The notes under the pieces: model-generated
What the model was told of the DNA's origin: nothing
What the model saw: only the letters and a program-made list of their open reading frames with translations
Database searches by the model: none
NCBI GenBank assembly: GCA_012797975.1
Contig: JAAZOD010000022.1
Location: forward strand, 86,797 to 150,796
Length of the DNA: 64,000 nucleotides
Source of the DNA: Pelolinea sp.
Lineage (GTDB): Bacteria; Chloroflexota; Anaerolineae; Anaerolineales; Anaerolineaceae
Reading direction: 5' to 3'
Made by a program: the position numbers and the translations under genes
Part shown: in pieces, positions 1-64,000 of the stretch
Layout of the letters: every line of letters starts with the position of its first letter
Numbering within the stretch: position 1 is the stretch's first letter

Positions 1-897
1 GCGGGTTGGCTGCTCTTTCTTGAGTGTTTGATCCTGCTGAGAGGGGTCACATTCTTCCCTCTGCACATGGATATTCCGCAGAGCGATTTCCTGATCCTCT
101 TTCTTTTTTGTGAGATTCTCTTGTTCTTTTTGACTTATGTGTGGGTTAACCGTTCCAAGGACAAATGGGATTATTGGATGGCTTCTGCCTTTGCCTTGAT
201 ACTGGGAGTTTTTATTTCCATTTTGGGAGTGCGTCAGGAGATTTCTTATCTTGCTCTTCCGGTATTTTTCCTCTTGTTGAATGGCATGCTCCAAAATGGG
301 AAAAAGGAAATAGGGTCCATTTTGCTTATTCTTGAAAGCATTTTCTTGCTTGGCTTTTCCTTCTCTCCGTTTTATTCGCTCAATAAAGCATTGTTGGCTG
401 CACAAAGTACCTCCTGGATTCTCTACAGCGCATTTCTTTTTGAAGGTTTCTATTTTGCCGGTTTCGTGATCACGCAGAGAAGAATGGACGAGCGTTATCC
501 CCGGGGGAACATGAAGAAAGCGCTTTTAAACAACATTCCCTTGGGATGCTGCCTGGCGGGCTTGATTTTGATCATTGGAAAAGGATTCCTGCCCATGGAT
601 GGGATAAATCAGATAGAATGGATTACCTTCCTTCCTCTCATCCCTGTGATCATTGTCTGGCTGGCGTTCATTGGAAAAAGGCGCTCAAGCTCAGGAGGAT
701 CCGCAAAAAAAGAGTTTCTGAACGGTTCATCGTCGCGTTTCATTGAGAAAATCACGGATATCCTCCTGGGTGTTGGCGATGTCTTTCGCCAGATCTTTGA
801 AGCGATCAGCGCGGTGCTGGAAAGGGAGGGTGGTTTGATATGGGCGATCATCTTTCTGATCCTGCTGTTAACCTTGTTTAGAGGATTATCTTCATAA
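1..897 (+). CDS. Membrane protein, C-terminal part of a NuoL/antiporter-like subunit (5'-partial)
   Basis: The reading frame is open from the first base, so the true start lies upstream of the window; the first internal start-like codon is a TTG at 28. The visible part (about 298 residues) is highly hydrophobic with roughly seven to eight predicted membrane segments. A polar stretch near residues 225-240 is followed by an amphipathic helix and a last membrane helix, the kind of tail seen in NuoL/MnhA-type antiporter subunits of complex I and Mrp. It is followed after an overlap of one base by a second membrane gene and then a clear NuoN-like gene, so it most likely belongs to a complex-I-like or Mrp-like ion-pumping module. 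The family assignment is an inference from context and topology; no decisive motif is visible in the fragment. Confidence 0.6.
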   Translation, partial: AGWLLFLECLILLRGVTFFPLHMDIPQSDFLILFLFCEILLFFLTYVWVNRSKDKWDYWMASAFALILGVFISILGVRQEISYLALPVFFLLLNGMLQNGKKEIGSILLILESIFLLGFSFSPFYSLNKALLAAQSTSWILYSAFLFEGFYFAGFVITQRRMDERYPRGNMKKALLNNIPLGCCLAGLILIIGKGFLPMDGINQIEWITFLPLIPVIIVWLAFIGKRRSSSGGSAKKEFLNGSSSRFIEKITDILLGVGDVFRQIFEAISAVLEREGGLIWAIIFLILLLTLFRGLSS

Positions 898-1466
898 TGG
901 TCGATGTTCTGTTTTTGATCTTGATCGCTGTGATCATTCTTTCCATCACGACCCTGTTCATCACTGACTCGGCGCGCGTTGCTTTGGTCTTTCTGGGGAT
1001 TTTATATTTGTGCAGTTTTCTTTTGTTGATGCAGGTGTGGCCGCTGGGTTTGGCGGCTGTGCATTTGTTGACCGGATTGCTGACCGTTATTATCATCAAT
1101 TCTTTTTGCGCGTCATTGACCTGGAAGCCGAATACTCCGCGTATTGCATTGGATATCCTCATGGTCGTTTTTGTTGGGGTGATCTCATTTGCTTTTGCTC
1201 CCCAACTGACCGCTTACTTCACAGAATCCTCGCAAAACCTGATCATCGGCTTTTTCCTTTTGGCAATCGGTCTGTTGCAGGCAGGTACTGCGCAGGATGC
1301 ATTTCGTGTTCTCATCAGTTTGCTGATTTTATCTCTTGGATTCCAGATCATCTATGCTCCATTGGAGGGTTCGGCGCTGGTCACTACGTTGATTTCGTTG
1401 ATCCAGATCGTGTTGGCTTGGATCGGTTCGGGGATGGTTGCCAGGAACAAGGAGGAATTGCAGTGA
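897..1466 (+). CDS. Small polytopic membrane protein, possible NuoJ/NuoK-like subunit
   Basis: ATG start overlapping the preceding stop, 189 residues, about five to six membrane helices and very few charges. The C-terminal third (three helices around residues 115-180) has the size and layout of NuoK, and the N-terminal half the layout of NuoJ, so this may be a fused or divergent J/K-like subunit of the same membrane module. The membrane glutamate that is conserved in the second helix of NuoK is not evident, so proton-channel function by the usual route cannot be asserted. Tight overlap with both neighbours shows a single transcript. Exact identity is uncertain; an ordinary membrane protein of unknown function is the fallback. 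Confidence 0.6.
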   Translation: MVDVLFLILIAVIILSITTLFITDSARVALVFLGILYLCSFLLLMQVWPLGLAAVHLLTGLLTVIIINSFCASLTWKPNTPRIALDILMVVFVGVISFAFAPQLTAYFTESSQNLIIGFFLLAIGLLQAGTAQDAFRVLISLLILSLGFQIIYAPLEGSALVTTLISLIQIVLAWIGSGMVARNKEELQ

Positions 1467-2854
1467 ACCTTCCAATCCTCTATATCATCCTTCCGTCTTT
1501 CATCGCGGTCGCGTCATTGATCATCCGCAAAAAAGAACTTGTCTATCGTTTGCTGCTGATCGTTCTTACCTTTGCTTTGGGCGTTGGCGCGATTTTCCTT
1601 TCATTGCGTGCTGGAAATACTGGATCAACCCTTTCTGCAAACGAACAATTCATCGTGTTGGGTAGAAGCCTGAATGTCACCTATACCGATCTTCCATTGG
1701 TCGGAATGATCTATCTTGTCACTGCTGGCTGGCTTGTTGCCGCTTTCTTTTATTTTCCGCATGAATTTTTCCCGGCTTTTTGCGTGATTTATACAGCGTT
1801 TATCATTGCCTCCATTTCCATCGATCCGTTCCTGTATTCTGTCCTGATCATCTTTTTGGCAAATGCTATTTTTCTGCCCGTTCTTTCCAGCGGTTTCTAT
1901 GGCCATATCAACGGGCGCATGCGCTTTTTAACATTCCAGTTGCTTTCGGTGTTTCTGATCTTGCTGGCAGGCTGGATTCTGGCCGGGGGTGAGATCGCTC
2001 CGGTGGAAGAAGATCAGTTATTCATTTCTTTCATCCTTTTGGCCAGTGGAATTGCCTTGTGGTTGGGAGTATTTCCGTTTCATACCTGGATCCCTTTGTT
2101 AGCTGAGGAATCGTCTTTTTATCCATTGGGGTTCATGCTCACCTTGCTGCCAGTATCGGGAATTCTCATGCTGATGAAATTCCTGAACAACTTTGCCTGG
2201 TTGAGGGAATATTCCGCGTTTTTCCCGGCCATGCAGTACCTGGGTGCTGTCATGATCTTTTTGGGAGGGGTGGGTGCTTTCTTCCAAAAAACAACCGCAC
2301 GCATGGCGGCGTATGTTTTCATATCTGGAATTGGTATGCTGCTGTGCGGTGTCGGATTTATCCCCATCGTTTCAACCGACTTGGTGAGCGCATGGCTGAT
2401 CCCGATTATGGTTGGGTTTTGGTCGATTTCGCTTGGAATGCATGAACTGGTAGGTGCAGCAGCGGAGCAAAATATTGAATGCCTGTCTGGGAAATTTGCT
2501 GAGAAACCGCTGCATGCGCTGCTTTTGGTCGGCGGACTGTTCTCCGTGACAGGCTTCCCATTCACATCCGGTTTCGCTCCCAACCTTTTGCTCCTGCGCA
2601 CCGCCAGCAACTCAACACAGATCCTTTTATTTTTTATCGTTGGAGGGGAGATATTCTTGGCGATGACCTGTATCCGCGTGATATTGCGGCTTACCCTGCG
2701 TTCTGACAAAAAATTTGAGTTACCGGATAAAATAAGCGTAGATCGAATTCTGATTGTGTTCGCTATCCTTTTGAACACATTCCAGGGAATGTTTCCGTCT
2801 GTTTTGTGGAAGATGATCTCGAATGCCATGAGCAGGATATTCCCGCTGATCTAA
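1463..2854 (+). CDS. NuoN/NuoM-like proton-conducting membrane subunit
   Basis: GTG start overlapping the stop of the previous gene by four bases and preceded by GGAGGA at 1451-1456; 463 residues. The protein is a chain of about 12-14 membrane helices. The segment PFHTWIP followed shortly by LAEESS matches the signature loop of the NuoL/M/N antiporter family (normally FHxWLPDAHxxAP), and a later SGIGMLLCG segment matches the helix with the conserved SSIGH-like motif, here without the histidine. These show membership of the complex-I/Mrp/hydrogenase-4 superfamily. The changes at normally charged positions suggest a diverged subunit rather than canonical NADH dehydrogenase. It probably acts in a membrane ion pump with the two upstream genes. 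Confidence 0.75.
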   Translation: MNLPILYIILPSFIAVASLIIRKKELVYRLLLIVLTFALGVGAIFLSLRAGNTGSTLSANEQFIVLGRSLNVTYTDLPLVGMIYLVTAGWLVAAFFYFPHEFFPAFCVIYTAFIIASISIDPFLYSVLIIFLANAIFLPVLSSGFYGHINGRMRFLTFQLLSVFLILLAGWILAGGEIAPVEEDQLFISFILLASGIALWLGVFPFHTWIPLLAEESSFYPLGFMLTLLPVSGILMLMKFLNNFAWLREYSAFFPAMQYLGAVMIFLGGVGAFFQKTTARMAAYVFISGIGMLLCGVGFIPIVSTDLVSAWLIPIMVGFWSISLGMHELVGAAAEQNIECLSGKFAEKPLHALLLVGGLFSVTGFPFTSGFAPNLLLLRTASNSTQILLFFIVGGEIFLAMTCIRVILRLTLRSDKKFELPDKISVDRILIVFAILLNTFQGMFPSVLWKMISNAMSRIFPLI

Positions 2855-2874
2855 AAAGAAAAATTGGTGAAAAA

Positions 2875-4032
2875 ATGAATCTGGAAACGATAGTGAAGAG
2901 AATGGACGACCTTGAAGAGCGCATTCAAGGATATGAGAGCATGTTCAAATCTTTGGGAGAGAAGATCGCAGATCTTGATACGAAAGTCGCAAATTTGCCT
3001 GCCGAATACCGCGATGTCAAAGAAGATATCAGTCAGTTAAGAAAAGGAATTGAAAACACCAGCTATATTGATAAAGCCATAACCCAGGTGCGGAAAGATA
3101 CCAATGAGAAGTTCGTGAACCTTGAAAAAGAGACCAGGAAACAGCAGGATCAACAGGCGAAGCTTCAGCAAACCGATCTGCGCGCTCTCTCTGCCAGAAT
3201 TGAGCGCTTGGACGGAAAGGTACAATCCGAACTTGGTAAAAAGATCCAGCAGTACATTGATGAAGATTCCCATGTGCTGGCAACGGTGGAAAAGATTGAA
3301 CAGAGCGTGAATGCCAAGCTCAAAAGCGATGACGATATTCGCCGTAACGCTGAGATCCAAAAACGGGATGTGCAAAGTGTGACCAAACGGGTTGAAATTC
3401 TCGGAGATGACCTGGCCCAATTTCGAAAACAGCAAACCGAAATTGCCAGCAAATTCGCTATTTTGCTGGAAGGCACCAGGCAGATGGAGATCCAAATCGC
3501 AGAATTGAAAGGATCGGAAACTCAGCGCAAGATGAATCAAGCCGCCTTCATCGAACAGCAGGAAATTGCTCAAAAACAGCGGGAGATTCGTTTTGATGAG
3601 ATCCAACGCAAAACATCCGATGAAGTTCAACGTATTTCCCCCCTGTTGGATCGATTGTCGCAAAAAGAAAAGGAACTTACCCAGGCTGCCGGTAATCTGG
3701 ATGAAATGACCACCTCGTATGAACGCCGTTTGAAAGAGGTCACGGAACTCTATCAGTTGTTCGAAGCAAAATACCAAAAAGAATGGAGCGGCTTTAAAAC
3801 CGATGTAGAGAAGGGCTGGTCCAATTTTTCATTGATCAATGATGAAAAACAATCTGCCGTTGCTGCCCGGATGGATGACATGAAATCACGCATTTTCTTT
3901 TTGGAAGATCAAACCAATGACCTGCGCGAATTGCTCGGCCTCATGAGCAGTGAAATTCAAAAGGGCATGCTGAGTTTGATGAAAATGGCCAATAACTGGA
4001 AAGATGCCTTTGATAATCTGGAGGAAAAGTAG
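2875..4032 (+). CDS. Long coiled-coil protein of unknown function
   Basis: The reading frame extends upstream into the previous gene, but the ATG at 2875 (starting MNLETIVKRM) gives clean separation and is chosen; 385 residues. Almost the whole protein is charged, Lys/Glu/Gln-rich heptad sequence typical of an extended alpha-helical coiled coil, with no signal peptide, no membrane helix and no enzyme motif. It follows the complex-I-like subunits after 20 bases and precedes selB by 14 bases, so it is probably cotranscribed with both. I do not recognise a family. A cytoskeletal, tethering or SMC-accessory role would be guesswork. Confidence 0.75.
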   Translation: MNLETIVKRMDDLEERIQGYESMFKSLGEKIADLDTKVANLPAEYRDVKEDISQLRKGIENTSYIDKAITQVRKDTNEKFVNLEKETRKQQDQQAKLQQTDLRALSARIERLDGKVQSELGKKIQQYIDEDSHVLATVEKIEQSVNAKLKSDDDIRRNAEIQKRDVQSVTKRVEILGDDLAQFRKQQTEIASKFAILLEGTRQMEIQIAELKGSETQRKMNQAAFIEQQEIAQKQREIRFDEIQRKTSDEVQRISPLLDRLSQKEKELTQAAGNLDEMTTSYERRLKEVTELYQLFEAKYQKEWSGFKTDVEKGWSNFSLINDEKQSAVAARMDDMKSRIFFLEDQTNDLRELLGLMSSEIQKGMLSLMKMANNWKDAFDNLEEK

Positions 4033-4046
4033 CAATCGGCATTTCT

Positions 4047-5951
4047 ATGAAATATGTGATCGCAACAGCCGGCCATGTTGATCATGGAAAATCTGCGTTG
4101 GTTACGGCATTGACCGGGGTGGATCCTGATCGCCTTGCAGAAGAGCAGAAACGCCAAATGACCATTGACCTTGGCTTTGCTTGGTTCACCACACCTGCCG
4201 GTGACGAGGTTGGCATTGTCGATGTCCCGGGACATCGCGATTTCATCAGCAACATGCTGGCTGGGGTCGGCGGCATCGATGCGGTGCTGCTGGTGGTGGC
4301 TGCTGATGAAGGGGTGATGCCGCAGACGCGGGAACATATCACGATCCTCGACCTGCTGGAGATCAAAAACGGGTTGATCGTTGTCACCAAAACCGATCTT
4401 GTTCAGGATGCTGCCTGGTTGGAAATGATCGAAAAAGACATTCGTGATGCGGTCCATGGCACATTGCTTCAAGATTTCCCAATCGTGCATGTATCGTCCC
4501 CGACCAGAAAAGGCATCCCCGAGTTGGTCGACCATCTTCAGAGTATCCTTTCCAAGGTTGATCGGAAAGAGCAGAATGGAGAACCGCGGCTGGCAATCGA
4601 TAGGGTGTTTTCCATCAAAGGATTCGGTACGGTTGTTACCGGAACCCTGCAGGGCGGCGAGCTGGAGATAGGGGAGGAGGTACAGATTCTTCCGGCTGAT
4701 AAGAACGGCCGCATTCGCGGTATCGAAACCCATAAACAAAAACTGGAGAGGGCGGTACCGGGCAGTCGGGTGGCTTTGAATATCAGCGGCGTGGATGTGG
4801 GCGAGCTGGAACGCGGCAATGTGGTTGTGAAACCGGCTGCCGTAAGACCCACATTGCGAATAGATGCCCAGGTGCGCATCATTCCCTCGGCGAACACACC
4901 TTTGAGCCATAATGACCGGGTGAAACTCTACCACGGCACAAACGAGGTGCTTGCACGGGTGCGCACTCTGGGAAAGGATGCGATCCGGCCGGGCGAATCG
5001 GGAATGGTTCAATTGGAACTGGCAGCACCGTTGGTGGGTTGGAAAGGTGATCACTTCATTCTACGGCGGCCCTCGCCGCAAGAAACGATCGGAGGCGGGA
5101 CGATCATTAATCCGATTTCGCATCGGCGTTATAAACGCTATTCTGAAAAGACGATGCTCAATCTGGATGCCCAGCGCGCCGGCTCGGTGTGGGATGTCTT
5201 TCGGCTGCTCATGCAAGAAAGGCCCCTTATTTCCAAACCAGAGCTGGAACAAGCATTACAAAAAGAAGGGTTCGATTTTCAGAATGAACAGGGCGTTCTG
5301 CGGGCCCAACCGGATTTTGTTGAATTTTCCACTCTTTGTCCGCAAAAAGAGCTGGTTCGCTTCTTTACCACCCGGGAGGCGCTGGCAAAATTATCTTCCA
5401 TGATGGATGCCGAACTGTCTGTTGTGCATCAGAGTTCTTCCGAACTTCCCGGCGTTCCAGTTTCTGATTTTTGTAAAAAGCTGGGAGTGGAAAAATGCGT
5501 GCTGCAGGCACTGTTTGACCAGCAGCTCCTTTCTGAGAACCTGGGAATCAAACAGGAGTACCTTTACCGGAAAGATCGTGCCCTTCAGTTTTCTGAGAAA
5601 GACAGGCGCAAGATCGAACGGCTCGACATCATGATGGAACGGGCCTCTTTTGCCCCTCCGTCCCTGGAAATGATCAAGGAGATCACCGGGCATGAACTTC
5701 TGCAAACCCTGCTGTTCGCGGGAAAATTGATTCGGGTGGAAGATACCATCCTCATCCGCGATGTTGAATTCCAGCAAATGAAAGATCGATTGATGCGGTT
5801 TCTGGAGAAACATGACGAAATCACCCTGGCACAGTTCCGTGATCTGCTGAATACCAGTCGCAGATATGCGCTGGCGTTTTTGGAATATATGGATACTGCC
5901 GGAGTGACGGTAAGGGTGGGGGAATCTCGTAAAATGAAGACCTCAGGTTGA
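4047..5951 (+). CDS. selB: Selenocysteine-specific translation elongation factor SelB
   Basis: 634 residues, close to E. coli SelB (614). GTPase domain at the N terminus: GHVDHGKS (residues 9-16), the SelB-typical MTIDLGFAW switch region, DVPGH, and TKTD for guanine recognition. EF-Tu-like beta-barrel domains follow (KGFGTVVTGT and the later segment GWKGDHFILR, then GGGTIINP), and the C-terminal third is the series of winged helices that binds the SECIS RNA hairpin. SelB delivers selenocysteinyl-tRNA to in-frame UGA codons in the cytoplasm. Its presence implies that this genome makes selenoproteins, although selA, selC and selD are not in the window and no in-frame UGA candidate was seen here. 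Its stop codon overlaps the -35 box of the rplU promoter. Confidence 0.95.
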   Translation: MKYVIATAGHVDHGKSALVTALTGVDPDRLAEEQKRQMTIDLGFAWFTTPAGDEVGIVDVPGHRDFISNMLAGVGGIDAVLLVVAADEGVMPQTREHITILDLLEIKNGLIVVTKTDLVQDAAWLEMIEKDIRDAVHGTLLQDFPIVHVSSPTRKGIPELVDHLQSILSKVDRKEQNGEPRLAIDRVFSIKGFGTVVTGTLQGGELEIGEEVQILPADKNGRIRGIETHKQKLERAVPGSRVALNISGVDVGELERGNVVVKPAAVRPTLRIDAQVRIIPSANTPLSHNDRVKLYHGTNEVLARVRTLGKDAIRPGESGMVQLELAAPLVGWKGDHFILRRPSPQETIGGGTIINPISHRRYKRYSEKTMLNLDAQRAGSVWDVFRLLMQERPLISKPELEQALQKEGFDFQNEQGVLRAQPDFVEFSTLCPQKELVRFFTTREALAKLSSMMDAELSVVHQSSSELPGVPVSDFCKKLGVEKCVLQALFDQQLLSENLGIKQEYLYRKDRALQFSEKDRRKIERLDIMMERASFAPPSLEMIKEITGHELLQTLLFAGKLIRVEDTILIRDVEFQQMKDRLMRFLEKHDEITLAQFRDLLNTSRRYALAFLEYMDTAGVTVRVGESRKMKTSG

Positions 5952-5976
5952 CAGCAGGGAAAAGGGACTGTATAAT
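5948..5976 (+). promoter_or_regulatory. Consensus sigma-70-type promoter for rplU-rpmA-rpmE
   Basis: Perfect TTGACA at 5948-5953 and perfect TATAAT at 5971-5976 with a 17-base spacer, the ideal bacterial housekeeping promoter. The -35 box overlaps the selB stop codon. Position and strength fit a ribosomal protein operon. Confidence 0.8.
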
Positions 5977-5982
5977 TCAGCA

Positions 5983-6096
5983 GCTTGCCCCGGATAGAAG
6001 GAAACTGGGGTAAATTCATGTATCCCCAACTTCCCCGCGATTGGGCGTGAGCAGCGCGCAAGGCACGGCGAAGTGAAGGTTGAGGAGCGTAATACA
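5983..6096 (+). promoter_or_regulatory. Untranslated leader of rplU, possible L21-type autoregulatory RNA
   Basis: About 115 bases lie between the expected transcription start and the rplU start. The leader contains a short hairpin (TGGGG pairing with CCCCA, near 6008-6029) and GC-rich stretches that can pair with each other (CCCC near 5988 with GGGG near 6010). Leaders in front of rplU that respond to L21 are known in other bacteria; similarity here is not demonstrated, so this is an inference from position and local pairing. The rplU ribosome site GAGGAG is at 6082-6087. Confidence 0.35.
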
Positions 6097-6609
6097 ATGT
6101 TCTATGCTATTTTTGAAAGTGGTGGGAAGCAATTTAAAGCGGTTGAAGGCAGTTATGTTGAAGTAGACCACTTGCCCACCGAAGAAGGTAAGAAAGTTTC
6201 TTTCGATAAGGTTCTTCTCCTGGTAAACGACAAAGAAACGCAAGTTGGCACCCCTTACATCAAGGGCGCATCGGTTGACGCAACCGTTGTTACCCATTTC
6301 AAGGGGAAAAAGGTGTTCATTTTCAACTACCGTCCGAAAAAACGCTATCGCGTGAAGACGGGTCATCGCCAGCAATACACACGCTTGATGGTGAATTCCA
6401 TCGCTTTCATGGGTAAGCAGGCGAAAACAGTGGAAGAAAAACCTGTTGCAAAGGTTGAAAAGACCGCTGTGAAAGCTGAAAAACCGGCAGCCAAGCCGGC
6501 GGAGAAAAAGACCACTGCTGCAAAACCGGCAGCAACCAAGAAAACAACAGCTTCGACTGCAAAGACTGGTACAAAAGCCACTGCAGCGGCCAAAGCTGAG
6601 AAGAAGTAA
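6097..6609 (+). CDS. rplU: Ribosomal protein L21 with lysine/alanine-rich C-terminal tail
   Basis: ATG at 6097 preceded by GAGGAG; 170 residues. Residues 1-105 are a complete L21: FYAIFESGGKQFK start, KVLLLVND, the basic loop KKRYRVKTGHRQQYT that binds 23S rRNA. Residues about 108-170 are a low-complexity tail of K, A, P, T and E (repeats of KPAAK, AEK, TTA). Ordinary L21 is about 103 residues, so the tail is an extension that would lie on the surface of the large subunit, probably disordered and rRNA- or membrane-interacting. First gene of a three-gene ribosomal operon with rpmA 22 bases downstream. Confidence 0.96.
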   Translation: MFYAIFESGGKQFKAVEGSYVEVDHLPTEEGKKVSFDKVLLLVNDKETQVGTPYIKGASVDATVVTHFKGKKVFIFNYRPKKRYRVKTGHRQQYTRLMVNSIAFMGKQAKTVEEKPVAKVEKTAVKAEKPAAKPAEKKTTAAKPAATKKTTASTAKTGTKATAAAKAEKK

Positions 6610-6631
6610 AGAAGCAGGAAGGAAGTGAAAA

Positions 6632-6889
6632 ATGGCTCATAAAAAAGGTGGCGGCTCAACTCGCAATGGTCGCGATAGCAATCCTAAACGCCTGGGCGTG
6701 AAACATTTCGCCGGTGAACAGGTTATTTCTGGGAATATCCTTGTTCGACAGCGCGGAACCAGGATCAAACCGGGTGATAATGTTGGCTTGGGAAAAGATT
6801 ACACGATTTTTTCCAAGATCGATGGGGTGGTCGTGTTCGATCAGCTTCCCGACGGTCAGAAAAAAGTGAGCGTATATCCCAACGAATGA
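6632..6889 (+). CDS. rpmA: Ribosomal protein L27
   Basis: 85 residues beginning [20 protein letters not shown], the diagnostic N terminus of bacterial L27 that reaches the peptidyl-transferase centre; the core [16 protein letters not shown] is intact. The start is fixed by GGAAGTG upstream at 6618. There is no Firmicutes-type cleavable N-terminal extension. Second gene of the rplU operon, cotranscribed with rplU and rpmE as in many bacteria. Confidence 0.97.
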
Positions 6890-6921
6890 TCGTTGGATGA
6901 TTGAAATGGAATGAGAAAAAA

Positions 6922-7398
6922 ATGAAAAAAGATATTCATCCAAAGTGGTATCCTGAAGCAACCGTTACTTGCGCTTGCGGTAATACCTGGAAGACCGGTT
7001 CGACAAGACCTGAGCTTCGTACCGAAGTCTGTTCGAAGTGCCATCCTTTCTTCACCGGTGAACAGGCACGTTTGATTGACATTGAAGGTCAGGTTGACAG
7101 ATTCTACAAGAAACTGCAAGCTCGCCAGGAGTATATTGAAGACAAAGAACAGAAAGCAGCGGAGAAAGTCTCTCCTGCTCGTCCCATTGCAGATCTTGAG
7201 ATCGGAAAACGGGCTACCGATGCGCTGAGCGAAGCGGGCATTAAAACCGTTGGCGATTTGCTGGCGAAAATGGAAGCCGGCGAAGCCCCCATCCTGGAGA
7301 TCCCCGGTGTGGGTCGCAAAACGCTGATCGACATCAAGAAGAAATTACGCCAGCTCGGCTATTCCATTCCCGAAGCGGCCGAAGAGATCAAGGTCTAG
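6922..7398 (+). CDS. rpmE: Ribosomal protein L31 fused to a helix-hairpin-helix (RpoA-CTD-like) domain
   Basis: The ATG at 6922 gives the usual L31 start MKKDIHPKW; 158 residues, about double the normal 66-80. Residues 1-68 are zinc-type L31 with Cys17, Cys19, Cys37 and Cys40 as the ligands (CxC and CxxC), and the typical HPFFTG segment. A charged helical linker covers roughly 70-92. Residues about 93-152 hold [19 protein letters not shown], then [16 protein letters not shown], which is the order and spacing of the RNA polymerase alpha C-terminal domain (two helix-hairpin-helix elements with the GRKSL-like motif). The extra domain could bind DNA or rRNA. The fusion is read directly from one uninterrupted frame; its role is unknown. 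Confidence 0.9.
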
Positions 7399-7410
7399 TT
7401 TCGATTAGAA

Positions 7411-7446
7411 AAAAGGAGCAGGTGTTGTTGCATCTGCTCCTTTTTT
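7411..7446 (+). terminator. Intrinsic terminator of the rplU-rpmA-rpmE operon
   Basis: GGAGCAGGTG (7415-7424) pairs with CATCTGCTCC (7431-7440) around a six-base loop, preceded by A4-A6 and followed by TTTTTT. It starts 13 bases after the rpmE stop. Confidence 0.9.
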
Positions 7447-7486
7447 GATTTAAAGGCAGTATGTCGGTAGAGTCATTGTAAAATCG

Positions 7487-7492
7487 TATAAT
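7487..7492 (+). promoter_or_regulatory. Probable -10 box of the tdk operon promoter
   Basis: Perfect TATAAT 25 bases before the chosen tdk start, after a strong terminator, so a promoter is expected here. No good -35 hexamer is found at 16-18 bases upstream, hence low confidence. Confidence 0.35.
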
Positions 7493-7516
7493 AGAAAAAA
7501 CTTGATGAGGTGTTGT

Positions 7517-8089
7517 ATGGATCATGATTCTGGTTGGTTGGAAGTGGTTTGTGGATCGATGTTTAGTGGGAAAACGGAAGAAATGATCAGACGTATCCGT
7601 CGCGCAGTGATCGCAAAACAGAAGGTTCAGGTCTTTAAACCCAAGATCGATAACCGTTACGATGCGCAAAAAGTGACTTCCCATGCCGGTTTGGATTTTG
7701 AAGCGATCCCTATTTCAACATCCGCAGAATTATGGCAGAACCTTAAGGGCGATACGACCGTGGTGGGAATCGATGAAACACAGTTCCTCGATGATGCGAT
7801 CGTGGACGTGATTGAAGAAATGGTGCAGCGTGGTATCCGCGTTATTGCCACCGGGTTGGATATGGATTTTCGCGGCGAACCTTTTGGTTGCATGCCCGTC
7901 CTTATGGCAAAAGCGGAAAAGGTTGATAAGGTCCAGGCGATTTGTATGATCTGTGGAGAACCAGCCACCCGTACTCAACGGCTGGTGGATGGGAAACCCG
8001 CTCATTACGATGATCCCATTGTGATCGTGGGCGCAGCGGAAATGTATGAAGCGCGCTGCCGCAAACACCATATCGTTCCCAGAGGGTAA
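7517..8089 (+). CDS. tdk: Thymidine kinase
   Basis: Start taken at the ATG at 7517 because GAGGT lies six bases upstream; earlier in-frame starts (7502, 7505) lack such spacing. 190 residues, normal for type II thymidine kinase. P-loop GSMFSGKT at residues 13-20, lid/activation IDETQF for the catalytic acid region, and a zinc-binding CMICG...C-RKHH pair near the C terminus. It phosphorylates thymidine with ATP in pyrimidine salvage. It overlaps no gene but is spaced four bases from hpt, forming a nucleotide-salvage operon. Confidence 0.95.
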
Positions 8090-8093
8090 CACG

Positions 8094-8657
8094 ATGATCC
8101 ATTACGAACAGTATCTCAAGGAAAAATTGATCCCTGAAGATGCGCTGCAAAAACGGATCGCAGAGTTGGGAGCTGAGATCAGCCGCGATTATGCCGATTC
8201 CACCAATCTGCTCTTGATCTGCATCTTGCGTGGGGGAGTGATGTTCTTGACCGATCTCATGCGCCATATCACGGTGCCGCACGCCATTGACTTCATGGCA
8301 GTGTCCTCGTATGGGGCAGGGAACAGGGAATCGCAGGGTGCGGTCTATATCAAAATGGACCTGATGACCGATATCGGTGGCAGGGATGTTCTTATCGTGG
8401 AAGATATTGTCGATAGCGGCTACACCCTTTCCTCTGTCTTGCAGTTGTTGTCGACCAGAAAACCTGCCAGCATCAATATTTGTACCTTGCTGGATAAGGA
8501 AGAGCGCCGCAAAGTGGAAGTGCCCATCAAGTATACGGGCTTTGTCATTCCAAACAAATTCGTATTTGGCTATGGTCTCGATCTCGATGAACTGTTCCGC
8601 AATCTTCCCTTCATCGGGGTGGTGGATCTGGATAAATATGATGTACAAAAACCATGA
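8094..8657 (+). CDS. hpt: Hypoxanthine/guanine phosphoribosyltransferase
   Basis: The ATG at 8094 follows AGAGGG; 187 residues. The PRPP-binding signature VLIVEDIVDSGYTL (about residues 98-111) is complete, as are CILRGGVMF (the PPi loop) and the catalytic VSSYG loop. The C-terminal purine-recognition segment with GYGLDLDELFRNLPFIG is typical of HPRT. It converts hypoxanthine or guanine plus PRPP to IMP or GMP. The stop codon overlaps the next start (ATGA), so it is translationally coupled to the CCA-adding enzyme gene. Confidence 0.94.
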   Translation: MIHYEQYLKEKLIPEDALQKRIAELGAEISRDYADSTNLLLICILRGGVMFLTDLMRHITVPHAIDFMAVSSYGAGNRESQGAVYIKMDLMTDIGGRDVLIVEDIVDSGYTLSSVLQLLSTRKPASINICTLLDKEERRKVEVPIKYTGFVIPNKFVFGYGLDLDELFRNLPFIGVVDLDKYDVQKP

Positions 8658-10159
8658 TCGAATCCAACCTGCAGAAAAATGAGTTCTTTCGAACGATTCT
8701 CGCTTTTCTGCGCACTTTTAAAGAAAAACCGGTGTATCTGGTTGGGGGAGCAGTGCGGGATGCACTGTTGGGGAAGCCATCGCATGATTTTGATTTCATT
8801 GTGGATGGTGATGCGCTCGTCGTTGCCCGCCGCCTGGCAGATTCCATTAACGGAGCGTTCTATGTGCTGGACGGCACCCGCAACTATGCCAGGGTGATAG
8901 GCAGCGATGAACAGGGGATGCGCACCATTTTTGATTTTGCCCCTCTTTATCAAAATGATCTCCAGATTGACCTGCGTTCGAGAGACTTTTCTATCAATGC
9001 CATTGCCTGTGCGATCACTTCGCCGGGGAGCGCTTTGATCGATCCTCTGCATGGCAGGGAGGATCTCGAAAAAAGAATACTGCGGCCTTGTTCTGATCGG
9101 GCTTTTGTGGACGATCCAGTGCGGATGGTCAGAGCGGCACGTTTTGCGGTGGAATATCAATTGACGATGCCGGCTTCTGTATACCGGCAGATCCGGGAGA
9201 ATGTCCCGGCACTGGCTGATGTTTCAGAAGAACGAAAACGGGATGAGCTGTTCAAGATCTTTGAAAATGAGGATGTGCCGGCGGCGTTGGAGATCCTTGA
9301 AGATACGCGAGTGTTGGAGAGCGTTTTGCCGGAGGTTCAGCGGCTGGTCGGCTTCCAGCAAGGGTCGCCGCATCATTTTGATGGGTGGGGGCATACGCTC
9401 AAAGCGTTGGCATATTGTGAGGCCATGACGAACTATCTTGCAGAGGGTGATAGGGCGGAAGGCCTGTCAAAATGGATGATCGATCTTTATCATCTGCTGG
9501 ATGAGTTCTCAACAGAACTTCGCGCGCTCTTCTCTTCATCCATAGCGGTGGAACGCAGTCTGCGTTCCTTGTTCCTGTTTGCCGCTCTCTGCCATGACAT
9601 TGGAAAACCGTTGGATGTCCCGGAGCAGATCGAAAACCGTACCAAGTATCCGCAGCATGCCCAATTGGGTGCCAGGGCGATGGAAAAACGCTCCAGAGCG
9701 ATGGCCCTCGGCAAGCTCGAAATACAATGGCTGCAATCCTTTATCCGTTGCCACATGCAACTGCACGATCTGGATGTTTCTTCCAGCATGGCGGAGCAGC
9801 GCATCTTTCTGTATCGCTTTTTCAAAAGTGCCGGTCAAACCAGCCCGTTCGTTGCGCTCTTTTCACTGGCTGACTTATTGGCTACCTATGATGCTGCAAT
9901 GTCACCTGATCGCTGGCGGTTGGGTCTTGTCCGCTGTGAAAAGGCCTTGCATGGCTGGTTCCATGAATATGCTGCCCTTGTTGCCCCCGAACCTCTCCTG
10001 GATGGCGTTGAACTGCAAAACGAGTTCAACCTGAAACCTGGCAAAGAATTGGGCAATCTTCTGGCCAGGTTGTGTGAGGCACAGGCGGCTGGAAAGGTCC
10101 GCACCAAACAACAGGCACAGGAATGGATCGGCAGCCTGCTTGCAAAGAAAAAGGATTGA
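8654..10159 (+). CDS. CCA-adding/poly(A) polymerase-type nucleotidyltransferase with HD domain
   Basis: 501 residues. N-terminal class II nucleotidyltransferase head: GGAVRD at 31-36, the metal-binding DFDFIVDGD at 45-53, RDFSINA near 113, and a head/neck helix region with DDPVRMVRAARFA. A central HD phosphohydrolase-like domain begins with HHFDGWGHTLK, followed by LCHDIGKP (about residue 313). The family maintains the CCA end of tRNAs, and the HD domain may add phosphatase or phosphodiesterase activity as in E. coli Cca. It overlaps hpt by four bases. Distinguishing CCA-adding from A-adding activity is not possible from motifs I can see, so no symbol is given. Confidence 0.88.
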   Translation: MIESNLQKNEFFRTILAFLRTFKEKPVYLVGGAVRDALLGKPSHDFDFIVDGDALVVARRLADSINGAFYVLDGTRNYARVIGSDEQGMRTIFDFAPLYQNDLQIDLRSRDFSINAIACAITSPGSALIDPLHGREDLEKRILRPCSDRAFVDDPVRMVRAARFAVEYQLTMPASVYRQIRENVPALADVSEERKRDELFKIFENEDVPAALEILEDTRVLESVLPEVQRLVGFQQGSPHHFDGWGHTLKALAYCEAMTNYLAEGDRAEGLSKWMIDLYHLLDEFSTELRALFSSSIAVERSLRSLFLFAALCHDIGKPLDVPEQIENRTKYPQHAQLGARAMEKRSRAMALGKLEIQWLQSFIRCHMQLHDLDVSSSMAEQRIFLYRFFKSAGQTSPFVALFSLADLLATYDAAMSPDRWRLGLVRCEKALHGWFHEYAALVAPEPLLDGVELQNEFNLKPGKELGNLLARLCEAQAAGKVRTKQQAQEWIGSLLAKKKD

Positions 10160-10161
10160 AC

Positions 10162-10923
10162 GTGGCGGTTAAGTTATTTTATGAAAGATATGGTTCCGGT
10201 TTGCCGGTGGTTTGTTTGCACGGCTATCCGCTCGACCATAGTATCTGGAATCCGCTCATACCGCTTTTGGAACCGAAGGTGCAGCTCATCTTGCCTGATT
10301 TGCGGGGGCATGGCAGATCACCGGTTCCCTGCGCACCGTATTCCATGCAGGATATGGCAGAAGATGTGAAGGTTTTATTGGATGATCTTTTGCTCCAAAA
10401 AGTTGTGCTCATAGGCCAGTCCATGGGCGGCTATATAGCTTTACAGTTCGCCCGTTCTTATCCTGATCGCCTGTCGGGCTTGATTTTGGCGGCTTCTCAT
10501 CCTTACCCGGATGATGAAGAAAAGAAAAAGAACCGCTATGCTTCCATCGAAAAGGTTCGCCGGGAAGGGGTGAAAGAAGCTTTGGCCGGGTTTCCGGAAA
10601 AATTGACCCCAATTCTGGAAATTCAGGATTATACTCGGAAGATCATTAATGCCACCAGCTCTGAAGGGGTGATTGGCAGTTTGCGGGCAATGGCGGAGCG
10701 CTTGGATGGCAGTGATGTTCTGTCAACGCTGGGGATCCCGGCTGCGGTCATTCTGGGGAAAAGAGATCAGTTCGTTTCGATGCAGCAAAGAGAACAGATG
10801 ACGGCGCAGTTTTCGAAGGTTCAATTCGCAATTTTGGAAAATGCGGCTCACATGTTGATGATGGAACAACCCCGGCAAGTAGGGCAATTAATAGTAGATT
10901 TTGTAAGCAAGATAGAGGAGTAG
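10162..10923 (+). CDS. Alpha/beta-hydrolase fold esterase or lyase
   Basis: GTG at 10162 with AGGA six bases upstream, right after the previous stop; 253 residues. The catalytic triad is visible: nucleophile elbow GQSMGGY (Ser87), acid in GKRDQF (Asp202), base in AAHMLMM (His230). The HGYP motif at 20-23 supplies the oxyanion hole. The overall pattern resembles the MenH/3-oxoadipate enol-lactonase/haloperoxidase-like subgroup, but the substrate cannot be told. No signal peptide, so cytoplasmic. It is followed after seven bases by a DUF362-ferredoxin gene, suggesting one operon from tdk to 12043. Confidence 0.88.
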   Translation: MAVKLFYERYGSGLPVVCLHGYPLDHSIWNPLIPLLEPKVQLILPDLRGHGRSPVPCAPYSMQDMAEDVKVLLDDLLLQKVVLIGQSMGGYIALQFARSYPDRLSGLILAASHPYPDDEEKKKNRYASIEKVRREGVKEALAGFPEKLTPILEIQDYTRKIINATSSEGVIGSLRAMAERLDGSDVLSTLGIPAAVILGKRDQFVSMQQREQMTAQFSKVQFAILENAAHMLMMEQPRQVGQLIVDFVSKIEE

Positions 10924-10930
10924 AAATAGA

Positions 10931-12043
10931 ATGGCATCAAAAGTGTTTTTTTCCGATATGCGTGTGCTGCCCGATTATGGGTTGCTGGATAAGCTGGATG
11001 CGTTGATGAAGCGCGCCAGAATGGACGGCATCGATTTCAAAGATAAACTGGTGGCCGTGAAGATCACCTTCGGTGAACGTGGCAATATGGCCTATCTTCG
11101 CCCCGGCTACATTGCCCGGGTCGTTCGATACATTCAGGATTTGGGTGGCAAGCCCTTTTTGGTTGACTGCAACACGCTTTATTACGGTTCACGCTCCAAT
11201 GCGGTTGATCACCTCGAAACAGCCATGCTGCATGGCTTTAACCGTATCGAGGTTGGCTGCAATGCTTTGATCGCGGATGGATTGACCGGCCTGGATTCGA
11301 CCGAAATCGAGATCAATCAGAAATATGTGAAGAAAGCCAAGATCGGCAGCGCCATTGCGGCAGCCGATATTGTCATTTCGGTCAGCCATTTTAAAGGACA
11401 TCAAGAGACCGGTTTCGGCGGAACCTTGAAGAACGTGGGCATGGGCAGCGGTTCACGCTCGGGAAAAATGGAGATGCATGCTGCATCGAAACCGAAGATC
11501 AGGGAAGAGAACTGTATAGCGTGTGGAAAATGTATCACCCATTGTGCCCAGAAAGCCATTTCTTTCAATGCCAAGAAAAAAGCGCAGATCGATTATTCCA
11601 AATGTGTGGGATGCGGGCAATGCGTGGCAAGCTGTCATTACGGTGCTGCCTCAGCCATTTATGATCAACAGGCGGCGGCGCTCGGTGCAAAGATGGCGGA
11701 ATATGCTTACGCGGTTTTGCTGGGAAAACCGAATTTTCATATCAATTTAATGATGGATATCAGTCCGGAATGTGATTGTTGGAGCGTGAACGATCAAGCC
11801 ATTGCCCCCAATATTGGCATGGCGGTTTCTTTTGATCCGGTTGCCTTGGATCGTGCCTGTGTTGACCTGGTGAACAAGGCGCCGGCCATCAGCACCAGCG
11901 TTCTCTTTGACAAAAAACCTTACCAGCCGGCCGAGGATAAGTTTGATCATGTTCATCCTGATGTTACTTGGCGGGATACGCTCACGCATGCTGAGGAGAT
12001 TGGTCTGGGAAGCCAGAATTACGAACTGATTAAAATTCGCTGA
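10931..12043 (+). CDS. DUF362 protein with two C-terminal 4Fe-4S clusters
   Basis: 370 residues. N-terminal DUF362 domain (residues 1-185) with the usual VAVKITFGERGN and SHFKGHQETGFGG segments, then a bacterial ferredoxin domain with Cys195, 198, 201, 205 and Cys225, 228, 231, 235 (two CxxCxxCxxxC sets), then the DUF362 domain resumes to the C terminus. Such an inserted ferredoxin is common in this family in anaerobes, where it is suspected of electron transfer or metal-cofactor work. Cytoplasmic. The substrate is unknown. A strong terminator lies 92 bases downstream. Confidence 0.9.
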   Translation: MASKVFFSDMRVLPDYGLLDKLDALMKRARMDGIDFKDKLVAVKITFGERGNMAYLRPGYIARVVRYIQDLGGKPFLVDCNTLYYGSRSNAVDHLETAMLHGFNRIEVGCNALIADGLTGLDSTEIEINQKYVKKAKIGSAIAAADIVISVSHFKGHQETGFGGTLKNVGMGSGSRSGKMEMHAASKPKIREENCIACGKCITHCAQKAISFNAKKKAQIDYSKCVGCGQCVASCHYGAASAIYDQQAAALGAKMAEYAYAVLLGKPNFHINLMMDISPECDCWSVNDQAIAPNIGMAVSFDPVALDRACVDLVNKAPAISTSVLFDKKPYQPAEDKFDHVHPDVTWRDTLTHAEEIGLGSQNYELIKIR

Positions 12044-12135
12044 TCTGCAAACGGTTGATGTAAAGAGAGGATTTTCTTCCCGCCCTGCATAATTCCCGAA
12101 ACGGTGAATGACGGGGAAGGGCTGATGTCCTGCTC

Positions 12136-12169
12136 ATGAAAAGACGGGGCTCCAACCCCGTCTTTTCAT
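12136..12169 (+). terminator. Intrinsic terminator after the DUF362 gene
   Basis: Perfect 14-base stem ATGAAAAGACGGGG / CCCCGTCTTTTCAT around the loop CTCCAA. The descending arm contains the T-rich part. It may act in both directions. Confidence 0.82.
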
Positions 12170-12217
12170 AAGGTCTGCTTGAACCGACCATGGAATGGTT
12201 ATCGCTCCTGTTTTCAA

Positions 12218-12252
12218 TGTCATCCTGGGCATTAGCGAAAGATCTCTTCGGA
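12218..12252 (+). repeat. Degenerate copy of a GTCATCCTGAGCGAAG-type intergenic repeat
   Basis: The stretch GTCATCCTGGGCATTAGCGA followed by AAGATCTCTTCGG resembles the very common bacterial intergenic element whose core reads GTCATCCTGAGCGAAGCGAA then GGATCT. Only a single imperfect copy is present here. The likeness is from memory of the motif, not from a search. Confidence 0.35.
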
Positions 12253-12510
12253 ATCCGTATTGCAGAAATCGACAGATATATGGCTCACTTCCCTGCCAAT
12301 CTTCATCTCCTTTGCGTATCGTTGTTGTATCTGCATCATTGTGGGGAAAAGTGGAAGTGCCGGGGTGGAATATTTATGAAAGGATGGCCATTTTCCCTTC
12401 CTTTCCCCTTTTTTATTGGTTTTTCCTGGTCCTGTGGTGGAAAGTGGAAAAGAATGGTTTGATTGTTTCGTTCGTGAGAAATCTCTACTGCTCGATCGGC
12501 GTATGGAATA

Positions 12511-12544
12511 TGAAAAGACGAGCTGATCAATTTCGGTCAGCTCG
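12511..12544 (-). terminator. Intrinsic terminator of the sppA/DUF4350-like operon
   Basis: CGAGCTGA (12519-12526) pairs with TCAGCTCG (12537-12544). Read on the minus strand the stem is followed by TCTTTTC. It lies just beyond the stop of the minus-strand gene at 12551. Confidence 0.78.
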
Positions 12545-12550
12545 CCTCGA

Positions 12551-14071
12551 TTACTCAACGGTGGCGCTAGGAGCTGGGGTGGAGGTTGGCTGGATTGCTT
12601 CTTCTGTTTCCACAGAAGGGGTGGAAGTTGCTTTCCAACCGTTCTTATTTTGCTCACAGAGTGCAATGCTGTTTTCGATGTAGCAATTTTGCAGTTTTCC
12701 ACTGGGAATGATCGCCAGCAGGTCCACCAGGTCATCCTGATTATCAGAGAGCAGGATCAGCACTGTTCGGCCTTCTTCTGTCTTCAGGAACAGGAAGCCA
12801 AAATCATTCTGGGTTATCTGCCCCAATCCGCCAATGTAAACCTGGCCGGCTCGCAGCGCGGGTTGTGTGGCGGTTGGTGTCAGGGTTGCTTCTTCTGTTG
12901 CTTCGCCGGTTGCGTTGACCGTGGGCTGCGCGTTTGCCGCTGCCCGGGATTGCGTGGTGAATTGCACATCGAAACCTTTCAGATATTCGTTGATGGTCTC
13001 ATCCGGTGGGATGAGTCCAAGCAGGATCAGATCGTACGTTTCGTCATCTTTTTCCAGGAATTCCACACGGAGATCTTGATCGGCATAGAACTCTTTTAAT
13101 TTGCTGACCTGTTCTAGCAGGTCCTGGTCTAAAACGATTTTGGAGGAAGTGAGGATCCCGATGGGATGCGTAAAGAGATAGGGAAAATCATCGAATGTCG
13201 TTCGGCGTTCGCCATCCAGCAGGAATTTTCCAATGTTGGTTACCAGTTGGTAATTATCCGCTACCTGATAGTAGGGTGAGGTCAAAAAAGTGAAGTCGCC
13301 CAATGCCAGTACATTCCCTGATTGGGTTGCCAGGCACAGATCTTCGCCTGTGTCGGTTAAAGAGGAGAGAGTGTTCTCATCGCCGGCTAAGAGATTGGAT
13401 GCATACGATGAAATCGAGCGGGCAGCGTAGAAAACGACCTGGTGAATATCTTCGGTCAGCTCGTTTTCAGCTTCGGGTTCCAGGTAAATATTACGGAAAT
13501 TGCCTTCATGGTCGTAAACATTATAGGCATAATCATTGCGGAAAATGATCTGGTACGGTTCGAGCAGTTTATTGGCGACCTGCACGCTTTCCGCGCGTGA
13601 GGTGGCATATTCCGATGAGCTGCGGGTCGGGTCGGCGATCACCATTAACCGTCCGCCGCGTTCTGTAAAAGCTTGCACCTCTTGAATTTCGTCTTCTGTG
13701 AAGTTCATGGTGGGAGCAATGGAAACGAACGCGGAGGCTTCTTTGAGCAAGGTGGCCAGATCTTCTCCTTCGTCCAGTGTGACGATTTCTGCTCCGCGCT
13801 CCTTCAGGTCAGCGACCAATATTTCGGCCTCGGAGATCTGATACTGGTTGGCGTGCGCCAGGTCGAATACGACGGTGCCACTTTTTTCCGTCTTGACTGG
13901 CGCGGAAAGAACCGGTGTGGATAGTTCCGGATTGGTTATTTCAAGGCTGAGGAAATCGGGCGTTTGCAGATTTTTGCTGGGGACATAAATGCCCTGGTAA
14001 TACCACAAGGTGCGTGCAAGGATCGGGATCAGGAAAAGCCCGATGACAACGAGAATGGTTTTTGCTTTCAT
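12551..14071 (-). CDS. Membrane-anchored extracytoplasmic protein, DUF4350/GldG-like
   Basis: 506 residues. One N-terminal membrane helix (about residues 4-22) anchors a large extracellular part. Residues 65-190 have an alternating strand-helix pattern with FDLAHAN, then GGRLMVIADPT, like the DUF4350 / GldG-type class I glutamine-amidotransferase-like fold that lacks catalytic residues. Two Thr/Pro/Ala-rich low-complexity stretches (around 375-400 and at the C terminus) look like extracellular linkers. It overlaps the upstream sppA gene by four bases (ATGA), so the two are translationally coupled. Function unknown. The fold assignment is moderate. Confidence 0.75.
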   Translation of the reverse strand: MKAKTILVVIGLFLIPILARTLWYYQGIYVPSKNLQTPDFLSLEITNPELSTPVLSAPVKTEKSGTVVFDLAHANQYQISEAEILVADLKERGAEIVTLDEGEDLATLLKEASAFVSIAPTMNFTEDEIQEVQAFTERGGRLMVIADPTRSSSEYATSRAESVQVANKLLEPYQIIFRNDYAYNVYDHEGNFRNIYLEPEAENELTEDIHQVVFYAARSISSYASNLLAGDENTLSSLTDTGEDLCLATQSGNVLALGDFTFLTSPYYQVADNYQLVTNIGKFLLDGERRTTFDDFPYLFTHPIGILTSSKIVLDQDLLEQVSKLKEFYADQDLRVEFLEKDDETYDLILLGLIPPDETINEYLKGFDVQFTTQSRAAANAQPTVNATGEATEEATLTPTATQPALRAGQVYIGGLGQITQNDFGFLFLKTEEGRTVLILLSDNQDDLVDLLAIIPSGKLQNCYIENSIALCEQNKNGWKATSTPSVETEEAIQPTSTPAPSATVE

Positions 14072-14949
14072 GGAATTTCGCTCCCGTAATCGGGAATATA
14101 TAAAAGGTAAATTCCCGATTCTCGCGGATACCCGGTGGATATCCCGTTTTCATCAAGGAGAAAGAAAGAAGATTCTGCACTGCTAGTTTCGCTGCTTTCT
14201 GAGCTGTTTTCCTTGGCCACCGCAGCCGAGATCTCGATCGTTTTGTAGTGCGCGATATGGGCCATGCGTGCTGCTTTTTCAACTGCACTGCTTTGGGGTG
14301 CCACTTCGTCGATCAAGCCGGCTTTCACCGCTTCGCTGGCCGGATACAGTTCACCGCGCAAGATTTCCTGTTTGCTGAGCTTTAAGTGCTCTCCACGACC
14401 CAGGGCGACCACCTGATAAAAACTTTCTTTGATTAATTCGATATAGCGGGTGTAGTTTTCCCGTTGATTGCCAAAAAGCTTATATGGCCCGGTTGAGATT
14501 GTCTCTTCCAGCACCATTGGAGAGGAGGGTAGCGTGCCGATGACACCCACATTTCCGATCCGGGCAGAAGGGTTGGAAACAACATAATCGGTGCCCATGG
14601 ATAGGTAAAATGAACCGCTTGCAGAAAGTCCTTCCACCATGGCTACCACGGGCTTTGTTTCGCGCAATTTCAACAGTTCCAGATAGATCAGTTCTGTATC
14701 ATTGATCGTCCCGCCCGGGCTATCGATGATAAGAACGACCGCTTTGATTTCAGGGTGGGAACGCGCATATTCGATTTCCTTGATCACCCTGATCGACATT
14801 TTCGTGTCGATTTCATCGCGGATCTGGATGATCCCAATGGCAGGGCGTGGCACAAAACAGGCGGCAAAAATGCCCAAGATTAAAGGGATCAGGAAAATCA
14901 GGATCTCAACACCGTTGTTTGTCGTTTTTGTTGGACTGCTCTTTTTCAT
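14068..14949 (-). CDS. sppA: Signal peptide peptidase SppA, S49 family
   Basis: The start at 14949 (MKKSSPTK) has GAGG six bases upstream; a longer frame reaches 14973 but lacks this. 293 residues, the short SppA36 type. One N-terminal membrane helix (13-32), DSPGG at 76-80, and the nucleophile motif GLSASGSFY with the serine just before the second glycine (Ser111). The following NPSARIGNVGVIG segment is characteristic of S49. The serine/lysine dyad enzyme cleaves remnant signal peptides in the membrane. A Ser-rich low-complexity patch occurs near residue 255-265. Coupled to the membrane protein at 12551. Confidence 0.9.
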   Translation of the reverse strand: MKKSSPTKTTNNGVEILIFLIPLILGIFAACFVPRPAIGIIQIRDEIDTKMSIRVIKEIEYARSHPEIKAVVLIIDSPGGTINDTELIYLELLKLRETKPVVAMVEGLSASGSFYLSMGTDYVVSNPSARIGNVGVIGTLPSSPMVLEETISTGPYKLFGNQRENYTRYIELIKESFYQVVALGRGEHLKLSKQEILRGELYPASEAVKAGLIDEVAPQSSAVEKAARMAHIAHYKTIEISAAVAKENSSESSETSSAESSFFLLDENGISTGYPRESGIYLLYIPDYGSEIP

Positions 14950-15084
14950 GGATACCTCATTACAACCCTTCAACCAAGATTGTACCTTAAAGGATTTGCT
15001 TTTTCTTTGGATAGGTGTCTAATCTGTTTATTCGCCGTGCCGCTATTGTTTTCAAGTTTTTCTATGCATCCGCTTCATGGATAT

Positions 15085-15113
15085 TTGTTTATAGTCTTAT
15101 AAATTACTAATAT
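15085..15113 (+). promoter_or_regulatory. Possible promoter of the FAD/NAD reductase gene
   Basis: TTGTTT at 15085-15090 and TAATAT at 15108-15113, spacer 17, about 50 bases before the start codon in AT-rich sequence. Both boxes are imperfect. Confidence 0.35.
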
Positions 15114-15162
15114 TATTTAAATGGAATTGATTTAGAATGAAAAAGTGACAATAGGTGAGAGC

Positions 15163-16335
15163 ATGAAAGAATTTACGTATTTGATTGTTGGTGGCGGGAT
15201 TACGGCTGCCTATGCCGTAAAAGGGATCCGTGAGTTGGATAAGAGCGGATCGATTGCGATTTTAACCAAAGAAACTGTTGGCCCTTATAACCGACCTCCT
15301 CTTTCAAAGGACTTATGGAAAGGAAAGCCAGCCGATAGCATCTGGCTCCCCATCCATGATAAAAATGTCGAGGTCCTTACCGATCACCAGGTTGTCCAAT
15401 TGAATTTGAAGGAAAAACGGGTAGTCACCCAGAATAAGGACGCTTTTGGGTACAGGACTTTGTTGATTGCCTCTGGAACTGATCCCAAGCATTTACGTTT
15501 CTCCGATAACGATATTATTTATTACCGAGGGTATGCGGATTATTTGAAGCTGCATGAACTTGCGGAAAAACGGGAATCCTTTGCTGTCATCGGTGCTGGT
15601 TTCATTGGTTCCGAGATCGCTGCTGCTTTGAACATGAACGGCAAAAAAGTTTCCATTATTGAGAGTGGGGCAGGGATCGGTTGGCGGGTGTTCCCTCCCG
15701 AGATTGTGGATTATCTCAACGCTTTCTATCGTTCCAAAGGGATAGAGATCCTTGACCGGGCCAGTATCAAAGATGTTGAGAAAAAAGACAGCTACCATCA
15801 TATTGTTTTCAAGAATGACCAAACTTTGGATGTGGATGGAGTGGTTTCAGGGGTTGGGGTACGCCCGAATGCACAGTTTGCTGACAAGGCAGGCATTTTT
15901 GTGGAAGATGGAATTAAAGTGAATTCCTATCTCGAAACATCTGCTCCGGATGTATTCGCAGCCGGTGATGTGGCAGCATTCCATTCCCCTGCGCTTGACA
16001 AGACCTTGCGCATAGAACACAACGATAATGCTAAAAAAATGGGCATGGTGGCCGGCATGAATATGGCTGGTGGAAATCAGGAATACGATTATCTTCCCAT
16101 GTTCTATTCTGATCTTTTTGATATTGGGTATGAAGCGGTCGGTTTGATCGATGCGCGCCTTGATCCGAAAGTGATTTGGAAGGAAGAGTTCAAGCGGGGA
16201 GTGATCTATTACCGAAAGGACAATATCATTAAAGGGATCTTGTTATGGAATGAATGGAATAAGGTGGATCTTGCCCGTGAGATCATCAAAAAACAAAAAT
16301 GGATGGAAGATAAGGATCTTCGAAATTTGATCTAA
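15163..16335 (+). CDS. FAD-dependent pyridine nucleotide-disulfide-type reductase (AIF/ferredoxin reductase-like)
   Basis: The ATG at 15163 follows AGGTGAG; 390 residues. FAD-binding GGG at the N terminus (YLIVGGGITAAYA), the PYNRPPLSK segment typical of rubredoxin/ferredoxin reductases of the AIF type, the NAD-binding VIGAGFIGSE near residue 149, and the second FAD motif VFAAGDVA near residue 267. There is no Rieske domain and no redox-active CxxxxC disulfide, so it should transfer electrons from NAD(P)H to a separate carrier. It stands alone between two minus-strand genes, with its own terminator. The partner is unknown. Confidence 0.9.
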   Translation: MKEFTYLIVGGGITAAYAVKGIRELDKSGSIAILTKETVGPYNRPPLSKDLWKGKPADSIWLPIHDKNVEVLTDHQVVQLNLKEKRVVTQNKDAFGYRTLLIASGTDPKHLRFSDNDIIYYRGYADYLKLHELAEKRESFAVIGAGFIGSEIAAALNMNGKKVSIIESGAGIGWRVFPPEIVDYLNAFYRSKGIEILDRASIKDVEKKDSYHHIVFKNDQTLDVDGVVSGVGVRPNAQFADKAGIFVEDGIKVNSYLETSAPDVFAAGDVAAFHSPALDKTLRIEHNDNAKKMGMVAGMNMAGGNQEYDYLPMFYSDLFDIGYEAVGLIDARLDPKVIWKEEFKRGVIYYRKDNIIKGILLWNEWNKVDLAREIIKKQKWMEDKDLRNLI

Positions 16336-16343
16336 TGAAAATG

Positions 16344-16374
16344 AAAAGCGCAAAGGATTTCCTTTGCGCTTTTT
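16344..16374 (+). terminator. Bidirectional intrinsic terminator
   Basis: Perfect 13-base stem AAAAGCGCAAAGG / CCTTTGCGCTTTT with loop ATTT, then T. It lies between the convergent reductase gene and the minus-strand lipoprotein gene and can serve both. Confidence 0.9.
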
Positions 16375-16386
16375 CTGTTGTGTTTT

Positions 16387-16794
16387 CTATTGCGATGGGA
16401 AATCCGGGAACCAGAAGCCGGAAATTAGGTACGGTTCGGCAGGGTCATGCACCAGCCGCATGGTGAGCGATCCCTCGCTGAATTGCACGGCATAATACGA
16501 GATAAGGTACCCTTCTTCATAGGTTGTTTTGTCATAGGTTAATGATTGGTAGTCCCCGACGGTCTGCAGGAAGCTGTCGCGAATGCTGGTAAAGTTGGTT
16601 TCATCGGTGGAAGACAGCATCTTTTCATTGAAGTCTTTGTGGAAGTTCTCAAAATCATTGGCCTGGATGCTCGAAAACAGATTTTCTGCCATGGGCTGGC
16701 TGATCGTTTGAAAGTTTTCGGGCACTTGAGCTGATTTTGCACTGCAAGCGGATAATACGAAGAGAAAACAAGCGATCGTGATAATTCGTTTCAT
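16387..16794 (-). CDS. Small lipoprotein, DUF3887-like
   Basis: 135 residues. Lipoprotein signal peptide with lipobox LSAC, Cys17 being the lipidated residue. The remainder is a compact domain with AENLFSSIQANDFENFHKDF and a C-terminal hydrophobic GFWF segment, as in DUF3887/SnoaL-like small domains that bind unknown ligands at the cell surface. Shared terminator with the reductase gene. Function not known. Confidence 0.8.
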   Translation of the reverse strand: MKRIITIACFLFVLSACSAKSAQVPENFQTISQPMAENLFSSIQANDFENFHKDFNEKMLSSTDETNFTSIRDSFLQTVGDYQSLTYDKTTYEEGYLISYYAVQFSEGSLTMRLVHDPAEPYLISGFWFPDFPSQ

Positions 16795-16836
16795 CGATTA
16801 CTCCTTTGAAGTTCATGCAATGGGAATATTATATCG

Positions 16837-18405
16837 TTATCTCATGCACAGGGTGATCGCTGCTGTGCAGGCTACCAACAGTAATCCGTATTGGATGAGT
16901 TTCTTCAGCACGGATCCTTCTTTTCCGGTTAGGTTCACGGTGGAACAACCCACGATGACCTTGGCGGGTGCGAAGATGCTTCCCAATGCACCTCCTGCAG
17001 ATTGGGCGGCGAGAACCAGATTGACGTTCAAACCCAATAATTGTGCGGTTTGCATGTGAAGCCCCGTAAACAGGATGTTTGAATTATTGTTGCTTCCGGA
17101 GATGAAAGCGCCCAGTGCCCCTATGAACGGGGTCATCACCGGGTACAATGTCGAGCTGACCAATTTGCTCAAACCGGTTGCCAAAATAGCGATCATGCCG
17201 GTATGGCTCATGATCACAGCAATGCTGACCGTAAATAAGATCGCGATGCTCGATTGCAACCCGCTTTTTTTAACCCCGGCTAGTATTTTCATGCAGGAAG
17301 TTTTATCAAGGAATTTTTTCCTTCTGTACAGGTAAAATGCGATGATGGAAGCTGCGAATAGGATTGTTCCGGGGTGGGTGAAAATGGAAATGACGCGCCC
17401 ATTTTCCGGTGCGGTGATCCAGCCATGGTTCGATACGATCTCTGGAAATTCGTACGTCAGCTTCACCTGACCTAAAAATGCTTTCAGAGGTCGGATGAGG
17501 TTGACGGTGAAGGATAGGATGATCAGGATGAGATAAACCGAGATCGAGAGCAGAAGGGATGGGTGGGTTGGATCGGTTCCTTTTTGAAGGTCCTGTGCTT
17601 GAAGCAATCTATTTTTCTTCTTTTCGATGACGCCTGTTTTGATCAAAACATAAGCAGCGCCCAATGCGACGATCGACGCGCCAGACGTGGCTACGGTCCA
17701 TAGTCCATTTGTGGCAAGCTCATATTGAACAATGCCCAGAATTGATCCGATGATCAGGATAAAGGGCAGGTTCTTCCAAACGGAACGAAACCCCGCATAG
17801 CACTGGACGATCAGGAATCCGCTGATGATTGCCATCACTCCTAATAAGAAGGCCGTGTCAGGGGCCAGCTCTGATCCGGGGATGCCGCTTAATGCCATCA
17901 TCGACTGAAAAGATGAGCCCATCGATCCGAATGTTACTGCCCACCCATGACCGATGCTTGCCAGGAGGATGGCATGGATCGGGTCAATTCCCAACCCGAC
18001 CAGCAGAGGGGCCGTCACTGCCACAGGAACACCGAACCCTCCCAGGCCTTGCAAAAAGGATGTAAAAAGCCAGGATAAAAGAAGCACCTGCAGGGTTTTG
18101 TTGTTCGTGAATGTTGCAAGTGCGTTTCCGATGACCTGAATGGCTCCGGCCAAATTGGAAATATGGAAGAAAAGGAGAGCCATCCAGATTATTAATAGCA
18201 CATCGAGGGACAAAAAGATGGCTTTGAAGTGCGCATAACCTATCAAGGTTGGATTTGCTCCAAAAAAGATGAATGACAGTATCAGCGTATAGATCCAACT
18301 GACAAAACTGGATTTGGCGCCGCTCCATTTTTTACCGATCATCAGGAAAAGGAAAACGAAAATGGGGGAAAAGGATAAGAACCAATTGATCAGTGAAGAA
18401 CCCAT
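16837..18405 (-). CDS. lctP: L-lactate permease
   Basis: 522 residues with about 13-14 membrane helices. Family hallmarks are visible: LQGLGGFGVPVAVTAPLLVG (around residues 118-138), the glycine-rich IGHGWAVTFGSMGSSF, and a C-terminal segment with FISGSNNNSNILF. The LctP family imports L-lactate (and glycolate) with protons. No lactate dehydrogenase gene is next to it, but ppdK and other pyruvate metabolism lie close by. Upstream repeats at 18475-18490 may be its operator. Confidence 0.92.
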   Translation of the reverse strand: MGSSLINWFLSFSPIFVFLFLMIGKKWSGAKSSFVSWIYTLILSFIFFGANPTLIGYAHFKAIFLSLDVLLIIWMALLFFHISNLAGAIQVIGNALATFTNNKTLQVLLLSWLFTSFLQGLGGFGVPVAVTAPLLVGLGIDPIHAILLASIGHGWAVTFGSMGSSFQSMMALSGIPGSELAPDTAFLLGVMAIISGFLIVQCYAGFRSVWKNLPFILIIGSILGIVQYELATNGLWTVATSGASIVALGAAYVLIKTGVIEKKKNRLLQAQDLQKGTDPTHPSLLLSISVYLILIILSFTVNLIRPLKAFLGQVKLTYEFPEIVSNHGWITAPENGRVISIFTHPGTILFAASIIAFYLYRRKKFLDKTSCMKILAGVKKSGLQSSIAILFTVSIAVIMSHTGMIAILATGLSKLVSSTLYPVMTPFIGALGAFISGSNNNSNILFTGLHMQTAQLLGLNVNLVLAAQSAGGALGSIFAPAKVIVGCSTVNLTGKEGSVLKKLIQYGLLLVACTAAITLCMR

Positions 18406-18707
18406 AAAAATGCCTTCTAGCTTGTCGGAATTTTGTATTGGATTATATAGGGATTGATTGAGACGTTTGGCTAACGGTCATAATCGGTCAACCTTTCATG
18501 GGCGATGAAAGGGAATATCTTGATCGATTGGTTTTGAATGCGATTGATCGGTTTGTGGAGGCGGGGATTGCATGCGATTTATATAAGAGAAGTATAAATA
18601 AGCCGATTGCCCATGAAATCACAAATATGAAAAACCGTGCCTATGGTAAAATTGCAAGTTAATGCGTTTTTTTTTTGGTAAAGTAATTATTATCTCTGGA
18701 GGCAATA
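18406..18707. other. Divergent regulatory region between lctP and ppdK
   Basis: Intergenic stretch of about 300 bases without a credible gene. It holds a TATAAT on the minus strand (complement of 18442-18447) that could be the lctP -10 box, a TGACCG direct repeat, a perfect short inverted repeat (CCTTTCAT / ATGAAAGG at 18492-18512) and an A/T-rich right part leading to a strong ribosome site, CTGGAGGCA, for ppdK. No good -35/-10 pair for ppdK is evident. Confidence 0.5.
18475..18490 (-). promoter_or_regulatory. Candidate operator upstream of lctP
   Basis: On the minus strand TGACCG-ATTA-TGACCG, an exact six-base direct repeat with a ten-base period (one helical turn), about 28 bases upstream of the presumed lctP -10 box. 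The binding protein is unknown. Confidence 0.3.
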
Positions 18708-21458
18708 ATGACCGATAAAAAATGGGTGTATCTTTTCAACGAAGTGCAGGCCGCAGAAAAATATGCTGGCGATTGGGATGGCGTGCGCGGCCTGTTGGGT
18801 GGAAAAGGTGCAAACTTGGCTGAAATGACCCGTATTGGGGTCCCCGTTCCGCCATTTTTCACCGTAACCACAGAAGGATGTAACGCTTATCTTGCCAATG
18901 GTGGAAAATTCCCCGAAGGCATGTGGGATCAAATGGTGACCGCATTGAAAGTTGTGGAAAAAGCGGCTGGTAAGGAATTTGGCAATCCAAAGAATCCTCT
19001 GCTGGTTTCCTGCCGTTCGGGCGCCAAGATGTCTATGCCTGGTATGATGGATACGGTTCTGAACATTGGTTTGAACGATACCACCGCCGAAGGCATGGTG
19101 GCATTGACCGGCAATGAACGCTTCGTATATGACGCGTATCGCCGCCTTATCTCCATGTTTGGCTCAGTTGTTTTGGGGATCTCTGATGATGCGTTCGAAG
19201 ATGTTTTGATCGAGCTCAAGAAAGAAAAGAAGGCCAACGCTGATACCGACTTGGATGCGGCCGCTTTGAAAGAACTGGTTGCCAAGTTCAAGAAAGTCAC
19301 CAGAGACGCCAAGGGTTTTGATTTTCCCCAGGATCCAATGGAGCAGATCAAACTGGCGACCGAAGCTGTGTTCAAGTCTTGGAACAGCAAGCGCGCGATC
19401 GATTACCGAAAAGCAGCCGATATTCCCGATGATTTGGGAACCGCAGTGAATGTGGTGACCATGGTCTTCGGAAACATGGGTTGGACCTCTGGCACGGGCG
19501 TTGCGTTTACCCGCAATCCGTCTACCGGTGAACCGATCCTGTACGGTGAGTATTTGCTGAATGCACAGGGCGAGGATGTGGTGGCAGGTATTCGTAATAC
19601 CGAGAAGATTGAAACCATGGGAGAAAAACTCCCCGAAGCCAATAAACAATTCCTTGAGATCGCGGAGAAGTTGGAAAAACACTATCGCGATATGCAGGAT
19701 GTGGAATTCACCATCGAAAACAAGAAATTATGGATGCTGCAGACCCGTAACGCAAAACGGACTGCTCGCGCGGCTGTGAAAGTGGCCGTGGATATGGCCA
19801 ATGAAGGGCTCATTTCCAAAGAAGAAGCGGTTCAACGCGTTACCCCTGCGCAGGTGGATACCCTGTTGCATCCCCAGTTCATGGGCGAAACCATTAAAAA
19901 AGCTCACACCGACGGATATTTCTTTGCCAGCGGTGTCAACGCTTCCCCCGGTGCAGCGGTTGGGCAGATTTATTTCGATGCCGACACGGCTGAAAAGATG
20001 GCAAAGGAAAATGGACAGGATGTGATTATGGTCCGCCCATTCACCAAGCCGGATGACGTGCATGGCATGCTGGCTGCCAAGGGCATTTTGACCAGTGAAG
20101 GTGGTGCTACTTCCCATGCGGCAGTGGTCGCCCGCCAGTTCGGTGTGCCGTGTGTGGTAGGCGCTTCCATGATCAAGATCGACATGGAAAAACGTCAGAT
20201 GGAAGTGAATGGTCGCGTTCTGAAAGAAGGCGACTGGATCTCCATTGATGGCGGAAACGGTGAAGCGTTTGTCGGCAAACTGGATATGACCGCTCCTTCT
20301 CTTGAAGAACAAACTGATCTGATGACCCTCTTGAGCTGGGCTGATGCGATCTGTGCGACCGAAGGTATCCGCACCGCTCCCAATGGCTGGCCGAAACGCG
20401 GTTTGCAGGTTTGGGCAAATGCTGATTATCCCAAGGATGCCCGCCGGGCCCGCTCTTACGGAGCCCAGGGTATTGGCCTGTGCCGCACCGAGCATATGTT
20501 CTTTGAACAGGTGCGTCTGCCCATCGTGCAGCGCATGATCCTTGCCAAAACATCGCAGGAACGCACGAAAGCATTGGATGAACTGTTGCCGTACCAGCGC
20601 TCCGATTTCGAAGGCCTGTTCGAGGCCATGGATGGGCATCCGGTCATTATTCGTTTGATCGACCCGCCACTGCATGAATTTTTGCCTTCCGAAGAAAGTC
20701 TGTTGGAAGAGGTCATCACCATGCGTGTGAAAGGTGAGACCAAGGGTCTGGCAGAGAAGGAATCCATGCTCGCCAGTGTTCGTGCCATGCATGAATCAAA
20801 CCCCATGATGGGTCTGCGCGGTATCCGTCTCAGCATTGTGATGCCCGAGATCGTTGAAATGCAGGTGCGTGCCATCTTTGAAGCGGCCGCCAATATGACC
20901 CTCAAGGGTATTGTGGTGAAACCGGAGGTCATGATCCCGCTGACCGGCCATGTCAATGAATTGAAGCTGATCCAGCCACGCTTGATCGAGATTGCCAAGA
21001 CTGTAATGCAGGAAAAGAATGTGAATTTTGCCTACAAATTCGGCACCATGATCGAGATCCCGCGTGCAGCAGTCACTGCCAAAGAGATCGCCGAAGTGGC
21101 AGAGTTCTTCTCCTTCGGCACCAACGATCTGACCCAGATGACCTTTGGATACAGCCGTGATGATGCGGAACGCAACTTCCTGGTTGTCTACGTTGAAAAG
21201 GGAATTCTTCCCAAGAACCCCTTCCAAACCATCGATCAGGATGGCGTGGGCGCTCTCATGCGCAAAGCGGTCCAGGATGGACGGGAAACCCGCAGTAATT
21301 TGGAAGTGGGTATCTGCGGCGAACACGGTGGCGATCCGGCTTCCATCGAATTCTGCCATACCATTGGCCAGAACTATGTGAGCTGCTCCCCCTTCCGTGT
21401 GCCCGTGGCACGCCTGGCAGCCGCACATGCTGCGTTGAAATATGCACCGAAGAAATAA
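18708..21458 (+). CDS. ppdK: Pyruvate, phosphate dikinase
   Basis: 916 residues, standard for bacterial PPDK. The N-terminal ATP-grasp domain begins with VYLFNEVQ and GGKGANLAEM. The mobile phosphohistidine domain has GGATSHAAVVARQFG with the catalytic His470. The C-terminal TIM barrel has GTNDLTQMTFGYSRDD and GICGEHGGDP with the catalytic Cys870. It interconverts pyruvate + ATP + Pi and PEP + AMP + PPi in the cytoplasm, in anaerobes often working in the glycolytic direction with PPi. Strong ribosome site CTGGAGGCA at 18697. Monocistronic, ended by a terminator. Confidence 0.97.
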   Translation: MTDKKWVYLFNEVQAAEKYAGDWDGVRGLLGGKGANLAEMTRIGVPVPPFFTVTTEGCNAYLANGGKFPEGMWDQMVTALKVVEKAAGKEFGNPKNPLLVSCRSGAKMSMPGMMDTVLNIGLNDTTAEGMVALTGNERFVYDAYRRLISMFGSVVLGISDDAFEDVLIELKKEKKANADTDLDAAALKELVAKFKKVTRDAKGFDFPQDPMEQIKLATEAVFKSWNSKRAIDYRKAADIPDDLGTAVNVVTMVFGNMGWTSGTGVAFTRNPSTGEPILYGEYLLNAQGEDVVAGIRNTEKIETMGEKLPEANKQFLEIAEKLEKHYRDMQDVEFTIENKKLWMLQTRNAKRTARAAVKVAVDMANEGLISKEEAVQRVTPAQVDTLLHPQFMGETIKKAHTDGYFFASGVNASPGAAVGQIYFDADTAEKMAKENGQDVIMVRPFTKPDDVHGMLAAKGILTSEGGATSHAAVVARQFGVPCVVGASMIKIDMEKRQMEVNGRVLKEGDWISIDGGNGEAFVGKLDMTAPSLEEQTDLMTLLSWADAICATEGIRTAPNGWPKRGLQVWANADYPKDARRARSYGAQGIGLCRTEHMFFEQVRLPIVQRMILAKTSQERTKALDELLPYQRSDFEGLFEAMDGHPVIIRLIDPPLHEFLPSEESLLEEVITMRVKGETKGLAEKESMLASVRAMHESNPMMGLRGIRLSIVMPEIVEMQVRAIFEAAANMTLKGIVVKPEVMIPLTGHVNELKLIQPRLIEIAKTVMQEKNVNFAYKFGTMIEIPRAAVTAKEIAEVAEFFSFGTNDLTQMTFGYSRDDAERNFLVVYVEKGILPKNPFQTIDQDGVGALMRKAVQDGRETRSNLEVGICGEHGGDPASIEFCHTIGQNYVSCSPFRVPVARLAAAHAALKYAPKK

Positions 21459-21474
21459 AGAGGTTTAATGATAG

Positions 21475-21507
21475 AAAAAGAGCGGTCAATTGTCGACCGC
21501 TCTTTTT
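21475..21507 (+). terminator. Bidirectional terminator between ppdK and the transglycosylase gene
   Basis: AAAAAGAGCGGTC (21475-21487) pairs with GACCGCTCTTTTT (21495-21507) around AATTGTC; perfect 13-base stem with A and T tracts on both sides. Confidence 0.92.
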
Positions 21508-23940
21508 TTACCCGATATGGGTGTAAATGAGTTTGTAGATATTCAGGAATTCGACGATCTGTTTGAGATAGGTTTGGGTTTCGTCGTAGCGGATGATCTC
21601 AAGGAACAGGTCTGGGTCGCCATTCGATAGCTCTTTCCATTCGTAAGCGTTTCCGGGGCCGCCATTGTAAGCAGCCAGTGCTGCAAAGGTATCCCCATCC
21701 AGATAATCGATTTGCTGGCTGAAATAGCGCACTCCCAGGGTGATGCCGACTTTTGCCAGCAGCAGGTCTTCGCTGCTGTAATTGGCGGGCCAACCGTACC
21801 GGTCGACGACCTCCTTGGCCGTGGTGGGCATGATCTGGGCAATACCCTGTGCGCCGGCAGCGGAGGAAATGAAGGGCTCAAACAGACTTTCCTGCCGCAG
21901 CAGGGAGTAAACGATCAGCGGATTGATGTTCTCTTCATTGGCCGCGCCCACCACCAGATTGCGGAAGTAAGCACCAAAACGGATGTGGGTGAAATAGATC
22001 GGGGCTGCCAGACTTGTCAGATCGTCCATGCCGGCCATGGTGAGCAGGTCGCGACAGGCAAGGATGGCTGGTTTGTAGAAACCGAGTTCATATAGATAAT
22101 TCATCAGCAGATAGGTGTTCAAGGGGTTGGTGACCTGCTCGGCGCGGATGGATTCGAACTCCATGCTTGCCAGGTCATACAGGCCTAATTCCCAGTAAGT
22201 CTTTCCGCGGAGGATCCTTGCATCGCTGGCGAGATCTCCCAGTCCGGTCAGGGAAGTTTCTGCCGGGAAGTTGAAGGTGGAGCGCATCCATTCTTCCGCT
22301 TCGCTTCTTTCCGCATCCAGATCGTAGCCGAACTCATAGGCCTGATTGATCTGCATGACGTCGCTGTTGTTCAGGCGGTCTCCGGCCCGGATGCCGTAAT
22401 AATCGGTTGGATCGGCGCTCTCGGCTTGCTGCCAGGCAGAACGTGCATCGGCATCCGATCCCATGGCCTGGTAGGTTTTTCCGATCCAAAAGAATGCGCT
22501 GGCTTTTTCTTCAGAGGTGGCTGATAATGCCAGACAGCGCTGGAATGTTTTTAACGCTTCTTCGTGATTTGCCAGCCGGAAATAACTGATGCCCGAAAGG
22601 AACAGTGCATGATAGCTGTATTCATAGGTGGGGTATTCGTTGATCAGGCGCGCCCATACCTGGGCGGCCTGTTCCAGATCGCCGTTGGTTTCAAGCGCCC
22701 TTCCGGCTGCATAGAGAAAATAAGGTGCGTAACCGGATTGCGGAGCGCGGGAGACGAATTCAAGCCGGGTTTGCACCGCTGCCTGGTAATTCCCGCTATC
22801 CCCGTACGCATCACCGGGGGTATTCCAGTAGGTGAAGGCGATTTCTTCCCAGGTAGCATCCCAGAATGAGTTGGTCGGATAGTTGTCGATCAGCGTCTGA
22901 TAGCTCTCCAGAGCTTTTTCGTATTCCCCTTTGTAATAATGGCACAGCCCTTTGAAATAGTAAACGTTGCCGTCGTTTTCCGGGTTGCTGGCCAGGTAGC
23001 GTTCAAAGGCCTGAATGGCATAATCGTAGGAACCGGCGTAATAATCGACCACGCCACGCGCGTACTCATTGACCGGGTAACCATTGCTCACCAGAATGGT
23101 GAGCCCCGTAAAACTATCATAGGCCATGGGATAGTTCAACACGGAATCAAGAAGGCGTGTGTATGCCTGATCGTTTTGTCCTAATTGCAGATACGCTTGC
23201 CCTGCCAGCAGATTGGCGGATGCCTTTTGATAATCGGTGGTTGCCAGGTCGTAGGCCGATAGGAAATACTGAATGGCAGTGTTGTAATCCTGCAGAGCGG
23301 TGTATTCCTGTCCGATCTTCAGGTTGATCGTCGCCGTATCGGGGGCTGGGTTGGACTGCGCTGCGCTTTGCAGCGCATAGATCGCTCCGTAATGATCTCC
23401 GGCTTGCGAAGCGGCATCGGCTTCAAGTTGAAGCACGTACGCATCCATGACGCCGGGTTTTAGCGCTTGAAATTGCGCATACGCGTTGGCAGCTTGCTGG
23501 TATTCTTCCTGGATTGCATAGCAGTTGCCTAATAGAAAATAGGTATTGGCCACGATCTCTGTTTGGGCATATTGCCCGAGAATGCGGGTGAAGGCATCGA
23601 TGGCAGAAGGGTAATTGCGCTGGGCAATGTACACGCGTCCCATTCCATATAATGCCAGGGCTTTCATTGTGCTGTCTGTGGTGTTTTGATAGGCTGCATT
23701 GTATTCATTGAATGCGTTCTCCAGGTCGCCGGAAAAGAGATATTCATCCGCCTTTTCGATACGGACTTCGGGTGTGGCCGTGGGGAGAAGTGTGGCAACC
23801 GGATCGGTGGAAGAAAAGGCTTCCTGGATGTCTTTGCCAAGGGAATCGTCTGAAAGCGTTTCTTCTGCGGTTTTCAAGATGGAACAGGCACTGTTGAACA
23901 GGACCGCGACCAGTAGCAAACCTACCAATACTTTTTTCAT
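21508..23940 (-). CDS. TPR-repeat lytic transglycosylase lipoprotein (SLT family)
   Basis: Start at 23940 (MKKVLVG) with AAGGA upstream at good spacing; 810 residues. Lipoprotein signal with lipobox NSAC (Cys19). Residues about 60-620 are a long series of tetratricopeptide repeats (A-x-x-x-Y, YALY, FLLGNCYA, AQAYLQLGQ). The C-terminal SLT domain has the catalytic Glu684 in LRQES, followed by GAQGIAQIMP and AAYNGGPGNA, the three SLT signatures. It cleaves peptidoglycan glycosidic bonds at the cell envelope, like E. coli Slt70, whose superhelical domain the TPR part resembles. No partner gene nearby. Confidence 0.93.
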   Translation of the reverse strand: MKKVLVGLLLVAVLFNSACSILKTAEETLSDDSLGKDIQEAFSSTDPVATLLPTATPEVRIEKADEYLFSGDLENAFNEYNAAYQNTTDSTMKALALYGMGRVYIAQRNYPSAIDAFTRILGQYAQTEIVANTYFLLGNCYAIQEEYQQAANAYAQFQALKPGVMDAYVLQLEADAASQAGDHYGAIYALQSAAQSNPAPDTATINLKIGQEYTALQDYNTAIQYFLSAYDLATTDYQKASANLLAGQAYLQLGQNDQAYTRLLDSVLNYPMAYDSFTGLTILVSNGYPVNEYARGVVDYYAGSYDYAIQAFERYLASNPENDGNVYYFKGLCHYYKGEYEKALESYQTLIDNYPTNSFWDATWEEIAFTYWNTPGDAYGDSGNYQAAVQTRLEFVSRAPQSGYAPYFLYAAGRALETNGDLEQAAQVWARLINEYPTYEYSYHALFLSGISYFRLANHEEALKTFQRCLALSATSEEKASAFFWIGKTYQAMGSDADARSAWQQAESADPTDYYGIRAGDRLNNSDVMQINQAYEFGYDLDAERSEAEEWMRSTFNFPAETSLTGLGDLASDARILRGKTYWELGLYDLASMEFESIRAEQVTNPLNTYLLMNYLYELGFYKPAILACRDLLTMAGMDDLTSLAAPIYFTHIRFGAYFRNLVVGAANEENINPLIVYSLLRQESLFEPFISSAAGAQGIAQIMPTTAKEVVDRYGWPANYSSEDLLLAKVGITLGVRYFSQQIDYLDGDTFAALAAYNGGPGNAYEWKELSNGDPDLFLEIIRYDETQTYLKQIVEFLNIYKLIYTHIG

Positions 23941-24021
23941 CATTTCTTTCCTTTGTGATCCCAATGTTCCATTCTTTGACAAACCTACCAATACATGCTA
24001 AACTTTGGAAGTCAAAACTCT

Positions 24022-24048
24022 AGCGCTCTCCATGGAGGGCGCTTTTTA
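24022..24048 (+). promoter_or_regulatory. Terminator-like hairpin just before mtnA
   Basis: AGCGCTCTC (24022-24030) pairs with GAGGGCGCT (24035-24043, one G-U) around CATG, followed by TTTTT (24044-24048) and then 11 bases to the mtnA ATG. The hairpin plus T-run looks like an attenuator or an upstream terminator. The sequence GAGCGCTT just downstream could pair alternatively with the left arm. Confidence 0.5.
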
Positions 24049-24059
24049 GTGAGCGCTTC

Positions 24060-25112
24060 ATGAGAACAATTGAATGGGATGAATCAAACCAAATTCTAAA
24101 GATCATCGACCAGCGACAGCTTCCAGCAAAATTTGAGTACATCTACCTTGATAATTATAAAGCAATAGCCGAGTCCATCCGCAATATGGCAGTGCGGGGA
24201 GCGCCGGTTATTGGCGTTACGGCTGCCTATGGAATGGTGTTGGCCGGATTGCATTCCCCGGCCCAGGATCCCCAAGCATTCATGGCCGACCTGCAGATGG
24301 CAGCGAAAGAGTTGAACGATGCCCGCCCGACCGCAGTGAATTTGCCCTGGGCGCTCAAGCGCATGGTGTGCGTGGTGGAAGGAAAAGGCCTCTCGGTCTC
24401 GGAAATGAAAGCTGCCTTGCTGGCTGAAGCACATGCCATGGCGGAAGAAGATATCCGTGTCAATAAAGCGATTTCCAAAAACGGTGCGCCGCTCATTGCG
24501 GATGGCGATACCATCATCCATCATTGCAATACCGGTGCGCTGGCAACGGTCGATTGGGGGACTGCGTTGGGCGTCATCCGCTATGCCTTTGAAGAAGGCA
24601 AACACATCCATGTGCTGGTGGATGAGACGCGCCCGCGCTTGCAGGGAGCACGGCTGACCGCCTGGGAATTGAAGCAAATGGGAATCCCCTTTGATATCAT
24701 CAGCGATAATATGGCCGGTTATTTCTTGAGCACCGGTCAAGTGCAAAAGGTGTTCTTCGGGGCGGACCGGGTCACGGCCGGTGGGGATGTTGCCAACAAG
24801 ATCGGTTCTTATATGCTGGCGCTTGCCGCCCATGATAATGCGGTTCCGGTGTATAGTGTGTTTCCTACCTCAACCGTTGATCTCAGTCTTCAGGATGGCA
24901 AACAGATCCCCATCGAAGAACGGGATCAGGAGGAAGTGCTGGCGCTTTCTCTCAAAGGGCAGTGTGTGGTTCCCGAAGGGGCGACCGCTCGCAACCCTGC
25001 TTTTGATGTGACCCCTGCGCGCTTGATCACCGGCTATGTCACGGAATTGGGTGTGGTGTCCCAACCGTTTTCTGTGCATTATCCACAACTTCTGAATGGA
25101 AGAGAAGGATAA
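24060..25112 (+). CDS. mtnA: Methylthioribose-1-phosphate isomerase (aldose-ketose isomerase)
   Basis: 350 residues. RGAPVIGVTAAYG at about 47-59, catalytic Cys156 in HCNTGALAT, DETRPRLQGARLTAWEL, and catalytic Asp236 in GADRVTAGGDVANKIG, all as in MtnA. The enzyme isomerises 5-methylthioribose-1-phosphate to the ribulose form in methionine salvage; close homologues also act on 5-deoxyribose-1-phosphate. It is followed by a kinase and ahcY, so the operon deals with products of S-adenosylmethionine. mtnBCD are not in the window. Confidence 0.94.
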   Translation: MRTIEWDESNQILKIIDQRQLPAKFEYIYLDNYKAIAESIRNMAVRGAPVIGVTAAYGMVLAGLHSPAQDPQAFMADLQMAAKELNDARPTAVNLPWALKRMVCVVEGKGLSVSEMKAALLAEAHAMAEEDIRVNKAISKNGAPLIADGDTIIHHCNTGALATVDWGTALGVIRYAFEEGKHIHVLVDETRPRLQGARLTAWELKQMGIPFDIISDNMAGYFLSTGQVQKVFFGADRVTAGGDVANKIGSYMLALAAHDNAVPVYSVFPTSTVDLSLQDGKQIPIEERDQEEVLALSLKGQCVVPEGATARNPAFDVTPARLITGYVTELGVVSQPFSVHYPQLLNGREG

Positions 25113-25122
25113 GGAGGGAATA

Positions 25123-27368
<2,246 letters not shown>

Positions 27369-27396
27369 AGAAATTCCTCATCGAACAAGAGATGAA

Positions 27397-27425
27397 AAAG
27401 ATGGCGATCATAAATCGCCATCTTT
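27397..27425 (+). terminator. Intrinsic terminator of the mtnA-kinase-ahcY operon
   Basis: AAAGATGGCGAT (27397-27408) pairs with ATCGCCATCTTT (27414-27425) around CATAA; 12-base perfect stem ending in TTT. Confidence 0.85.
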
Positions 27426-27537
27426 CTATTTCTGTTCCGTGGTCCAATATCTTAATCAAATACGAAGATATTTCGTCCGTTTCACCCAAAAAGATTATCG
27501 ATCAGCTTGCGGTAAAAAGGATCCTGCGTTTTTTGCT

Positions 27538-28410
27538 CTATTCCTGCAAAATGATCGCCCGGTTTTCCAGAACCGCCCAGCGTTCCAAAAATGTCTCCAG
27601 TATCACGTTATAGGTCCAGGTGCTGTCCACCACCGTCACGGTTGAAAGATTGTAGCCGGTGACGATCCAGGTATGTTCGAAGCGTGCTACCGGAACGGTG
27701 TTGCCGGTGGAGGGAGCGGTATAGGTGGATTGGTCGATTTCAAATGGTAGATTCACGATCCACACGATCACCGGATGGCCTTTGGCGACCTCGCGCTGCA
27801 GGTCTTCATACGACATATTTTTCACGGCCTTGGCGTTCAATCCATATTGCCGCAGCAGGGCGGCGATGGGTGGAGGATATACCCCGTATTCATCCGGCGG
27901 GAACTGTCCCATTTCTCCGTTGATGTCTCCCACGAACCCTGCTTCTGGGTCATCGGAATGGGGAAGTTTTTCGATGAACTCCGTCTCATCAATGGTAACG
28001 CCCAGCGCCCGCGCCCAATCCACTGCCGAGCGCATTTCGCAATCCAGCGTGGTCATCTGCGCCATGCCGTATACTCCGTCAATATAATGGGAGGCTGGGA
28101 TCTCCTCCTCGGTGGGTGTGGGTTGTGGTGTTGCGGTGGGTTGTGTGCGGATGACCTCAGCGGATGGGGGTGTGGCTTCTGCCGTTTGTATGGCTTCTGT
28201 TGCCAGCGGCAGAAAGGCGGTCGGTTTTAAGCTGCTCGGCTGATGATCGGCCAGGGTGAGCAGTTGCTGGCGTTTCCCTCCGTTCAGAAACTCCGCCAGG
28301 TTGAAATCCAGCCAGCGTGCGGCGGCGATGCCGGCCACAATGCATAAAACAACGGCAAGGATGACCGCCGGAATGGTGAGATTGTGTGTGTTTCTTTTGT
28401 CAGGTTTCAT
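27538..28410 (-). CDS. Membrane-anchored C39-like cysteine peptidase domain protein
   Basis: 290 residues. N-terminal membrane helix (about 13-31), then a Thr/Pro-rich linker (60-105), then a papain-fold domain. The putative triad is Cys124 (TTLDCEMRS), His246 (FEHTWIVTGY) and Asp262 (VVDST), in the order expected for C39/C70-like peptidases. The domain is extracellular. It lies 82 bases downstream of recA with a hairpin between them. Whether it is an active peptidase or a structural relative cannot be decided. Confidence 0.78.
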   Translation of the reverse strand: MKPDKRNTHNLTIPAVILAVVLCIVAGIAAARWLDFNLAEFLNGGKRQQLLTLADHQPSSLKPTAFLPLATEAIQTAEATPPSAEVIRTQPTATPQPTPTEEEIPASHYIDGVYGMAQMTTLDCEMRSAVDWARALGVTIDETEFIEKLPHSDDPEAGFVGDINGEMGQFPPDEYGVYPPPIAALLRQYGLNAKAVKNMSYEDLQREVAKGHPVIVWIVNLPFEIDQSTYTAPSTGNTVPVARFEHTWIVTGYNLSTVTVVDSTWTYNVILETFLERWAVLENRAIILQE

Positions 28411-28434
28411 GATCGTTCAAGGATGGTTAATGCA

Positions 28435-28462
28435 AGATTGCTGCCAGCATTGGCAGCAATCT
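28435..28462 (-). terminator. Hairpin between recA and the C39-like gene
   Basis: Perfect 12-base stem AGATTGCTGCCA / TGGCAGCAATCT with loop GCAT. On the minus strand it follows the recA stop by about 30 bases, but the run of T after it is poor, so it may be a weak terminator or an mRNA 3' stabiliser. On the plus strand it is followed by ATTTTAAT. Confidence 0.5.
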
Positions 28463-28492
28463 ATTTTAATATCCTTTTGGGGTCAAGGATAG

Positions 28493-29566
28493 TTACATCG
28501 TTTCGGATTCGCCTTCGTCCTGCATATCCTCATCGGCATAACTGGGCAGTTGGGCGCCCATGGCCCGTTCGCGCACCGCTTTCTCCACTTCAGCACACAG
28601 CTCGGGATTTTGCTGCAGGAAGTCCTTGGCGTTTTCCCGTCCCTGTCCAAGCCGGGTATCGCCGAAGGAATAGAAAGCGCCGCGTTTGTTGATCACATCC
28701 AGCTCGGAACCCAGGTCGAGGATGTCGCCCGCTTTGGAGATGCCTTCGTTGTACATGATATCGAATTCCGCGGTGCGGAAGGGCGGGGCGACCTTGTTCT
28801 TGACCACCCGCACCCGCACGCGGTTGCCGATGATCTCGGCTTGGCGTTTGATGGATTGGATGCGGCGCACGTCCAGGCGGACGGAGGAATAGAATTTCAA
28901 TGCCATGCCGCCCGTCGTGGTTTCGGGATTGCCGAACATGACGCCGATCTTTTGGCGCAACTGGTTGGTGAAGACCACGGCCGTGCGGGTCTGGTTGATG
29001 GCACCCGAGAGTTTGCGCAGCGCTTGCGACATCAGCCGTGCCTGCATGCCCATGGTGGCATCGCCCATGTCCCCTTCAATTTCCGAGCGGGGCACCAGCG
29101 CAGCCACAGAATCGATGATCACCAGGTCCAGCGCACCCGAACGCACCAGTGTTTGGACGATCTCCAACGCCTGCTCGCCGAAATCGGGCTGCGAAATGAG
29201 CAGGTCATTGACGTTCACGCCCACCTTGGCGGCGTAGGCCGGGTCGAGGGCGTGTTCCATGTCCACGAAAGCCACCGTGCCTCCCATTTTTTGCGCTTCG
29301 GCTGCCAGGTGCAGGCAGATGGTGGTCTTGCCCGATGCTTCCGGTCCGAAGATCTCGCTCACCCTGCCGCGTGGAATGCCTCCCACGCCCAGCGCGATAT
29401 CCAGCGATAACGAGCCGGTGGGTATGGAAGCCACTTCCATGTGCGAAGCTTCCCCCAACCGCAAAATGGAGCCGTCTCCGTACCGTTTCTTGATATCATC
29501 CAGTGCTTTGTCCAGCACTGCCTGTTTGGCTTGATCTACCTGAGGTTCATTGTTCTTCGCAGACAT
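28493..29566 (-). CDS. recA: Recombinase RecA
   Basis: Start at 29566 (MSAKNNEPQ) with GGAGGAGAA just upstream; 357 residues. Walker [28 protein letters not shown] with Walker B, the L2 region with [16 protein letters not shown], and an acidic C terminus ([11 protein letters not shown]) are all as in standard RecA. It forms ATP-dependent filaments on single-stranded DNA for recombination and SOS induction. Promoter and a palindromic candidate operator are upstream. Confidence 0.98.
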
Positions 29567-29604
29567 GGCCTTCTCCTCCAACAGATGAATTCTTCGATGA
29601 GTAT

Positions 29605-29634
29605 ATTATATCTCCATCACCCTATTAATAGCAA
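29605..29634 (-). promoter_or_regulatory. recA promoter
   Basis: On the minus strand TTGCTA (29634-29629) and TATAAT (29610-29605) with an 18-base spacer, about 39 bases before the recA start. Confidence 0.6.
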
Positions 29635-29638
29635 GGAT

Positions 29639-29656
29639 GTTCTATGATGATAGAAC
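29639..29656 (-). promoter_or_regulatory. Candidate SOS/LexA-type operator of recA
   Basis: Perfect inverted repeat GTTCTAT-GATG-ATAGAAC, four bases upstream of the recA -35 box. Palindromic GTTC/GAAC half sites are used by LexA in several phyla with different spacing. The match to this phylum's motif was not checked. Confidence 0.4.
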
Positions 29657-29770
29657 TCAAACTAGAGATTTGTTATGGTTTTGTCATACTTTTAAAGATA
29701 TGCCTAAAAATGATGCTACAATGATTTTAACTGTTCTTACAGGTAGCGGGGTTTAAAAAAAGGGGTTTGA

Positions 29771-32515
29771 ATGCATGCGAAAAAAATTTTTGTGTTGAGA
29801 AGATTGCAAACCTACAGCAAGCTGTTTCTGTGCGGTCTGCTGTTGGTTTCCATCGGGGTGAGTTTGTTCCTTACCCTGAGCGAGATCAACCGCCAGCGGG
29901 CGCTGGAAGCCGTGCAGGATTACTGGCGCAGCGATTACGATATTTTGGTGCGCCCGGCAGGCAGTACTTTCCTGTACGATACAGCCGGCAATCGACTGAT
30001 CGAACCCAACTTCCTTTCCGGGCAGCAGGGCGGCATTACCGATGAACAGTTGGTGCTGATCAAAACGGTCGCTGGCATCGAAGTGGCGGCGCCGGTTTCC
30101 TTCCTGGGGTATTTCCCGGTCGGCATGTTGATCGAAGGCGAAGAAGTGAACGATGATCCCGCCAACGCAGAAGCACCCTGGCTGGTTTACAAAGATGTGC
30201 GCACCTTCACCATGCACGACGGCTGGCGGGATGCCACATCTTCGGATACCTTGTATACGGTTGAAAATCGGACGGACGACTTTTTGTTGGAACCTGCTAC
30301 GGGCACCATTAAATATATCGATGGCGATGGAAAGGAATATCTGTTGCCGCAAAGTATCGCTTCCATCTTTGCCAACCCTTCTAGTGGGGAAAAGAAGATT
30401 CGACTCAGCGGGAAAGAAGACTGGGAAAGCGCTCGGGCGTATTATGAGAGCGAGCACATGCAGCCCATCGTTGGATATAAATACAACGGGTTGTTCAATT
30501 TGTATCTACCCGTGGCGGCCATCGACCCGCAAGCCGAGCAGGCGCTGGTGGGTTTGGAAGAGGCAATGAAAGAAGGTAGATATTTATCAGTGGAAGATTC
30601 ATTTATTGAACCGACTGCATCTTCTATGAATTCCTATTTCATCCCGGTCCTCATCAATGAGAATTCTTTTCAAAATATCACCATCAATATCAAAACCTAC
30701 CGGCTGACGGATCCTGCGCAGGAGAACCTCTCGCGGTCTCTGAGCAGTGAAGGAATAACTTATCTGGAAGGCATGCCCAGCGAATTGTTGGGAGAGAAGA
30801 CCATCACCCTGCATGATTACTTTTTGCAGTATGTGCAAGTTTTTATGGAACGAGGGGGAACCGTTGGTGGAACGATGGGGGGAAATCTGTGGTACTACTT
30901 GCGCCCCAGCCCTGTCCAATATACACAGGCAGGCGGACAGGAAGCTGCTTTGAGCATTTCCCCGTTTAGTATCAGCCAGTATGGCCCCATTCCGGGCGTA
31001 TCAAGTGAACCTGCCCAGGGGGCATATCGGAGAGCATTAATAGATGATTTCCGTTTAATTAGAAATGGATATGGATATAGTTTTGACTTCATGCCAGTGG
31101 GTATCTATGACCTTTCAGACCTGCCGGGTTCAACTATCAATCAGGTGCCGCAGGAACTGTATTCTGCTCCGCTGGCACTGCTGCGCGAGGATGCGCAGGG
31201 GAATGTGCCTGACCGGGAAGTGACCATCATTCCCACCAATAATCCCCTGGGTTATCTGTCGCAGCCGCCGGTGGTGCTGACCACTCTGCCGGCTGCCAAA
31301 TTCCTGGCGCAGCGCGACGACTACATCAGCGCGGTGCGCATCAGGGTGGCGGGGGTGGAAACCGCTGGAGAAGATGCCCAGCGAAAAATTGAGCAGGTTG
31401 CCCGTGAGATCGAAGAGCGCACCGGCTTGCAGGTGGATATCACGCTCGGTTCTTCTCCCCAACCCATGCTGGTGGCTGTGCAGGGTTCGGAAAAAGTGGA
31501 AGCGCTGGGCAAGGTGGAGGAGTTGTGGGTGCGCCAGTTGGTGGGTATCACCCTGCAGCGCGATTTCACCCGTTTTGATGCGCTGCTGTTCGTGGCGCTG
31601 TTCTTCTCCTTCGCGGTTTTCATGTACACCAGCGCTGCGCTCAACCTGGCCGGCAGGCAGGGGGAGATCGGGGTGTTGAAAACCGTTGGTTGGAAGGATA
31701 AGCGCATCTTGGGATATTTGCTCTCCGAGGTGCTGCTGCTGGCGCTTATCACCGGCTGTATTGCTTTTGCGGCAACCCTGGGCATTACGGCGCTGCTTGG
31801 GCATCCCATCGCTTTGGATCGGGCGGGGTTGGTCTTCCCGCTCATGCTGGGTTTGTTTGCGCTGGGTACCGCGCTTCCCTTTGCGCAGGCTGCCCGTCGC
31901 AGCCCGCTTTCTCTGCTTGGCTTGGGGGAACTGCGGGAGGGAAAAGGGCAGACTTCCAATTTCAATATGCGTTCGCTACCGGGCAGGAACATTTCCAAAC
32001 AGCGGGCGCGTTTCGCCACCGCCACGCTGGGGCTCATCCCGGCATTCTTGGCGCTCATCCTGTTCTTCTTCATCACCCTCATCATGGCGGGTGAATTGAG
32101 CGGCAGTCTGCTCGGGCAGCACATTCAAGTTCTCATCCAGCCCTATCATTATGTGCTCATGGCGCTCATCCTGCTGGTGGGCCAGTTGATACTCATGAAT
32201 ATAAGCGGCATCAATATCAAGAAACGCCAGAACGAGATCGGGGTATTGCAAACGGCGGGTTGGAAACCGATCACAATGATCGCTGCCCTTTTAAAAGAAA
32301 CACTCTACAGCACATTGGGCAGCGCTTTGCTGGCTGCCGGGATCACTATCGGGCTGCTTTCGTTGCTGCAGCGTGGTTTTCAGCTTCAATTCCTGTGGGC
32401 TGTCCCGCTGGGGCTGCTTCTGGCGGGGGTGATGAGCTTGATCGCCATGCTCTACCCGCGCCATTTGGTCCGTAAAACACAGGTCGCTGAGTTATTGCAG
32501 AAGCGATCATCGTAA
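29771..32515 (+). CDS. FtsX/MacB-type ABC transporter permease
   Basis: 914 residues. One N-terminal membrane helix (about 18-38), a large extracellular domain (40-595) and two FtsX modules. The first (about 600-715) has the GEIGVLKTVGWKDKRILGYLL loop after its first helix, the second (about 745-912) has NEIGVLQTAGWKPITMIA. These QNEIGVL-type cytoplasmic loops contact the ATPase. The layout is that of MacB/LolE-like mechanotransmitters rather than a classic importer. The extracellular domain is homologous to that of the permease at 35336 (DYDILVR, GGIT, EVAAP, FLGY in both). Overlaps nothing; ATPase follows after 17 bases. Confidence 0.88.
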   Translation: MHAKKIFVLRRLQTYSKLFLCGLLLVSIGVSLFLTLSEINRQRALEAVQDYWRSDYDILVRPAGSTFLYDTAGNRLIEPNFLSGQQGGITDEQLVLIKTVAGIEVAAPVSFLGYFPVGMLIEGEEVNDDPANAEAPWLVYKDVRTFTMHDGWRDATSSDTLYTVENRTDDFLLEPATGTIKYIDGDGKEYLLPQSIASIFANPSSGEKKIRLSGKEDWESARAYYESEHMQPIVGYKYNGLFNLYLPVAAIDPQAEQALVGLEEAMKEGRYLSVEDSFIEPTASSMNSYFIPVLINENSFQNITINIKTYRLTDPAQENLSRSLSSEGITYLEGMPSELLGEKTITLHDYFLQYVQVFMERGGTVGGTMGGNLWYYLRPSPVQYTQAGGQEAALSISPFSISQYGPIPGVSSEPAQGAYRRALIDDFRLIRNGYGYSFDFMPVGIYDLSDLPGSTINQVPQELYSAPLALLREDAQGNVPDREVTIIPTNNPLGYLSQPPVVLTTLPAAKFLAQRDDYISAVRIRVAGVETAGEDAQRKIEQVAREIEERTGLQVDITLGSSPQPMLVAVQGSEKVEALGKVEELWVRQLVGITLQRDFTRFDALLFVALFFSFAVFMYTSAALNLAGRQGEIGVLKTVGWKDKRILGYLLSEVLLLALITGCIAFAATLGITALLGHPIALDRAGLVFPLMLGLFALGTALPFAQAARRSPLSLLGLGELREGKGQTSNFNMRSLPGRNISKQRARFATATLGLIPAFLALILFFFITLIMAGELSGSLLGQHIQVLIQPYHYVLMALILLVGQLILMNISGINIKKRQNEIGVLQTAGWKPITMIAALLKETLYSTLGSALLAAGITIGLLSLLQRGFQLQFLWAVPLGLLLAGVMSLIAMLYPRHLVRKTQVAELLQKRSS

Positions 32516-32532
32516 AAGGAAAGGGATTGACA

Positions 32533-33210
32533 ATGCAAGTGATTTTTGAGCATGTGTGCAAAAAATATCAGGTTGGAGATGAAACGATCACCGTTCTGGA
32601 CAAGATGAATTTCCAGATCGAAGCAGGGGATTTTCTGGTGATCACCGGGCCTTCCGGTGCGGGTAAGACCACCTTATTGAATTTGTTGGGTACGCTGGAT
32701 GAACCAACGGCGGGCAGGATCCTGTATGATGGGGTGGAGGCGGGCAGCATGGCACCCGACCGGCTGGCAGATTTCCGCCGCGATCACATCGGTTTTGTCT
32801 TTCAATTCTATAACCTCATCCCGCAGCTTTCCGCCAGGGAAAATGTCATGCTGCCGCTGCTGCCGAATAGGAAACGGCTGGAATTCGATCTGCAGGAAAA
32901 AGCGACCGAACTGTTGGCAGAGGTTGGCTTGGATGGCAAAGGCGATAAATATCCTTATCAACTCTCGGGCGGGGAGCAGCAGCGCGTGGCCATTGCGCGC
33001 GCGCTGGTCAATACCCCCAGTCTGGTGCTGGCGGATGAGCCCACCGGCAATCTGGATGCGCATATCGGCGAACAGATCTTGCGCATCCTGCAGGGATTCA
33101 ATCGCAAACAGGGTGTGACGGTCGTGCTGGTGACGCATAACGAAAAATTCGCTCATTTTGGTACGCGGGTGACCAGGATTCAGGGCCGGAAATTACACGA
33201 GGTTCGCTAA
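32533..33210 (+). CDS. LolD/MacB-type ABC transporter ATP-binding protein
   Basis: ATG at 32533 with AAGGAAAGGG upstream; 225 residues. Walker [11 protein letters not shown]-loop in [14 protein letters not shown], signature [15 protein letters not shown], Walker [13 protein letters not shown], switch His in [10 protein letters not shown]. This short form pairs with FtsX-type permeases of the LolCDE/MacAB class. It should energise the permease upstream and possibly also the fused permease at 35336, because no second ATPase is encoded in the cluster. Confidence 0.94.
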
Positions 33211-33213
33211 ACC

Positions 33214-34176
33214 ATGCGTGGTCAGATTTTGGGCTTATTCATAGGTCTTTGCTTCATCCTTCTTTTATTCAATTCTGCCTGTGTCGGTGGAGAGAGGCCA
33301 GCGATCGAACAGACCCAATCTTCTGCGGCGGGTGTCACACCGCAAATCGATATGCACCCTCCCATTTTACATGCGGGGGATTGGGAAACTCCCCAGCCGC
33401 TGCCCGCCCCCATCGATGGAGAAGGGAATGAATTAGAACCCTTCATCACGCTGGCAGGGGATGAGTTGTATTTTTTCTACGCCCCTGATCTTTCTGTTTC
33501 CGAAGCGAAACGGGCTTTGGATGGTGTTTCGGGTATTTATTATTCAAAAAAAGTGCATGAGCTGTGGTCAGAACCTGAACGATTGATACTGTCAGAAGAA
33601 AATGCTCTGGATAGCTGTGTTTATACCGATGGGCAAGTGCTGTGGTTTTGTTCAAAGCGCGATGGAAATTATGGAGAAGGTGATCTTTATATCGCTTCTC
33701 GGGTGGATGGCGTCTGGCAGAATTGGCGGAATGCCGGAAAGCAATTGAATGTGGATTACGATGTGGGGGAAATGCATCTCTCTGCGGACCAGAACACCAT
33801 GATCTTTTCCGCTTTTCGAGCAGGAGGATTCGGTCTGATCGATCTATGGCAAACCCAGCGTGTGGGGGAGGGCTGGTCTGAACCGGTGAATTTGGGAGAT
33901 GGCATCAATAGTGCTGAAATAGAAGACTATCCTTTTCTTTCGGAGGATGGCAGAGAATTATGGTTCACTTCTTCCAGCCGCTTGGGTTACCCCGGTTATG
34001 CTATTTTCCGCTCCATTGGGCAGGATGGAGTGTGGGGGGAGCCGCAGGAGATCCTCTCCAATGATGTCAGTGAGGTATCCATTGACCGACAGGGGAACTT
34101 GTATTTTACCCATTTCCTCTATGATGAGAACGACGAGCTGCTGGGATCCAAGATCTATGTGGCATATAAGAAATAA
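33214..34176 (+). CDS. Lipoprotein with PD40/TolB-like beta-propeller repeats
   Basis: Three bases after the ATPase gene; 320 residues. Lipobox FNSAC (Cys23), then a short linker and a beta-propeller. Repeated blades of the type ...ITLAGDELYFFYAPD, YTDGQVLWFCSKRDG, LSADQNTMIFSAFRAGGFG, LSEDGRELWFTSSSRLG are visible. It is surface-exposed and probably a binding partner of the permease. Several blades carry WSEP / WGEP repeats, typical of WD40-like PD40 proteins. Confidence 0.85.
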   Translation: MRGQILGLFIGLCFILLLFNSACVGGERPAIEQTQSSAAGVTPQIDMHPPILHAGDWETPQPLPAPIDGEGNELEPFITLAGDELYFFYAPDLSVSEAKRALDGVSGIYYSKKVHELWSEPERLILSEENALDSCVYTDGQVLWFCSKRDGNYGEGDLYIASRVDGVWQNWRNAGKQLNVDYDVGEMHLSADQNTMIFSAFRAGGFGLIDLWQTQRVGEGWSEPVNLGDGINSAEIEDYPFLSEDGRELWFTSSSRLGYPGYAIFRSIGQDGVWGEPQEILSNDVSEVSIDRQGNLYFTHFLYDENDELLGSKIYVAYKK

Positions 34177-34233
34177 AATTTAGTGAGGAAATTTCGATTC
34201 TATTTCATAAGGAGAGGTATCAATAAAATTTAG
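34172..34233 (+). repeat. Direct repeat AATAAAATTTAG at the left edge of the AT-rich island
   Basis: Exact 12-base copies at 34172-34183 and 34222-34233, 50 bases apart, each followed within 20 bases by GAAATTT- or AAATTT-type sequence. The first copy contains the stop region of the lipoprotein gene. An additional ribosome-site-like AAGGAGAGGT at 34209-34218 has no ATG behind it. Could be a duplication scar or a regulatory site. Confidence 0.4.
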
Positions 34234-34262
34234 AAAACCAGAGAGAAATTTTGGGAGGAATA

Positions 34263-34949
34263 ATGGGGAGGAATGTGAAATCGAGGATTGAGTCAGAATC
34301 GCAAAAGAATAACCTAAGCTTGATTATTATCATTCTTTTAGCATTGCAGGTTATCTTATCAGGTGTCGTTCTTCTGCGGATAGTAAACTTGGAGAAATTG
34401 ATAGGGGGAACAGAAGCAAGTGAACCAGTTCCGGTTTATGTAGAAGGGGTCAGTGAAGGCGATAACCCCGCCCTGGGGCCAGAGGAAGCCCCCATAACGA
34501 TCATTGCTTTTAGTGATTTTCAATGTCCCTACTGTGCATCTGCGAATCAGTTAATCAAAGAAATTATGCAAGAATATCCCAATCAGATCCGTTATGTTCA
34601 TCGTGATTTTCCATTGAAAGAGATCCATCCGGATGCTTTCAATGCTGCACTGGCGGCTCGTTGTGCTGGTGAACAGGGTCAATATTGGGAGATGCACGAT
34701 GCTCTTTTTTCCAATCAGGAGGATTTAAGTATTGAGAAGCTGAATAAACAAGCTGAAATTTTAAATTTGGAAATGGATCAATTTAATAATTGCCTTACAA
34801 CCAGAAAATATGAGAACAAAATCCTTATTGATCTGCAAGCTGGAAAGGAATATGGTGTAAATGGAACCCCAACCATATTTGTCAATGGTTACCATGTGAA
34901 TGGCGCTGATCGAGAGGCGATCATAAATATTATTAAAGATGTTTTATAA
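34263..34949 (+). CDS. Membrane-anchored DsbA-like thiol-disulfide oxidoreductase
   Basis: The ATG at 34263 follows GGGAGGA; 228 residues. N-terminal membrane helix (about 19-41) with no cleavage site, then a DsbA/thioredoxin domain. The active site is CPYC (Cys88, Cys91) in FSDFQCPYCA; the cis-proline loop is NGTPTIFVNG. A DsbA-type enzyme with CPYC is an oxidant or isomerase of secreted proteins. It lies 77 bases upstream of the gene for an eight-cysteine secreted peptide, its most obvious substrate. Base composition is AT-richer than the flanking transporter genes. Confidence 0.9.
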   Translation: MGRNVKSRIESESQKNNLSLIIIILLALQVILSGVVLLRIVNLEKLIGGTEASEPVPVYVEGVSEGDNPALGPEEAPITIIAFSDFQCPYCASANQLIKEIMQEYPNQIRYVHRDFPLKEIHPDAFNAALAARCAGEQGQYWEMHDALFSNQEDLSIEKLNKQAEILNLEMDQFNNCLTTRKYENKILIDLQAGKEYGVNGTPTIFVNGYHVNGADREAIINIIKDVL

Positions 34950-35026
34950 GGTTTTTCTAGGAGGATGGGCATAGGGGACAAAAACATGTGAGGTTAGAAC
35001 AAGGCAAGTTATAAGGGAGGTTAATC

Positions 35027-35308
35027 ATGAATACAAAAAATAGAATACAGAAAATCCTTTTATTGGGATTGGTGGCGATATCAGTGTTTCTGATTGCATT
35101 TGCGCTCGATACTCCTCAACCCGTTCAAGCAGATGCGAAATATCCTTGCGATGGTTATATATGCATTGAATTGACACAACAACAATCGCTGATTCTATGT
35201 GGTGTTTTTGAACCTGCTTATGCATATGCATGTTCGAATTGGTGTTATCAAGGAGGGGTTGGCTTTTGCGAGGGAATCGAACAATGCCAACCCTGGTGTC
35301 CTGAATAA
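35027..35308 (+). CDS. Secreted cysteine-rich peptide (eight Cys), unknown function
   Basis: Strong ribosome site AAGGGAGG seven bases before the ATG; 93 residues. N-terminal basic stretch and a hydrophobic core (about 10-27), then a signal peptidase I site Ala-Asp-Ala at 35-37, giving a mature 56-residue peptide. Mature cysteines are 41, 46, 58, 69, 73, 81, 87 and 91, an even number, enough for four disulfides. The mature part is acidic and aromatic. No family is recognised; a bacteriocin, toxin-like or signalling peptide, or a small envelope protein, are possibilities. It sits between a DsbA-like gene and a permease-peptidase gene in the same direction. Confidence 0.8.
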   Translation: MNTKNRIQKILLLGLVAISVFLIAFALDTPQPVQADAKYPCDGYICIELTQQQSLILCGVFEPAYAYACSNWCYQGGVGFCEGIEQCQPWCPE

Positions 35309-35335
35309 ACCTAATTGAAATAGAATAGACCTCAC

Positions 35336-38300
35336 ATGAAGAAACAACCTCATGCCCATTCCCTTCTGGATCGCCGCATCTGGGGCGCCATTCTGCCGGC
35401 GGCGCTGCTGAACAGCCTGGTGCTGGTGATCTTCTTTTCAGCGCTTGCCAGCCAGCAGGTGCTGGTGGATCGCACGCTCAAGGAGTACCAGCGTACCACC
35501 TACGATATCTTGGTGCGCGCTCCTGAGAATGTGACCGAGATCGAAAAAGAGTATGGCTTGGTGGAAGCCAACCATCTGAACGGCACGGCGGGCGGTATCA
35601 CTATGGAGCAGTACGCACAGATCAAAGCCATCCCCAATGTGGAGGTGGCTGCTCCCATCGCTGTGCTGGGTTATATGGATCGCATCAAAATGGGGATCAC
35701 CATCCTGGATCCCTCCCTGCCGGCTGGCATTTACCGCATCAGCGGCAGTGCAGGCATTGTGGAGGGCGGGCAGTACATCACTTCGGCGCAGTTATCTCCT
35801 TATTATGCTCTGCATACGCCGGGTGTGTCAATTGGGGCGGACGAATTGTTTACCGGATGGGGGGATACACTTTTACGCTTACGCTTGTCGATCACGATGG
35901 GGGGAAATGACCCAACAACCGATGGATTCATGATCTTTCTACCTCAATCTACCGATCGCATGCTGATCGCAGCCATCGACCCCGAGCAGGAAGCCAAGCT
36001 GGTGCATCTGGATGACATGCTGGTATCTGGCAGTTATTTACCCCAAGATCCTCCGTTTATCGATGACCACTCCTACATTCGCATTCCGGTGCTGTTCAAT
36101 ATTCATGACTATATCCAGCAGACCATCTCCGTGCAGTTGGAACGCCTGGATTTCGATGTAGACGTGAAAGAAAATTTCGCACAGCAACTGCAAACCATTC
36201 CCGATCCGGCAGCGCTGGATGCGATGGAACGCCAGCCAGTTTATGACCTGGATCTGACCCTGCAACATATCTGGCAGAAAGAAGCCATCGATTTACAGGT
36301 CGAAAATGGGAAGGTGATCGGGGTTCACGAGAGTAATTATTCGATCTTTGGGACGTTGTATGCTCCAACAGTAGTGCAGTACCGTATCTTGGAAAAACCG
36401 CCTGCTGGTTTGCCCGAGGATACATTGGTTCTGGAAGCTATTCCCCAGGGTCTTTCCACAGCAAGCAATACGGACAAAAGGGATCTATTAACGACACCAG
36501 AACTACAAGAATGGAGCAGTCTCACCGATTGGCAGGTGGAGCCCGAGGTGACCTACCGACCGCTCTCTCCTCGGTTCGAGTATAGTATTATGTTCAACCC
36601 CTATGCAGAAGGCAATGGGCAGTTCGATATCGATACCTCCACCGCGTTGGGCGGCTCTTCGCTCAATCAGGTGCCGCTGGAGACCTATCTGCCGCCTTCC
36701 GCGCTCTTGAAATATGATGAAAATGGGGAGGAATTGGAAACCCCCGTCACTCTTACACCCACCTTGAATAATGAGGGTTATCTGGTTTCCCCGCCCGATG
36801 TACTTATTTCGCTGACCTCCGCGCAGCAACTATTGGAATATGGTTGTGCGGATGTGGTACCGGATGCGACGAGAGAATCTGGCTATAAGGTGGCACTGGT
36901 GCCTTGTGAGCCGCCGGAGGATTTCATTTCCGCCATCCGCGTGCGGGTGGGCGGCATTGATGAAATGGATGCGCATGCCCAGGCGCGCATCGAACAGGTG
37001 GCGGATGAGATCGTGCGCCAGACCGGGCTGCATGTGGATGTGATGGTCGGTTCTTCCCCTCAACCGGTGCTGGTGCATATCCCCGGTTATGAAGGGACTG
37101 ACGAATTGGGATATGTCGAGGAATACTGGGTCAAGAAGAACGTCAACACCCTCATTCAAACCGGTATGAACCTGGCGGATGGCATGCTGTTTGCCGCCAT
37201 GCTGTGCGCCGGCATCCTGCTGCTTTTCAATCTCAACACCTTCTTGATGCTGGGCCGCATTTCCGAAGTGGCGCTCTACAACGCGCTGGGCTGGCGGCGT
37301 ACAGCTATATTAAAACGCTTGTTACTGCAGGTTCTACCCGTCGGCTTGCTCAGCACCGTGCTGGCTGCCCTCCTGTCTTTGGTGATCATCCATATCCTCG
37401 CGTTGCAGGTGGTTGTGGGGCAGTTCTTGCTGGTGCTGCTGCTGGAACTGGCGGCGTTCATGCTCAGCGCATTGCTGCCGGCCTGGCAAATATCCAAAGC
37501 GCCTCCGGCGGTATATCTGCAAAAAGGGGAAGCCGCCCCGCGAACAGTGTACGCTGGAAAGATGAGCATGCGCACGATCATCGGCAATAATATCAAACGC
37601 AAACCGGCTCGTTCCCTGACCATTGTTTTCAGTGTGCTGTTGACCAGTGGGCTGTTGACCTTGATCAGCTTGGTGCAAGGCGGCTTACAGGGGCAGTTGT
37701 ACGGTACCTTGTTGGGTCGCTGGATCCACTCATCCATTCAGCCCTATCACCAGCTTATGGAACTGGGTGCGCTCTTGATGACCGGCATGAATATCTTTCT
37801 TTCGACCCGCGTCAATGTGAATGAGCGCAAAGATGAGATCGGGCTGCTCAGTGCCATGGGTTGGCGCCGTCGGGATGTGGCAAATCTGTTCTGTTGGGAG
37901 CAGGTGGGCATCAGCTTGGCGGGCGCAGCGCTGGGATTGTTGCTGGGCGCGGGTATTTTTTGGGGTGCGTATCGTGAAACAGCACTTACCTCATTGCCCT
38001 GGTTGCAGACTATTCTGCTGGGCTTGGTTTTGCCGGTGGGACTATCCTATCTGACGGCTCTTTATCCGGCCTATCGGGGTGCCAGTTTGCTGCCGTTGGA
38101 AGCGCTGCGCGAAAAAGCGGGTAAAGCCAGACAGAACATGCTGCGTTCTACTGCTTTGTATGTAGGGTTGGGTTTGTTGGGGCTGTTTGCAGTGGTTTTT
38201 TTGCTCCGAAATGCTCTTTTCTCCGCTGTTTCTCCAGATATTTCTAGTTCTTCGGAGATGCCTTCCACCGGCACTGTCACTGCTGCATCCACCATCACGC

Positions 38301-39661
38301 CTGCTCCCACGCCAACCCCTGTTTTGGAGGAAGAGGCGCCGCACTATCACGTAGATGTGGTGGTTGATCCGGATCAATTGCGCATGACGGGGCAGGAGAC
38401 CATTACCTATACAAACAACACCGGTGTGCCGCTGGAGGAGATAGTGCTGCGTTTGTATGCCAACATTCCATTTGGCTTCGAGGAGATGGAAAAGGATCCC
38501 ACTATTGGGTATATGTTTTCCAACCGTATTCAATTAGATAAGGTAAATGTAGATGGGCAGCCGGTGGAGGTGGTGTTGAGCGGACACAACAGCGTCGCCA
38601 CCCTGCGCTTGGAGAATCCGCTGGCAGTCGGGCAGTCCATTACCATGGATCTGTCCTTTACCTTGCAGGGTATGGATACTCTGAATTATGTGGGTTCTGT
38701 GTGGACGGAGGATTCGCTCTTTCCCATGCTGGCGGTCTATGATCAGGATGGCTGGCGCCAGGATATCACCACAACTCCGGATATTGTGTACAGCCAGAGC
38801 GCTCGTTTCAATTATGCGGTCACTCTTCCCTCCGATTGGCAGATCGTCGCCACGGGCGATCAGCTTGCGGTGGAAACGCTGTCAACTGGACAAATGCGCT
38901 ATACCTACCAGACCGGTTTGGTGCGCGATGTGAGCATCACATTCAGCCGGCAGTTTGAGATTCTACAGCGTACGGTTGGGGATACTACCTTATATCTGGC
39001 GCTTGCCAACCCTGAAACAGACAACGAATTTCTCCTGGACAGCGCTGAAAGTGCCTTTTCTCTGTACGAACGACTGTTTGGCGAATATCCCTTTGCTTCG
39101 TTGAAGATCATTGCTTGGAAAGCTGTTCGCTCCAGTGGAAAAGAATATCCCGCTCTGATCTATGTGGGCTATAACATCGCCGAGGATTATAAAATGCAGA
39201 AGGTGATGGCGCATGAGATCGCGCACCAGTGGTGGTTCAGCACGGTGGGTAATGATATTTTTAACGACGCTTGGCTGGATGAAGGATTTGCAGAATACTC
39301 GTCCTTGCTTTATTTGCGAGAGACGCAGGGGGAAGAAGTATTTCAGAATGATCTGAAGGAATTGGAGAACAGTGCAGCCCTGGCGGATGCCGAGAGTGGT
39401 GGCAAGTACAAGGTTGGCAGCTCGCTGGAAGAGCTATCCGCATCCCATTACTATACCAATTTCGTATACGCAAAAGGTGCACTTTTTTTGGATACCCTCC
39501 GCACCCAAATGGGCGAGGAGGCTTTCTTTTCTGGCTTGCGTGCTTATTACCAGCAGTATCAATTTGGGGTAGCCGACCGGCAGGGCTTTCTGGAGGTCAT
39601 GCAGCGCTTCAGTAAAACCAACCTTGCCCCGCTTTTTGAGGAATGGATCGGCATGGACTGA
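35336..39661 (+). CDS. FtsX/MacB-type permease fused to an M1-family zinc metallopeptidase
   Basis: One uninterrupted frame of 1441 residues starting 27 bases after the peptide gene. Residues 16-38 membrane helix; 40-600 extracellular domain homologous to the permease at 29771; two FtsX modules (about 610-730 and 757-925) with SEVALYNALGWRR and DEIGLLSAMGWRRRD loops; a further helix (938-961); a Thr/Ser/Pro linker (965-1000). The M1 aminopeptidase part (about 1002-1441) has HEIAH at 1293-1297 and the third zinc ligand Glu1316 in LDEGFAEY, with SSGKEYPALIYV in place of the GAMEN exopeptidase motif. The peptidase should face outside the membrane. No second ATPase gene is present; the LolD-like protein upstream may serve both permeases. 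Confidence 0.88.
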   Translation: MKKQPHAHSLLDRRIWGAILPAALLNSLVLVIFFSALASQQVLVDRTLKEYQRTTYDILVRAPENVTEIEKEYGLVEANHLNGTAGGITMEQYAQIKAIPNVEVAAPIAVLGYMDRIKMGITILDPSLPAGIYRISGSAGIVEGGQYITSAQLSPYYALHTPGVSIGADELFTGWGDTLLRLRLSITMGGNDPTTDGFMIFLPQSTDRMLIAAIDPEQEAKLVHLDDMLVSGSYLPQDPPFIDDHSYIRIPVLFNIHDYIQQTISVQLERLDFDVDVKENFAQQLQTIPDPAALDAMERQPVYDLDLTLQHIWQKEAIDLQVENGKVIGVHESNYSIFGTLYAPTVVQYRILEKPPAGLPEDTLVLEAIPQGLSTASNTDKRDLLTTPELQEWSSLTDWQVEPEVTYRPLSPRFEYSIMFNPYAEGNGQFDIDTSTALGGSSLNQVPLETYLPPSALLKYDENGEELETPVTLTPTLNNEGYLVSPPDVLISLTSAQQLLEYGCADVVPDATRESGYKVALVPCEPPEDFISAIRVRVGGIDEMDAHAQARIEQVADEIVRQTGLHVDVMVGSSPQPVLVHIPGYEGTDELGYVEEYWVKKNVNTLIQTGMNLADGMLFAAMLCAGILLLFNLNTFLMLGRISEVALYNALGWRRTAILKRLLLQVLPVGLLSTVLAALLSLVIIHILALQVVVGQFLLVLLLELAAFMLSALLPAWQISKAPPAVYLQKGEAAPRTVYAGKMSMRTIIGNNIKRKPARSLTIVFSVLLTSGLLTLISLVQGGLQGQLYGTLLGRWIHSSIQPYHQLMELGALLMTGMNIFLSTRVNVNERKDEIGLLSAMGWRRRDVANLFCWEQVGISLAGAALGLLLGAGIFWGAYRETALTSLPWLQTILLGLVLPVGLSYLTALYPAYRGASLLPLEALREKAGKARQNMLRSTALYVGLGLLGLFAVVFLLRNALFSAVSPDISSSSEMPSTGTVTAASTITPAPTPTPVLEEEAPHYHVDVVVDPDQLRMTGQETITYTNNTGVPLEEIVLRLYANIPFGFEEMEKDPTIGYMFSNRIQLDKVNVDGQPVEVVLSGHNSVATLRLENPLAVGQSITMDLSFTLQGMDTLNYVGSVWTEDSLFPMLAVYDQDGWRQDITTTPDIVYSQSARFNYAVTLPSDWQIVATGDQLAVETLSTGQMRYTYQTGLVRDVSITFSRQFEILQRTVGDTTLYLALANPETDNEFLLDSAESAFSLYERLFGEYPFASLKIIAWKAVRSSGKEYPALIYVGYNIAEDYKMQKVMAHEIAHQWWFSTVGNDIFNDAWLDEGFAEYSSLLYLRETQGEEVFQNDLKELENSAALADAESGGKYKVGSSLEELSASHYYTNFVYAKGALFLDTLRTQMGEEAFFSGLRAYYQQYQFGVADRQGFLEVMQRFSKTNLAPLFEEWIGMD

Positions 39662-39685
39662 TCTGCAGGGTTTTGATGGATATTG

Positions 39686-40048
39686 TCAGTATAAGATGAT
39701 CACGGTGATGCCCGGGTTGTTCATGCTGAAATCGGGATCCACCTTGAGCTGGGTGTACTGGTGCAGGTACAGGATGGTGTCTTCATTCACCCCAAAACGT
39801 TCTCCGGGGATGAGATCCTTGATCTTCCCGTTTTGTTTGCGTTTCATCAGCTCCTGGCGCAATCCGTTGCGCAATCTTCCGCCCACACCGCTGGATCCGT
39901 AACCGTGGATGATCTTGATCACCCGCACTCCCGCATGCTGCGATTGGTTGATGAATTGGTTCATGCGCAGGGTGGCTTCTGCCAGCGAAGGCATTCCTTC
40001 CTCTACATTCATTTTGGGCAGTTCATGGCTGAAGCGTTTTTTGGGCAT
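39686..40048 (-). CDS. Smr-domain protein
   Basis: Start taken at 40048 (MPKKRFS); the frame is open up to a TTG at 40081. 120 residues. The Smr signature is present: VIKIIHGYGSSGVGGRLRNGL, equivalent to the HGxGxGxLR motif of MutS2/Smr nucleases, preceded by the typical LAEATLRMNQFINQSQ helix. Stand-alone Smr proteins are suspected endonucleases acting on branched DNA or on mRNA in stalled ribosome rescue. No MutS2 partner is in the window. Convergent with the permease-peptidase gene, 24 bases away. Confidence 0.85.
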   Translation of the reverse strand: MPKKRFSHELPKMNVEEGMPSLAEATLRMNQFINQSQHAGVRVIKIIHGYGSSGVGGRLRNGLRQELMKRKQNGKIKDLIPGERFGVNEDTILYLHQYTQLKVDPDFSMNNPGITVIILY

Positions 40049-40167
40049 GCGTCGTCTTTCTATGGAAATAGATGATAACAAAAAAGCATCTTCTTTTCAA
40101 ACGGTGTATGATAAGGATGCTTCATCCGGCGTAACTTTTTGCTGCCGGAAAAGTTAATAAGGATGAA

Positions 40168-40761
40168 ATGAACACTTTTTATTTTATCGCTGTGTGTTTG
40201 GGCGCCTATCTGGTGGGCTCCATCCCCTTTGGCTTCCTGATCGCCAGGGCGCGCGGTATCGATATCCGCCAGGTTGGCAGCGGCAATATTGGTAGCACTA
40301 ATATCACCCGCGCCATGGGTTTTCGCTGGGGGGTGGTGGTGGCGGCGCTGGACGCACTGAAAGCGTATCTCCCTGCGCTGGCCGCCCGCCAGCTTGCTCC
40401 CGCGGATTGGCAGATGTTGGTCATTTCCCTCATGCCGGTCATCGGGCATATCTTTTCGTTCTGGATGGGTTTCAAAGGTGGCAAGGGCGTGGCTGCCACG
40501 TTCGGGCTGCTGGCTTTTTATTTTGGACTGCCGCTTTTTGTACTTTTTATGCTGATCTGGTTCCTGACGGTGAAATGGGTCAAACTGATGAGCTTGGTCA
40601 ACCTCGCGGTGGGGCTACTGCTGCCGCTGGCGTTTTGGCTGAAATATGGAACAACCCCGTATGTGCTGTTCGGGGTTGTCTTGTGCCTGATCATCTGGTG
40701 GAGCCACCGTGAGAATATCAAGCGTTTATTGAAGGGGAAAGAACTCCCTACCAATTATTGA
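40168..40761 (+). CDS. plsY: Acyl-phosphate glycerol-3-phosphate acyltransferase PlsY
   Basis: 197 residues with five membrane helices. The three conserved PlsY motifs are in place: SIPFGFL, GSGNIGSTNITRAMG and GHIFSFWMGFKGGKGVAATFG, and the C-terminal HRENIKRLLKGKE. The enzyme transfers the acyl group of acyl-phosphate to glycerol-3-phosphate in the first step of phospholipid synthesis at the inner membrane. Ends ten bases from the convergent mtaD stop. Confidence 0.96.
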   Translation: MNTFYFIAVCLGAYLVGSIPFGFLIARARGIDIRQVGSGNIGSTNITRAMGFRWGVVVAALDALKAYLPALAARQLAPADWQMLVISLMPVIGHIFSFWMGFKGGKGVAATFGLLAFYFGLPLFVLFMLIWFLTVKWVKLMSLVNLAVGLLLPLAFWLKYGTTPYVLFGVVLCLIIWWSHRENIKRLLKGKELPTNY

Positions 40762-40770
40762 GCTTTGGAA

Positions 40771-42099
40771 TTAAGCCGGGTAAAAGGCGATGCGTTCGTT
40801 GGGCATGCGCTGGCTCAGGCGCTGCAGGCGGCTCTGCACTTCCTGCTGGATGCGCGCTTTATCCAGCGTGAGCAGCTTGCGCCCCTGCATCAGTACTTTT
40901 CCGTTGCACAGCACGGTGTCCACGTCGCTGGATTTTGCGCAGTACAGCAGATACGCCAGGGAATTGGCTTTGGGGGTGGAGTTCAAGCCATCCTGCCGGA
41001 TGAGGGTGATGTCGGCCAGCATGCCGGGTTTCAGATCGCCGATCTTTTCCGGCAGGTGCATCACCTTGGCGCCGCCGTGGAAGGTGATCTCCATCAGCTC
41101 TTCCAGCTTCATGCAGGTGGAATCCATGGTTTGATATTTGCCGAACAGGGCCAGCAAGCGCATCTGTTCCATGATATCCAGCGTGTTGTTGCTCACCGCT
41201 CCATCGGTTGCCAAGCCAAAGGGGATGCCGTGTTCCCTGTATTGGTGAATGGGGGCCAGCCCCATGCCGGATTTAAGGTAGGTTTTGGGTGCCTGGGCGA
41301 TGCCGGTATCATGGCTTGCCAGGATGTCGAAATCCTCTCCGCGCGGGTCAACCACATGCGCCAGAATGGTGGGCACATCCAAAATTCCGCAATCCCTGAC
41401 CTGCTGCACGGGTGTGATGCCGTATTCTTTTAGACTTAGATCCACCTGTGCCGCGGTCTCCGACACATGGATGTGGATGCCCAATCCGTTCTTCTGCGCT
41501 TTTTGTGCGCATAGCTTTAGGAAATCCGGATTGGTGGTGTAAGGGGCGTGCGGTCCCAGCCAGGTCGTGATGCGCCCGTCGGCTTTTCCCTGCCAGCGCC
41601 GGGTGAAGTCGATGGTCTTGTCCAGCATTTCTTCCCCCTGGTGGGCAAAGACCGCCCATACCAGGTTGGCGCGCATGCCGGCCATTTCCACCGCTTTGGC
41701 CACCTCGTCCATGTGGAAATAATGGTCTGCCACGCAGGTGATGCCGTTTTCGATCATTTCCGCCATCCCGAGCTGCGCACCCCAATATACGTCTTCTTCG
41801 GTGAGGTTCGATTCCATCGGCCAGATGTAGTCGTTGAACCATTCTGAAATGGTCACATCCTCCGCCAGGTTGCGGAACAGCACCATGGGCACATGAGCGT
41901 GGGTGTTGATAAAGCCGGGCACGGCCAGCATCCCGCCGGCATCGATGCACTGTTCGAAGTTCCCTTCCTGCAGAGTGCCGGTTTTTTCGATGGCGCTGAT
42001 GGATTCATCTTGAATGGCGATATCCTGTTTGGTTTCAACATGCGCTTTTCCCCCTGCAAAACTGAGCACGTCACATTTCTTGATCAATAGGTTGGTCAT
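40771..42099 (-). CDS. mtaD: 5-methylthioadenosine/S-adenosylhomocysteine deaminase-type amidohydrolase
   Basis: 442 residues. Metal ligands His67 and His69 in NTHAHVPM, a third His in IHIHVSETAAQ, and the Asp of GLATDGAVSNN are all visible, in the TIM-barrel order of the TrzN/MtaD group. LEDVTISEWFNDYIWPMESNL-type loops match MtaD (in this protein AEDVTISEWFNDYIWPMES). It deaminates 5-methylthioadenosine or S-adenosylhomocysteine to the inosyl compounds. It complements the mtnA-kinase-ahcY operon 14 kb away. The exact substrate preference is not provable from sequence. Confidence 0.9.
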   Translation of the reverse strand: MTNLLIKKCDVLSFAGGKAHVETKQDIAIQDESISAIEKTGTLQEGNFEQCIDAGGMLAVPGFINTHAHVPMVLFRNLAEDVTISEWFNDYIWPMESNLTEEDVYWGAQLGMAEMIENGITCVADHYFHMDEVAKAVEMAGMRANLVWAVFAHQGEEMLDKTIDFTRRWQGKADGRITTWLGPHAPYTTNPDFLKLCAQKAQKNGLGIHIHVSETAAQVDLSLKEYGITPVQQVRDCGILDVPTILAHVVDPRGEDFDILASHDTGIAQAPKTYLKSGMGLAPIHQYREHGIPFGLATDGAVSNNTLDIMEQMRLLALFGKYQTMDSTCMKLEELMEITFHGGAKVMHLPEKIGDLKPGMLADITLIRQDGLNSTPKANSLAYLLYCAKSSDVDTVLCNGKVLMQGRKLLTLDKARIQQEVQSRLQRLSQRMPNERIAFYPA

Positions 42100-42155
42100 G
42101 GATGCATACCTCTTTCAAGGGATTAGGAATTTCCGGTAAATGGTTCCTGTCGAGA

Positions 42156-42184
42156 ATGATATACCCGATAAAATCGCAATGCAA
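42156..42184 (-). promoter_or_regulatory. Possible mtaD promoter
   Basis: On the minus strand TTGCAT (42184-42179) and TATCAT (42161-42156) with a 17-base spacer, about 57 bases before the mtaD start. The -10 box is good, the -35 box weak. Confidence 0.4.
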
Positions 42185-42220
42185 CAATTTGATTGAAAAA
42201 TTCCACCTTTTGTCAAATTT

Positions 42221-42258
42221 CAAAAAATGGAATGGTCGGCTCCCGGTTCCATTTTTTG
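42221..42258 (-). terminator. Intrinsic terminator of the GNAT gene pair
   Basis: CAAAAAATGGAA (42221-42232) pairs with TTCCATTTTTTG (42247-42258); 12-base perfect stem, 14-base loop. On the minus strand the descending arm supplies the T run, about 20 bases after the stop of the gene at 42278. Confidence 0.82.
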
Positions 42259-42277
42259 GTTCGCGGCCGGATTGTGT

Positions 42278-43417
42278 TCATGGAACTTGCTGTTTTTCCA
42301 GCGTTTTGATGAAGACCCTGCGGCGTTTGTGCTGCCGGGTTTCGAAATGTTTCCATTGTGCTTGCACATGGATGTTATCTTCCAGTTCGGGGTTGGATTC
42401 CACGGAGGTGATGCCCATTTTGGCGAAGACATCCAGCAAACTCGTCATCAACATGGAGTTTATGCCTTTTCCCTGGAAGTCTTTGCGGATTGCAATGAGG
42501 CACAGATCTCCCTTGTTGTTCTTGTGCAGCGCGTGCAGCAAATGCAGGAAACCGAACGGGAAAAGCCTGCCTCTGGATTTGCGCAGTGCTTGGGAGAGGG
42601 AGGGCATGGCAATTCCGAATGCGACCATTTTGTTTGACTCATCCAGCACGATCGGAATGAACTCCGGTGATAAGAGCCCGAGGTACTGGTCGATGTAAGT
42701 GTTGATCTGTTCCTGCGATAAAGGGGTGACTCCGTATAAGTCCTGGTAGGCTTCTTCCAGTAGTTCGAAAAGCTGTTGGGCGTATTGAAGCAGTTCCTTT
42801 TTGTTCTTCGCATTCAAATAATGGAGGTGATAGCGTTCTTCCACGATCTCGGCGAGCTTTTTGATCTTTTCCACCCCGCCGGCCGGGACCTTGATCTCAA
42901 ACTCGATCCAATCCGTATCCTTCACATAGCCGGTTTTCTCCAGATGAGTTTGGTAATAAGGGTAATTGTAGATGCCGATCAGCGTCCCCATTTCATCGAA
43001 CCCTTCCACCAGCATGGCTTCGGGATCCATGTCGGTGAATCCCAGGGGCCCGTGCACCGCTTGCATGCCTTGTTCTTGCGCCCATTCTTCCACTTTGCTT
43101 AATAAGGATTGAGAGACTTGATCGTCGTTGATGAAATCGATCCACCCGAAGCGCGCATAGGCATTCCCCCAACGTTCCTGATAGCGTGGATTGATGATTC
43201 CGGCGATGCGCCCGGCTATTTTCCCGTCTTTGTATGCCAGCCAGTATTTCGCCTGGCAAAATGCAAAAGCGGGGTTCTTGTCTTTGCGCAGCGTGTTCAG
43301 ATCATCCGAGCGCAATGTGGGAACCCAGTATGGATTATCCCGGTACAATTTGAATGGAAAATTGACGAATTCCCGCAATAATCGGCGGTTGGTTACTTCC
43401 TTGATCGTGATGGTCAT
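42278..43417 (-). CDS. GNAT-fold N-acetyltransferase-like protein, paralogue 1
   Basis: 379 residues. It opens with MTITIKEV and the family block FVNFPFKLYRDNPYWVPTLRSD, which is also found in the neighbour at 43548. Two GNAT-like halves are visible: an N-terminal half with AYKDGKIAGRIAGIINPRYQERW and FGWIDFINDD, and a C-terminal half with LCLIAIRKDFQGKGINSMLMTSLLD, which carries the Q/RxxGxG/A acetyl-CoA-binding motif. The substrate is unknown. The close similarity to the next gene shows a tandem duplication. No signal peptide. Confidence 0.88.
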   Translation of the reverse strand: MTITIKEVTNRRLLREFVNFPFKLYRDNPYWVPTLRSDDLNTLRKDKNPAFAFCQAKYWLAYKDGKIAGRIAGIINPRYQERWGNAYARFGWIDFINDDQVSQSLLSKVEEWAQEQGMQAVHGPLGFTDMDPEAMLVEGFDEMGTLIGIYNYPYYQTHLEKTGYVKDTDWIEFEIKVPAGGVEKIKKLAEIVEERYHLHYLNAKNKKELLQYAQQLFELLEEAYQDLYGVTPLSQEQINTYIDQYLGLLSPEFIPIVLDESNKMVAFGIAMPSLSQALRKSRGRLFPFGFLHLLHALHKNNKGDLCLIAIRKDFQGKGINSMLMTSLLDVFAKMGITSVESNPELEDNIHVQAQWKHFETRQHKRRRVFIKTLEKQQVP

Positions 43418-43547
43418 AAGAGCTTGTTTCCTTATATCGATAGAATAAATAAATGAATGAAAAGATTATATCTCGTGATGGAAGGAGATTTCCAGTCATA
43501 TCGGTTTTTGGAAAAATGGATCGGAGAAAGGTCGAATGGTGTTTTGA

Positions 43548-44672
43548 TTATGCTGTGAATTTCTTGATGAATATCCTGCGGCGCTTGTGCTGGCGGGCTT
43601 CGAAATGCTTCCATTGCGATTGCACTTTGTGATTGTCCTCCAGCTCCGGGTTCGATTCGACCGAACGGATGCCCATTTCATGGAAGACATCCAGCATGTT
43701 CGCCATCAGCATGGAGTTCACCCCCATGCCCTGATACGTGGGCCGGATGGCGATCAGGTACAGGTCCGCCTTGTCGTTCTTGCGCAGCGCGTGCAGGACG
43801 GGGATGAAGCCGAACGGGAACAGCTTTCCCTTGTTCTGCTGCATGGCCTTGGAGAGGGAAGGCATGGCGATGCCGAAAGCCACCATGCGCTCCTGTTCGT
43901 CCAGCACCACCGGCACGAATTTCGGAGGGATGATGCCCAGGTACTGGTCAATGTAGGCGTCCACCTGCTCGCGGGTCAGGGGGGTCACGCCATAATGCAG
44001 GTACGCTTCTTCCATCACTTCAAAGATCTGCGGGGCGAAGCGCAGCAGTTCTTTCTTGTTCTTGGCGTTGAGGAAGTGCAGGTTGTTTCGTTTGGCCACG
44101 ATCTCCGCCAGTTTGCTGATCTTCTCCACTTTCCCTTCCGGCACCTTGATCTCGAACTCCACGTAATCGGTGTCTTTGCTGTATCCGGCGTGCTCCAGGT
44201 GCTCCTTGTAATAGGGATAATGGTAGGAAGCTGCCAGGGTGGCGGTTTCGTTAAAACCTTCCACCAGCATGGCTTCCGGATCCAGGTTGGTGAAGCCCAG
44301 CGGTCCGTGGATGGCTTCCTGCTTTTCGGAGCGCGCCCAATCCTCTGCGGTCCTTAGCAGGGCTGCCGAAACCTCGGGGTCGTCGATGAAATCGAACCAG
44401 CCGAAGCGTGCGTAGCGGCGCTGAAAACGTTCTTCGAAGCGCGGGTTGAGGATGCCGGCGATGCGCCCGGCTATTTTGCCGTCTTTGTATGCCAACCAGT
44501 ATTTGGCTTTGCAGTAGGCGAAGGCCGGGTTCTTCTTCCAGTACAGGGTGTTGAGAACGTTCGAACGGATGGAAGGCACCCAGTAGGGGCAGTTCTCATA
44601 CAGCTGGTAGGGGAAATTGACGAATTGCTTCAACAGGTCAAGGGTGTGTATTTCGGTGATGGTGATGGTCAT
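43548..44672 (-). CDS. GNAT-fold N-acetyltransferase-like protein, paralogue 2
   Basis: 374 residues, the same architecture as the gene at 42278 and clearly paralogous over its whole length: FVNFPYQLYENCPYWVPSIRSN, GPLGFTNLDPEAMLVEGFNE, LYLIAIRPTYQGMGVNSMLMANMLDV and a KRRRIFIKK C terminus. The acetyl-CoA motif reads PTYQGMGVNSML. Cotranscription with paralogue 1 is likely (130 bases apart, same strand, a terminator only after paralogue 1). Substrate unknown; both copies appear intact. Confidence 0.88.
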   Translation of the reverse strand: MTITITEIHTLDLLKQFVNFPYQLYENCPYWVPSIRSNVLNTLYWKKNPAFAYCKAKYWLAYKDGKIAGRIAGILNPRFEERFQRRYARFGWFDFIDDPEVSAALLRTAEDWARSEKQEAIHGPLGFTNLDPEAMLVEGFNETATLAASYHYPYYKEHLEHAGYSKDTDYVEFEIKVPEGKVEKISKLAEIVAKRNNLHFLNAKNKKELLRFAPQIFEVMEEAYLHYGVTPLTREQVDAYIDQYLGIIPPKFVPVVLDEQERMVAFGIAMPSLSKAMQQNKGKLFPFGFIPVLHALRKNDKADLYLIAIRPTYQGMGVNSMLMANMLDVFHEMGIRSVESNPELEDNHKVQSQWKHFEARQHKRRRIFIKKFTA

Positions 44673-44702
44673 GGGTGGCTCTCAAAATCTTTCAGCGCAT
44701 TG

Positions 44703-44719
44703 GTCCATAAGAAATGGAC
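44703..44719. repeat. Short perfect inverted repeat upstream of the GNAT pair
   Basis: GTCCAT-AAGAA-ATGGAC, perfect six-base arms, 31 bases upstream of the GNAT start; on the minus strand a TATGAT-type -10 box lies close by at 44728-44733. Possible operator. Confidence 0.3.
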
Positions 44720-44819
44720 GTGTTAATATCATAACAGCTTCATGAAAATTAGTACAATTTTTGTGAAGAATGTGCGGTGAGAAGACCGGAATTGCCTTAT
44801 GACAAAATGCTGAAAATCC

Positions 44820-44848
44820 TTGACAAACTTCCTATTCTCTGATAAAAA
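44820..44848 (+). promoter_or_regulatory. Probable promoter of the glnA leader
   Basis: Perfect TTGACA at 44820-44825 and TAAAAA at 44843-44848, spacer 17. It would start transcription near 44855, giving a leader of about 350 bases before glnA. Confidence 0.45.
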
Positions 44849-44895
44849 TGCCCCTAATTAATCAGCACTTTACAATTGCATACACGGAGAAATAG

Positions 44896-45207
44896 CGGCT
44901 GGGTCTCAAGCGTGAGATCACGAGGTGAAGGTTCCATCCCTCGCGGGATGGTTAACCCGGATGACCGGGGAAGATCGGATTGATCAGCGGATGCCTTCGG
45001 AGTTCTGCCACGAACTCCTTTCTCCCTTCCGAAAAAAGCGCAAGGTGAAACCCCGTCAGTGATGGCGGTAAGAAGCCGATCGCGGTGGCCAGGAGTGTGT
45101 TCCTGTTGTTTTTAATGGAAGGGCAGCTTTGTTTGATTTTGTGGAGAACAGGCATGCCCGGCATGCCTGTTTGTTTATTTAAGTGCCGATGCCAAAGGAG
45201 CAAAAAC
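44896..45207 (+). ncRNA. Long structured 5' leader of glnA, possible riboswitch or attenuator
   Basis: The stretch from the promoter to the glnA start (44673-45207 holds no gene) contains a run of perfect hairpins: TCTCA-AGCG-TGAGA (44904-44917), CCATCCC-TCGC-GGGATGG (44934-44951), CCCGG-ATGA-CCGGG (44956-44969), GGAGTT/AACTCC (44999-45018), and then an intrinsic terminator 28 bases before the ATG. Three stems in a row with four-base loops are more than chance pairing in mixed sequence. The purine-rich strings AGGTGAAGG (44923) and AAGGTGAAA (45042) repeat. ATGCCT at 44991-44996 can pair with AGGCAT in the terminator stem, a possible antiterminator. I recognise no known riboswitch class. Function as transcription attenuation is an inference. 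Confidence 0.5.
45147..45180 (+). terminator. Intrinsic terminator inside the glnA leader
   Basis: AACAGGCATGC (45147-45157) pairs with GCATGCCTGTT (45161-45171) around CCG, followed by TGTTTATTT. It lies upstream of the glnA ribosome site AAAGGAG (45194-45200), so it would stop transcription before glnA unless prevented. Confidence 0.75.
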
Positions 45208-46539
45208 ATGGATAAAAAAGAGTTGTTTGAACGGATCAGAGCGGATGGGGTGAAGTTCGTCAGCTATCAATTTTCCGATGTGACCGGAAAAGTGAAAAGC
45301 GTCGATGCCCCGGTGGAAAGACTGGCGGAAGCCCTGGAGGATGGGGTATGGTTTGATGGCTCTTCGGTGGAGGGCTTTACGCGTATTCAAGAGAGCGACA
45401 TGCATTTGCGCGTCGATACCGATTCGTATGCCATCTTGCCGTGGACGCCGGCGGATCATCGCCGGGCGCGCTTCTTCTGCGATATCTACACGCCCGAGGG
45501 GGAGCTTTTCGATGGCGACCCGCGCGGTTTGTTGAAAAAGTGGATGAAGAAGTTGGATGAGAAGGGTTGGATCTACAATGTGGGTCCGGAGCCGGAATTT
45601 TTCCTGTTCCTGCAGAATGACCATGTTCACCCTGTGCCGTACGACGTGGGAAGCTATTTTGATTTTTCCTCCAATGATTCAGCCGCGCAGGTGCGCGCGG
45701 AGTTGGTGGAGGCGCTGAATTCCATGGGCCTGGAAGTGGAAGTGGCCCATCATGAGGTGGCGCTTGGCCAGCATGAGATCGATTTTCGTTTTGCGGATGC
45801 CTTGAAGACCGCCGATAACGTGCTTACCCTGAAATATACCGTGAAAGCCATTGCTGCCCAGCACGGCTTGGTGGCTTCCTTCATGCCCAAGCCCATTTTT
45901 GGCATCAACGGTTCCGGCATGCACTGCCATCAATCCATTTTCGACAAAAGCGGTGTGAATCTTTTCTTCGATGCCAAGGATGAGTTCCATTTGTCCAAAC
46001 TGGCCTATGGGTTCATCGCCGGTCAGCTTGAACATGCCAAGGCGTTATCGGCCATCGTTGCCCCTACCGTCAATTCCTACAAACGGCTGGTGCCCGGCTA
46101 TGAAGCGCCCGTCTATATCGGCTGGGCGCAGACCAACCGCTCTGCCTTGATCCGCATTCCGCGCTACACCATTGGCAAAGATAAGGCCATGCGTGCGGAA
46201 CTGCGCTTCCCGGACCCGTCCAGCAACCCCTACCTGGCGTTCAGCGCCATGATCGCGGCCGCATTGGATGGGATCAACAAGGGTCTCACACCTTCCAAAC
46301 CGCTCAACAATGTCAATATTTACGACCTCTCTCGCGAAGAGCGCATCACGCGCGGCATTGAATCGCTGCCTGGATCGTTGAAGGAAGCCCTGGCTGAACT
46401 GGCCGCCGACAATGTGGTGAAGAATTCCATCGGTCCCAAACTGTATTCTGCCTTCTATCGTGCCAAAGAAGAGGAGTGGGAGGATTACCGCATTCATGTG
46501 ACCGATTGGGAATTGGAGAATTATTTGCAGGGTGCTTAG
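45208..46539 (+). CDS. glnA: Glutamine synthetase, type I
   Basis: Start at 45208 (MDKKELFERI) with AAAGGAG eight bases upstream; the frame is open further left into the leader but that part is not protein-like. 443 residues, the GSI-alpha length. DGSSVEGF, GPEPEFFLF, GINGSGMHCHQS, VPGYEAPVYIGWAQTNRSALIRIP and the C-terminal ELRFPDPSSNPYLAF are all canonical. The region equivalent to the adenylylation loop reads NIYDLSREER, so a tyrosine is present, but this alone does not show adenylylation. ATP-dependent ligation of ammonia to glutamate in the cytoplasm. Confidence 0.97.
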   Translation: MDKKELFERIRADGVKFVSYQFSDVTGKVKSVDAPVERLAEALEDGVWFDGSSVEGFTRIQESDMHLRVDTDSYAILPWTPADHRRARFFCDIYTPEGELFDGDPRGLLKKWMKKLDEKGWIYNVGPEPEFFLFLQNDHVHPVPYDVGSYFDFSSNDSAAQVRAELVEALNSMGLEVEVAHHEVALGQHEIDFRFADALKTADNVLTLKYTVKAIAAQHGLVASFMPKPIFGINGSGMHCHQSIFDKSGVNLFFDAKDEFHLSKLAYGFIAGQLEHAKALSAIVAPTVNSYKRLVPGYEAPVYIGWAQTNRSALIRIPRYTIGKDKAMRAELRFPDPSSNPYLAFSAMIAAALDGINKGLTPSKPLNNVNIYDLSREERITRGIESLPGSLKEALAELAADNVVKNSIGPKLYSAFYRAKEEEWEDYRIHVTDWELENYLQGA

Positions 46540-46641
46540 ATCCTGAAACGATCATTTTCTCGAATGATGGAAGCGCCAGCGCAACATCGCTCACCCACCC
46601 AAAGATATCATTGGACGTCTCTGTGAAAATCAACGGATGAC

Positions 46642-46681
46642 TGAAAAACTCTCCCTCCTGGAAATGAGGGGGAGTTTTTCA
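46642..46681 (+). terminator. Bidirectional terminator between glnA and ttuA-like gene
   Basis: GAAAAACTCTCCCTC (46643-46657) pairs with GAGGGGGAGTTTTTC (46666-46680) around an eight-base loop; 15-base stem with one G-U pair, with T-rich arm on each strand. Confidence 0.9.
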
Positions 46682-46722
46682 TCAGGCGGCATCTTCCTCG
46701 GTTTCCTCATGCCCCTGTTGGG

Positions 46723-47646
46723 TTAGTTTTTCTTTACCAGCCGGCAAAAGGTGCATAATCCATCGCTCAGGGTGGGCTGCCCGCAGTTCGTACAGCGGTA
46801 TTGTTCCAGCACTTCCGGGGTTTCCTGCCCTGCCGGGAATGCCCCCGCTTCCAGCGCGCGCAGATATCCCGTATAGAACTGGTATTTGAACCCGATCTGT
46901 TCATCCTCCAGTCTGTTGAGGTAGGTCTTGTTGCGCAATTGTTTGCTGCCGGTGGCATAAGGGCATTCGGAATACACGTAGGCGATGTTGTTCAGGTAGG
47001 CATAGGCGGTGGTTTCGCGCTCGTACAACAGGCAGAACGGTTTGGCTTTGCGCGCGAATCCGGTGGTGGCGGGCAGCAGCGGATGCTGGCGCCCCAGATA
47101 TTGCATGCTCCAATGGGTGAGATTGGAGAACAGGAAGGCGGCTTCATCGTCCAGGTTGTGGGCGGTCAGGATGGCATCGTAACCGCCATCCAGCGCCGCT
47201 TTGTTCAGCAAATAGCGTTTGACCAGACCGCACTGCGAGCAGGGTTTTTGATGCCCGCGTTTGGTGCGCGCTCCCATTTCAGGGATGCTTTCCCCGTATT
47301 TTGCTCGGATATCCAGAACGGTCAGGTTCAGGCCGCGCTGGGCTGCGAATGCCTGCGCCATCTCCCCTGACGTGCAGGAATACCGCGTGCCCTGGTCGAT
47401 GCCCAGGTCGAGATAGATCCCATCCGCATGGTAACCCAGTTTCCACAGGATATCCCATAACGATAGGGAATCTTTCCCTCCCGAGACGGCCAGCAGCAGC
47501 TTCTCATCCCGCCGGAACATGGAGTATTTTTGGATGGTGCGTTCGGTTTGTTTGCACATCCATTCCGGAAAATGGTCGCTGCACAGCGCCAGATTATGGT
47601 GTTCCAGATGGAGGGCGGCTTTTTGGTTGCAGATGGTGCATTTCAT
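46723..47646 (-). CDS. ttuA: TtuA/NcsA-type tRNA 2-thiolation enzyme
   Basis: 307 residues. N-terminal zinc finger (Cys3, Cys6, Cys22, His25), PP-loop AVSGGKDS (55-60), the Cys136-x2-Cys139 motif and Cys228 in SECPYA that hold a 4Fe-4S cluster in TtuA, and a C-terminal zinc ribbon with CTNCG and CTFC. This is the TtuA/Ncs6 class, which adenylates a tRNA uridine and inserts sulfur. A ThiS-like gene lies directly upstream in the same operon, as expected for a TtuB sulfur carrier. Position of the modified base (U54 versus U34) cannot be read from sequence. Confidence 0.9.
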   Translation of the reverse strand: MKCTICNQKAALHLEHHNLALCSDHFPEWMCKQTERTIQKYSMFRRDEKLLLAVSGGKDSLSLWDILWKLGYHADGIYLDLGIDQGTRYSCTSGEMAQAFAAQRGLNLTVLDIRAKYGESIPEMGARTKRGHQKPCSQCGLVKRYLLNKAALDGGYDAILTAHNLDDEAAFLFSNLTHWSMQYLGRQHPLLPATTGFARKAKPFCLLYERETTAYAYLNNIAYVYSECPYATGSKQLRNKTYLNRLEDEQIGFKYQFYTGYLRALEAGAFPAGQETPEVLEQYRCTNCGQPTLSDGLCTFCRLVKKN

Positions 47647-47648
47647 GC

Positions 47649-47843
47649 TCAGCCCCCCGAAACCACTGCGATCAGCTCCACCACGTCTCCCTCCTCAATG
47701 CGGTCATCGCCGGTCAGCAGCATCCCCTCGCGCGCCGCCAGATAGGCCTGCGGTGAAAGTTGCAGGTCTTCCATGATGCGATATAGCGGGCGGTTGCCTT
47801 GAATGATGATCTCTTTTTCTCTGGTTTTTAGCGTGGCGGTCAT
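47649..47843 (-). CDS. ThiS/MoaD-family sulfur carrier (TtuB-like)
   Basis: 64 residues, ending in Gly-Gly, the feature that is adenylated and thiocarboxylated in ThiS/MoaD/TtuB proteins. The beta-grasp pattern is visible: REKEIIIQ, then a helix, then REGMLLTGDDRIEEGDVVELI. Its stop lies two bases before the ttuA start, so the sulfur carrier and the tRNA thiolase are made together. A dedicated role in tRNA thiolation is the most economical reading. Confidence 0.88.
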   Translation of the reverse strand: MTATLKTREKEIIIQGNRPLYRIMEDLQLSPQAYLAAREGMLLTGDDRIEEGDVVELIAVVSGG

Positions 47844-47852
47844 TCTTTTCCT

Positions 47853-48878
47853 TTATACGGAAGTGGTTTTGGAAAAATAGGAAAGGATGGCATCGTCGAT
47901 GACATCGCTGTGCGCGTTCAAACTGGTGAGCGAGGTGGTGACCGCGACGGCCTTTTTCTCCGGGATGACGATGATGCGTTGCCCGCCCACTCCGCAGGCG
48001 GAAGCGCTGTGCAGGTGGTTCTGTTCGATGTCGTGATCGACCCACCAGCCGTAACCGTAGAGGTCCTTTCCTTCCACGGGAACTTTGCCCTGTGTGGCCA
48101 GCGGCAGCCATGCCTCCGGAATGATGCGCCGTCCGTTCCAGATTCCGCCCTGCAGGCACAACTTGCCGATTGTGAGCATGTCCTCCGCTTTCATATACAG
48201 GTCCGAACCGCCAAAAGGCACCCCCTGTGGATCACATGTCCAGAAGACTTCGCGAATGCCCAGCGCTCCAAAGAGGTTATCGTTGGCAAATTGCAGCAAA
48301 CTGCTTCCCAATACCCGTTCCAGCAGGCAGGCGGTCAGGTGAAAATTTGCGGAAGAGTAGTGATAGTGAGCCCCTGGTTCATTTTCCAGAGGATATTGCA
48401 GGATGGTTTCAAGCCAGTTTGGGGTGCCCAGCAGCTTGCGCATCGCTTTCAGGTCGTCGATGGTTGGCAAACCGGAGGTGTTGCTCAATAAGTGGCTGAG
48501 CCGAATGCCTGCTTTGGGATCCTCTGCGGAGATTTCCGGAAAGTAGCTGCGCAGGGGATCGTCCAGGTGGTGCACGATCGCATCTCCAAACACCATTCCG
48601 CTCAGCAAAGAGATGATGGTCTTAGTGACCGAACGCACGTTCTTTAACTCTCCGTGAAAATCGCTGAGCGGGGAGCGCATGAAGGGCATGACGCGGATGA
48701 TGCCACGGACAAAGAGCTTGAGCAGGTTGGTCTCCCGGTCAAGACTTGCATCCGGATTGGATGCATCCAGCAAGGCCTGTCCGTTCTGCCAGAGCAGCAT
48801 GCGCAGCAGATAGGGATGACGGGCTTTCAGCGTTTGAAATAGCTCCTCGGGGGTCATGGAGAGAGAAGGATTTTCCAT
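47853..48878 (-). CDS. Serine beta-lactamase/esterase-like hydrolase
   Basis: 341 residues, no clear signal peptide. SxxK at Ser83-Val-Thr-Lys86, YSS near Tyr174 as the second motif, and HSASACGVGGQRI near the C terminus in place of KTG. The LSHLLSNTSGLP segment is diagnostic of the beta-lactamase class C / penicillin-binding-protein-like family (COG1680). The substrate could be an ester or amide; true antibiotic resistance is unlikely without a signal peptide. Nine bases separate it from the ThiS-like gene, so it may share its transcript. Confidence 0.85.
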   Translation of the reverse strand: MENPSLSMTPEELFQTLKARHPYLLRMLLWQNGQALLDASNPDASLDRETNLLKLFVRGIIRVMPFMRSPLSDFHGELKNVRSVTKTIISLLSGMVFGDAIVHHLDDPLRSYFPEISAEDPKAGIRLSHLLSNTSGLPTIDDLKAMRKLLGTPNWLETILQYPLENEPGAHYHYSSANFHLTACLLERVLGSSLLQFANDNLFGALGIREVFWTCDPQGVPFGGSDLYMKAEDMLTIGKLCLQGGIWNGRRIIPEAWLPLATQGKVPVEGKDLYGYGWWVDHDIEQNHLHSASACGVGGQRIIVIPEKKAVAVTTSLTSLNAHSDVIDDAILSYFSKTTSV

Positions 48879-48938
48879 GGAAATTTTTTCCTATGCTTAA
48901 CTGTATCGCATTTTTCCCTGAATGCACGAGTTTCTGAT

Positions 48939-48944
48939 TATAAT
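48939..48944 (+). promoter_or_regulatory. Probable -10 box for the GT-C-type gene
   Basis: Perfect TATAAT 35 bases before the start, preceded by TG two bases away from the extended position. No good -35 box. The gene starts a plus-strand operon divergent from the hydrolase gene, so a promoter is expected here. Confidence 0.4.
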
Positions 48945-48978
48945 CACCACCATATCATTCGGGGTAGGTTGAGTGAAC

Positions 48979-50670
48979 ATGACCTTTGATAGAACCATAA
49001 CGCGCATCTTCCAATTTTTGCTTGTGCTGTTTTTCAGCATTACGGCTGGCAGCGCGGTGCTCGGATTTTTGAGAATTTATTCTCCCGCGTCCATGCTGAT
49101 CGTCACCGGCGCTCTGGCCGCCGGTCTTCTGTTTTTGCTATGGAGAACACCCTGGCAGGCAAAAACTGATCCATCACCCCAATTTCCACCGTGGATCTCT
49201 GCGGTGCTGGCTGCCTGTGGGTGCCTTATCCTTTTTACTTTGATCCTCTATCCCGTCCTGCATTGGCCAACCTCGCACGCCGGGGACTGGTTCCCCTGGG
49301 ATGCCGGGCTTTACCATTTTCCCAAAGCGCTGGAGTTGTACCGCAGCGGTTCCATCTGGGATCTGTCCATCGCGTATGGCGATTATCCTTTTGGCTATGA
49401 GAGTTTGCTCAGTTTCGGGTTGGTTCTGACCCATGCTGTGAGCTCTTTCGGGCTCATCCATGCTTTGATCGTGTTGTTCTTTGTCAGCGGGTTCTGGCTG
49501 CTGGCGCGGCGCATCACCCAATTGGATGGTGGGTTGTTGTTGCTGTTGATCGTGCTGGTCATCTTGAGTGATAAGCTCTTTCAGTTCATGAACCTGTGGC
49601 GTGTTTTTACCCAGGATATCTATACGGTGGGAAAGAACGATGTGCTGGTGGCGGCAGCCGTTCTGTCTGTGCTATGGTATTTTTATCAAGTGCAGGACGA
49701 TTATCGGGAAAATATCCTTGGGCTTTCATTGGCAAGTGGCTTGGCCGCCAGCATCAAACCCAATACCCTGTATGTGCTTTTCCCATTATGGCTGTTTCTT
49801 CTCATCCGCAATTATCGCACTTATCTGGCGTCGCTTCTTTCCCATGCGTTGCTGCTGGTTCCCGGCTTGTTATGGTTGGTGCGCAATCTCATCGTATTGG
49901 GTGCGTTTGCCGGCGCTGATGCTGCCCGCCTTTCCAGTTGGAGCATTGCTGCCAATCTGACCAACCCGTATTTCTATCACAATATACCCAAGAATTTGCT
50001 GTTGATCACAGCGCTGGTCATTGTGGAGATCATTTTATCCATCAAGGATAAAAAAGGACATTTTTGGAATGCCGTCCTGGCGGTTGTCTTATGGATCGCC
50101 TTCATCAGTACGCCGGTGACGGCCTATTTTGAGAATGTGAATACGGTCCCGGAAATAAAATGGCGCTTTGGCGAAGCGTTGCTGGCTTTCATGGCTGTTT
50201 TGGTGATGAACGATGGGATGCTGGTATGCCGCAGGATCAAGCTCAAGAGGACCATGCCGAAGTTGTTCTTGGGTTTGCTGGTTGCGTTGACCGTGATGGG
50301 GAGTATGCTGTTTATCGTCTCGCAGCGTGAGGTCATGCGAACCGTTCCGCAAAATGCCATCATTCTGCACGACCAGTTCTGGGAGCCGGTGGGGGTGGAT
50401 GGCTACCGCAGCGCCTATGACTATGTTCAAAAGAATGTGCATCACTCGGTGGTGTGGGTGGAGAATGGTTTGCCTTTTTACGGCTATGACGCCGGTTTCA
50501 CCAACTCGATCAGCCGCGAAGGAGTGCCTGATTATGTGGTCGGGTTCAAGAAGAACTGGTTCGGCAGCGGATATCAGGATTTCCCTGATTTGATCCAAGA
50601 GATGCTGGATGACCCTGCTTATTCGGTGGTCTATGAGGACGGCGAAGGTGTGGTTCTGAAGAGAAAATAA
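48979..50670 (+). CDS. Polytopic membrane protein, GT-C glycosyltransferase-like
   Basis: The ATG at 48979 is chosen; a GTG two codons upstream at 48973 is an alternative. 563 residues with about eleven membrane helices and a soluble C-terminal domain (about 455-563). After the second helix pair the loop GDWFPWDAGLYHFPKALELY carries acidic residues where GT-C enzymes (ArnT, PMT, DUF2029 type) bind lipid-linked sugars. A six- to eight-fold membrane pattern and a C-terminal periplasmic domain fit an extracytoplasmic glycosyltransferase. The substrate is unknown. Followed after a few bases by a methyltransferase. Confidence 0.7.
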   Translation: MTFDRTITRIFQFLLVLFFSITAGSAVLGFLRIYSPASMLIVTGALAAGLLFLLWRTPWQAKTDPSPQFPPWISAVLAACGCLILFTLILYPVLHWPTSHAGDWFPWDAGLYHFPKALELYRSGSIWDLSIAYGDYPFGYESLLSFGLVLTHAVSSFGLIHALIVLFFVSGFWLLARRITQLDGGLLLLLIVLVILSDKLFQFMNLWRVFTQDIYTVGKNDVLVAAAVLSVLWYFYQVQDDYRENILGLSLASGLAASIKPNTLYVLFPLWLFLLIRNYRTYLASLLSHALLLVPGLLWLVRNLIVLGAFAGADAARLSSWSIAANLTNPYFYHNIPKNLLLITALVIVEIILSIKDKKGHFWNAVLAVVLWIAFISTPVTAYFENVNTVPEIKWRFGEALLAFMAVLVMNDGMLVCRRIKLKRTMPKLFLGLLVALTVMGSMLFIVSQREVMRTVPQNAIILHDQFWEPVGVDGYRSAYDYVQKNVHHSVVWVENGLPFYGYDAGFTNSISREGVPDYVVGFKKNWFGSGYQDFPDLIQEMLDDPAYSVVYEDGEGVVLKRK

Positions 50671-50685
50671 AGGCGGATGGGAAAA

Positions 50686-51507
50686 ATGAACAGGGAAGAG
50701 AAATTCGATGTGCCAGCGCACAATCAAAAAGCATGGGATAAGCTGGCGCAGGATGGCATTGAATGGTCCGTTCCGGTTTCGCCGGAGGCCATCGCTGCTG
50801 CCCGGCTGGGGAAGTGGGAGGTCTTTCTGACCGAGTCCAAGCCGGTTCCGCGCCATTGGTTCCCGCCCGATTTGCATGGGAAAGAGGTCTTGTGCCTGGC
50901 CAGCGGTGGGGGGCAGCAGGGACCCATCCTGGCCGCTGCCGGAGCGCGAGTGACCACCTTCGACCTCTCTCCCGAACAACTGGCTCGCGACCGCCTGGTC
51001 GCACAGCGCGAGGGATTGGAATTGAAGACCGTGCAGGGCGATATGCGCGATCTGTCGGTTTTTGCCGATGCCTCCTTTGATCTGATCTTCCATCCGGTCT
51101 CCAATATCTTTGTGCCGGATATACTTCCGGTCTGGCGTGAGTGCTTTCGGGTTTTGCGAAAGGGCGGGGTGTTGTTGGCTGGCATCCAAAGTCCCTTTGA
51201 TTATTGTTTCGATTCCGAACTGACCGAAAAGGAAGGCATTTATCAGGTGAAATACGCTTTGCCTTACTCTGACCTGACCAGCATTTCCCGGGTTGAGCAT
51301 GAGCGCATCTTCGGGAAGGATGAACCGCTGGAGTTCAGCCATACCCTGGAAGAGCAGATCGGTGGGCAGATCGAGGCCGGTTTTGTGATCACCGGCTTCT
51401 ATGAATCGCGCCGCAGGAATGATCCTATTGCCCGGTACATCCCTTCCTATTTTGCGACTCGCGCGTTGAAACCATCGAAGGATCTCTCCGATCATTGTAT
51501 GAATTGA
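50686..51507 (+). CDS. Class I SAM-dependent methyltransferase
   Basis: Start at 50686 (MNREEKFDV) is placed nine bases after AGGCGG; another ATG lies at 50677. 273 residues. Motif I is [26 protein letters not shown] (SAM binding, about residues 69-94), motif II area VQGDMRDL, and motif [15 protein letters not shown], followed by [11 protein letters not shown]. No signal peptide. The target (small molecule or RNA) is unknown. The family resembles the UbiE/Coq5-like group in layout. Probably cotranscribed with the GT-C-like gene, 16 bases upstream. Confidence 0.88.
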
Positions 51508-51600
51508 AGAATAACTGCAACGAGGGGATTTCTTCCTTGGAATTTCATTGGTAAGATTGGTGCAAGGATATTCTACAAATAGCGTGTGGTTGGAGGAGCC

Positions 51601-54135
51601 ATGACACCGTTTGAAACCTGCATAAAGACAACCGAAGAGGTCTTGCGCATGTTCGACAGCGATCCGGAAAAAGGGCTTGCATCGGAACAGGTCGCCAGGG
51701 CGCAGCAAGTTCAGGGAACGAATGAAATAAAGGCGCAGGAAGTTCGCTGGTGGCAGGTGCTGCTGCGGCAGTTCAGATCTTCTTTTGTCTACTTGCTGGT
51801 GGGCGCTTCCCTCATTTCCTGGTTCTTTGGTGAACATCTGGATGCTATGCTGATCGCGGCTTTCATTTTGATCAATTCCGGCATCGGTTTTGCTCAGGAA
51901 TACCGTTCCGAGCTGACCATCAAATCATTGAAAAAGTTCACGGTTGGAAAAGCCCGTGTGCGCCGCGATGGGGTCGATCGAACGATCACTGCAACGGAGT
52001 TGGTGAAAGGTGACATTGTCATCCTGGAGACCGGCGACATCATCCCGGCTGACCTGCGGGTCCTTAGAACACATGACTTTTTGGTGGACGAATCGGTGTT
52101 GACCGGTGAATCGCTCCAGATCAGCAAGATCTCGGAGAGATTGGAAAAAGCGGTGGATCAGCCCTTTCAAGCCACCAATTTGGTTTTCAAAGGCACTTCC
52201 GTGATGAGCGGGACCGCCGAAGGAGTGGTGGTGGCGACCGGCAAGGATAGTGAGATCGGCAAGATCAGCCATATTATCACCGAGACCAAAAAAGAAAGCG
52301 CATTTCAAAAGAACATCAACCGCATCAGTTCCTTCGTCATGGGAATGGTGGGAATTACCATGTTGCTGCTGCTTTCTACGCACCTCATTCTGAAAGGCGG
52401 TGGCACCAAATCGTTCACCGATCTGATCATCTTTTCCATTGCGCTCACCGTGGGGGTCATTCCGGAAGCCTTGCCCCTGGTGACCACTTTCTCCTTATCC
52501 AGTGGTGCCAGAAAACTGGCGCAGGATAGCGTGATCGTGAAACGCCTTACTTCCGTGGAAGATCTGGGCAGTGTCCAGGTGCTGTGCACCGATAAGACCG
52601 GCACGATCACGGAAAATAAATTGAGCGTGGTGGATATATTGCGCATCGATGAAACTGCGGATCCGATTTTCATTGGCAGTCTGGCGGTGACGAATATCTT
52701 TGAAAAGCAGAGCCTGCCCAATAACGCCTTTGATCTTTCCCTGGTTGCCCGTTTGGATGAAACCGCGAAAAAGGCATTGCACGATTACCGTCTGGTGAAC
52801 GAACTGCCTTTTGACCCGACCCGCAGGCGCAACAGTGCGCTGGTGGAAAGGGCGGGCGCGCGTTTGCTGGTCGTGCGCGGGTCGCCGGAAGAGATGGTGG
52901 CTCTGGATGCGCATCTCGATGAGTCTCAAAAGAAGGAAATACTGCAGTGGATCGTTGCCCAGGGAAAGCTGGGAAGGCGAACCCTTGCGATCTCCAAGGA
53001 AGATTACCGTGGGGATGAGGAATATGATGAAAGGATGGAATCCGGCCACATCCACCTCTGCGGGATCATTGCTTTTGTCGATGAGTTGAAACCAACCACG
53101 CGTGAGGTGGTGGAGCGTGCCCATGCCCTGGGAGTGCGCCTGGTCGTGCTGACCGGGGATGACCCCGTTGTGGCGGGTGCGGTGGGTGCCGAAGCGGGCA
53201 TTATCCCCGACAGCCGGGAGGTGATGACCGGCGCCGCCTTTGACGCGTTGGGAGACAAAGAGAAAAGGCAGGCGGTGGAAAAGATCAGCGTTTTTGCCCG
53301 CGTCTCTCCCACTCAGAAATATGAGATCTTGCAGGTGCTCAAGGAGAAGCATCAGGTAGGTTTCTTGGGGGAGGGCATCAATGATGCCCCTGCCTTGAAG
53401 AACGCCCACGTTTCGCTGGTGGTTGAGAGTGCGGCGGATATCGCTCGCGAAACCGCGGATATCATCCTTCTCAAACAGGATCTGGGGGTCATCATCAAGG
53501 GTATTTACGAGGGTCGGAAAGTGTTCCACAACACGGTCAACTATATCCGGGCAACCCTTCTTTCAAATTTCGGGAACTTCTATGCGGTTGCCTTCGCATC
53601 CTTGATCATTCCTTACCTGCCGATGCTGCCGGTCCAACTGCTGACCCTGAACCTGCTTTCCGATTTTCCCATGTTCTCCATTTCGACTGACAATGTGGCG
53701 GAGAAGGATCTGCAGGTTCCCAAGAATTACAACACCCGCGAGATCATCGCTGTTGCCTCTCTTTTGGGGGTGGTCAGCACGTTGTTTGATTTCATTATTT
53801 TCAGTGTCTTCCAACGTTTTGGGCAGGCCGTACTGCAAACCTACTGGTTCATCGGCAGTGTTGCCACGGAATTGGTGCTGCTGTTCTCCATTCGGACCAA
53901 TCGGATTTTCTATAAAGCCGGCACGTATCCTTCGCGTACCATTCTGCTCATGACTTTGCTGGCATTATGCACCGCTGTCCTGCTGCCCTTTACTGCGTTT
54001 GGGGATTCTGTCTTCCACTTCGTGCGACCGAGTTGGAATTACGTCGTTGTGCTGGCTTTGATCGTGATCGGTTATTTCTTGTGCACGGAATTTGTGAAAT
54101 ATCTTTATTATCATTACCTGGCGAAAGAGCAGTGA
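51601..54135 (+). CDS. P-type cation-transporting ATPase
   Basis: The ATG at 51601 has GGAGGA just upstream; 844 residues. The actuator TGES motif (VLTGES), the phosphorylation site LCTDKTGTIT (Asp331), the nucleotide-binding RGSPEEMV, and the hinge motif GEGINDAPALK, in which the usual GDGxND has Glu for the first Asp. PEALPLV in the fourth membrane helix replaces the calcium-pump PEGLP. Two helices before and six to eight after the catalytic part give a P2/P3-like topology. Ion specificity (Mg, Ca, K or proton) cannot be fixed. Confidence 0.9.
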   Translation: MTPFETCIKTTEEVLRMFDSDPEKGLASEQVARAQQVQGTNEIKAQEVRWWQVLLRQFRSSFVYLLVGASLISWFFGEHLDAMLIAAFILINSGIGFAQEYRSELTIKSLKKFTVGKARVRRDGVDRTITATELVKGDIVILETGDIIPADLRVLRTHDFLVDESVLTGESLQISKISERLEKAVDQPFQATNLVFKGTSVMSGTAEGVVVATGKDSEIGKISHIITETKKESAFQKNINRISSFVMGMVGITMLLLLSTHLILKGGGTKSFTDLIIFSIALTVGVIPEALPLVTTFSLSSGARKLAQDSVIVKRLTSVEDLGSVQVLCTDKTGTITENKLSVVDILRIDETADPIFIGSLAVTNIFEKQSLPNNAFDLSLVARLDETAKKALHDYRLVNELPFDPTRRRNSALVERAGARLLVVRGSPEEMVALDAHLDESQKKEILQWIVAQGKLGRRTLAISKEDYRGDEEYDERMESGHIHLCGIIAFVDELKPTTREVVERAHALGVRLVVLTGDDPVVAGAVGAEAGIIPDSREVMTGAAFDALGDKEKRQAVEKISVFARVSPTQKYEILQVLKEKHQVGFLGEGINDAPALKNAHVSLVVESAADIARETADIILLKQDLGVIIKGIYEGRKVFHNTVNYIRATLLSNFGNFYAVAFASLIIPYLPMLPVQLLTLNLLSDFPMFSISTDNVAEKDLQVPKNYNTREIIAVASLLGVVSTLFDFIIFSVFQRFGQAVLQTYWFIGSVATELVLLFSIRTNRIFYKAGTYPSRTILLMTLLALCTAVLLPFTAFGDSVFHFVRPSWNYVVVLALIVIGYFLCTEFVKYLYYHYLAKEQ

Positions 54136-54147
54136 GAAAAGCGGAGA

Positions 54148-55077
54148 TTAGATTTCGTCCAGATGGATATCTTGTAGAAATTGGTTGATCCGTTCGCTGC
54201 TTCCAACCTGTGTGCCCGGCAGGCTGGCGGTGGCGGCCCCGCAGGCTGCTCCCCAGGCGAGCGCTTCTTTTAGGTCCGGACTCCGTTGCAGTGCATACAC
54301 TATCCCGCCGATCATCGAGTCTCCGGCGCCGATGGGGTTCTTTTGCTCTATGGCCGGTGCGTGCGCCAGCCAGGTGCCGTCTTGGGTTTGCAGCAGTGCC
54401 CCCTGTTTGCCCAGCGAAATGACCACATTCTGCGCTCCCATGGCGCGCATCGAATTCGCGGCGGCTTTCAGTTGCGGCAGTGTTTCCGTGGGCATTGCTG
54501 TCAGAACACCCGCTTCTTCTGCGTTGGGCTTTGCCAGAAAAGGGCTTTCCCGCAATCCTGCGCGCAGCGCTTCACCGCTTGTGTCCAGTATGGCGTTTAC
54601 TTGATGCTGATTGAGCAGTTTTAGAATGGATGAGTAAAAATCTTGGGGTACACCGGGCGGAAGATTTCCGGCCAGCACCCACCAATCGTTCTTTTTTGCC
54701 AGCTCACTGATTTTTGAGAACATCTTTTGCTGGTCTTCGATGCTGATGGAAGGGCCGTTTTCATTGACTTTGATGTAGTGTCCATCCTGCTCTGCCATGA
54801 TGCTGGTATTGATGCGCGTCTCCTGCTCCAGCCAGACAAAATCGGTTGAAATCCCTAAAGCGTTCAATCCATCCTGCAAGAACCTTCCATTGTTTCCCCC
54901 TAAAAAACCGGTTGCCACGCTGGGAACCCCCAGGGCCAGTAAAACGCGCGATACATTGATGCCTTTCCCTCCATAGTCAATGGATACATTTTTTGCACGT
55001 AGAACGGTATCCAATTCCAGGTGGGAGATGGTAAGCTCTCGATCAATGGCTGGGTTCAGGGTTAAAGTATGGATCAT
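54148..55077 (-). CDS. 1-phosphofructokinase / tagatose-6-phosphate kinase type PfkB protein
   Basis: 309 residues. Starts MIHTLTLNPAIDRE, as in FruK/LacC. First PfkB signature GGKGINVSRVLLALGV, second signature NPIGAGDSMIGGIV with the catalytic Asp. The NLPPGVP segment is typical of FruK. It phosphorylates a ketose-phosphate to the bisphosphate, feeding the class II aldolase across the divergent promoter. 43 bases downstream of the ROK gene on the same strand, so under the same control. Confidence 0.9.
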   Translation of the reverse strand: MIHTLTLNPAIDRELTISHLELDTVLRAKNVSIDYGGKGINVSRVLLALGVPSVATGFLGGNNGRFLQDGLNALGISTDFVWLEQETRINTSIMAEQDGHYIKVNENGPSISIEDQQKMFSKISELAKKNDWWVLAGNLPPGVPQDFYSSILKLLNQHQVNAILDTSGEALRAGLRESPFLAKPNAEEAGVLTAMPTETLPQLKAAANSMRAMGAQNVVISLGKQGALLQTQDGTWLAHAPAIEQKNPIGAGDSMIGGIVYALQRSPDLKEALAWGAACGAATASLPGTQVGSSERINQFLQDIHLDEI

Positions 55078-55120
55078 GTCAGTTTTCCTGCCGTTGCATT
55101 ACCAGCGCTCTTCAATCGCC

Positions 55121-56392
55121 CTATTTTTGAAGAGTGTCATTGGACATCTCGGTGAAATCAAGCGATTGGATGAATGCGTCAACGATGTAACGGCTTGCTC
55201 CTCGCAGGGCCGGGTCGATCTTCGATTGCCGGTGGCTTTGAAAATCGAGGATGAACATGTCGAAGTTTAGGCTGACGCCTGGAGAAATGTATTGCTTTGC
55301 CTCCTGCTCGATGATGCTGCGCATCCGTTCCGTTTGTGGGATCTCATCTCCGAGCAAAATATGGTCAGGGTTCAGCAAATTGGTGAGTGAAGCGATCATT
55401 TGCCCCAATGATCTTCCTACGTCGGTGAAGATCCCCACTGCCAGCTCATCTTCCTGGATGAATGCTTTGATCACATCCCGGATGTTGATCTCTCCTTCGA
55501 TCTGGTTGAGCACCGATTTTGGATACTGTGGCAGAGAATCATGCACTCGCTGGAGGACGGATTTGGAAGAACAGAGGTCATTGAAGGTCTTACCGGTGTT
55601 GGGTTCAAAGACGATTTTCCCCAGCAAGCCGGCCGATCCGTTGAAACCGTTCAGGATCTCTCCGTTTACCATGATCCCGCATTCGATGGTGTAGCTGACC
55701 GTGATGTTAAGGAAGATTCCCAGATGGTTGTTCTTGTTCTCTTCCATCCAGAGGTTGTAAACGGCAAAATTGTTCTGCCGGTTGATGATGACCGGCAGGG
55801 AGAGTTTCTTGGAAAGCACTTTTCCGATGTCAAAATATCCATCCGGCTGGGTTGGATCAGGCATTTTGTAATACCCATCCTGGATGATGAACGGTCCTTC
55901 GACTCCAATGGCAACCCCCAGAATGATCTTGCTTTGGAATTTCTTTTTCACAGTTTTGATTTCTTTTGCAATGGCATCGCAGGTCTTGTCGATGTCACGC
56001 AGCGTATCCATGAAAACCTTGTCAATGTACAGATTTTCATTGTTGATATCGTAGACGCCGATGGTGAAGTACGAGACGCTGATGCGGCTGACGATCGTAC
56101 AATATTTGTCGCGCACCAGGCCGAACCCCATCACCTTGCGCCCGCAATCCCCGTCGATGAAACCGGTTTCTTGGATGATCCCTTTCTCAAGCAGCTCGTT
56201 GATGATCATGGTGATGGTGGCTAATTTCAGACCGGTTTTTTCAGCCAGGGACTTCCGTGAAATGATGCCGGCATCTTTGATCAATTGCAGGATCAGTCTC
56301 CGATTTTGGTTATAGGCGCTCTCGGCATTGGTGCCCTTGTTGCGGATTTTTCTCAATGAAAGCAGCGCTGGATCATAGATTGGATGACTCAC
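55121..56392 (-). CDS. ROK-family transcriptional repressor, degenerate kinase domain
   Basis: GTG start at 56392 with GGAGGG close upstream; 423 residues. A winged helix-turn-helix (about 28-80) with ISRKSLAEKTGLKLATITMIINEL, then a sugar-kinase-like ROK domain. The usual second signature with the zinc CxCGxxGC motif is absent: the region reads GLLGKIVFEPNTGKTFNDLCSS. The ATP-binding GTG loop is also altered. It is therefore a ligand-sensing regulator rather than a kinase. Divergent from the sugar operon starting at 56673, its likely target, with the candidate operator between them. Confidence 0.88.
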   Translation of the reverse strand: MSHPIYDPALLSLRKIRNKGTNAESAYNQNRRLILQLIKDAGIISRKSLAEKTGLKLATITMIINELLEKGIIQETGFIDGDCGRKVMGFGLVRDKYCTIVSRISVSYFTIGVYDINNENLYIDKVFMDTLRDIDKTCDAIAKEIKTVKKKFQSKIILGVAIGVEGPFIIQDGYYKMPDPTQPDGYFDIGKVLSKKLSLPVIINRQNNFAVYNLWMEENKNNHLGIFLNITVSYTIECGIMVNGEILNGFNGSAGLLGKIVFEPNTGKTFNDLCSSKSVLQRVHDSLPQYPKSVLNQIEGEINIRDVIKAFIQEDELAVGIFTDVGRSLGQMIASLTNLLNPDHILLGDEIPQTERMRSIIEQEAKQYISPGVSLNFDMFILDFQSHRQSKIDPALRGASRYIVDAFIQSLDFTEMSNDTLQK

Positions 56393-56566
56393 ATTCCCTC
56401 CATTGGATGATTGCGTATTGATTGCATTATCTTATCAGAAAAATTCATTCCACACTCCCGATGCTGTAGAAAAATGATCGGCTTTCTCTTTTCCTGCGCT
56501 CTGTGAAAGGGCGGGGTATGCTAAAGAGCGCATCCCCACTCAAATGTGCAAAAATGTCCGAAAGGA

Positions 56567-56594
56567 TTGACAAAACCATTTCTCTCACTATAAT
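56567..56594 (+). promoter_or_regulatory. Promoter of the sugar operon
   Basis: Perfect TTGACA at 56567-56572 and perfect TATAAT at 56589-56594, spacer 16. The start of transcription should be near 56601. Confidence 0.78.
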
Positions 56595-56608
56595 ATAACA
56601 TTATTATA

Positions 56609-56626
56609 TTAAATTAATTAAATTAA
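56609..56626 (+). promoter_or_regulatory. Candidate ROK operator, tandem TTAAATTAA repeat
   Basis: Two exact head-to-tail copies of TTAAATTAA just after the expected transcription start. ROK repressors such as XylR and NagC use AT-rich sites with TTAATTAA-like cores. Binding by the divergent ROK protein is an inference. Confidence 0.5.
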
Positions 56627-56672
56627 AACAAGAAGCGAATAGAGAACGATGGAAAGGTGACGGAGAAAGAAA

Positions 56673-57611
56673 ATGCGCTACAAACAGATCGGTAAGACCA
56701 ACGAGAAAATCTCCGAACTGACGGTCGGAACATGGGCGATGGGCGGAGTGGGATGGGGGGATGTCGACCGCCGCGATAATATCGCAGCCATCCATGCCAT
56801 GCTGGATGAAGGGGTGAATTTCATTGACACTGCCTTGATCTACGGCAATGGTGTTTCCGAAGAGGTGGTGGGGGAAGCAGTGCGTGGGAAACGCGACAAA
56901 GTGCTGCTGTCGACCAAGGGGGGCTTGCTGCAGGTCGATCATCATGTGGTTAAGGATTGCTCCAAAGAAAGTATGCTCACGCAATGCGATTCGTCCCTGA
57001 AACGCCTGGGGACGGATTATGTCGATTTTTATTTTGTGCACTGGCCTGATTTCAATACGCCCTTCGCCGAGACCATGAGCGCCATGGCTGAATTGAAAAA
57101 AGCGGGCAAGATCCGCTTTGTGGGTGTTTCCAATTTCACCATCGAACAGATGGCGGAGGCGGAAAAATATGTCCAGATCGATGTCTTCCAACCTCCTTAT
57201 TCTATGGTCAACAGAACCCAGGAGCGTCTCATTCGTTGGGTGCATGATCATCAGATTGGCATCATGACCTATGGATCGCTGGGGGGCGGCATCCTCACCG
57301 GGGCATTCCGCACACTGCCGAAATTCGATGCGGGTGATACCCGCCTGTTTTTCTACGATTCTTTTGTCGAACCGAAGTTCTCCAAGGTGATGAAATTGTT
57401 GGAAACCCTGGATGGGATCGCTGCTGCGCATAAAAGCAGCGTGTCGCAGGTGGCGATCAATTGGAACACGCAGAAACCTTTTGTCGATACCTCTATCATC
57501 GGCGTCCGCAATGTGAAGGAAGCGCAAGAGAATTGTGCCGGCCTGGATTGGTCTCTCGGCGAAGCGGAAATGGCGGAGATTGATGCGGCAATTTTGAAAA
57601 TGGAGGGCTGA
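56673..57611 (+). CDS. Aldo/keto reductase
   Basis: 312 residues. The AKR catalytic tetrad region is recognisable: DTALIYGNG (Asp, Tyr), LLSTKGG for the Lys, and FVHWPD with the His. Similar to D-threo-aldose/L-galactose dehydrogenase-like AKRs (family with GTWAMGG and MTYGSLGGGILTG). NAD(P)-dependent oxidation or reduction of a sugar or polyol. First gene of the sugar operon, followed by an aldolase. Ribosome site GGAGAAAG at 56661-56668. Confidence 0.9.
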   Translation: MRYKQIGKTNEKISELTVGTWAMGGVGWGDVDRRDNIAAIHAMLDEGVNFIDTALIYGNGVSEEVVGEAVRGKRDKVLLSTKGGLLQVDHHVVKDCSKESMLTQCDSSLKRLGTDYVDFYFVHWPDFNTPFAETMSAMAELKKAGKIRFVGVSNFTIEQMAEAEKYVQIDVFQPPYSMVNRTQERLIRWVHDHQIGIMTYGSLGGGILTGAFRTLPKFDAGDTRLFFYDSFVEPKFSKVMKLLETLDGIAAAHKSSVSQVAINWNTQKPFVDTSIIGVRNVKEAQENCAGLDWSLGEAEMAEIDAAILKMEG

Positions 57612-57624
57612 TCCTCTTCGGGTG

Positions 57625-57645
57625 TTCCCTTCTGAATGAAGGGGA
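57625..57645 (+). promoter_or_regulatory. Intercistronic hairpin
   Basis: TTCCCTTC pairs with GAAGGGGA around TGAAT, between the AKR and aldolase genes, without a T run. It may tune mRNA stability or partial termination. Confidence 0.35.
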
Positions 57646-57694
57646 TTGGTGGAGAGAATCGCACGAAAAATTTATTGAGAAGAAGAGAGAAAAA

Positions 57695-58558
57695 ATGTCT
57701 TTACTTACCATGCAAGAGATTTTAAGTGAATCGGTTGCCAAACACTATGCGGTGGGTGCGTTTGATACGTTCGATCATTCCATGACCGAGGCCATCCTGC
57801 GCGCTGCGGAAGGGGTCGATCGGCCGGTCATTTTGATGGTGGTGGAACCCCTGTTCCAGGCGCCTCATTTTGAATGGTTCTTCAAATATCTGGTCCAGCG
57901 CTGCGAAGAATCAACCGTGCCGGTGGCGCTGCACCTTGACCATGGTTTTTCCTTTGAGGGTGTGATGAAAGCCATTCGTTATGGCTGCACCTCGGTGATG
58001 ATGGATGGTTCCAACCTTCCCTATGCAGAGAATGTTGCACTGACCAGGAAAGTGGTCGATGTTGCTCATGCCTGTGGTGTCACCGTGGAAGCGGAGATCG
58101 GTCATGTGGCGGGGCATGAAGGCAATATGTTGGAGGGCAATGTGGCTGACGAAAGCGCCTTTACCAAGGTGGAGGACGCTCGTCGTTTTGTGGAAGATAC
58201 CGGCGTGGATGCGCTGGCAATCGCATTTGGAACTGTCCATGGCGTGTTCAAGGGGGAGCCGAGGCTGGATTATGAACGCTTGAAAGCGATTCGCGAAACC
58301 GTTTCTATTCCTCTGGTGATGCACGGCGGGTCGGGTTTGTCGCCGGAGGCTTTTCGCAAAGCAGTTGATAATGGGATAAACAAAATTAATTTCTTCACCG
58401 GTTTGTCCCTGGGTGGGGCAAATGCGATCATTAAAACGGTGGAGGAAAGGAGGAAAAAGCTGCAGTTCGGTGATCTGGTCGGCGCCGGTATGGAGGGAGT
58501 GAGCGCGATCGTGCGGGAACATATCGGGATCTTCGGAACCCAACCGCTGGGTCGCTGA
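57695..58558 (+). CDS. Class II fructose-bisphosphate-type aldolase (ketose-bisphosphate aldolase)
   Basis: 287 residues. Zinc ligands in LHLDHG and the GHVAGHEG region, LVMHGGSG, and KINFFTGLS as the phosphate-binding loop are the class II FBA/GatY/KbaY family signatures. Metal-dependent cleavage of a ketose bisphosphate or ketose-1-phosphate into two trioses. Together with the FruK-like kinase it would complete a ketose pathway. Substrate (fructose, tagatose or another ketose) cannot be told from motifs. Confidence 0.93.
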   Translation: MSLLTMQEILSESVAKHYAVGAFDTFDHSMTEAILRAAEGVDRPVILMVVEPLFQAPHFEWFFKYLVQRCEESTVPVALHLDHGFSFEGVMKAIRYGCTSVMMDGSNLPYAENVALTRKVVDVAHACGVTVEAEIGHVAGHEGNMLEGNVADESAFTKVEDARRFVEDTGVDALAIAFGTVHGVFKGEPRLDYERLKAIRETVSIPLVMHGGSGLSPEAFRKAVDNGINKINFFTGLSLGGANAIIKTVEERRKKLQFGDLVGAGMEGVSAIVREHIGIFGTQPLGR

Positions 58559-58670
58559 AATACTGGATTCCTCTGGACCGGATGCTTGAACACAAGGTAC
58601 CGAAAGGCAAATACGATTGATAAAGGTTTGGTTTCAAAAAAACAATTTACGATTATAGGAGAATTAAGAG

Positions 58671-59639
58671 ATGAAGAAAATTTTGGCTTTCGTGATGATA
58701 TTTGGAATGGTGTTGATGGCAGTTGGTTGCACCGGCACCGCTGCGGCGGAAACCGAAGAAGCAGCCGCTCCCGCAGCAGAGGAAAAAGAACCTATTTTGT
58801 TCGGCTATACCGCCATGGATCTTACCAATCCTTTCTTCTCAACCATCGGTGATACCATCAAAGCCGCGGTGGAAGCGAATGGTGATAGCGTGGTGATCGC
58901 TGACGGTGCCTCGGATGTTGATAAACAGAACACCGCGATCGAAGACATGATCACCCAGGGCATCGACGTTTTGATCCTGAATCCTGTCAACTCGGAAGGC
59001 ATTCAGCCTGCCCTCGAAGCCTGTGCAGAAGCAGGGATTCCTGTTATCAATATCGATTCGGCTGTAGCTGACCTGTCGCTCGTAAAGACCTATATTTCTT
59101 CCAATAACTACCAGGCCGGGCAGATCATTGGTGAAGAAATGGTGCGTGTCTTCCCCGATGGTGGAAAACTTGCCCTGCTCGAAGCTCCTCAGGCTGAAAG
59201 TGTTGTGCAGCGTGTGAAAGGCATTGAAGATGCCATCGCTGGCAGCACCGTTGAGGTTGTTGATCGCCGTTCCATTACCTCCATGGACAAGATCTTGAAC
59301 GATGCTGAGGATTTGATCCAGGCCAATCCTGACCTCACCGCCTTCTACGGTGCCAATGATCAGGTCGCTCTGATCATCTTGGGTGTCGTCCAATCCGCCG
59401 GCTTGCAGGACCAGATCAAAGTGTTCGGTATCGATGGTTCACCTTCCGGGAAGCAGAGCATCGCCGAAGGTGGTCTGTATGCGACCGCAGCACAAAGCCC
59501 TGTGACCATGGCTCAGAAATCCGTTGAATTGGCTTACAAAGTGTTGGCTGGTGAGACGATCGAAGCTACCTATTCACTCGATACCACCCTCATTACCCCT
59601 GCCAATATCGGTGATTTCGACCTCGAGAATTGGAACTAG
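58671..59639 (+). CDS. Sugar ABC transporter substrate-binding lipoprotein (RbsB-like)
   Basis: Ribosome site AGGAGAATT before the ATG; 322 residues. Lipobox AVGC (Cys20), followed by an Ala/Glu-rich linker and a periplasmic-binding-protein type I domain: FGYTAMDLTNPFF, GIDVLILNPVNSEG, PVINIDSAV, and FYGANDQVALIILGV. The pattern is that of ribose/xylose/galactose-binding proteins (Peripla_BP_4). Delivers a pentose, hexose or polyol to the permease genes that follow. Confidence 0.94.
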   Translation: MKKILAFVMIFGMVLMAVGCTGTAAAETEEAAAPAAEEKEPILFGYTAMDLTNPFFSTIGDTIKAAVEANGDSVVIADGASDVDKQNTAIEDMITQGIDVLILNPVNSEGIQPALEACAEAGIPVINIDSAVADLSLVKTYISSNNYQAGQIIGEEMVRVFPDGGKLALLEAPQAESVVQRVKGIEDAIAGSTVEVVDRRSITSMDKILNDAEDLIQANPDLTAFYGANDQVALIILGVVQSAGLQDQIKVFGIDGSPSGKQSIAEGGLYATAAQSPVTMAQKSVELAYKVLAGETIEATYSLDTTLITPANIGDFDLENWN

Positions 59640-59687
59640 ATTAGTTCCGCCATAGAGTAAATAACGAATAAACGCGTAGGAGATGGG

Positions 59688-61178
59688 ATGCCTGACAAAA
59701 CGCCACTGCTTGAATTGAAAGATATCCACAAGAAATTTCCAGGTGTGTATGCTTTGCAGGGAGTCAGTTTTGACCTCTACCCGGGTGAAGTGCACGCATT
59801 GCTTGGCGAAAATGGTGCCGGAAAATCAACTCTGGTCAAGATTATGAGTGGAATTTACGCAAAGGATCAGGGAGAGATTGTCATTAATGGTAAACCGGTG
59901 CAGATTACCAATGCCAATGAAGCCTTGGAAAATGGATTGAGCGTCATCCATCAAGAATTGGTGCTGGTACCCCATCTCTCTATCGCGGAAAATCTCTTCT
60001 TGGGACGTGAACCGCAATTGAAAAATGGTCTGGTCGATTTTCAATCGATGAGTGAACAGACGTCAAGATTTCTGAAAGAATTTGGCCTTAACTTGAATCC
60101 CGATGCGGAAGTGGCCAGTCTGACGATTGCGCAGCAACAGATGGTGGAGGTGGTGAAAGCCATTTCCTTCAATGCGCGCATCATCGCCATGGATGAACCG
60201 ACTTCCTCATTGACCGATAAGGAAGTGGATTCTCTGTTCAGTCATATACGCGATCTGGCTGCTCGCGGTATTGGCATCATTTATATATCACACCGCATGA
60301 GCGAATTGTTCGAGATTGCTGATCGCGTAACTGTGCTGCGGGATGGAAAATACATTGGAACGCGCAATGTAAAGGAAACCACCGCAGATGAATTGATCAC
60401 GATGACGGTGGGGCGTCCTATTTCAAAGTATTACAACCGCACGTACAACACGAACCAGGAGGCGATATTAAAAGTAAAGGATCTGAGCAGCAGGAAAGTG
60501 AAGAATGTGAACTTTGAACTGCGCAAAGGCGAGATCCTGGGCTTTTCCGGTTTGGTGGGGGCGGGTCGTTCCGAAACGATGCATGCCATTATGGGCATCG
60601 ATAAGATCACGGGAGGGACACTTGAATTTGAAGGGAAACCTGTCCACGTGAAGAATACCGAGCAAATGATCGATTATGGCTTCAGCATGGTCCCGGAAGA
60701 TCGAAAAGATGAAGGGATTTTTCCCTTCCAGACGCTGAAGTTCAATTTGACGTTGAAAACGATCAAGGAATTCATCAATTTCATCTTTGTTAGGAACTCG
60801 AAAGAGGATGAGATCGCTGACAGGTATATGGATGAATTGTCGATCAAGGCTCCCAACTTGCAGACCGTCATGAATTCTCTTTCGGGTGGAAACCAGCAAA
60901 AAGTGGTTATTTCCAGTTGGCTGGCGACCAATCCCAAGGTCCTGATCCTGGATGAACCAACCCGGGGGATCGACGTGGGCACGAAAAGCGAGATTTACGA
61001 GATCATGAACGAACTTGCCAGGAATGGCGTTTCGATCATCATGATCTCTTCGGATATGCCGGAGATTTTGAACTTAAGTGATCGCGTTGTGGTGATGTGC
61101 GAAGGAACAACCACTGCCGTCCTTGATCACTCTGAAGCAACACAAGAAAAGATCCTTCAATATGCTGTGAAAATCTAG
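59688..61178 (+). CDS. Sugar ABC transporter ATPase (RbsA-like, two nucleotide-binding domains)
   Basis: 496 residues. First nucleotide-binding domain: GENGAGKSTLVKIMSG, LTIAQQQMVEVVKAIS, IIAMDEPTSSLT. Second domain: degenerate Walker A FSGLVGAGRSETMHAIMG, then LSGGNQQKVVISSWL and LILDEPTRGIDVG. This is the usual RbsA/MglA layout. It follows the binding-protein gene by 48 bases. The ribosome site is TAGGAGATG at 59678. Confidence 0.95.
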   Translation: MPDKTPLLELKDIHKKFPGVYALQGVSFDLYPGEVHALLGENGAGKSTLVKIMSGIYAKDQGEIVINGKPVQITNANEALENGLSVIHQELVLVPHLSIAENLFLGREPQLKNGLVDFQSMSEQTSRFLKEFGLNLNPDAEVASLTIAQQQMVEVVKAISFNARIIAMDEPTSSLTDKEVDSLFSHIRDLAARGIGIIYISHRMSELFEIADRVTVLRDGKYIGTRNVKETTADELITMTVGRPISKYYNRTYNTNQEAILKVKDLSSRKVKNVNFELRKGEILGFSGLVGAGRSETMHAIMGIDKITGGTLEFEGKPVHVKNTEQMIDYGFSMVPEDRKDEGIFPFQTLKFNLTLKTIKEFINFIFVRNSKEDEIADRYMDELSIKAPNLQTVMNSLSGGNQQKVVISSWLATNPKVLILDEPTRGIDVGTKSEIYEIMNELARNGVSIIMISSDMPEILNLSDRVVVMCEGTTTAVLDHSEATQEKILQYAVKI

Positions 61179-61202
61179 GATTGGAGAAGAGGATTGATAC
61201 CT

Positions 61203-62204
61203 ATGTCTGAAAAAGCGCTGGAAAAGAAAGTTCTGAAAAATCGACCTGTCAATGGTCTCTTGATGAGCATTAAGCGAAATATTGGAATATTGGTCGGGCT
61301 GGCGATCTTGTGCACCATCATTTCGATTAATTCCCCGGTGTTCTTGACCACCAAGAATATCATGAATGTGCTGCGCCAGATCTCCGCGAATTTGTTCGTT
61401 GCATGTGGCATGACCATCATTCTGATTGCCGGTGGCATCGACCTTTCGGTTGGTTCGACCATCGCGGTGATCGGGGTGGCGGCGGCTTCCTTTTTGGATA
61501 TGGGTCTCCCGGTGCCTTTGACCGTCCTGGCGTGCTTGGCGCTGGGTGCTTTTGTTGGCTTTATCAATGGCTTCATCATTTCCCGCACCAAGATCACACC
61601 GTTCATCGTCACGCTTTCCATGGCGAATGTGTTGCGTGGACTGGCCTATGTGTATACCGGCGCAACGACCATCCGCATCAACGATCGTGGCTACATCAAT
61701 ATTGGCACCGGCTTCCTTGGCCCTGTTCCGCTGCCCGCCATCTATATTGTGGTGGTGCTGATCATTGTTTACCTCATCCTGAACAAGAGCCGCCTCGGGC
61801 GCCACATTTATGCCATTGGCGGCAATGAAAAGGCCGCTCGTTTCAGCGGTATCGATGTGAAAAAAGTGCGTCTGTTGATCTATATCTTCAGTGGACTCAT
61901 GGCTGCGGTGGCAAGCATCACCCTCTCTGCGCGCAGTTATTCGGGGAATCCGACTGCCGGCGAAGGCGCAGAGATGGATGCCATCGCGGCGGTCGTGTTG
62001 GGCGGCATCAGTATGGCGGGCGGAAATGGGCACATCAGCGGTACCATCATTGGCGCCCTCATCATCGGTGTCATCAATAATGGCCTGAACTTGATGGGCA
62101 TTCACTCCTTCTGGCAGATGATCCTGAAAGGCATCATCATCCTGGTGGCTGTGTATGCCGATTATATGAAGAACGCCAAGAGCAATAAAGCCAGCGAAGC
62201 GTAG
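61203..62204 (+). CDS. Sugar ABC transporter permease (RbsC-like)
   Basis: Start taken at 61203 (MSEKALEKK); 333 residues with about ten membrane helices. The conserved AGGIDLSVGSTIAVIGV, GNEKAARFSGIDVKKVR and GAEMDAIAAVVLGGISMAGGNG are typical of the RbsC/BPD_transp_2 family. Imports the sugar bound by the 58671 product using the 59688 ATPase. Confidence 0.95.
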   Translation: MSEKALEKKVLKNRPVNGLLMSIKRNIGILVGLAILCTIISINSPVFLTTKNIMNVLRQISANLFVACGMTIILIAGGIDLSVGSTIAVIGVAAASFLDMGLPVPLTVLACLALGAFVGFINGFIISRTKITPFIVTLSMANVLRGLAYVYTGATTIRINDRGYINIGTGFLGPVPLPAIYIVVVLIIVYLILNKSRLGRHIYAIGGNEKAARFSGIDVKKVRLLIYIFSGLMAAVASITLSARSYSGNPTAGEGAEMDAIAAVVLGGISMAGGNGHISGTIIGALIIGVINNGLNLMGIHSFWQMILKGIIILVAVYADYMKNAKSNKASEA

Positions 62205-62221
62205 ATCGGGAAAGCACGAGA

Positions 62222-63256
62222 ATGGAAAACGTGTTCATCAACCAGCTTGCCGAACGTTTGGGCTATCCCGCATCCCAACCTCTTTTGGCTATCCTGCACA
62301 AGATCGTATCGGAAAGCGAAGCGCAATGGATGGTGAATTTGCCGGCCACGCCGCGTGACCTGGCGCTGAAAATGAAGCTGGATGAGGCCGGCACCGCTGC
62401 AGGGTTGGAAGATCTTTTCATGCGGGGTCTGGTGCTGATCGCTGATCAAACCGTAGCGGGACCGTTATACGTGTTTGACGCCAACCCCGGTCGTTTTATG
62501 GATATGATCCTCATTGATCCGCGCTATAAGGTGCATGGCCAGGAGTTCTATGACCTGTGGCGGGATTTCTACAATCAGGACCTGGTCTACAAACCCCATT
62601 CCGCCGAACGCTTCTCGTTTCGCATTGTGCCGGTGAATGAAAAGATTGAGGATAAACGTTCCATCTTGCCCCAGGAGCAGGCGGAAATGATCGTGAGGAA
62701 CGCGAAAAGGATCGTGGTGCAGGAATGTCCCTGCCGGGTGCGCGAGCGGGAGTGTGATAACCCGCTGGAAGTCTGCCTGGCTTTGGATCAAACCGCGGAA
62801 TACAACCTCAGCCGCAATCTGGGGCGCGAGATTGGCACGCAGGAAGCGCTGCAGATCGTGGCGCAAGCTGAAAAAGCGGGCTTGATCCATGAAACGGATA
62901 ATACCGAACGTCCTACCGTGCTGTGCAACTGTTGCACCTGCTGCTGCGTCTTTCTTAAAGCCATTGCGGTCTATCAGCAAACGAATGTGGTTTCCAAGAG
63001 CCGCTACTTTGCCCAGATCGATCCGCAGGAATGTGTGGTTTGCGGAGCCTGCCTGGAGCGCTGCCATTTTGGGGCCATCGCCCAGGAGAATGGCGAGATG
63101 GTCATCGAGGCGCAAAGATGTTATGGCTGCGGATTGTGTTCTTCCATCTGCCCTTCCGATGCCATCACACTGCGCATGCGTGACGTAGAGGAGATCGCTC
63201 CCTTCAATGGTGGCGAATTCATGAAAGGGATGACGAAAGTACCCGTCCACCGCTAG
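62222..63256 (+). CDS. 4Fe-4S ferredoxin-domain protein with extra cysteine clusters
   Basis: 344 residues. N-terminal winged-helix-like region (about 1-75), a middle domain with CPCR (Cys169, Cys171), Cys178 and Cys185, a dense CNCCTCCC string (Cys235, 237, 238, 240, 241, 242), and a C-terminal dicluster ferredoxin: Cys271, 274, 277, 281 and Cys300, 303, 306, 310. Such proteins occur in anaerobes as electron carriers or sensors linked to other redox enzymes. It lies between the sugar permease and a PfkB kinase in the sugar operon, without an obvious partner. Confidence 0.85.
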   Translation: MENVFINQLAERLGYPASQPLLAILHKIVSESEAQWMVNLPATPRDLALKMKLDEAGTAAGLEDLFMRGLVLIADQTVAGPLYVFDANPGRFMDMILIDPRYKVHGQEFYDLWRDFYNQDLVYKPHSAERFSFRIVPVNEKIEDKRSILPQEQAEMIVRNAKRIVVQECPCRVRERECDNPLEVCLALDQTAEYNLSRNLGREIGTQEALQIVAQAEKAGLIHETDNTERPTVLCNCCTCCCVFLKAIAVYQQTNVVSKSRYFAQIDPQECVVCGACLERCHFGAIAQENGEMVIEAQRCYGCGLCSSICPSDAITLRMRDVEEIAPFNGGEFMKGMTKVPVHR

Positions 63257-63306
63257 CGGATTGGGTCTTTTTAAAAGGAACAATATTTTGGGTAGAGGAA
63301 AATGCT

Positions 63307-64000
63307 ATGAGCTTTGATGTGGTCTGTGTCGGAATGGCGGTGACGGATGTGCTGATCAAGGGTGTTGACCTGCAGAATAAGTACACCTATGAAACCCGCA
63401 TGGCGGAGAGTGTGAACCTGTGGGTGGGTGGGGATGCTGCCAATGAATCGATCGTGCTGACCAAGCTGGGGGTGAGTACCAAATTGATCGCCGGGGTCGA
63501 TAAAGGCGCTACCGGCACCTTTATCAAGAATCTGATCCATTCCCAGGGTGTGAATACGGATGATATCGCAGAACTGGATGGCTATGATTCCCCGATCAGC
63601 ATCGTGATGATCGATAAAAGCGGGGAACGCAATTTCATTTTTGCCGGTACCCTTGCGGGCGATCATCTCAAACTCAACTTGCAGGCGCTCCATGGCGCCA
63701 GGATCGTGGCGCTGGGCAGTATGGGTGTGCCGCCCATTTCTTCGAATGAGAGCGTCTTGCCGATCGTGAGAACTGCCAAGGAGAACGGCTCTATTGTTTG
63801 TGCAGACGCCATGTACATGCCGGGTGGTTTTACCTTTGCCGGTTTCAAAGAATCGCTGCAGTACATCGATTATGTTTTCCCCAATTTGGATGAAGCCAGA
63901 CTGCTGACGGAAAAGCAGGACGTGGATGAAGTGGCGAAGACCATCCTCGATTACGGCGTCGGCCATGCCATCATCAAACAGGGAAAGGATGGCTGCTGGG
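63307..64000 (+). CDS. PfkB-family carbohydrate kinase (3'-partial)
   Basis: The ATG at 63307 follows GAGGAAA; the frame runs off the window end, so only the first 231 residues are present. MSFDVVCVGMAVTD start, GGDAANESIVLTKLGV (first PfkB signature) and the FPNLDEARLLT segment are visible; the second signature lies beyond the window. A sugar kinase, probably for the product imported by the ABC transporter. Confidence 0.9.
   Translation, partial: MSFDVVCVGMAVTDVLIKGVDLQNKYTYETRMAESVNLWVGGDAANESIVLTKLGVSTKLIAGVDKGATGTFIKNLIHSQGVNTDDIAELDGYDSPISIVMIDKSGERNFIFAGTLAGDHLKLNLQALHGARIVALGSMGVPPISSNESVLPIVRTAKENGSIVCADAMYMPGGFTFAGFKESLQYIDYVFPNLDEARLLTEKQDVDEVAKTILDYGVGHAIIKQGKDGCW

Follow-up and report, generated by a model that had tools for sequence, protein, structure and literature searches.

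Composition of the operon and its relatives in the genus

Six co-directional genes at positions 29771-39661 of the window (the whole 64,000-nucleotide stretch that was analysed) raise the question of what a secreted eight-cysteine peptide is doing between a thiol oxidoreductase and a permease fused to a peptidase. The first-pass annotation had described these genes, all of which are present as it stated (Table 1), and had proposed that together they make, fold, handle and finally degrade or process the peptide. The intergenic gaps in the operon are 14, 3, 86, 77 and 27 bases, and in the window genome recA lies on one side of it and plsY on the other. This genome is a MAG of the Anaerolineaceae (Chloroflexota), its nearest named contigs being JAAZOK010000143.1 and DMDF01000067.1. 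No separate small immunity gene or regulator was seen in the window. A defence-system identity was considered and rejected, as PADLOC gave no match except a generic ATPase and TM similarity.

Table 1. Features of the operon, with positions in the window
Feature	Position	Strand	Basis
Permease 1, 914 aa, two FtsX domains	29771..32515	+	Pfam domains; same-genus orthologs
LolD/MacB-like ABC ATPase (Walker A, LSGGE, LADEP)	32527..33210	+	Families, motifs
PD40 beta-propeller lipoprotein	33214..34176	+	Family match; loci comparison
Membrane-anchored DsbA-like thiol oxidoreductase	34263..34949	+	CPYC (34524-34535), cis-Pro GTP
8-Cys secreted peptide precursor, 93 aa	35027..35308	+	Ortholog, codon pattern, ORF criterion
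Signal of the precursor, PVQA/DA	35027-35131	+	Mature 58 aa from 35132 (predicted)
Permease 2, N-terminal ~935 aa of the fusion	35336..38140	+	FtsX match
Extra TM helix, Thr/Pro-rich linker and extracytoplasmic M1 domain	38150..39661	+	Fused to permease 2
M1 zinc site: HEIAH; third ligand Glu	39212-39226; 39281-39283	+	

Permease 1 carries an extracytoplasmic domain of about 550 amino acids between TM1 and TM2, and permease 2, which is about 29-31% identical to permease 1, forms a protein of 1441 amino acids together with the M1 domain. The description of these permeases as FtsX/MacB-type held for the FtsX C-terminal domains and failed for the MacB part, a genome family search finding no MacB_PCD at the locus. 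Using an FtsX domain above the Pfam cut-off and a MacB/LolD-type ATPase as evidence, we assigned the predicted complex to the type VII (FtsX/MacB/LolCDE) ABC family; it is not MacB proper, having no MacB_PCD at the locus and a separate ATPase, and its components scored below the LolCDE equivalogs (232 vs 307.75 bits for LolD and 33.7 vs 362.45 for LolCE). The large extracytoplasmic domain matched no Pfam, NCBIfam or PDB family, the likeness of the permeases to PDB entries was confined to the TM part (MacB, LolC, YtrF), and an AlphaFold model of permease 1 from a 4-sequence alignment had a pLDDT of 33.5. Anaerolineae are generally regarded as monoderm, so that analogies to the outer-membrane functions of Lol and MacB are doubtful.

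The oxidoreductase matches Thioredoxin_4/DSBA and has one N-terminal TM helix, a CPYC motif and a cis-Pro. By domain, CXXC motif, cis-Pro and membrane anchor it falls in the DsbA/Thioredoxin_4 class, with redox activity predicted, and its start is better placed at the ATG at 34263, where a good Shine-Dalgarno sequence is found. VKOR was considered as an oxidant for DsbA and was not found in genomes G000, G001 and G004. The PD40 lipoprotein, whose lipobox reads ...LLFNSAC, occurred in this genus only among the loci examined.

The mature peptide had been given as 56 residues, and its predicted mature form counts 58 amino acids. An ortholog in the same genus is 56% identical and keeps 8/8 cysteines; the substitutions between the two are distributed 28/17/45 by codon position, with an NG86 dN of 0.32 and dS of 1.18. 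Given this orthology and codon pattern we regard the peptide as a genuine gene, and it also has a strong RBS.

Within the genus, permease 1 orthologs were 77-78% identical in two genomes, and in G002 and G003 recA is near plsY without the operon between them. The operon of G001 holds two PD40 genes, DsbA and the peptide; that of G004 (contig sequence L036) consists of permease 1, the ATPase, PD40 and the permease-M1 fusion, with the PD40 stop overlapping the start of the fusion, and has neither DsbA nor peptide. DsbA and the peptide thus come or go together. Transporter genes with no small Cys-rich gene, which the first-pass annotation had named as a sign that the peptide is incidental, do exist in one sister species (L036/L038), but DsbA is missing there as well, which speaks for a joint folding-plus-cargo module and not for an incidental peptide. 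The comparison argues for peptide and DsbA being one co-varying module.

The C-terminal domain of the fusion was classified as Peptidase_M1 by its HExxH-x18-E signature (HEIAH-x18-E in the window). The M1 fusion is lineage-specific, found in the window and in two same-genus orthologs; its ligands are intact in the window and in G004, and G001 reads HEIAQ, with a zinc ligand lost. In more distant relatives (L039-L043), an M28 domain stands at the place of M1, and its zinc ligands are missing by our reading against the known M28 ligand positions. With a ligand lost in G001 and ligands missing in the M28 domains, the step in which the peptide is finally degraded is not supported: judging from these motifs, catalytic degradation is not a general property of the system, and peptide binding or trimming is a likelier role for the peptidase domains. 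The fusions of a permease to a degenerate M28-like domain lie at L039:5995-10158, L040:4928-9121, L041:4243-8334, L042:5319-9323 and L043:1004-4681. Upstream of those in L039 and L043 we observed secreted proteins that are homologous to each other and have 6 and 0 cysteines, respectively, in the mature part; Lactococcin_972 was ruled out as their identity, with no family match.

Recurrence and coupling of peptide, oxidoreductase and permease

We ran permease profile searches against 396 genomes of the class and 400 genomes of the phylum and inspected the flanks of the hits. The first-pass annotation had asked whether the slot regularly holds a short Cys-rich gene, and across many families it does. 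The six genes are not the unit, however: PD40, permease 2 and the M1 domain are accessory. The core is a trio: an anchored thiol oxidoreductase, a secreted peptide containing 8-13 cysteines, and the FtsX permease (with the ~550-residue domain) together with its ATPase. The repeated gene order is an optional MauE, a MauD/TlpA-like oxidoreductase, an 8-13-Cys peptide and the permease, with the ATPase nearby. This trio was found in many Anaerolineae families (L044, L048, L154, L158, L179, L180, L181, L182, L184-L188) and in other Chloroflexota classes (L221, L225-L228, L232), with two peptides in L181, two peptides and an S26 signal-peptidase-like gene in L044, and three tandem peptide genes, two permeases and several oxidoreductase genes in L179.

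Most relatives have a MauD/TlpA-like enzyme instead of DsbA, with CPAC, CPHC, CGPC or other motifs, and MauE (PF07291) often lies beside MauD in their clusters; no MauE was seen in the window. The MauD-like proteins score 50-68 bits against an equivalog cut-off of 188.6. DsbA was discarded as a general marker of the slot, since in relatives a Cys peptide is missing from the surroundings of most DsbA homologs.

Several variant loci were recorded. In one cluster of MauD, peptide and permease, a single gene joins an S26 signal-peptidase-like domain to a thioredoxin-like one (L225:6554-7519), and a 1676-aa open frame with the permease, usually 830-900 aa, follows MauD and a 10-Cys peptide (L184:2527-7557). 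In another genus of the family, DsbA and a distinct 8-Cys secreted peptide occur with an ABC-2-like permease and an ATPase (L105:1268-4888), and in another order of the class a MauD-like gene and an 8-Cys peptide, with the cysteine framework of the window peptide, occur with Opp-type permeases (L112:98-3604).

Coupling was counted over the 32 permease loci whose upstream sequence extended for 700 bp or more. Of these, 15 had both the oxidoreductase and a Cys peptide and 16 had neither (one of the latter, L002, is generic MacB-type), leaving a single discordant locus, L194, with an oxidoreductase pseudogene and no peptide (Fisher p=6e-8). At L194:2541-2795 the MauD-like gene is truncated before its CXXC, with an intact MauE adjoining and no peptide, which looks like decay of the module. 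An automatic count on the wider phylum set gave 3 loci with both, 2 with the oxidoreductase only, 0 with the peptide only and 13 with neither; its discordant loci, L225 and L228, have Cys-rich ORFs on inspection and were recoded by hand for the permease tree. That tree, of 50 rows, requires 10 or more changes of the trait, and the independent contrasts placed on supported branches agree in 6/6 cases (p=0.031). About half of the permease loci have no Cys peptide; therefore, the permease has other substrates too.

Peptide similarity followed permease similarity (Mantel r=0.37, p=0.001, species relatedness being not fully removed), with p still 0.002 after the closest pairs were left out. In peptide and permease alike, G475a pairs with G265 and G237a with G218, so that both have their nearest peptide and their nearest permease in another genome, not in the same-genome paralog. 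This co-variation and these pairings indicate cognate peptide-permease pairs.

To define candidate peptides, we took ORFs of 60-130 aa with a basic and hydrophobic N-terminus and at least 8 later cysteines. There were 20 matches in 917 kb of unique sequence, a set enriched for such loci, so that the 19/20 located in the oxidoreductase-permease type of slot are a statement on position, not on genome-wide frequency; the other match is an out-of-frame ORF inside an ATPase gene. Short Cys-rich secreted ORFs are thus very rare by chance. The peptides (n=20) have 8, 10, 12 or 13 cysteines, an even number in 19/20, and are predicted to form 4-6 disulfides. Their signals end in V-x-A-like sites, those of Ktedonobacteria-like relatives being twin-arginine-like (Tat-like), and their mature regions (Cys 16%, Tyr 9%, Trp 6%) look soluble and polar, with no evident retained anchor. 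In most paralog pairs the leaders resemble each other more than the mature parts do (G218/G237a being the exception), and the cores are hypervariable and patchy, with only the cysteines conserved across peptides. A peptide profile recovered one real distant relative, G344, from the 396 class and 400 phylum genomes, the rest of its hits being weak and chance-like. Against known families of bacteriocins or toxins, no peptide scored above the cut-off, and no relatives of the window peptide were found in plasmids and viral contigs.

Exiguobacterium plasmids and comparison with described systems

On the mobilizable Exiguobacterium plasmids pE73 (L240, of Exiguobacterium alkaliphilum B-3531D) and pEYLC1.1, genes for MauE, an ABC exporter and a redoxin-like protein occur with an ATPase, a permease of this family and, per plasmid, one or two 6-Cys ORFs. 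The ORFs are 55-58 aa long and lack annotation in the gene table used; no signal is evident in them, and their peptides probably leave via the separate ABC exporter. They lie beside the redoxin, ATPase and FtsX permease genes at L240:2705-2872, L240:2969-3145 and L243:2872-3048, with MauE and the separate ABC exporter divergently upstream. In pE73 the permease is followed by an MA-clan-like gene (HEFAH...EGFA) with a weak family match only.

Among described systems, the closest are the staphylococcal TMcins and the candidate RiPPs proposed by decRiPPter in Streptomyces. In the latter, precursors with at least 8 cysteines lie beside mauE (three families) or mauD (one), with transporters and no other mau genes (PMC7794033). 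These candidates are predicted only and uncharacterised, and were compared here by description; the passages considered mention no FtsX permease with a giant extracytoplasmic domain (PMC7794033). The rule of an at least 8-Cys precursor beside mauE/mauD fits the relatives, and the window has DsbA. The TMcin cluster of S. aureus G1905 likewise combines a DsbA-family enzyme, an ABC transporter and a disulfide-bonded antimicrobial peptide (PMC13252029, PMC12328743), an arrangement experimentally shown to be that of a bacteriocin (PMC13252029). TMcins have one disulfide, a retained TM helix, an S2P-type leader protease and a permease predicted to adopt a 12-TM type V fold, not FtsX-type (PMC13252029, PMC12328743); the window locus, with 8 cysteines, a V-x-A signal site and an FtsX permease, lies outside that class.

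Lactococcin 972 clusters share a signal-peptide precursor, a multi-TM immunity protein and an ABC ATPase. The window ATPase reaches 193.6 bits (E 2.6e-57) with TIGR03608, below the cut-off of 254.85; the Lcn972 peptide lacks cysteines, unlike the window peptide, and the loci tested gave no Lactococcin_972 or TIGR01654 match. YbbAP-TesA resembles the locus in that an FtsX-fold permease works with an extracytoplasmic hydrolase, which there is a separate lipid esterase, with 10 TM helices and two periplasmic domains (PMC12646458); in the window an M1 peptidase is fused, and the extracytoplasmic domain is unrelated by sequence. Methylamine dehydrogenase maturation also places a MauD/MauE pair beside a Cys-rich exported polypeptide, but the relatives' loci have no dehydrogenase genes and their MauD-like proteins fall below the equivalog cut-off. 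Keyword searches of open-access literature turned up no account of the permease-coupled system seen here, which is limited evidence of novelty.

Proposed role of the trio

Taken together, recurrence, coupling and co-variation strongly support the part of the original proposal in which the cluster makes, folds and handles a Cys-rich peptide, its final degradation excepted. Our main reading, to which we give a probability of roughly 0.55, is that the peptide is bacteriocin-like and disulfide-bonded, has its own enzyme for oxidative folding, and is matched by a cognate type VII ABC complex that serves protection or release. The precursor would be exported through its Sec signal (Tat-like in Ktedonobacteria-like relatives) and cut by signal peptidase, after which a dedicated membrane-anchored thioredoxin-fold enzyme, MauD/TlpA-like and often with MauE, or its DsbA-like replacement in the window, would form the 4-6 disulfides outside the cytoplasmic membrane. 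The cognate FtsX-fold ABC complex would then bind the folded peptide via its large extracytoplasmic domain and spend ATP on detaching it from the producer's membrane or holding it away, which would protect the producer and perhaps also release the peptide. This lineage would have gained a second, paralogous permease and, as a nonessential addition, an M1 domain for binding or trimming the ends of peptides.

The peptide itself is most likely a narrow-spectrum bacteriocin-like toxin, a reading suggested by the patchiness, the variable cores, the tandem cognate sets, the carriage on plasmids and the TMcin precedent. With Sec/Tat export, an ABC exporter is unneeded for crossing, and the type VII complex therefore most likely acts at the membrane's outer face; extracytoplasmic work is what type VII systems do (PMC12646458). 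For that complex we infer self-protection as the first role, membrane extraction or release as the second and sensing as the third; BceAB-type transporters protect against cell-wall-active peptides (PMC7038271).

Release in place of immunity, with permease and ATPase extracting a membrane-associated folded peptide outward in a TmcBC- or Lol-like manner, be it toxin or signal, is unlikely. In its favour, type VII ABC systems can pull molecules out of membranes (PMC12646458), TMcin, which is held in the membrane, depends on TmcBC for its secretion (PMC13252029), and the cognate co-variation fits release and immunity equally well; the signals, however, look cleavable, no retained anchor is evident in the polar mature regions, and the Exiguobacterium clusters carry a separate ABC exporter besides the permease. 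We consider it more unlikely still that the folded peptide is a pheromone, sensed by a permease with a peptidase-like domain as receptor through BceB- or FtsX-like mechanotransmission. The size of the extracytoplasmic domain, the mix of intact and degenerate peptidase-like domains, which suits a binding role, and the genes for a response regulator or PadR next to L179, L180 and L184 would agree with sensing, but the window operon has no sensor kinase or regulator, and hypervariable, patchy cores are more typical of toxins.

That the peptide is a structural or catalytic, MauA-like subunit of a secreted enzyme, with MauD/MauE as its normal maturases, is improbable: the adjoining MauE (PF07291) and MauD-like genes and the Tat-like signals of Ktedonobacteria-like relatives fit such a subunit, yet there is no conserved non-Cys residue, no heavy-chain gene and, in Pfam, no match to the small subunit of methylamine dehydrogenase. 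An incidental peptide in a generic envelope lipoprotein/peptidase transporter operon, as the peptide-free arrangement of L036/L038 might suggest, is hardly credible, given that such peptides occupy the same slot in many families and are almost perfectly coupled to the oxidoreductase.

Extending the bacteriocin-like reading beyond the window, the trio with its ever-changing peptides appears to represent bacterial peptide weapons or signals of a class that is largely undescribed. More specifically, and tentatively, at somewhat less than even odds, we propose a phylum-wide, partly plasmid-borne undescribed class of disulfide-rich bacterial peptides. A swappable cassette for folding and immunity would consist of a MauD/DsbA-type enzyme, a hypervariable 6-13-Cys peptide and the cognate giant-domain type VII ABC complex. 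Extracytoplasmic peptidase domains would have been added to it repeatedly for peptide binding or trimming, either as fusions (M1 or degenerate M28) or, in Exiguobacterium, as an MA-clan-like neighbor. If true, the largely uncultured Chloroflexota would gain disulfide-rich secreted peptides with self-contained, movable folding and protection genes, and a thioredoxin-fold enzyme, a short Cys-rich ORF and a giant-domain FtsX permease would together make a mining rule, one that catches peptides missed by annotation such as the Exiguobacterium ORFs. Each permease appears paired with its own ligand, which would make type VII ABC action on peptides outside the cell testable, and Exiguobacterium, being cultivable, is a host in which the hypothesis can be tested.

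Outside the operon, the window encodes two tandem paralogous GNAT-like proteins of 379 and 374 aa on the minus strand (42278-44672), which are conserved in the genus.

Follow-up and report, generated by a model that had tools for sequence, protein, structure and literature searches.

The operons of pediocin PA-1 and bactofencin A encode, besides the peptide, an ABC transporter and an accessory protein of the thioredoxin family (PMC5465099). Actifensin, a defensin-like product of Actinomyces, is a cysteine-rich peptide encoded alongside ABC genes, and it represents a sequence-degenerate family that has been overlooked by mining tools (PMC6989792). Candidate clusters in Streptomyces, proposed by decRiPPter, pair homologues of MauE and MauD with precursors of at least eight cysteines (PMC7794033). 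Finally, the peptides of the lactococcin 972 family are thought to be secreted by Sec, and are encoded in a three-gene locus together with predicted immunity and transporter proteins (PMC11796350).

In the 64-kb stretch of Pelolinea DNA analysed here (the window), a gene for a small, cysteine-rich and probably secreted peptide lies directly behind a gene for a DsbA-family oxidoreductase, and both are enclosed by the genes of an ABC operon. The features of the locus are as follows:

29771..32515, + strand: FtsX-type ABC permease, 914 aa (Pfam FtsX, E=1.6e-16); in the FtsX tree, the rows closest to it are peptide-linked permeases
32527..33210, + strand: ABC transporter ATPase of the MacB/LolD type, 227 aa (Pfam ABC_tran, E=4e-35)
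33214..34176, + strand: predicted lipoprotein with a PD40 beta-propeller repeat, 320 aa (Pfam PD40, E=2e-5), starting 4 nt after the ATPase gene
34180..35330, no strand: AT-rich island (GC 0.40) within the ABC operon, comprising dsbA and the peptide gene
34263..34949, + strand: membrane-anchored DsbA-family oxidoreductase with CPYC and an N-terminal TM helix (Thioredoxin_4, E=1.9e-33; DSBA, E=8.4e-22)
35015..35020, + strand: Shine-Dalgarno sequence GGGAGG of the peptide gene, read from the sequence, 6 nt 5' of the ATG
35027..35131, + strand: signal peptide (leader) of the peptide, residues 1-35, cleavage probably VQA/DA by composition-corrected leader similarity
35132..35305, + strand: predicted mature peptide, 58 aa, with eight cysteines spaced C-4-C-11-C-10-C-3-C-7-C-5-C-3-C
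35336..39661, + strand: fusion of an FtsX permease with an M1 peptidase domain, 1441 aa (FtsX, E=1.1e-20; Peptidase_M1, E=4e-25)

Inspection of the sequence shows that the open reading frame (ORF) at 35027-35308 (+ strand) encodes 93 residues, MNTKNRIQKILLLGLVAISVFLIAFALDTPQPVQA followed by DAKYPCDGYICIELTQQQSLILCGVFEPAYAYACSNWCYQGGVGFCEGIEQCQPWCPE. It is the sole ORF in the window to pass a filter for secreted cysteine-rich products, which asks for a hydrophobic N-terminus or signal peptide and for at least six cysteines at a content of at least 7%. The cysteines at positions 41, 46, 58, 69, 73, 81, 87 and 91, all within the mature part, are exactly those listed in the original prediction, which had also pointed to a strong ribosome site, now identified as the GGGAGG element, and to a DsbA-like neighbour, which is dsbA, encoded on the same strand 78 nt upstream. 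The start of dsbA is most likely the ATG at 34263 rather than the TTG at 34251, to which the ORF extends. The signal peptide was correctly recognised as well, though its proposed cleavage site is probably not the one used. Both VQA35 and ADA37 fit the -3/-1 rule, and cleavage after Val-Gln-Ala35 appears more likely than after Ala-Asp-Ala37, because VQA is common to the leaders of four peptides. The mature peptide has a computed charge of -6 and a pI of 4.05; cut after VQA35 and carrying four disulfides, it has a predicted average mass of 6485.2 Da; a cut after ADA37 would give about 6299.1 Da. Its gene is single-copy in its own genome (2.57 Mb, 98.5% complete), and no tRNA, Rfam or terminator feature was found at the locus. 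Structure prediction gave no usable model of the precursor or the mature part (pLDDT 60 and 50). The ABC operon around the gene and the peptide's place in a diverse set, described below, had formed no part of the original prediction.

Searches with the peptide returned no match in Pfam, NCBIfam, PHROGs, PADLOC or the PDB, nor in plasmids, phages, viral contigs and GTDB contigs. Nothing credible emerged from 396 genomes of the class, where the marginal matches proved to be frames with stops or pieces of large proteins and none was a cysteine-rich secreted ORF. A profile built from six of the peptides recovered only its own members from 337 genomes, and the relatives of the window peptide likewise gave no convincing match to a curated bacteriocin or cysteine-rich family. 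Judged by its sequence, the peptide is a member of none of the described bacteriocin families, in agreement with what had been claimed. Its description as an orphan holds for the sequence, given that no direct homologue with conserved cysteines was found, but not for the context: the DsbA clade led to similar peptides in the same slot in other genomes.

The window DsbA carries CPYC at residue 92 and a cis-proline motif GTPT at residue 205, and belongs to the DsbA/Thioredoxin_4 proteins; against the Rcas_1661 thioredoxin-like (seleno)lipoprotein model (NF041057) it scores 93 bits, where at least 190 are required. A search of 298 genomes of the class with this DsbA alone ranked genomes G107, G222 and G278 at the top. 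In all three, a short ORF encoding a signal peptide and 6-8 cysteines lies 39-70 nt downstream on the same strand. Further peptide-linked loci comprise a second one in G222 (10 cysteines), one shared by G107 and G222 (8 cysteines; gene order peptide, PsbP-like secreted protein, DsbA), and members in G128 and G087. Later searches, which used a profile of linked DsbAs (A1) and therefore sampled non-randomly, added G179, G941 and G367, whose mature part has 17 cysteines. No peptide gene adjoins the lower-ranking DsbAs of this order.

In a tree of 99 DsbA sequences, nine core peptide-linked DsbAs, that of the window included, form one branch (UFBoot 96, SH-aLRT 92). Every sampled member of this branch (9/9) adjoins a small secreted cysteine-rich peptide (6-17 cysteines), and none is unlinked. 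The peptide-link label requires 3 changes on the tree, compared with a mean of 11.5 after shuffling, and 0 of 500 shuffles gave a value as low. The association lends support to the earlier proposal that the product is coupled to the oxidoreductase. The genomes concerned span several families and the DsbA tree departs from the family groupings, which suggests horizontal transfer. No VKOR homologue was found in the Pelolinea genome, which encodes two Thioredoxin_4 proteins.

Some members of this set are unusual. A DsbA relative in G087 (L106:9819-10499) has EYPYC instead of CxxC, with the first cysteine lost, and adjoins a 224-aa secreted protein with nine cysteines. The peptide of G367 (L145:9027-9410) holds its 17 cysteines in a mature part of 102 residues and lies beside a DsbA and divergent ABC genes. 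The DsbA at locus c of G222 (L113:7382-7987) ends early, at 201 aa, with its C-terminus lost; the mature part of the adjoining peptide is still identical to that of G107, and G222 has two other DsbAs of the peptide-linked clade.

A second, separate association concerns the ABC genes. The ABC link was found INDEPENDENTLY: a search with the FtsX-M1 protein brought up the FtsX loci. FtsX permease relatives in G087, G149, G139, G101 and G121 adjoin ORFs with a signal peptide and 8-13 cysteines, and an N-anchored redoxin is present at four of these five loci (G087, G149, G139 and G101). Among 655 background genes, which were drawn from the fetched loci and not from random genome stretches, a single one has a signal-peptide, cysteine-rich ORF within 150 nt downstream, and this sole positive is the G087 locus itself. 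That locus (L222), home of the closest FtsX relative, encodes two cysteine-rich secreted peptides, an FtsX permease, ABC ATPases, a redoxin with a membrane anchor (CPAC; Pfam AhpC-TSA) and an ABC permease whose M1 match is weak and lacks HEXXH. The window ATPase is 52-55% identical to ATPases beside several related FtsX genes. Six other FtsX loci have no peptide under the cysteine-rich filter, accessory genes vary between loci, and the peptide-linked permeases do not form one clade in the FtsX tree.

The window unites both associations, in the order FtsX, ATPase, lipoprotein, DsbA, peptide, FtsX-M1. With an FtsX permease and an ABC ATPase it has the composition of a MacB/FtsX ABC transporter, at scores below the MacB equivalog cut-off. 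The FtsX-M1 fusion retains an intact HEIAH-x18-E zinc site (motif at residue 1293), and no such fusion was seen among the other FtsX relatives scanned. No recognisable immunity gene is present at the window locus; the lipoprotein is a possible accessory or immunity protein. We also considered it as a relative of the accessory lipoprotein of G107a, to which it shows no similarity. Two PsbP-like secreted proteins at other loci (L102:7904-9046 and L105:8240-9481) are related to each other (38% identity over 161 aa) without a Pfam match; lying beside peptides at different loci, they are candidate accessory or immunity proteins.

Leaders and cores were compared separately by composition-corrected alignments, expressed as z scores. 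The leaders of the F group are related (z 2.6-19), while their cores mostly remain at the level of chance (z <2). The window leader aligns with those of F121 (z 6.0), G179 (5.4), F101 (5.1), G128 (5.1) and F139 (4.8), and the window core resembles none of the other cores significantly. The cores of G278 and G941, whose genomes belong to different families, are clearly related (E=1.7e-11 by phmmer within 12 sequences). A C-terminal C-x5-7-C-x3-C ending is common to the peptides of the window, G278, G222b, G128 and G941, a sharing that we regard as suggestive only. Peptide charge across the set ranges from -10 to +4.

The base composition of the locus is uneven. The dsbA and peptide genes have a GC content of 0.40 (GC3 0.36 and 0.30) versus 0.53-0.54 (GC3 0.62-0.65) for the ABC genes, the PD40 lipoprotein gene being intermediate at 0.488. 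This contrast is consistent with an insertion of dsbA and the peptide gene into the ABC operon. Cassette exchange is observed at other loci. G107 and G222 are of one genus, and their locus-a flanks agree at 90.5% of positions until ~45 nt before the end of dsbA and at 91.9% beyond the exchanged segment; the segment itself (L101 10519-12419), with the peptide gene and the following accessory gene, shows no similarity between the two. At locus c both genomes carry the same peptide, whose mature part is identical; every amino-acid difference falls in the leader. G242, from the same genus, lacks the three-gene locus-c cassette, and there the next gene comes within ~75 nt of clpX. The identical mature part and a dN of 0.021 against a dS of 0.088 (6 of 10 changes at third positions, on small numbers) show that the G107c/G222c pair is not drifting neutrally, the outcome that would have spoken for a spurious frame; this orthologous pair is under purifying selection.

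The G179 peptide gene is flanked by imperfect inverted repeats of ~58 nt (L193:7296-7353 and 7778-7835; 36 nt core, 86% complementary), and the window peptide by a weak counterpart, ATGGGCAT...CATGTGAGGT, located approximately at 34956-34994 and 35329-35370. As a mobility signature such repeats were discarded: G179 alone has strong ones, those of the window are weak (p 0.03, post hoc) and most loci have none.

The reading we prefer, to which we assign a probability of roughly 0.55, is that the gene encodes a Sec-exported, disulfide-rich peptide, oxidised by DsbA, that forms an exchangeable cassette within an FtsX/MacB-type ABC operon and acts on other bacteria. Secretion and oxidation of the peptide are inferences, though well supported ones. 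The precursor would be exported by Sec and its leader cut off, most likely after VQA35; the adjacent anchored DsbA would then oxidise the 58-residue mature part outside the membrane, forming up to four disulfides, and the acidic peptide would be released. The dsbA and peptide genes would have entered the ABC operon together as a cassette. Once released, the peptide would most probably act on other bacteria in a bacteriocin-like manner, and the ABC transporter may serve release or self-protection: together with the lipoprotein, the transporter, one permease of which carries the M1 domain, would protect the producer by pumping out, clipping or sequestering its own peptide. That the M1 domain trims or destroys the peptide is speculation. 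We infer antagonism from the exchange and diversity of the peptides, from an operon plan like those of pediocin, bactofencin and actifensin, and from the ABC transporter, and we regard the peptide as a probable antagonistic product. Its acidity (-6) is atypical of antimicrobial peptides and counts against this function. Points against the preferred reading are also the missing recognisable immunity gene, the core's lack of similarity to other cores, the FtsX operons that have no peptide, the accessory genes that vary between loci and the absence of a VKOR. At somewhat less than even odds, we would extend the proposal to an undescribed class of inter-bacterial peptides, Sec-exported and multiply disulfide-bonded, with a conserved leader, a swapped core, an anchored thiol oxidase of their own (a DsbA or a redoxin) and in many cases an ABC transporter of FtsX type, whose cassettes are replaced between sister species in a venom-like fashion.

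Among the alternatives, a structural role is the strongest, although we consider it unlikely. The peptide would then be a surface or matrix protein hardened by disulfides, and the ABC/FtsX operon would serve envelope biogenesis, with no antagonism involved. Acidic cores rich in Tyr, Trp and Gly would suit such a role, as would the surface-type neighbours at some loci (DUF2298, PGA_cap and PsbP-like secreted proteins), but structural parts do not usually come and go or get exchanged wholesale between sister species, nor do they usually join a related leader to a variable core. Less likely still is a secreted signal or recognition peptide, for kin or quorum, sensed via the lipoprotein and ABC proteins or a nearby regulator. 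Variable cores could confer specificity, LuxR-type response regulators adjoin two loci (L103 and L107), and an ECF sigma factor and a DUF4367 protein lie beside a G087 locus; the window operon, however, has no histidine kinase or regulator, and multi-disulfide products of 58-100 residues are big for pheromones. We think it improbable that the peptide is a cysteine-rich enzyme subunit or substrate in need of a dedicated oxidase, as MauA is with MauD/MauE. The anchored redoxins at related FtsX loci do resemble MauD in fold class, but neither a dehydrogenase nor any other large catalytic subunit could be recognised among the genes of the loci examined, and the cores have no common active-site motif. 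Least probable of all is a spurious or decaying frame beside dsbA: the window ORF has no sequence homologue in any collection searched, yet the same slot repeatedly holds signal-peptide, cysteine-rich ORFs, and with its own Shine-Dalgarno sequence and the purifying selection in one orthologous pair this upholds the earlier view of a real product.

Returning to the preferred reading, we assign the window peptide to a fast-changing and hitherto unlisted group of cysteine-rich peptides encoded beside their own disulfide-forming enzyme and often with an ABC transporter. Such peptides would escape sequence-based mining because only the leader, the cysteine content and the neighbours are conserved, and the DsbA clade and the FtsX permease provide usable baits for finding them. 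If antagonism is true, the Chloroflexota, a lineage with little known chemistry, would yield stable antibacterial peptides rich in disulfides. For the evolution of a dedicated oxidase alongside a single substrate, the locus is a clear example too, and it prompts the question by what route the DsbA is itself re-oxidised.

How, then, does the locus compare with the described systems? Like those of pediocin PA-1 and bactofencin A, it joins a secreted peptide with disulfides, predicted in the case of the window, to ABC transporter genes and to an operon gene for an accessory protein of thioredoxin fold, here the upstream dsbA. In those systems the peptide has one or two disulfides and leaves the cell through the transporter encoded in its operon, whereas the window peptide has a Sec-type leader, an acidic core and up to four disulfides, its permeases are of the FtsX type, and its sequence shows no similarity. 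Class IIa and IId bacteriocins are marked by a double-glycine leader and a peptidase-bearing ABC exporter; the window leader ends in VQA, and no C39 peptidase was detected in a Pfam scan of its ATPase and permeases. Because leader type, transporter type and cysteine spacing differ, the locus is not a member of the thioredoxin-accessory bacteriocin operons. With actifensin it shares a leader-bearing, cysteine-rich secreted peptide and adjacent genes for an ABC permease and ATPase, but mature actifensin has 37 aa, no thioredoxin-fold protein is among the operon genes described, and lineage and cysteine spacing differ. The Sec-type leader (VQA/DA) and the membrane and ABC partner genes recall lactococcin 972, which is a beta-sandwich bacteriocin. 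Lactococcin 972 peptides are not known to be cysteine-rich, and neither the window peptide nor the permeases matched a Pfam or NCBIfam profile of that family. The nearest published concept is that of the MauE/MauD candidates of decRiPPter, likened to the window by description: these are candidates only, from Streptomyces, with MauE/MauD in place of DsbA. The window precursor, with eight cysteines, reaches their lower bound of eight, its redox partner is a DsbA, and the related FtsX loci have anchored AhpC-TSA/redoxin proteins.
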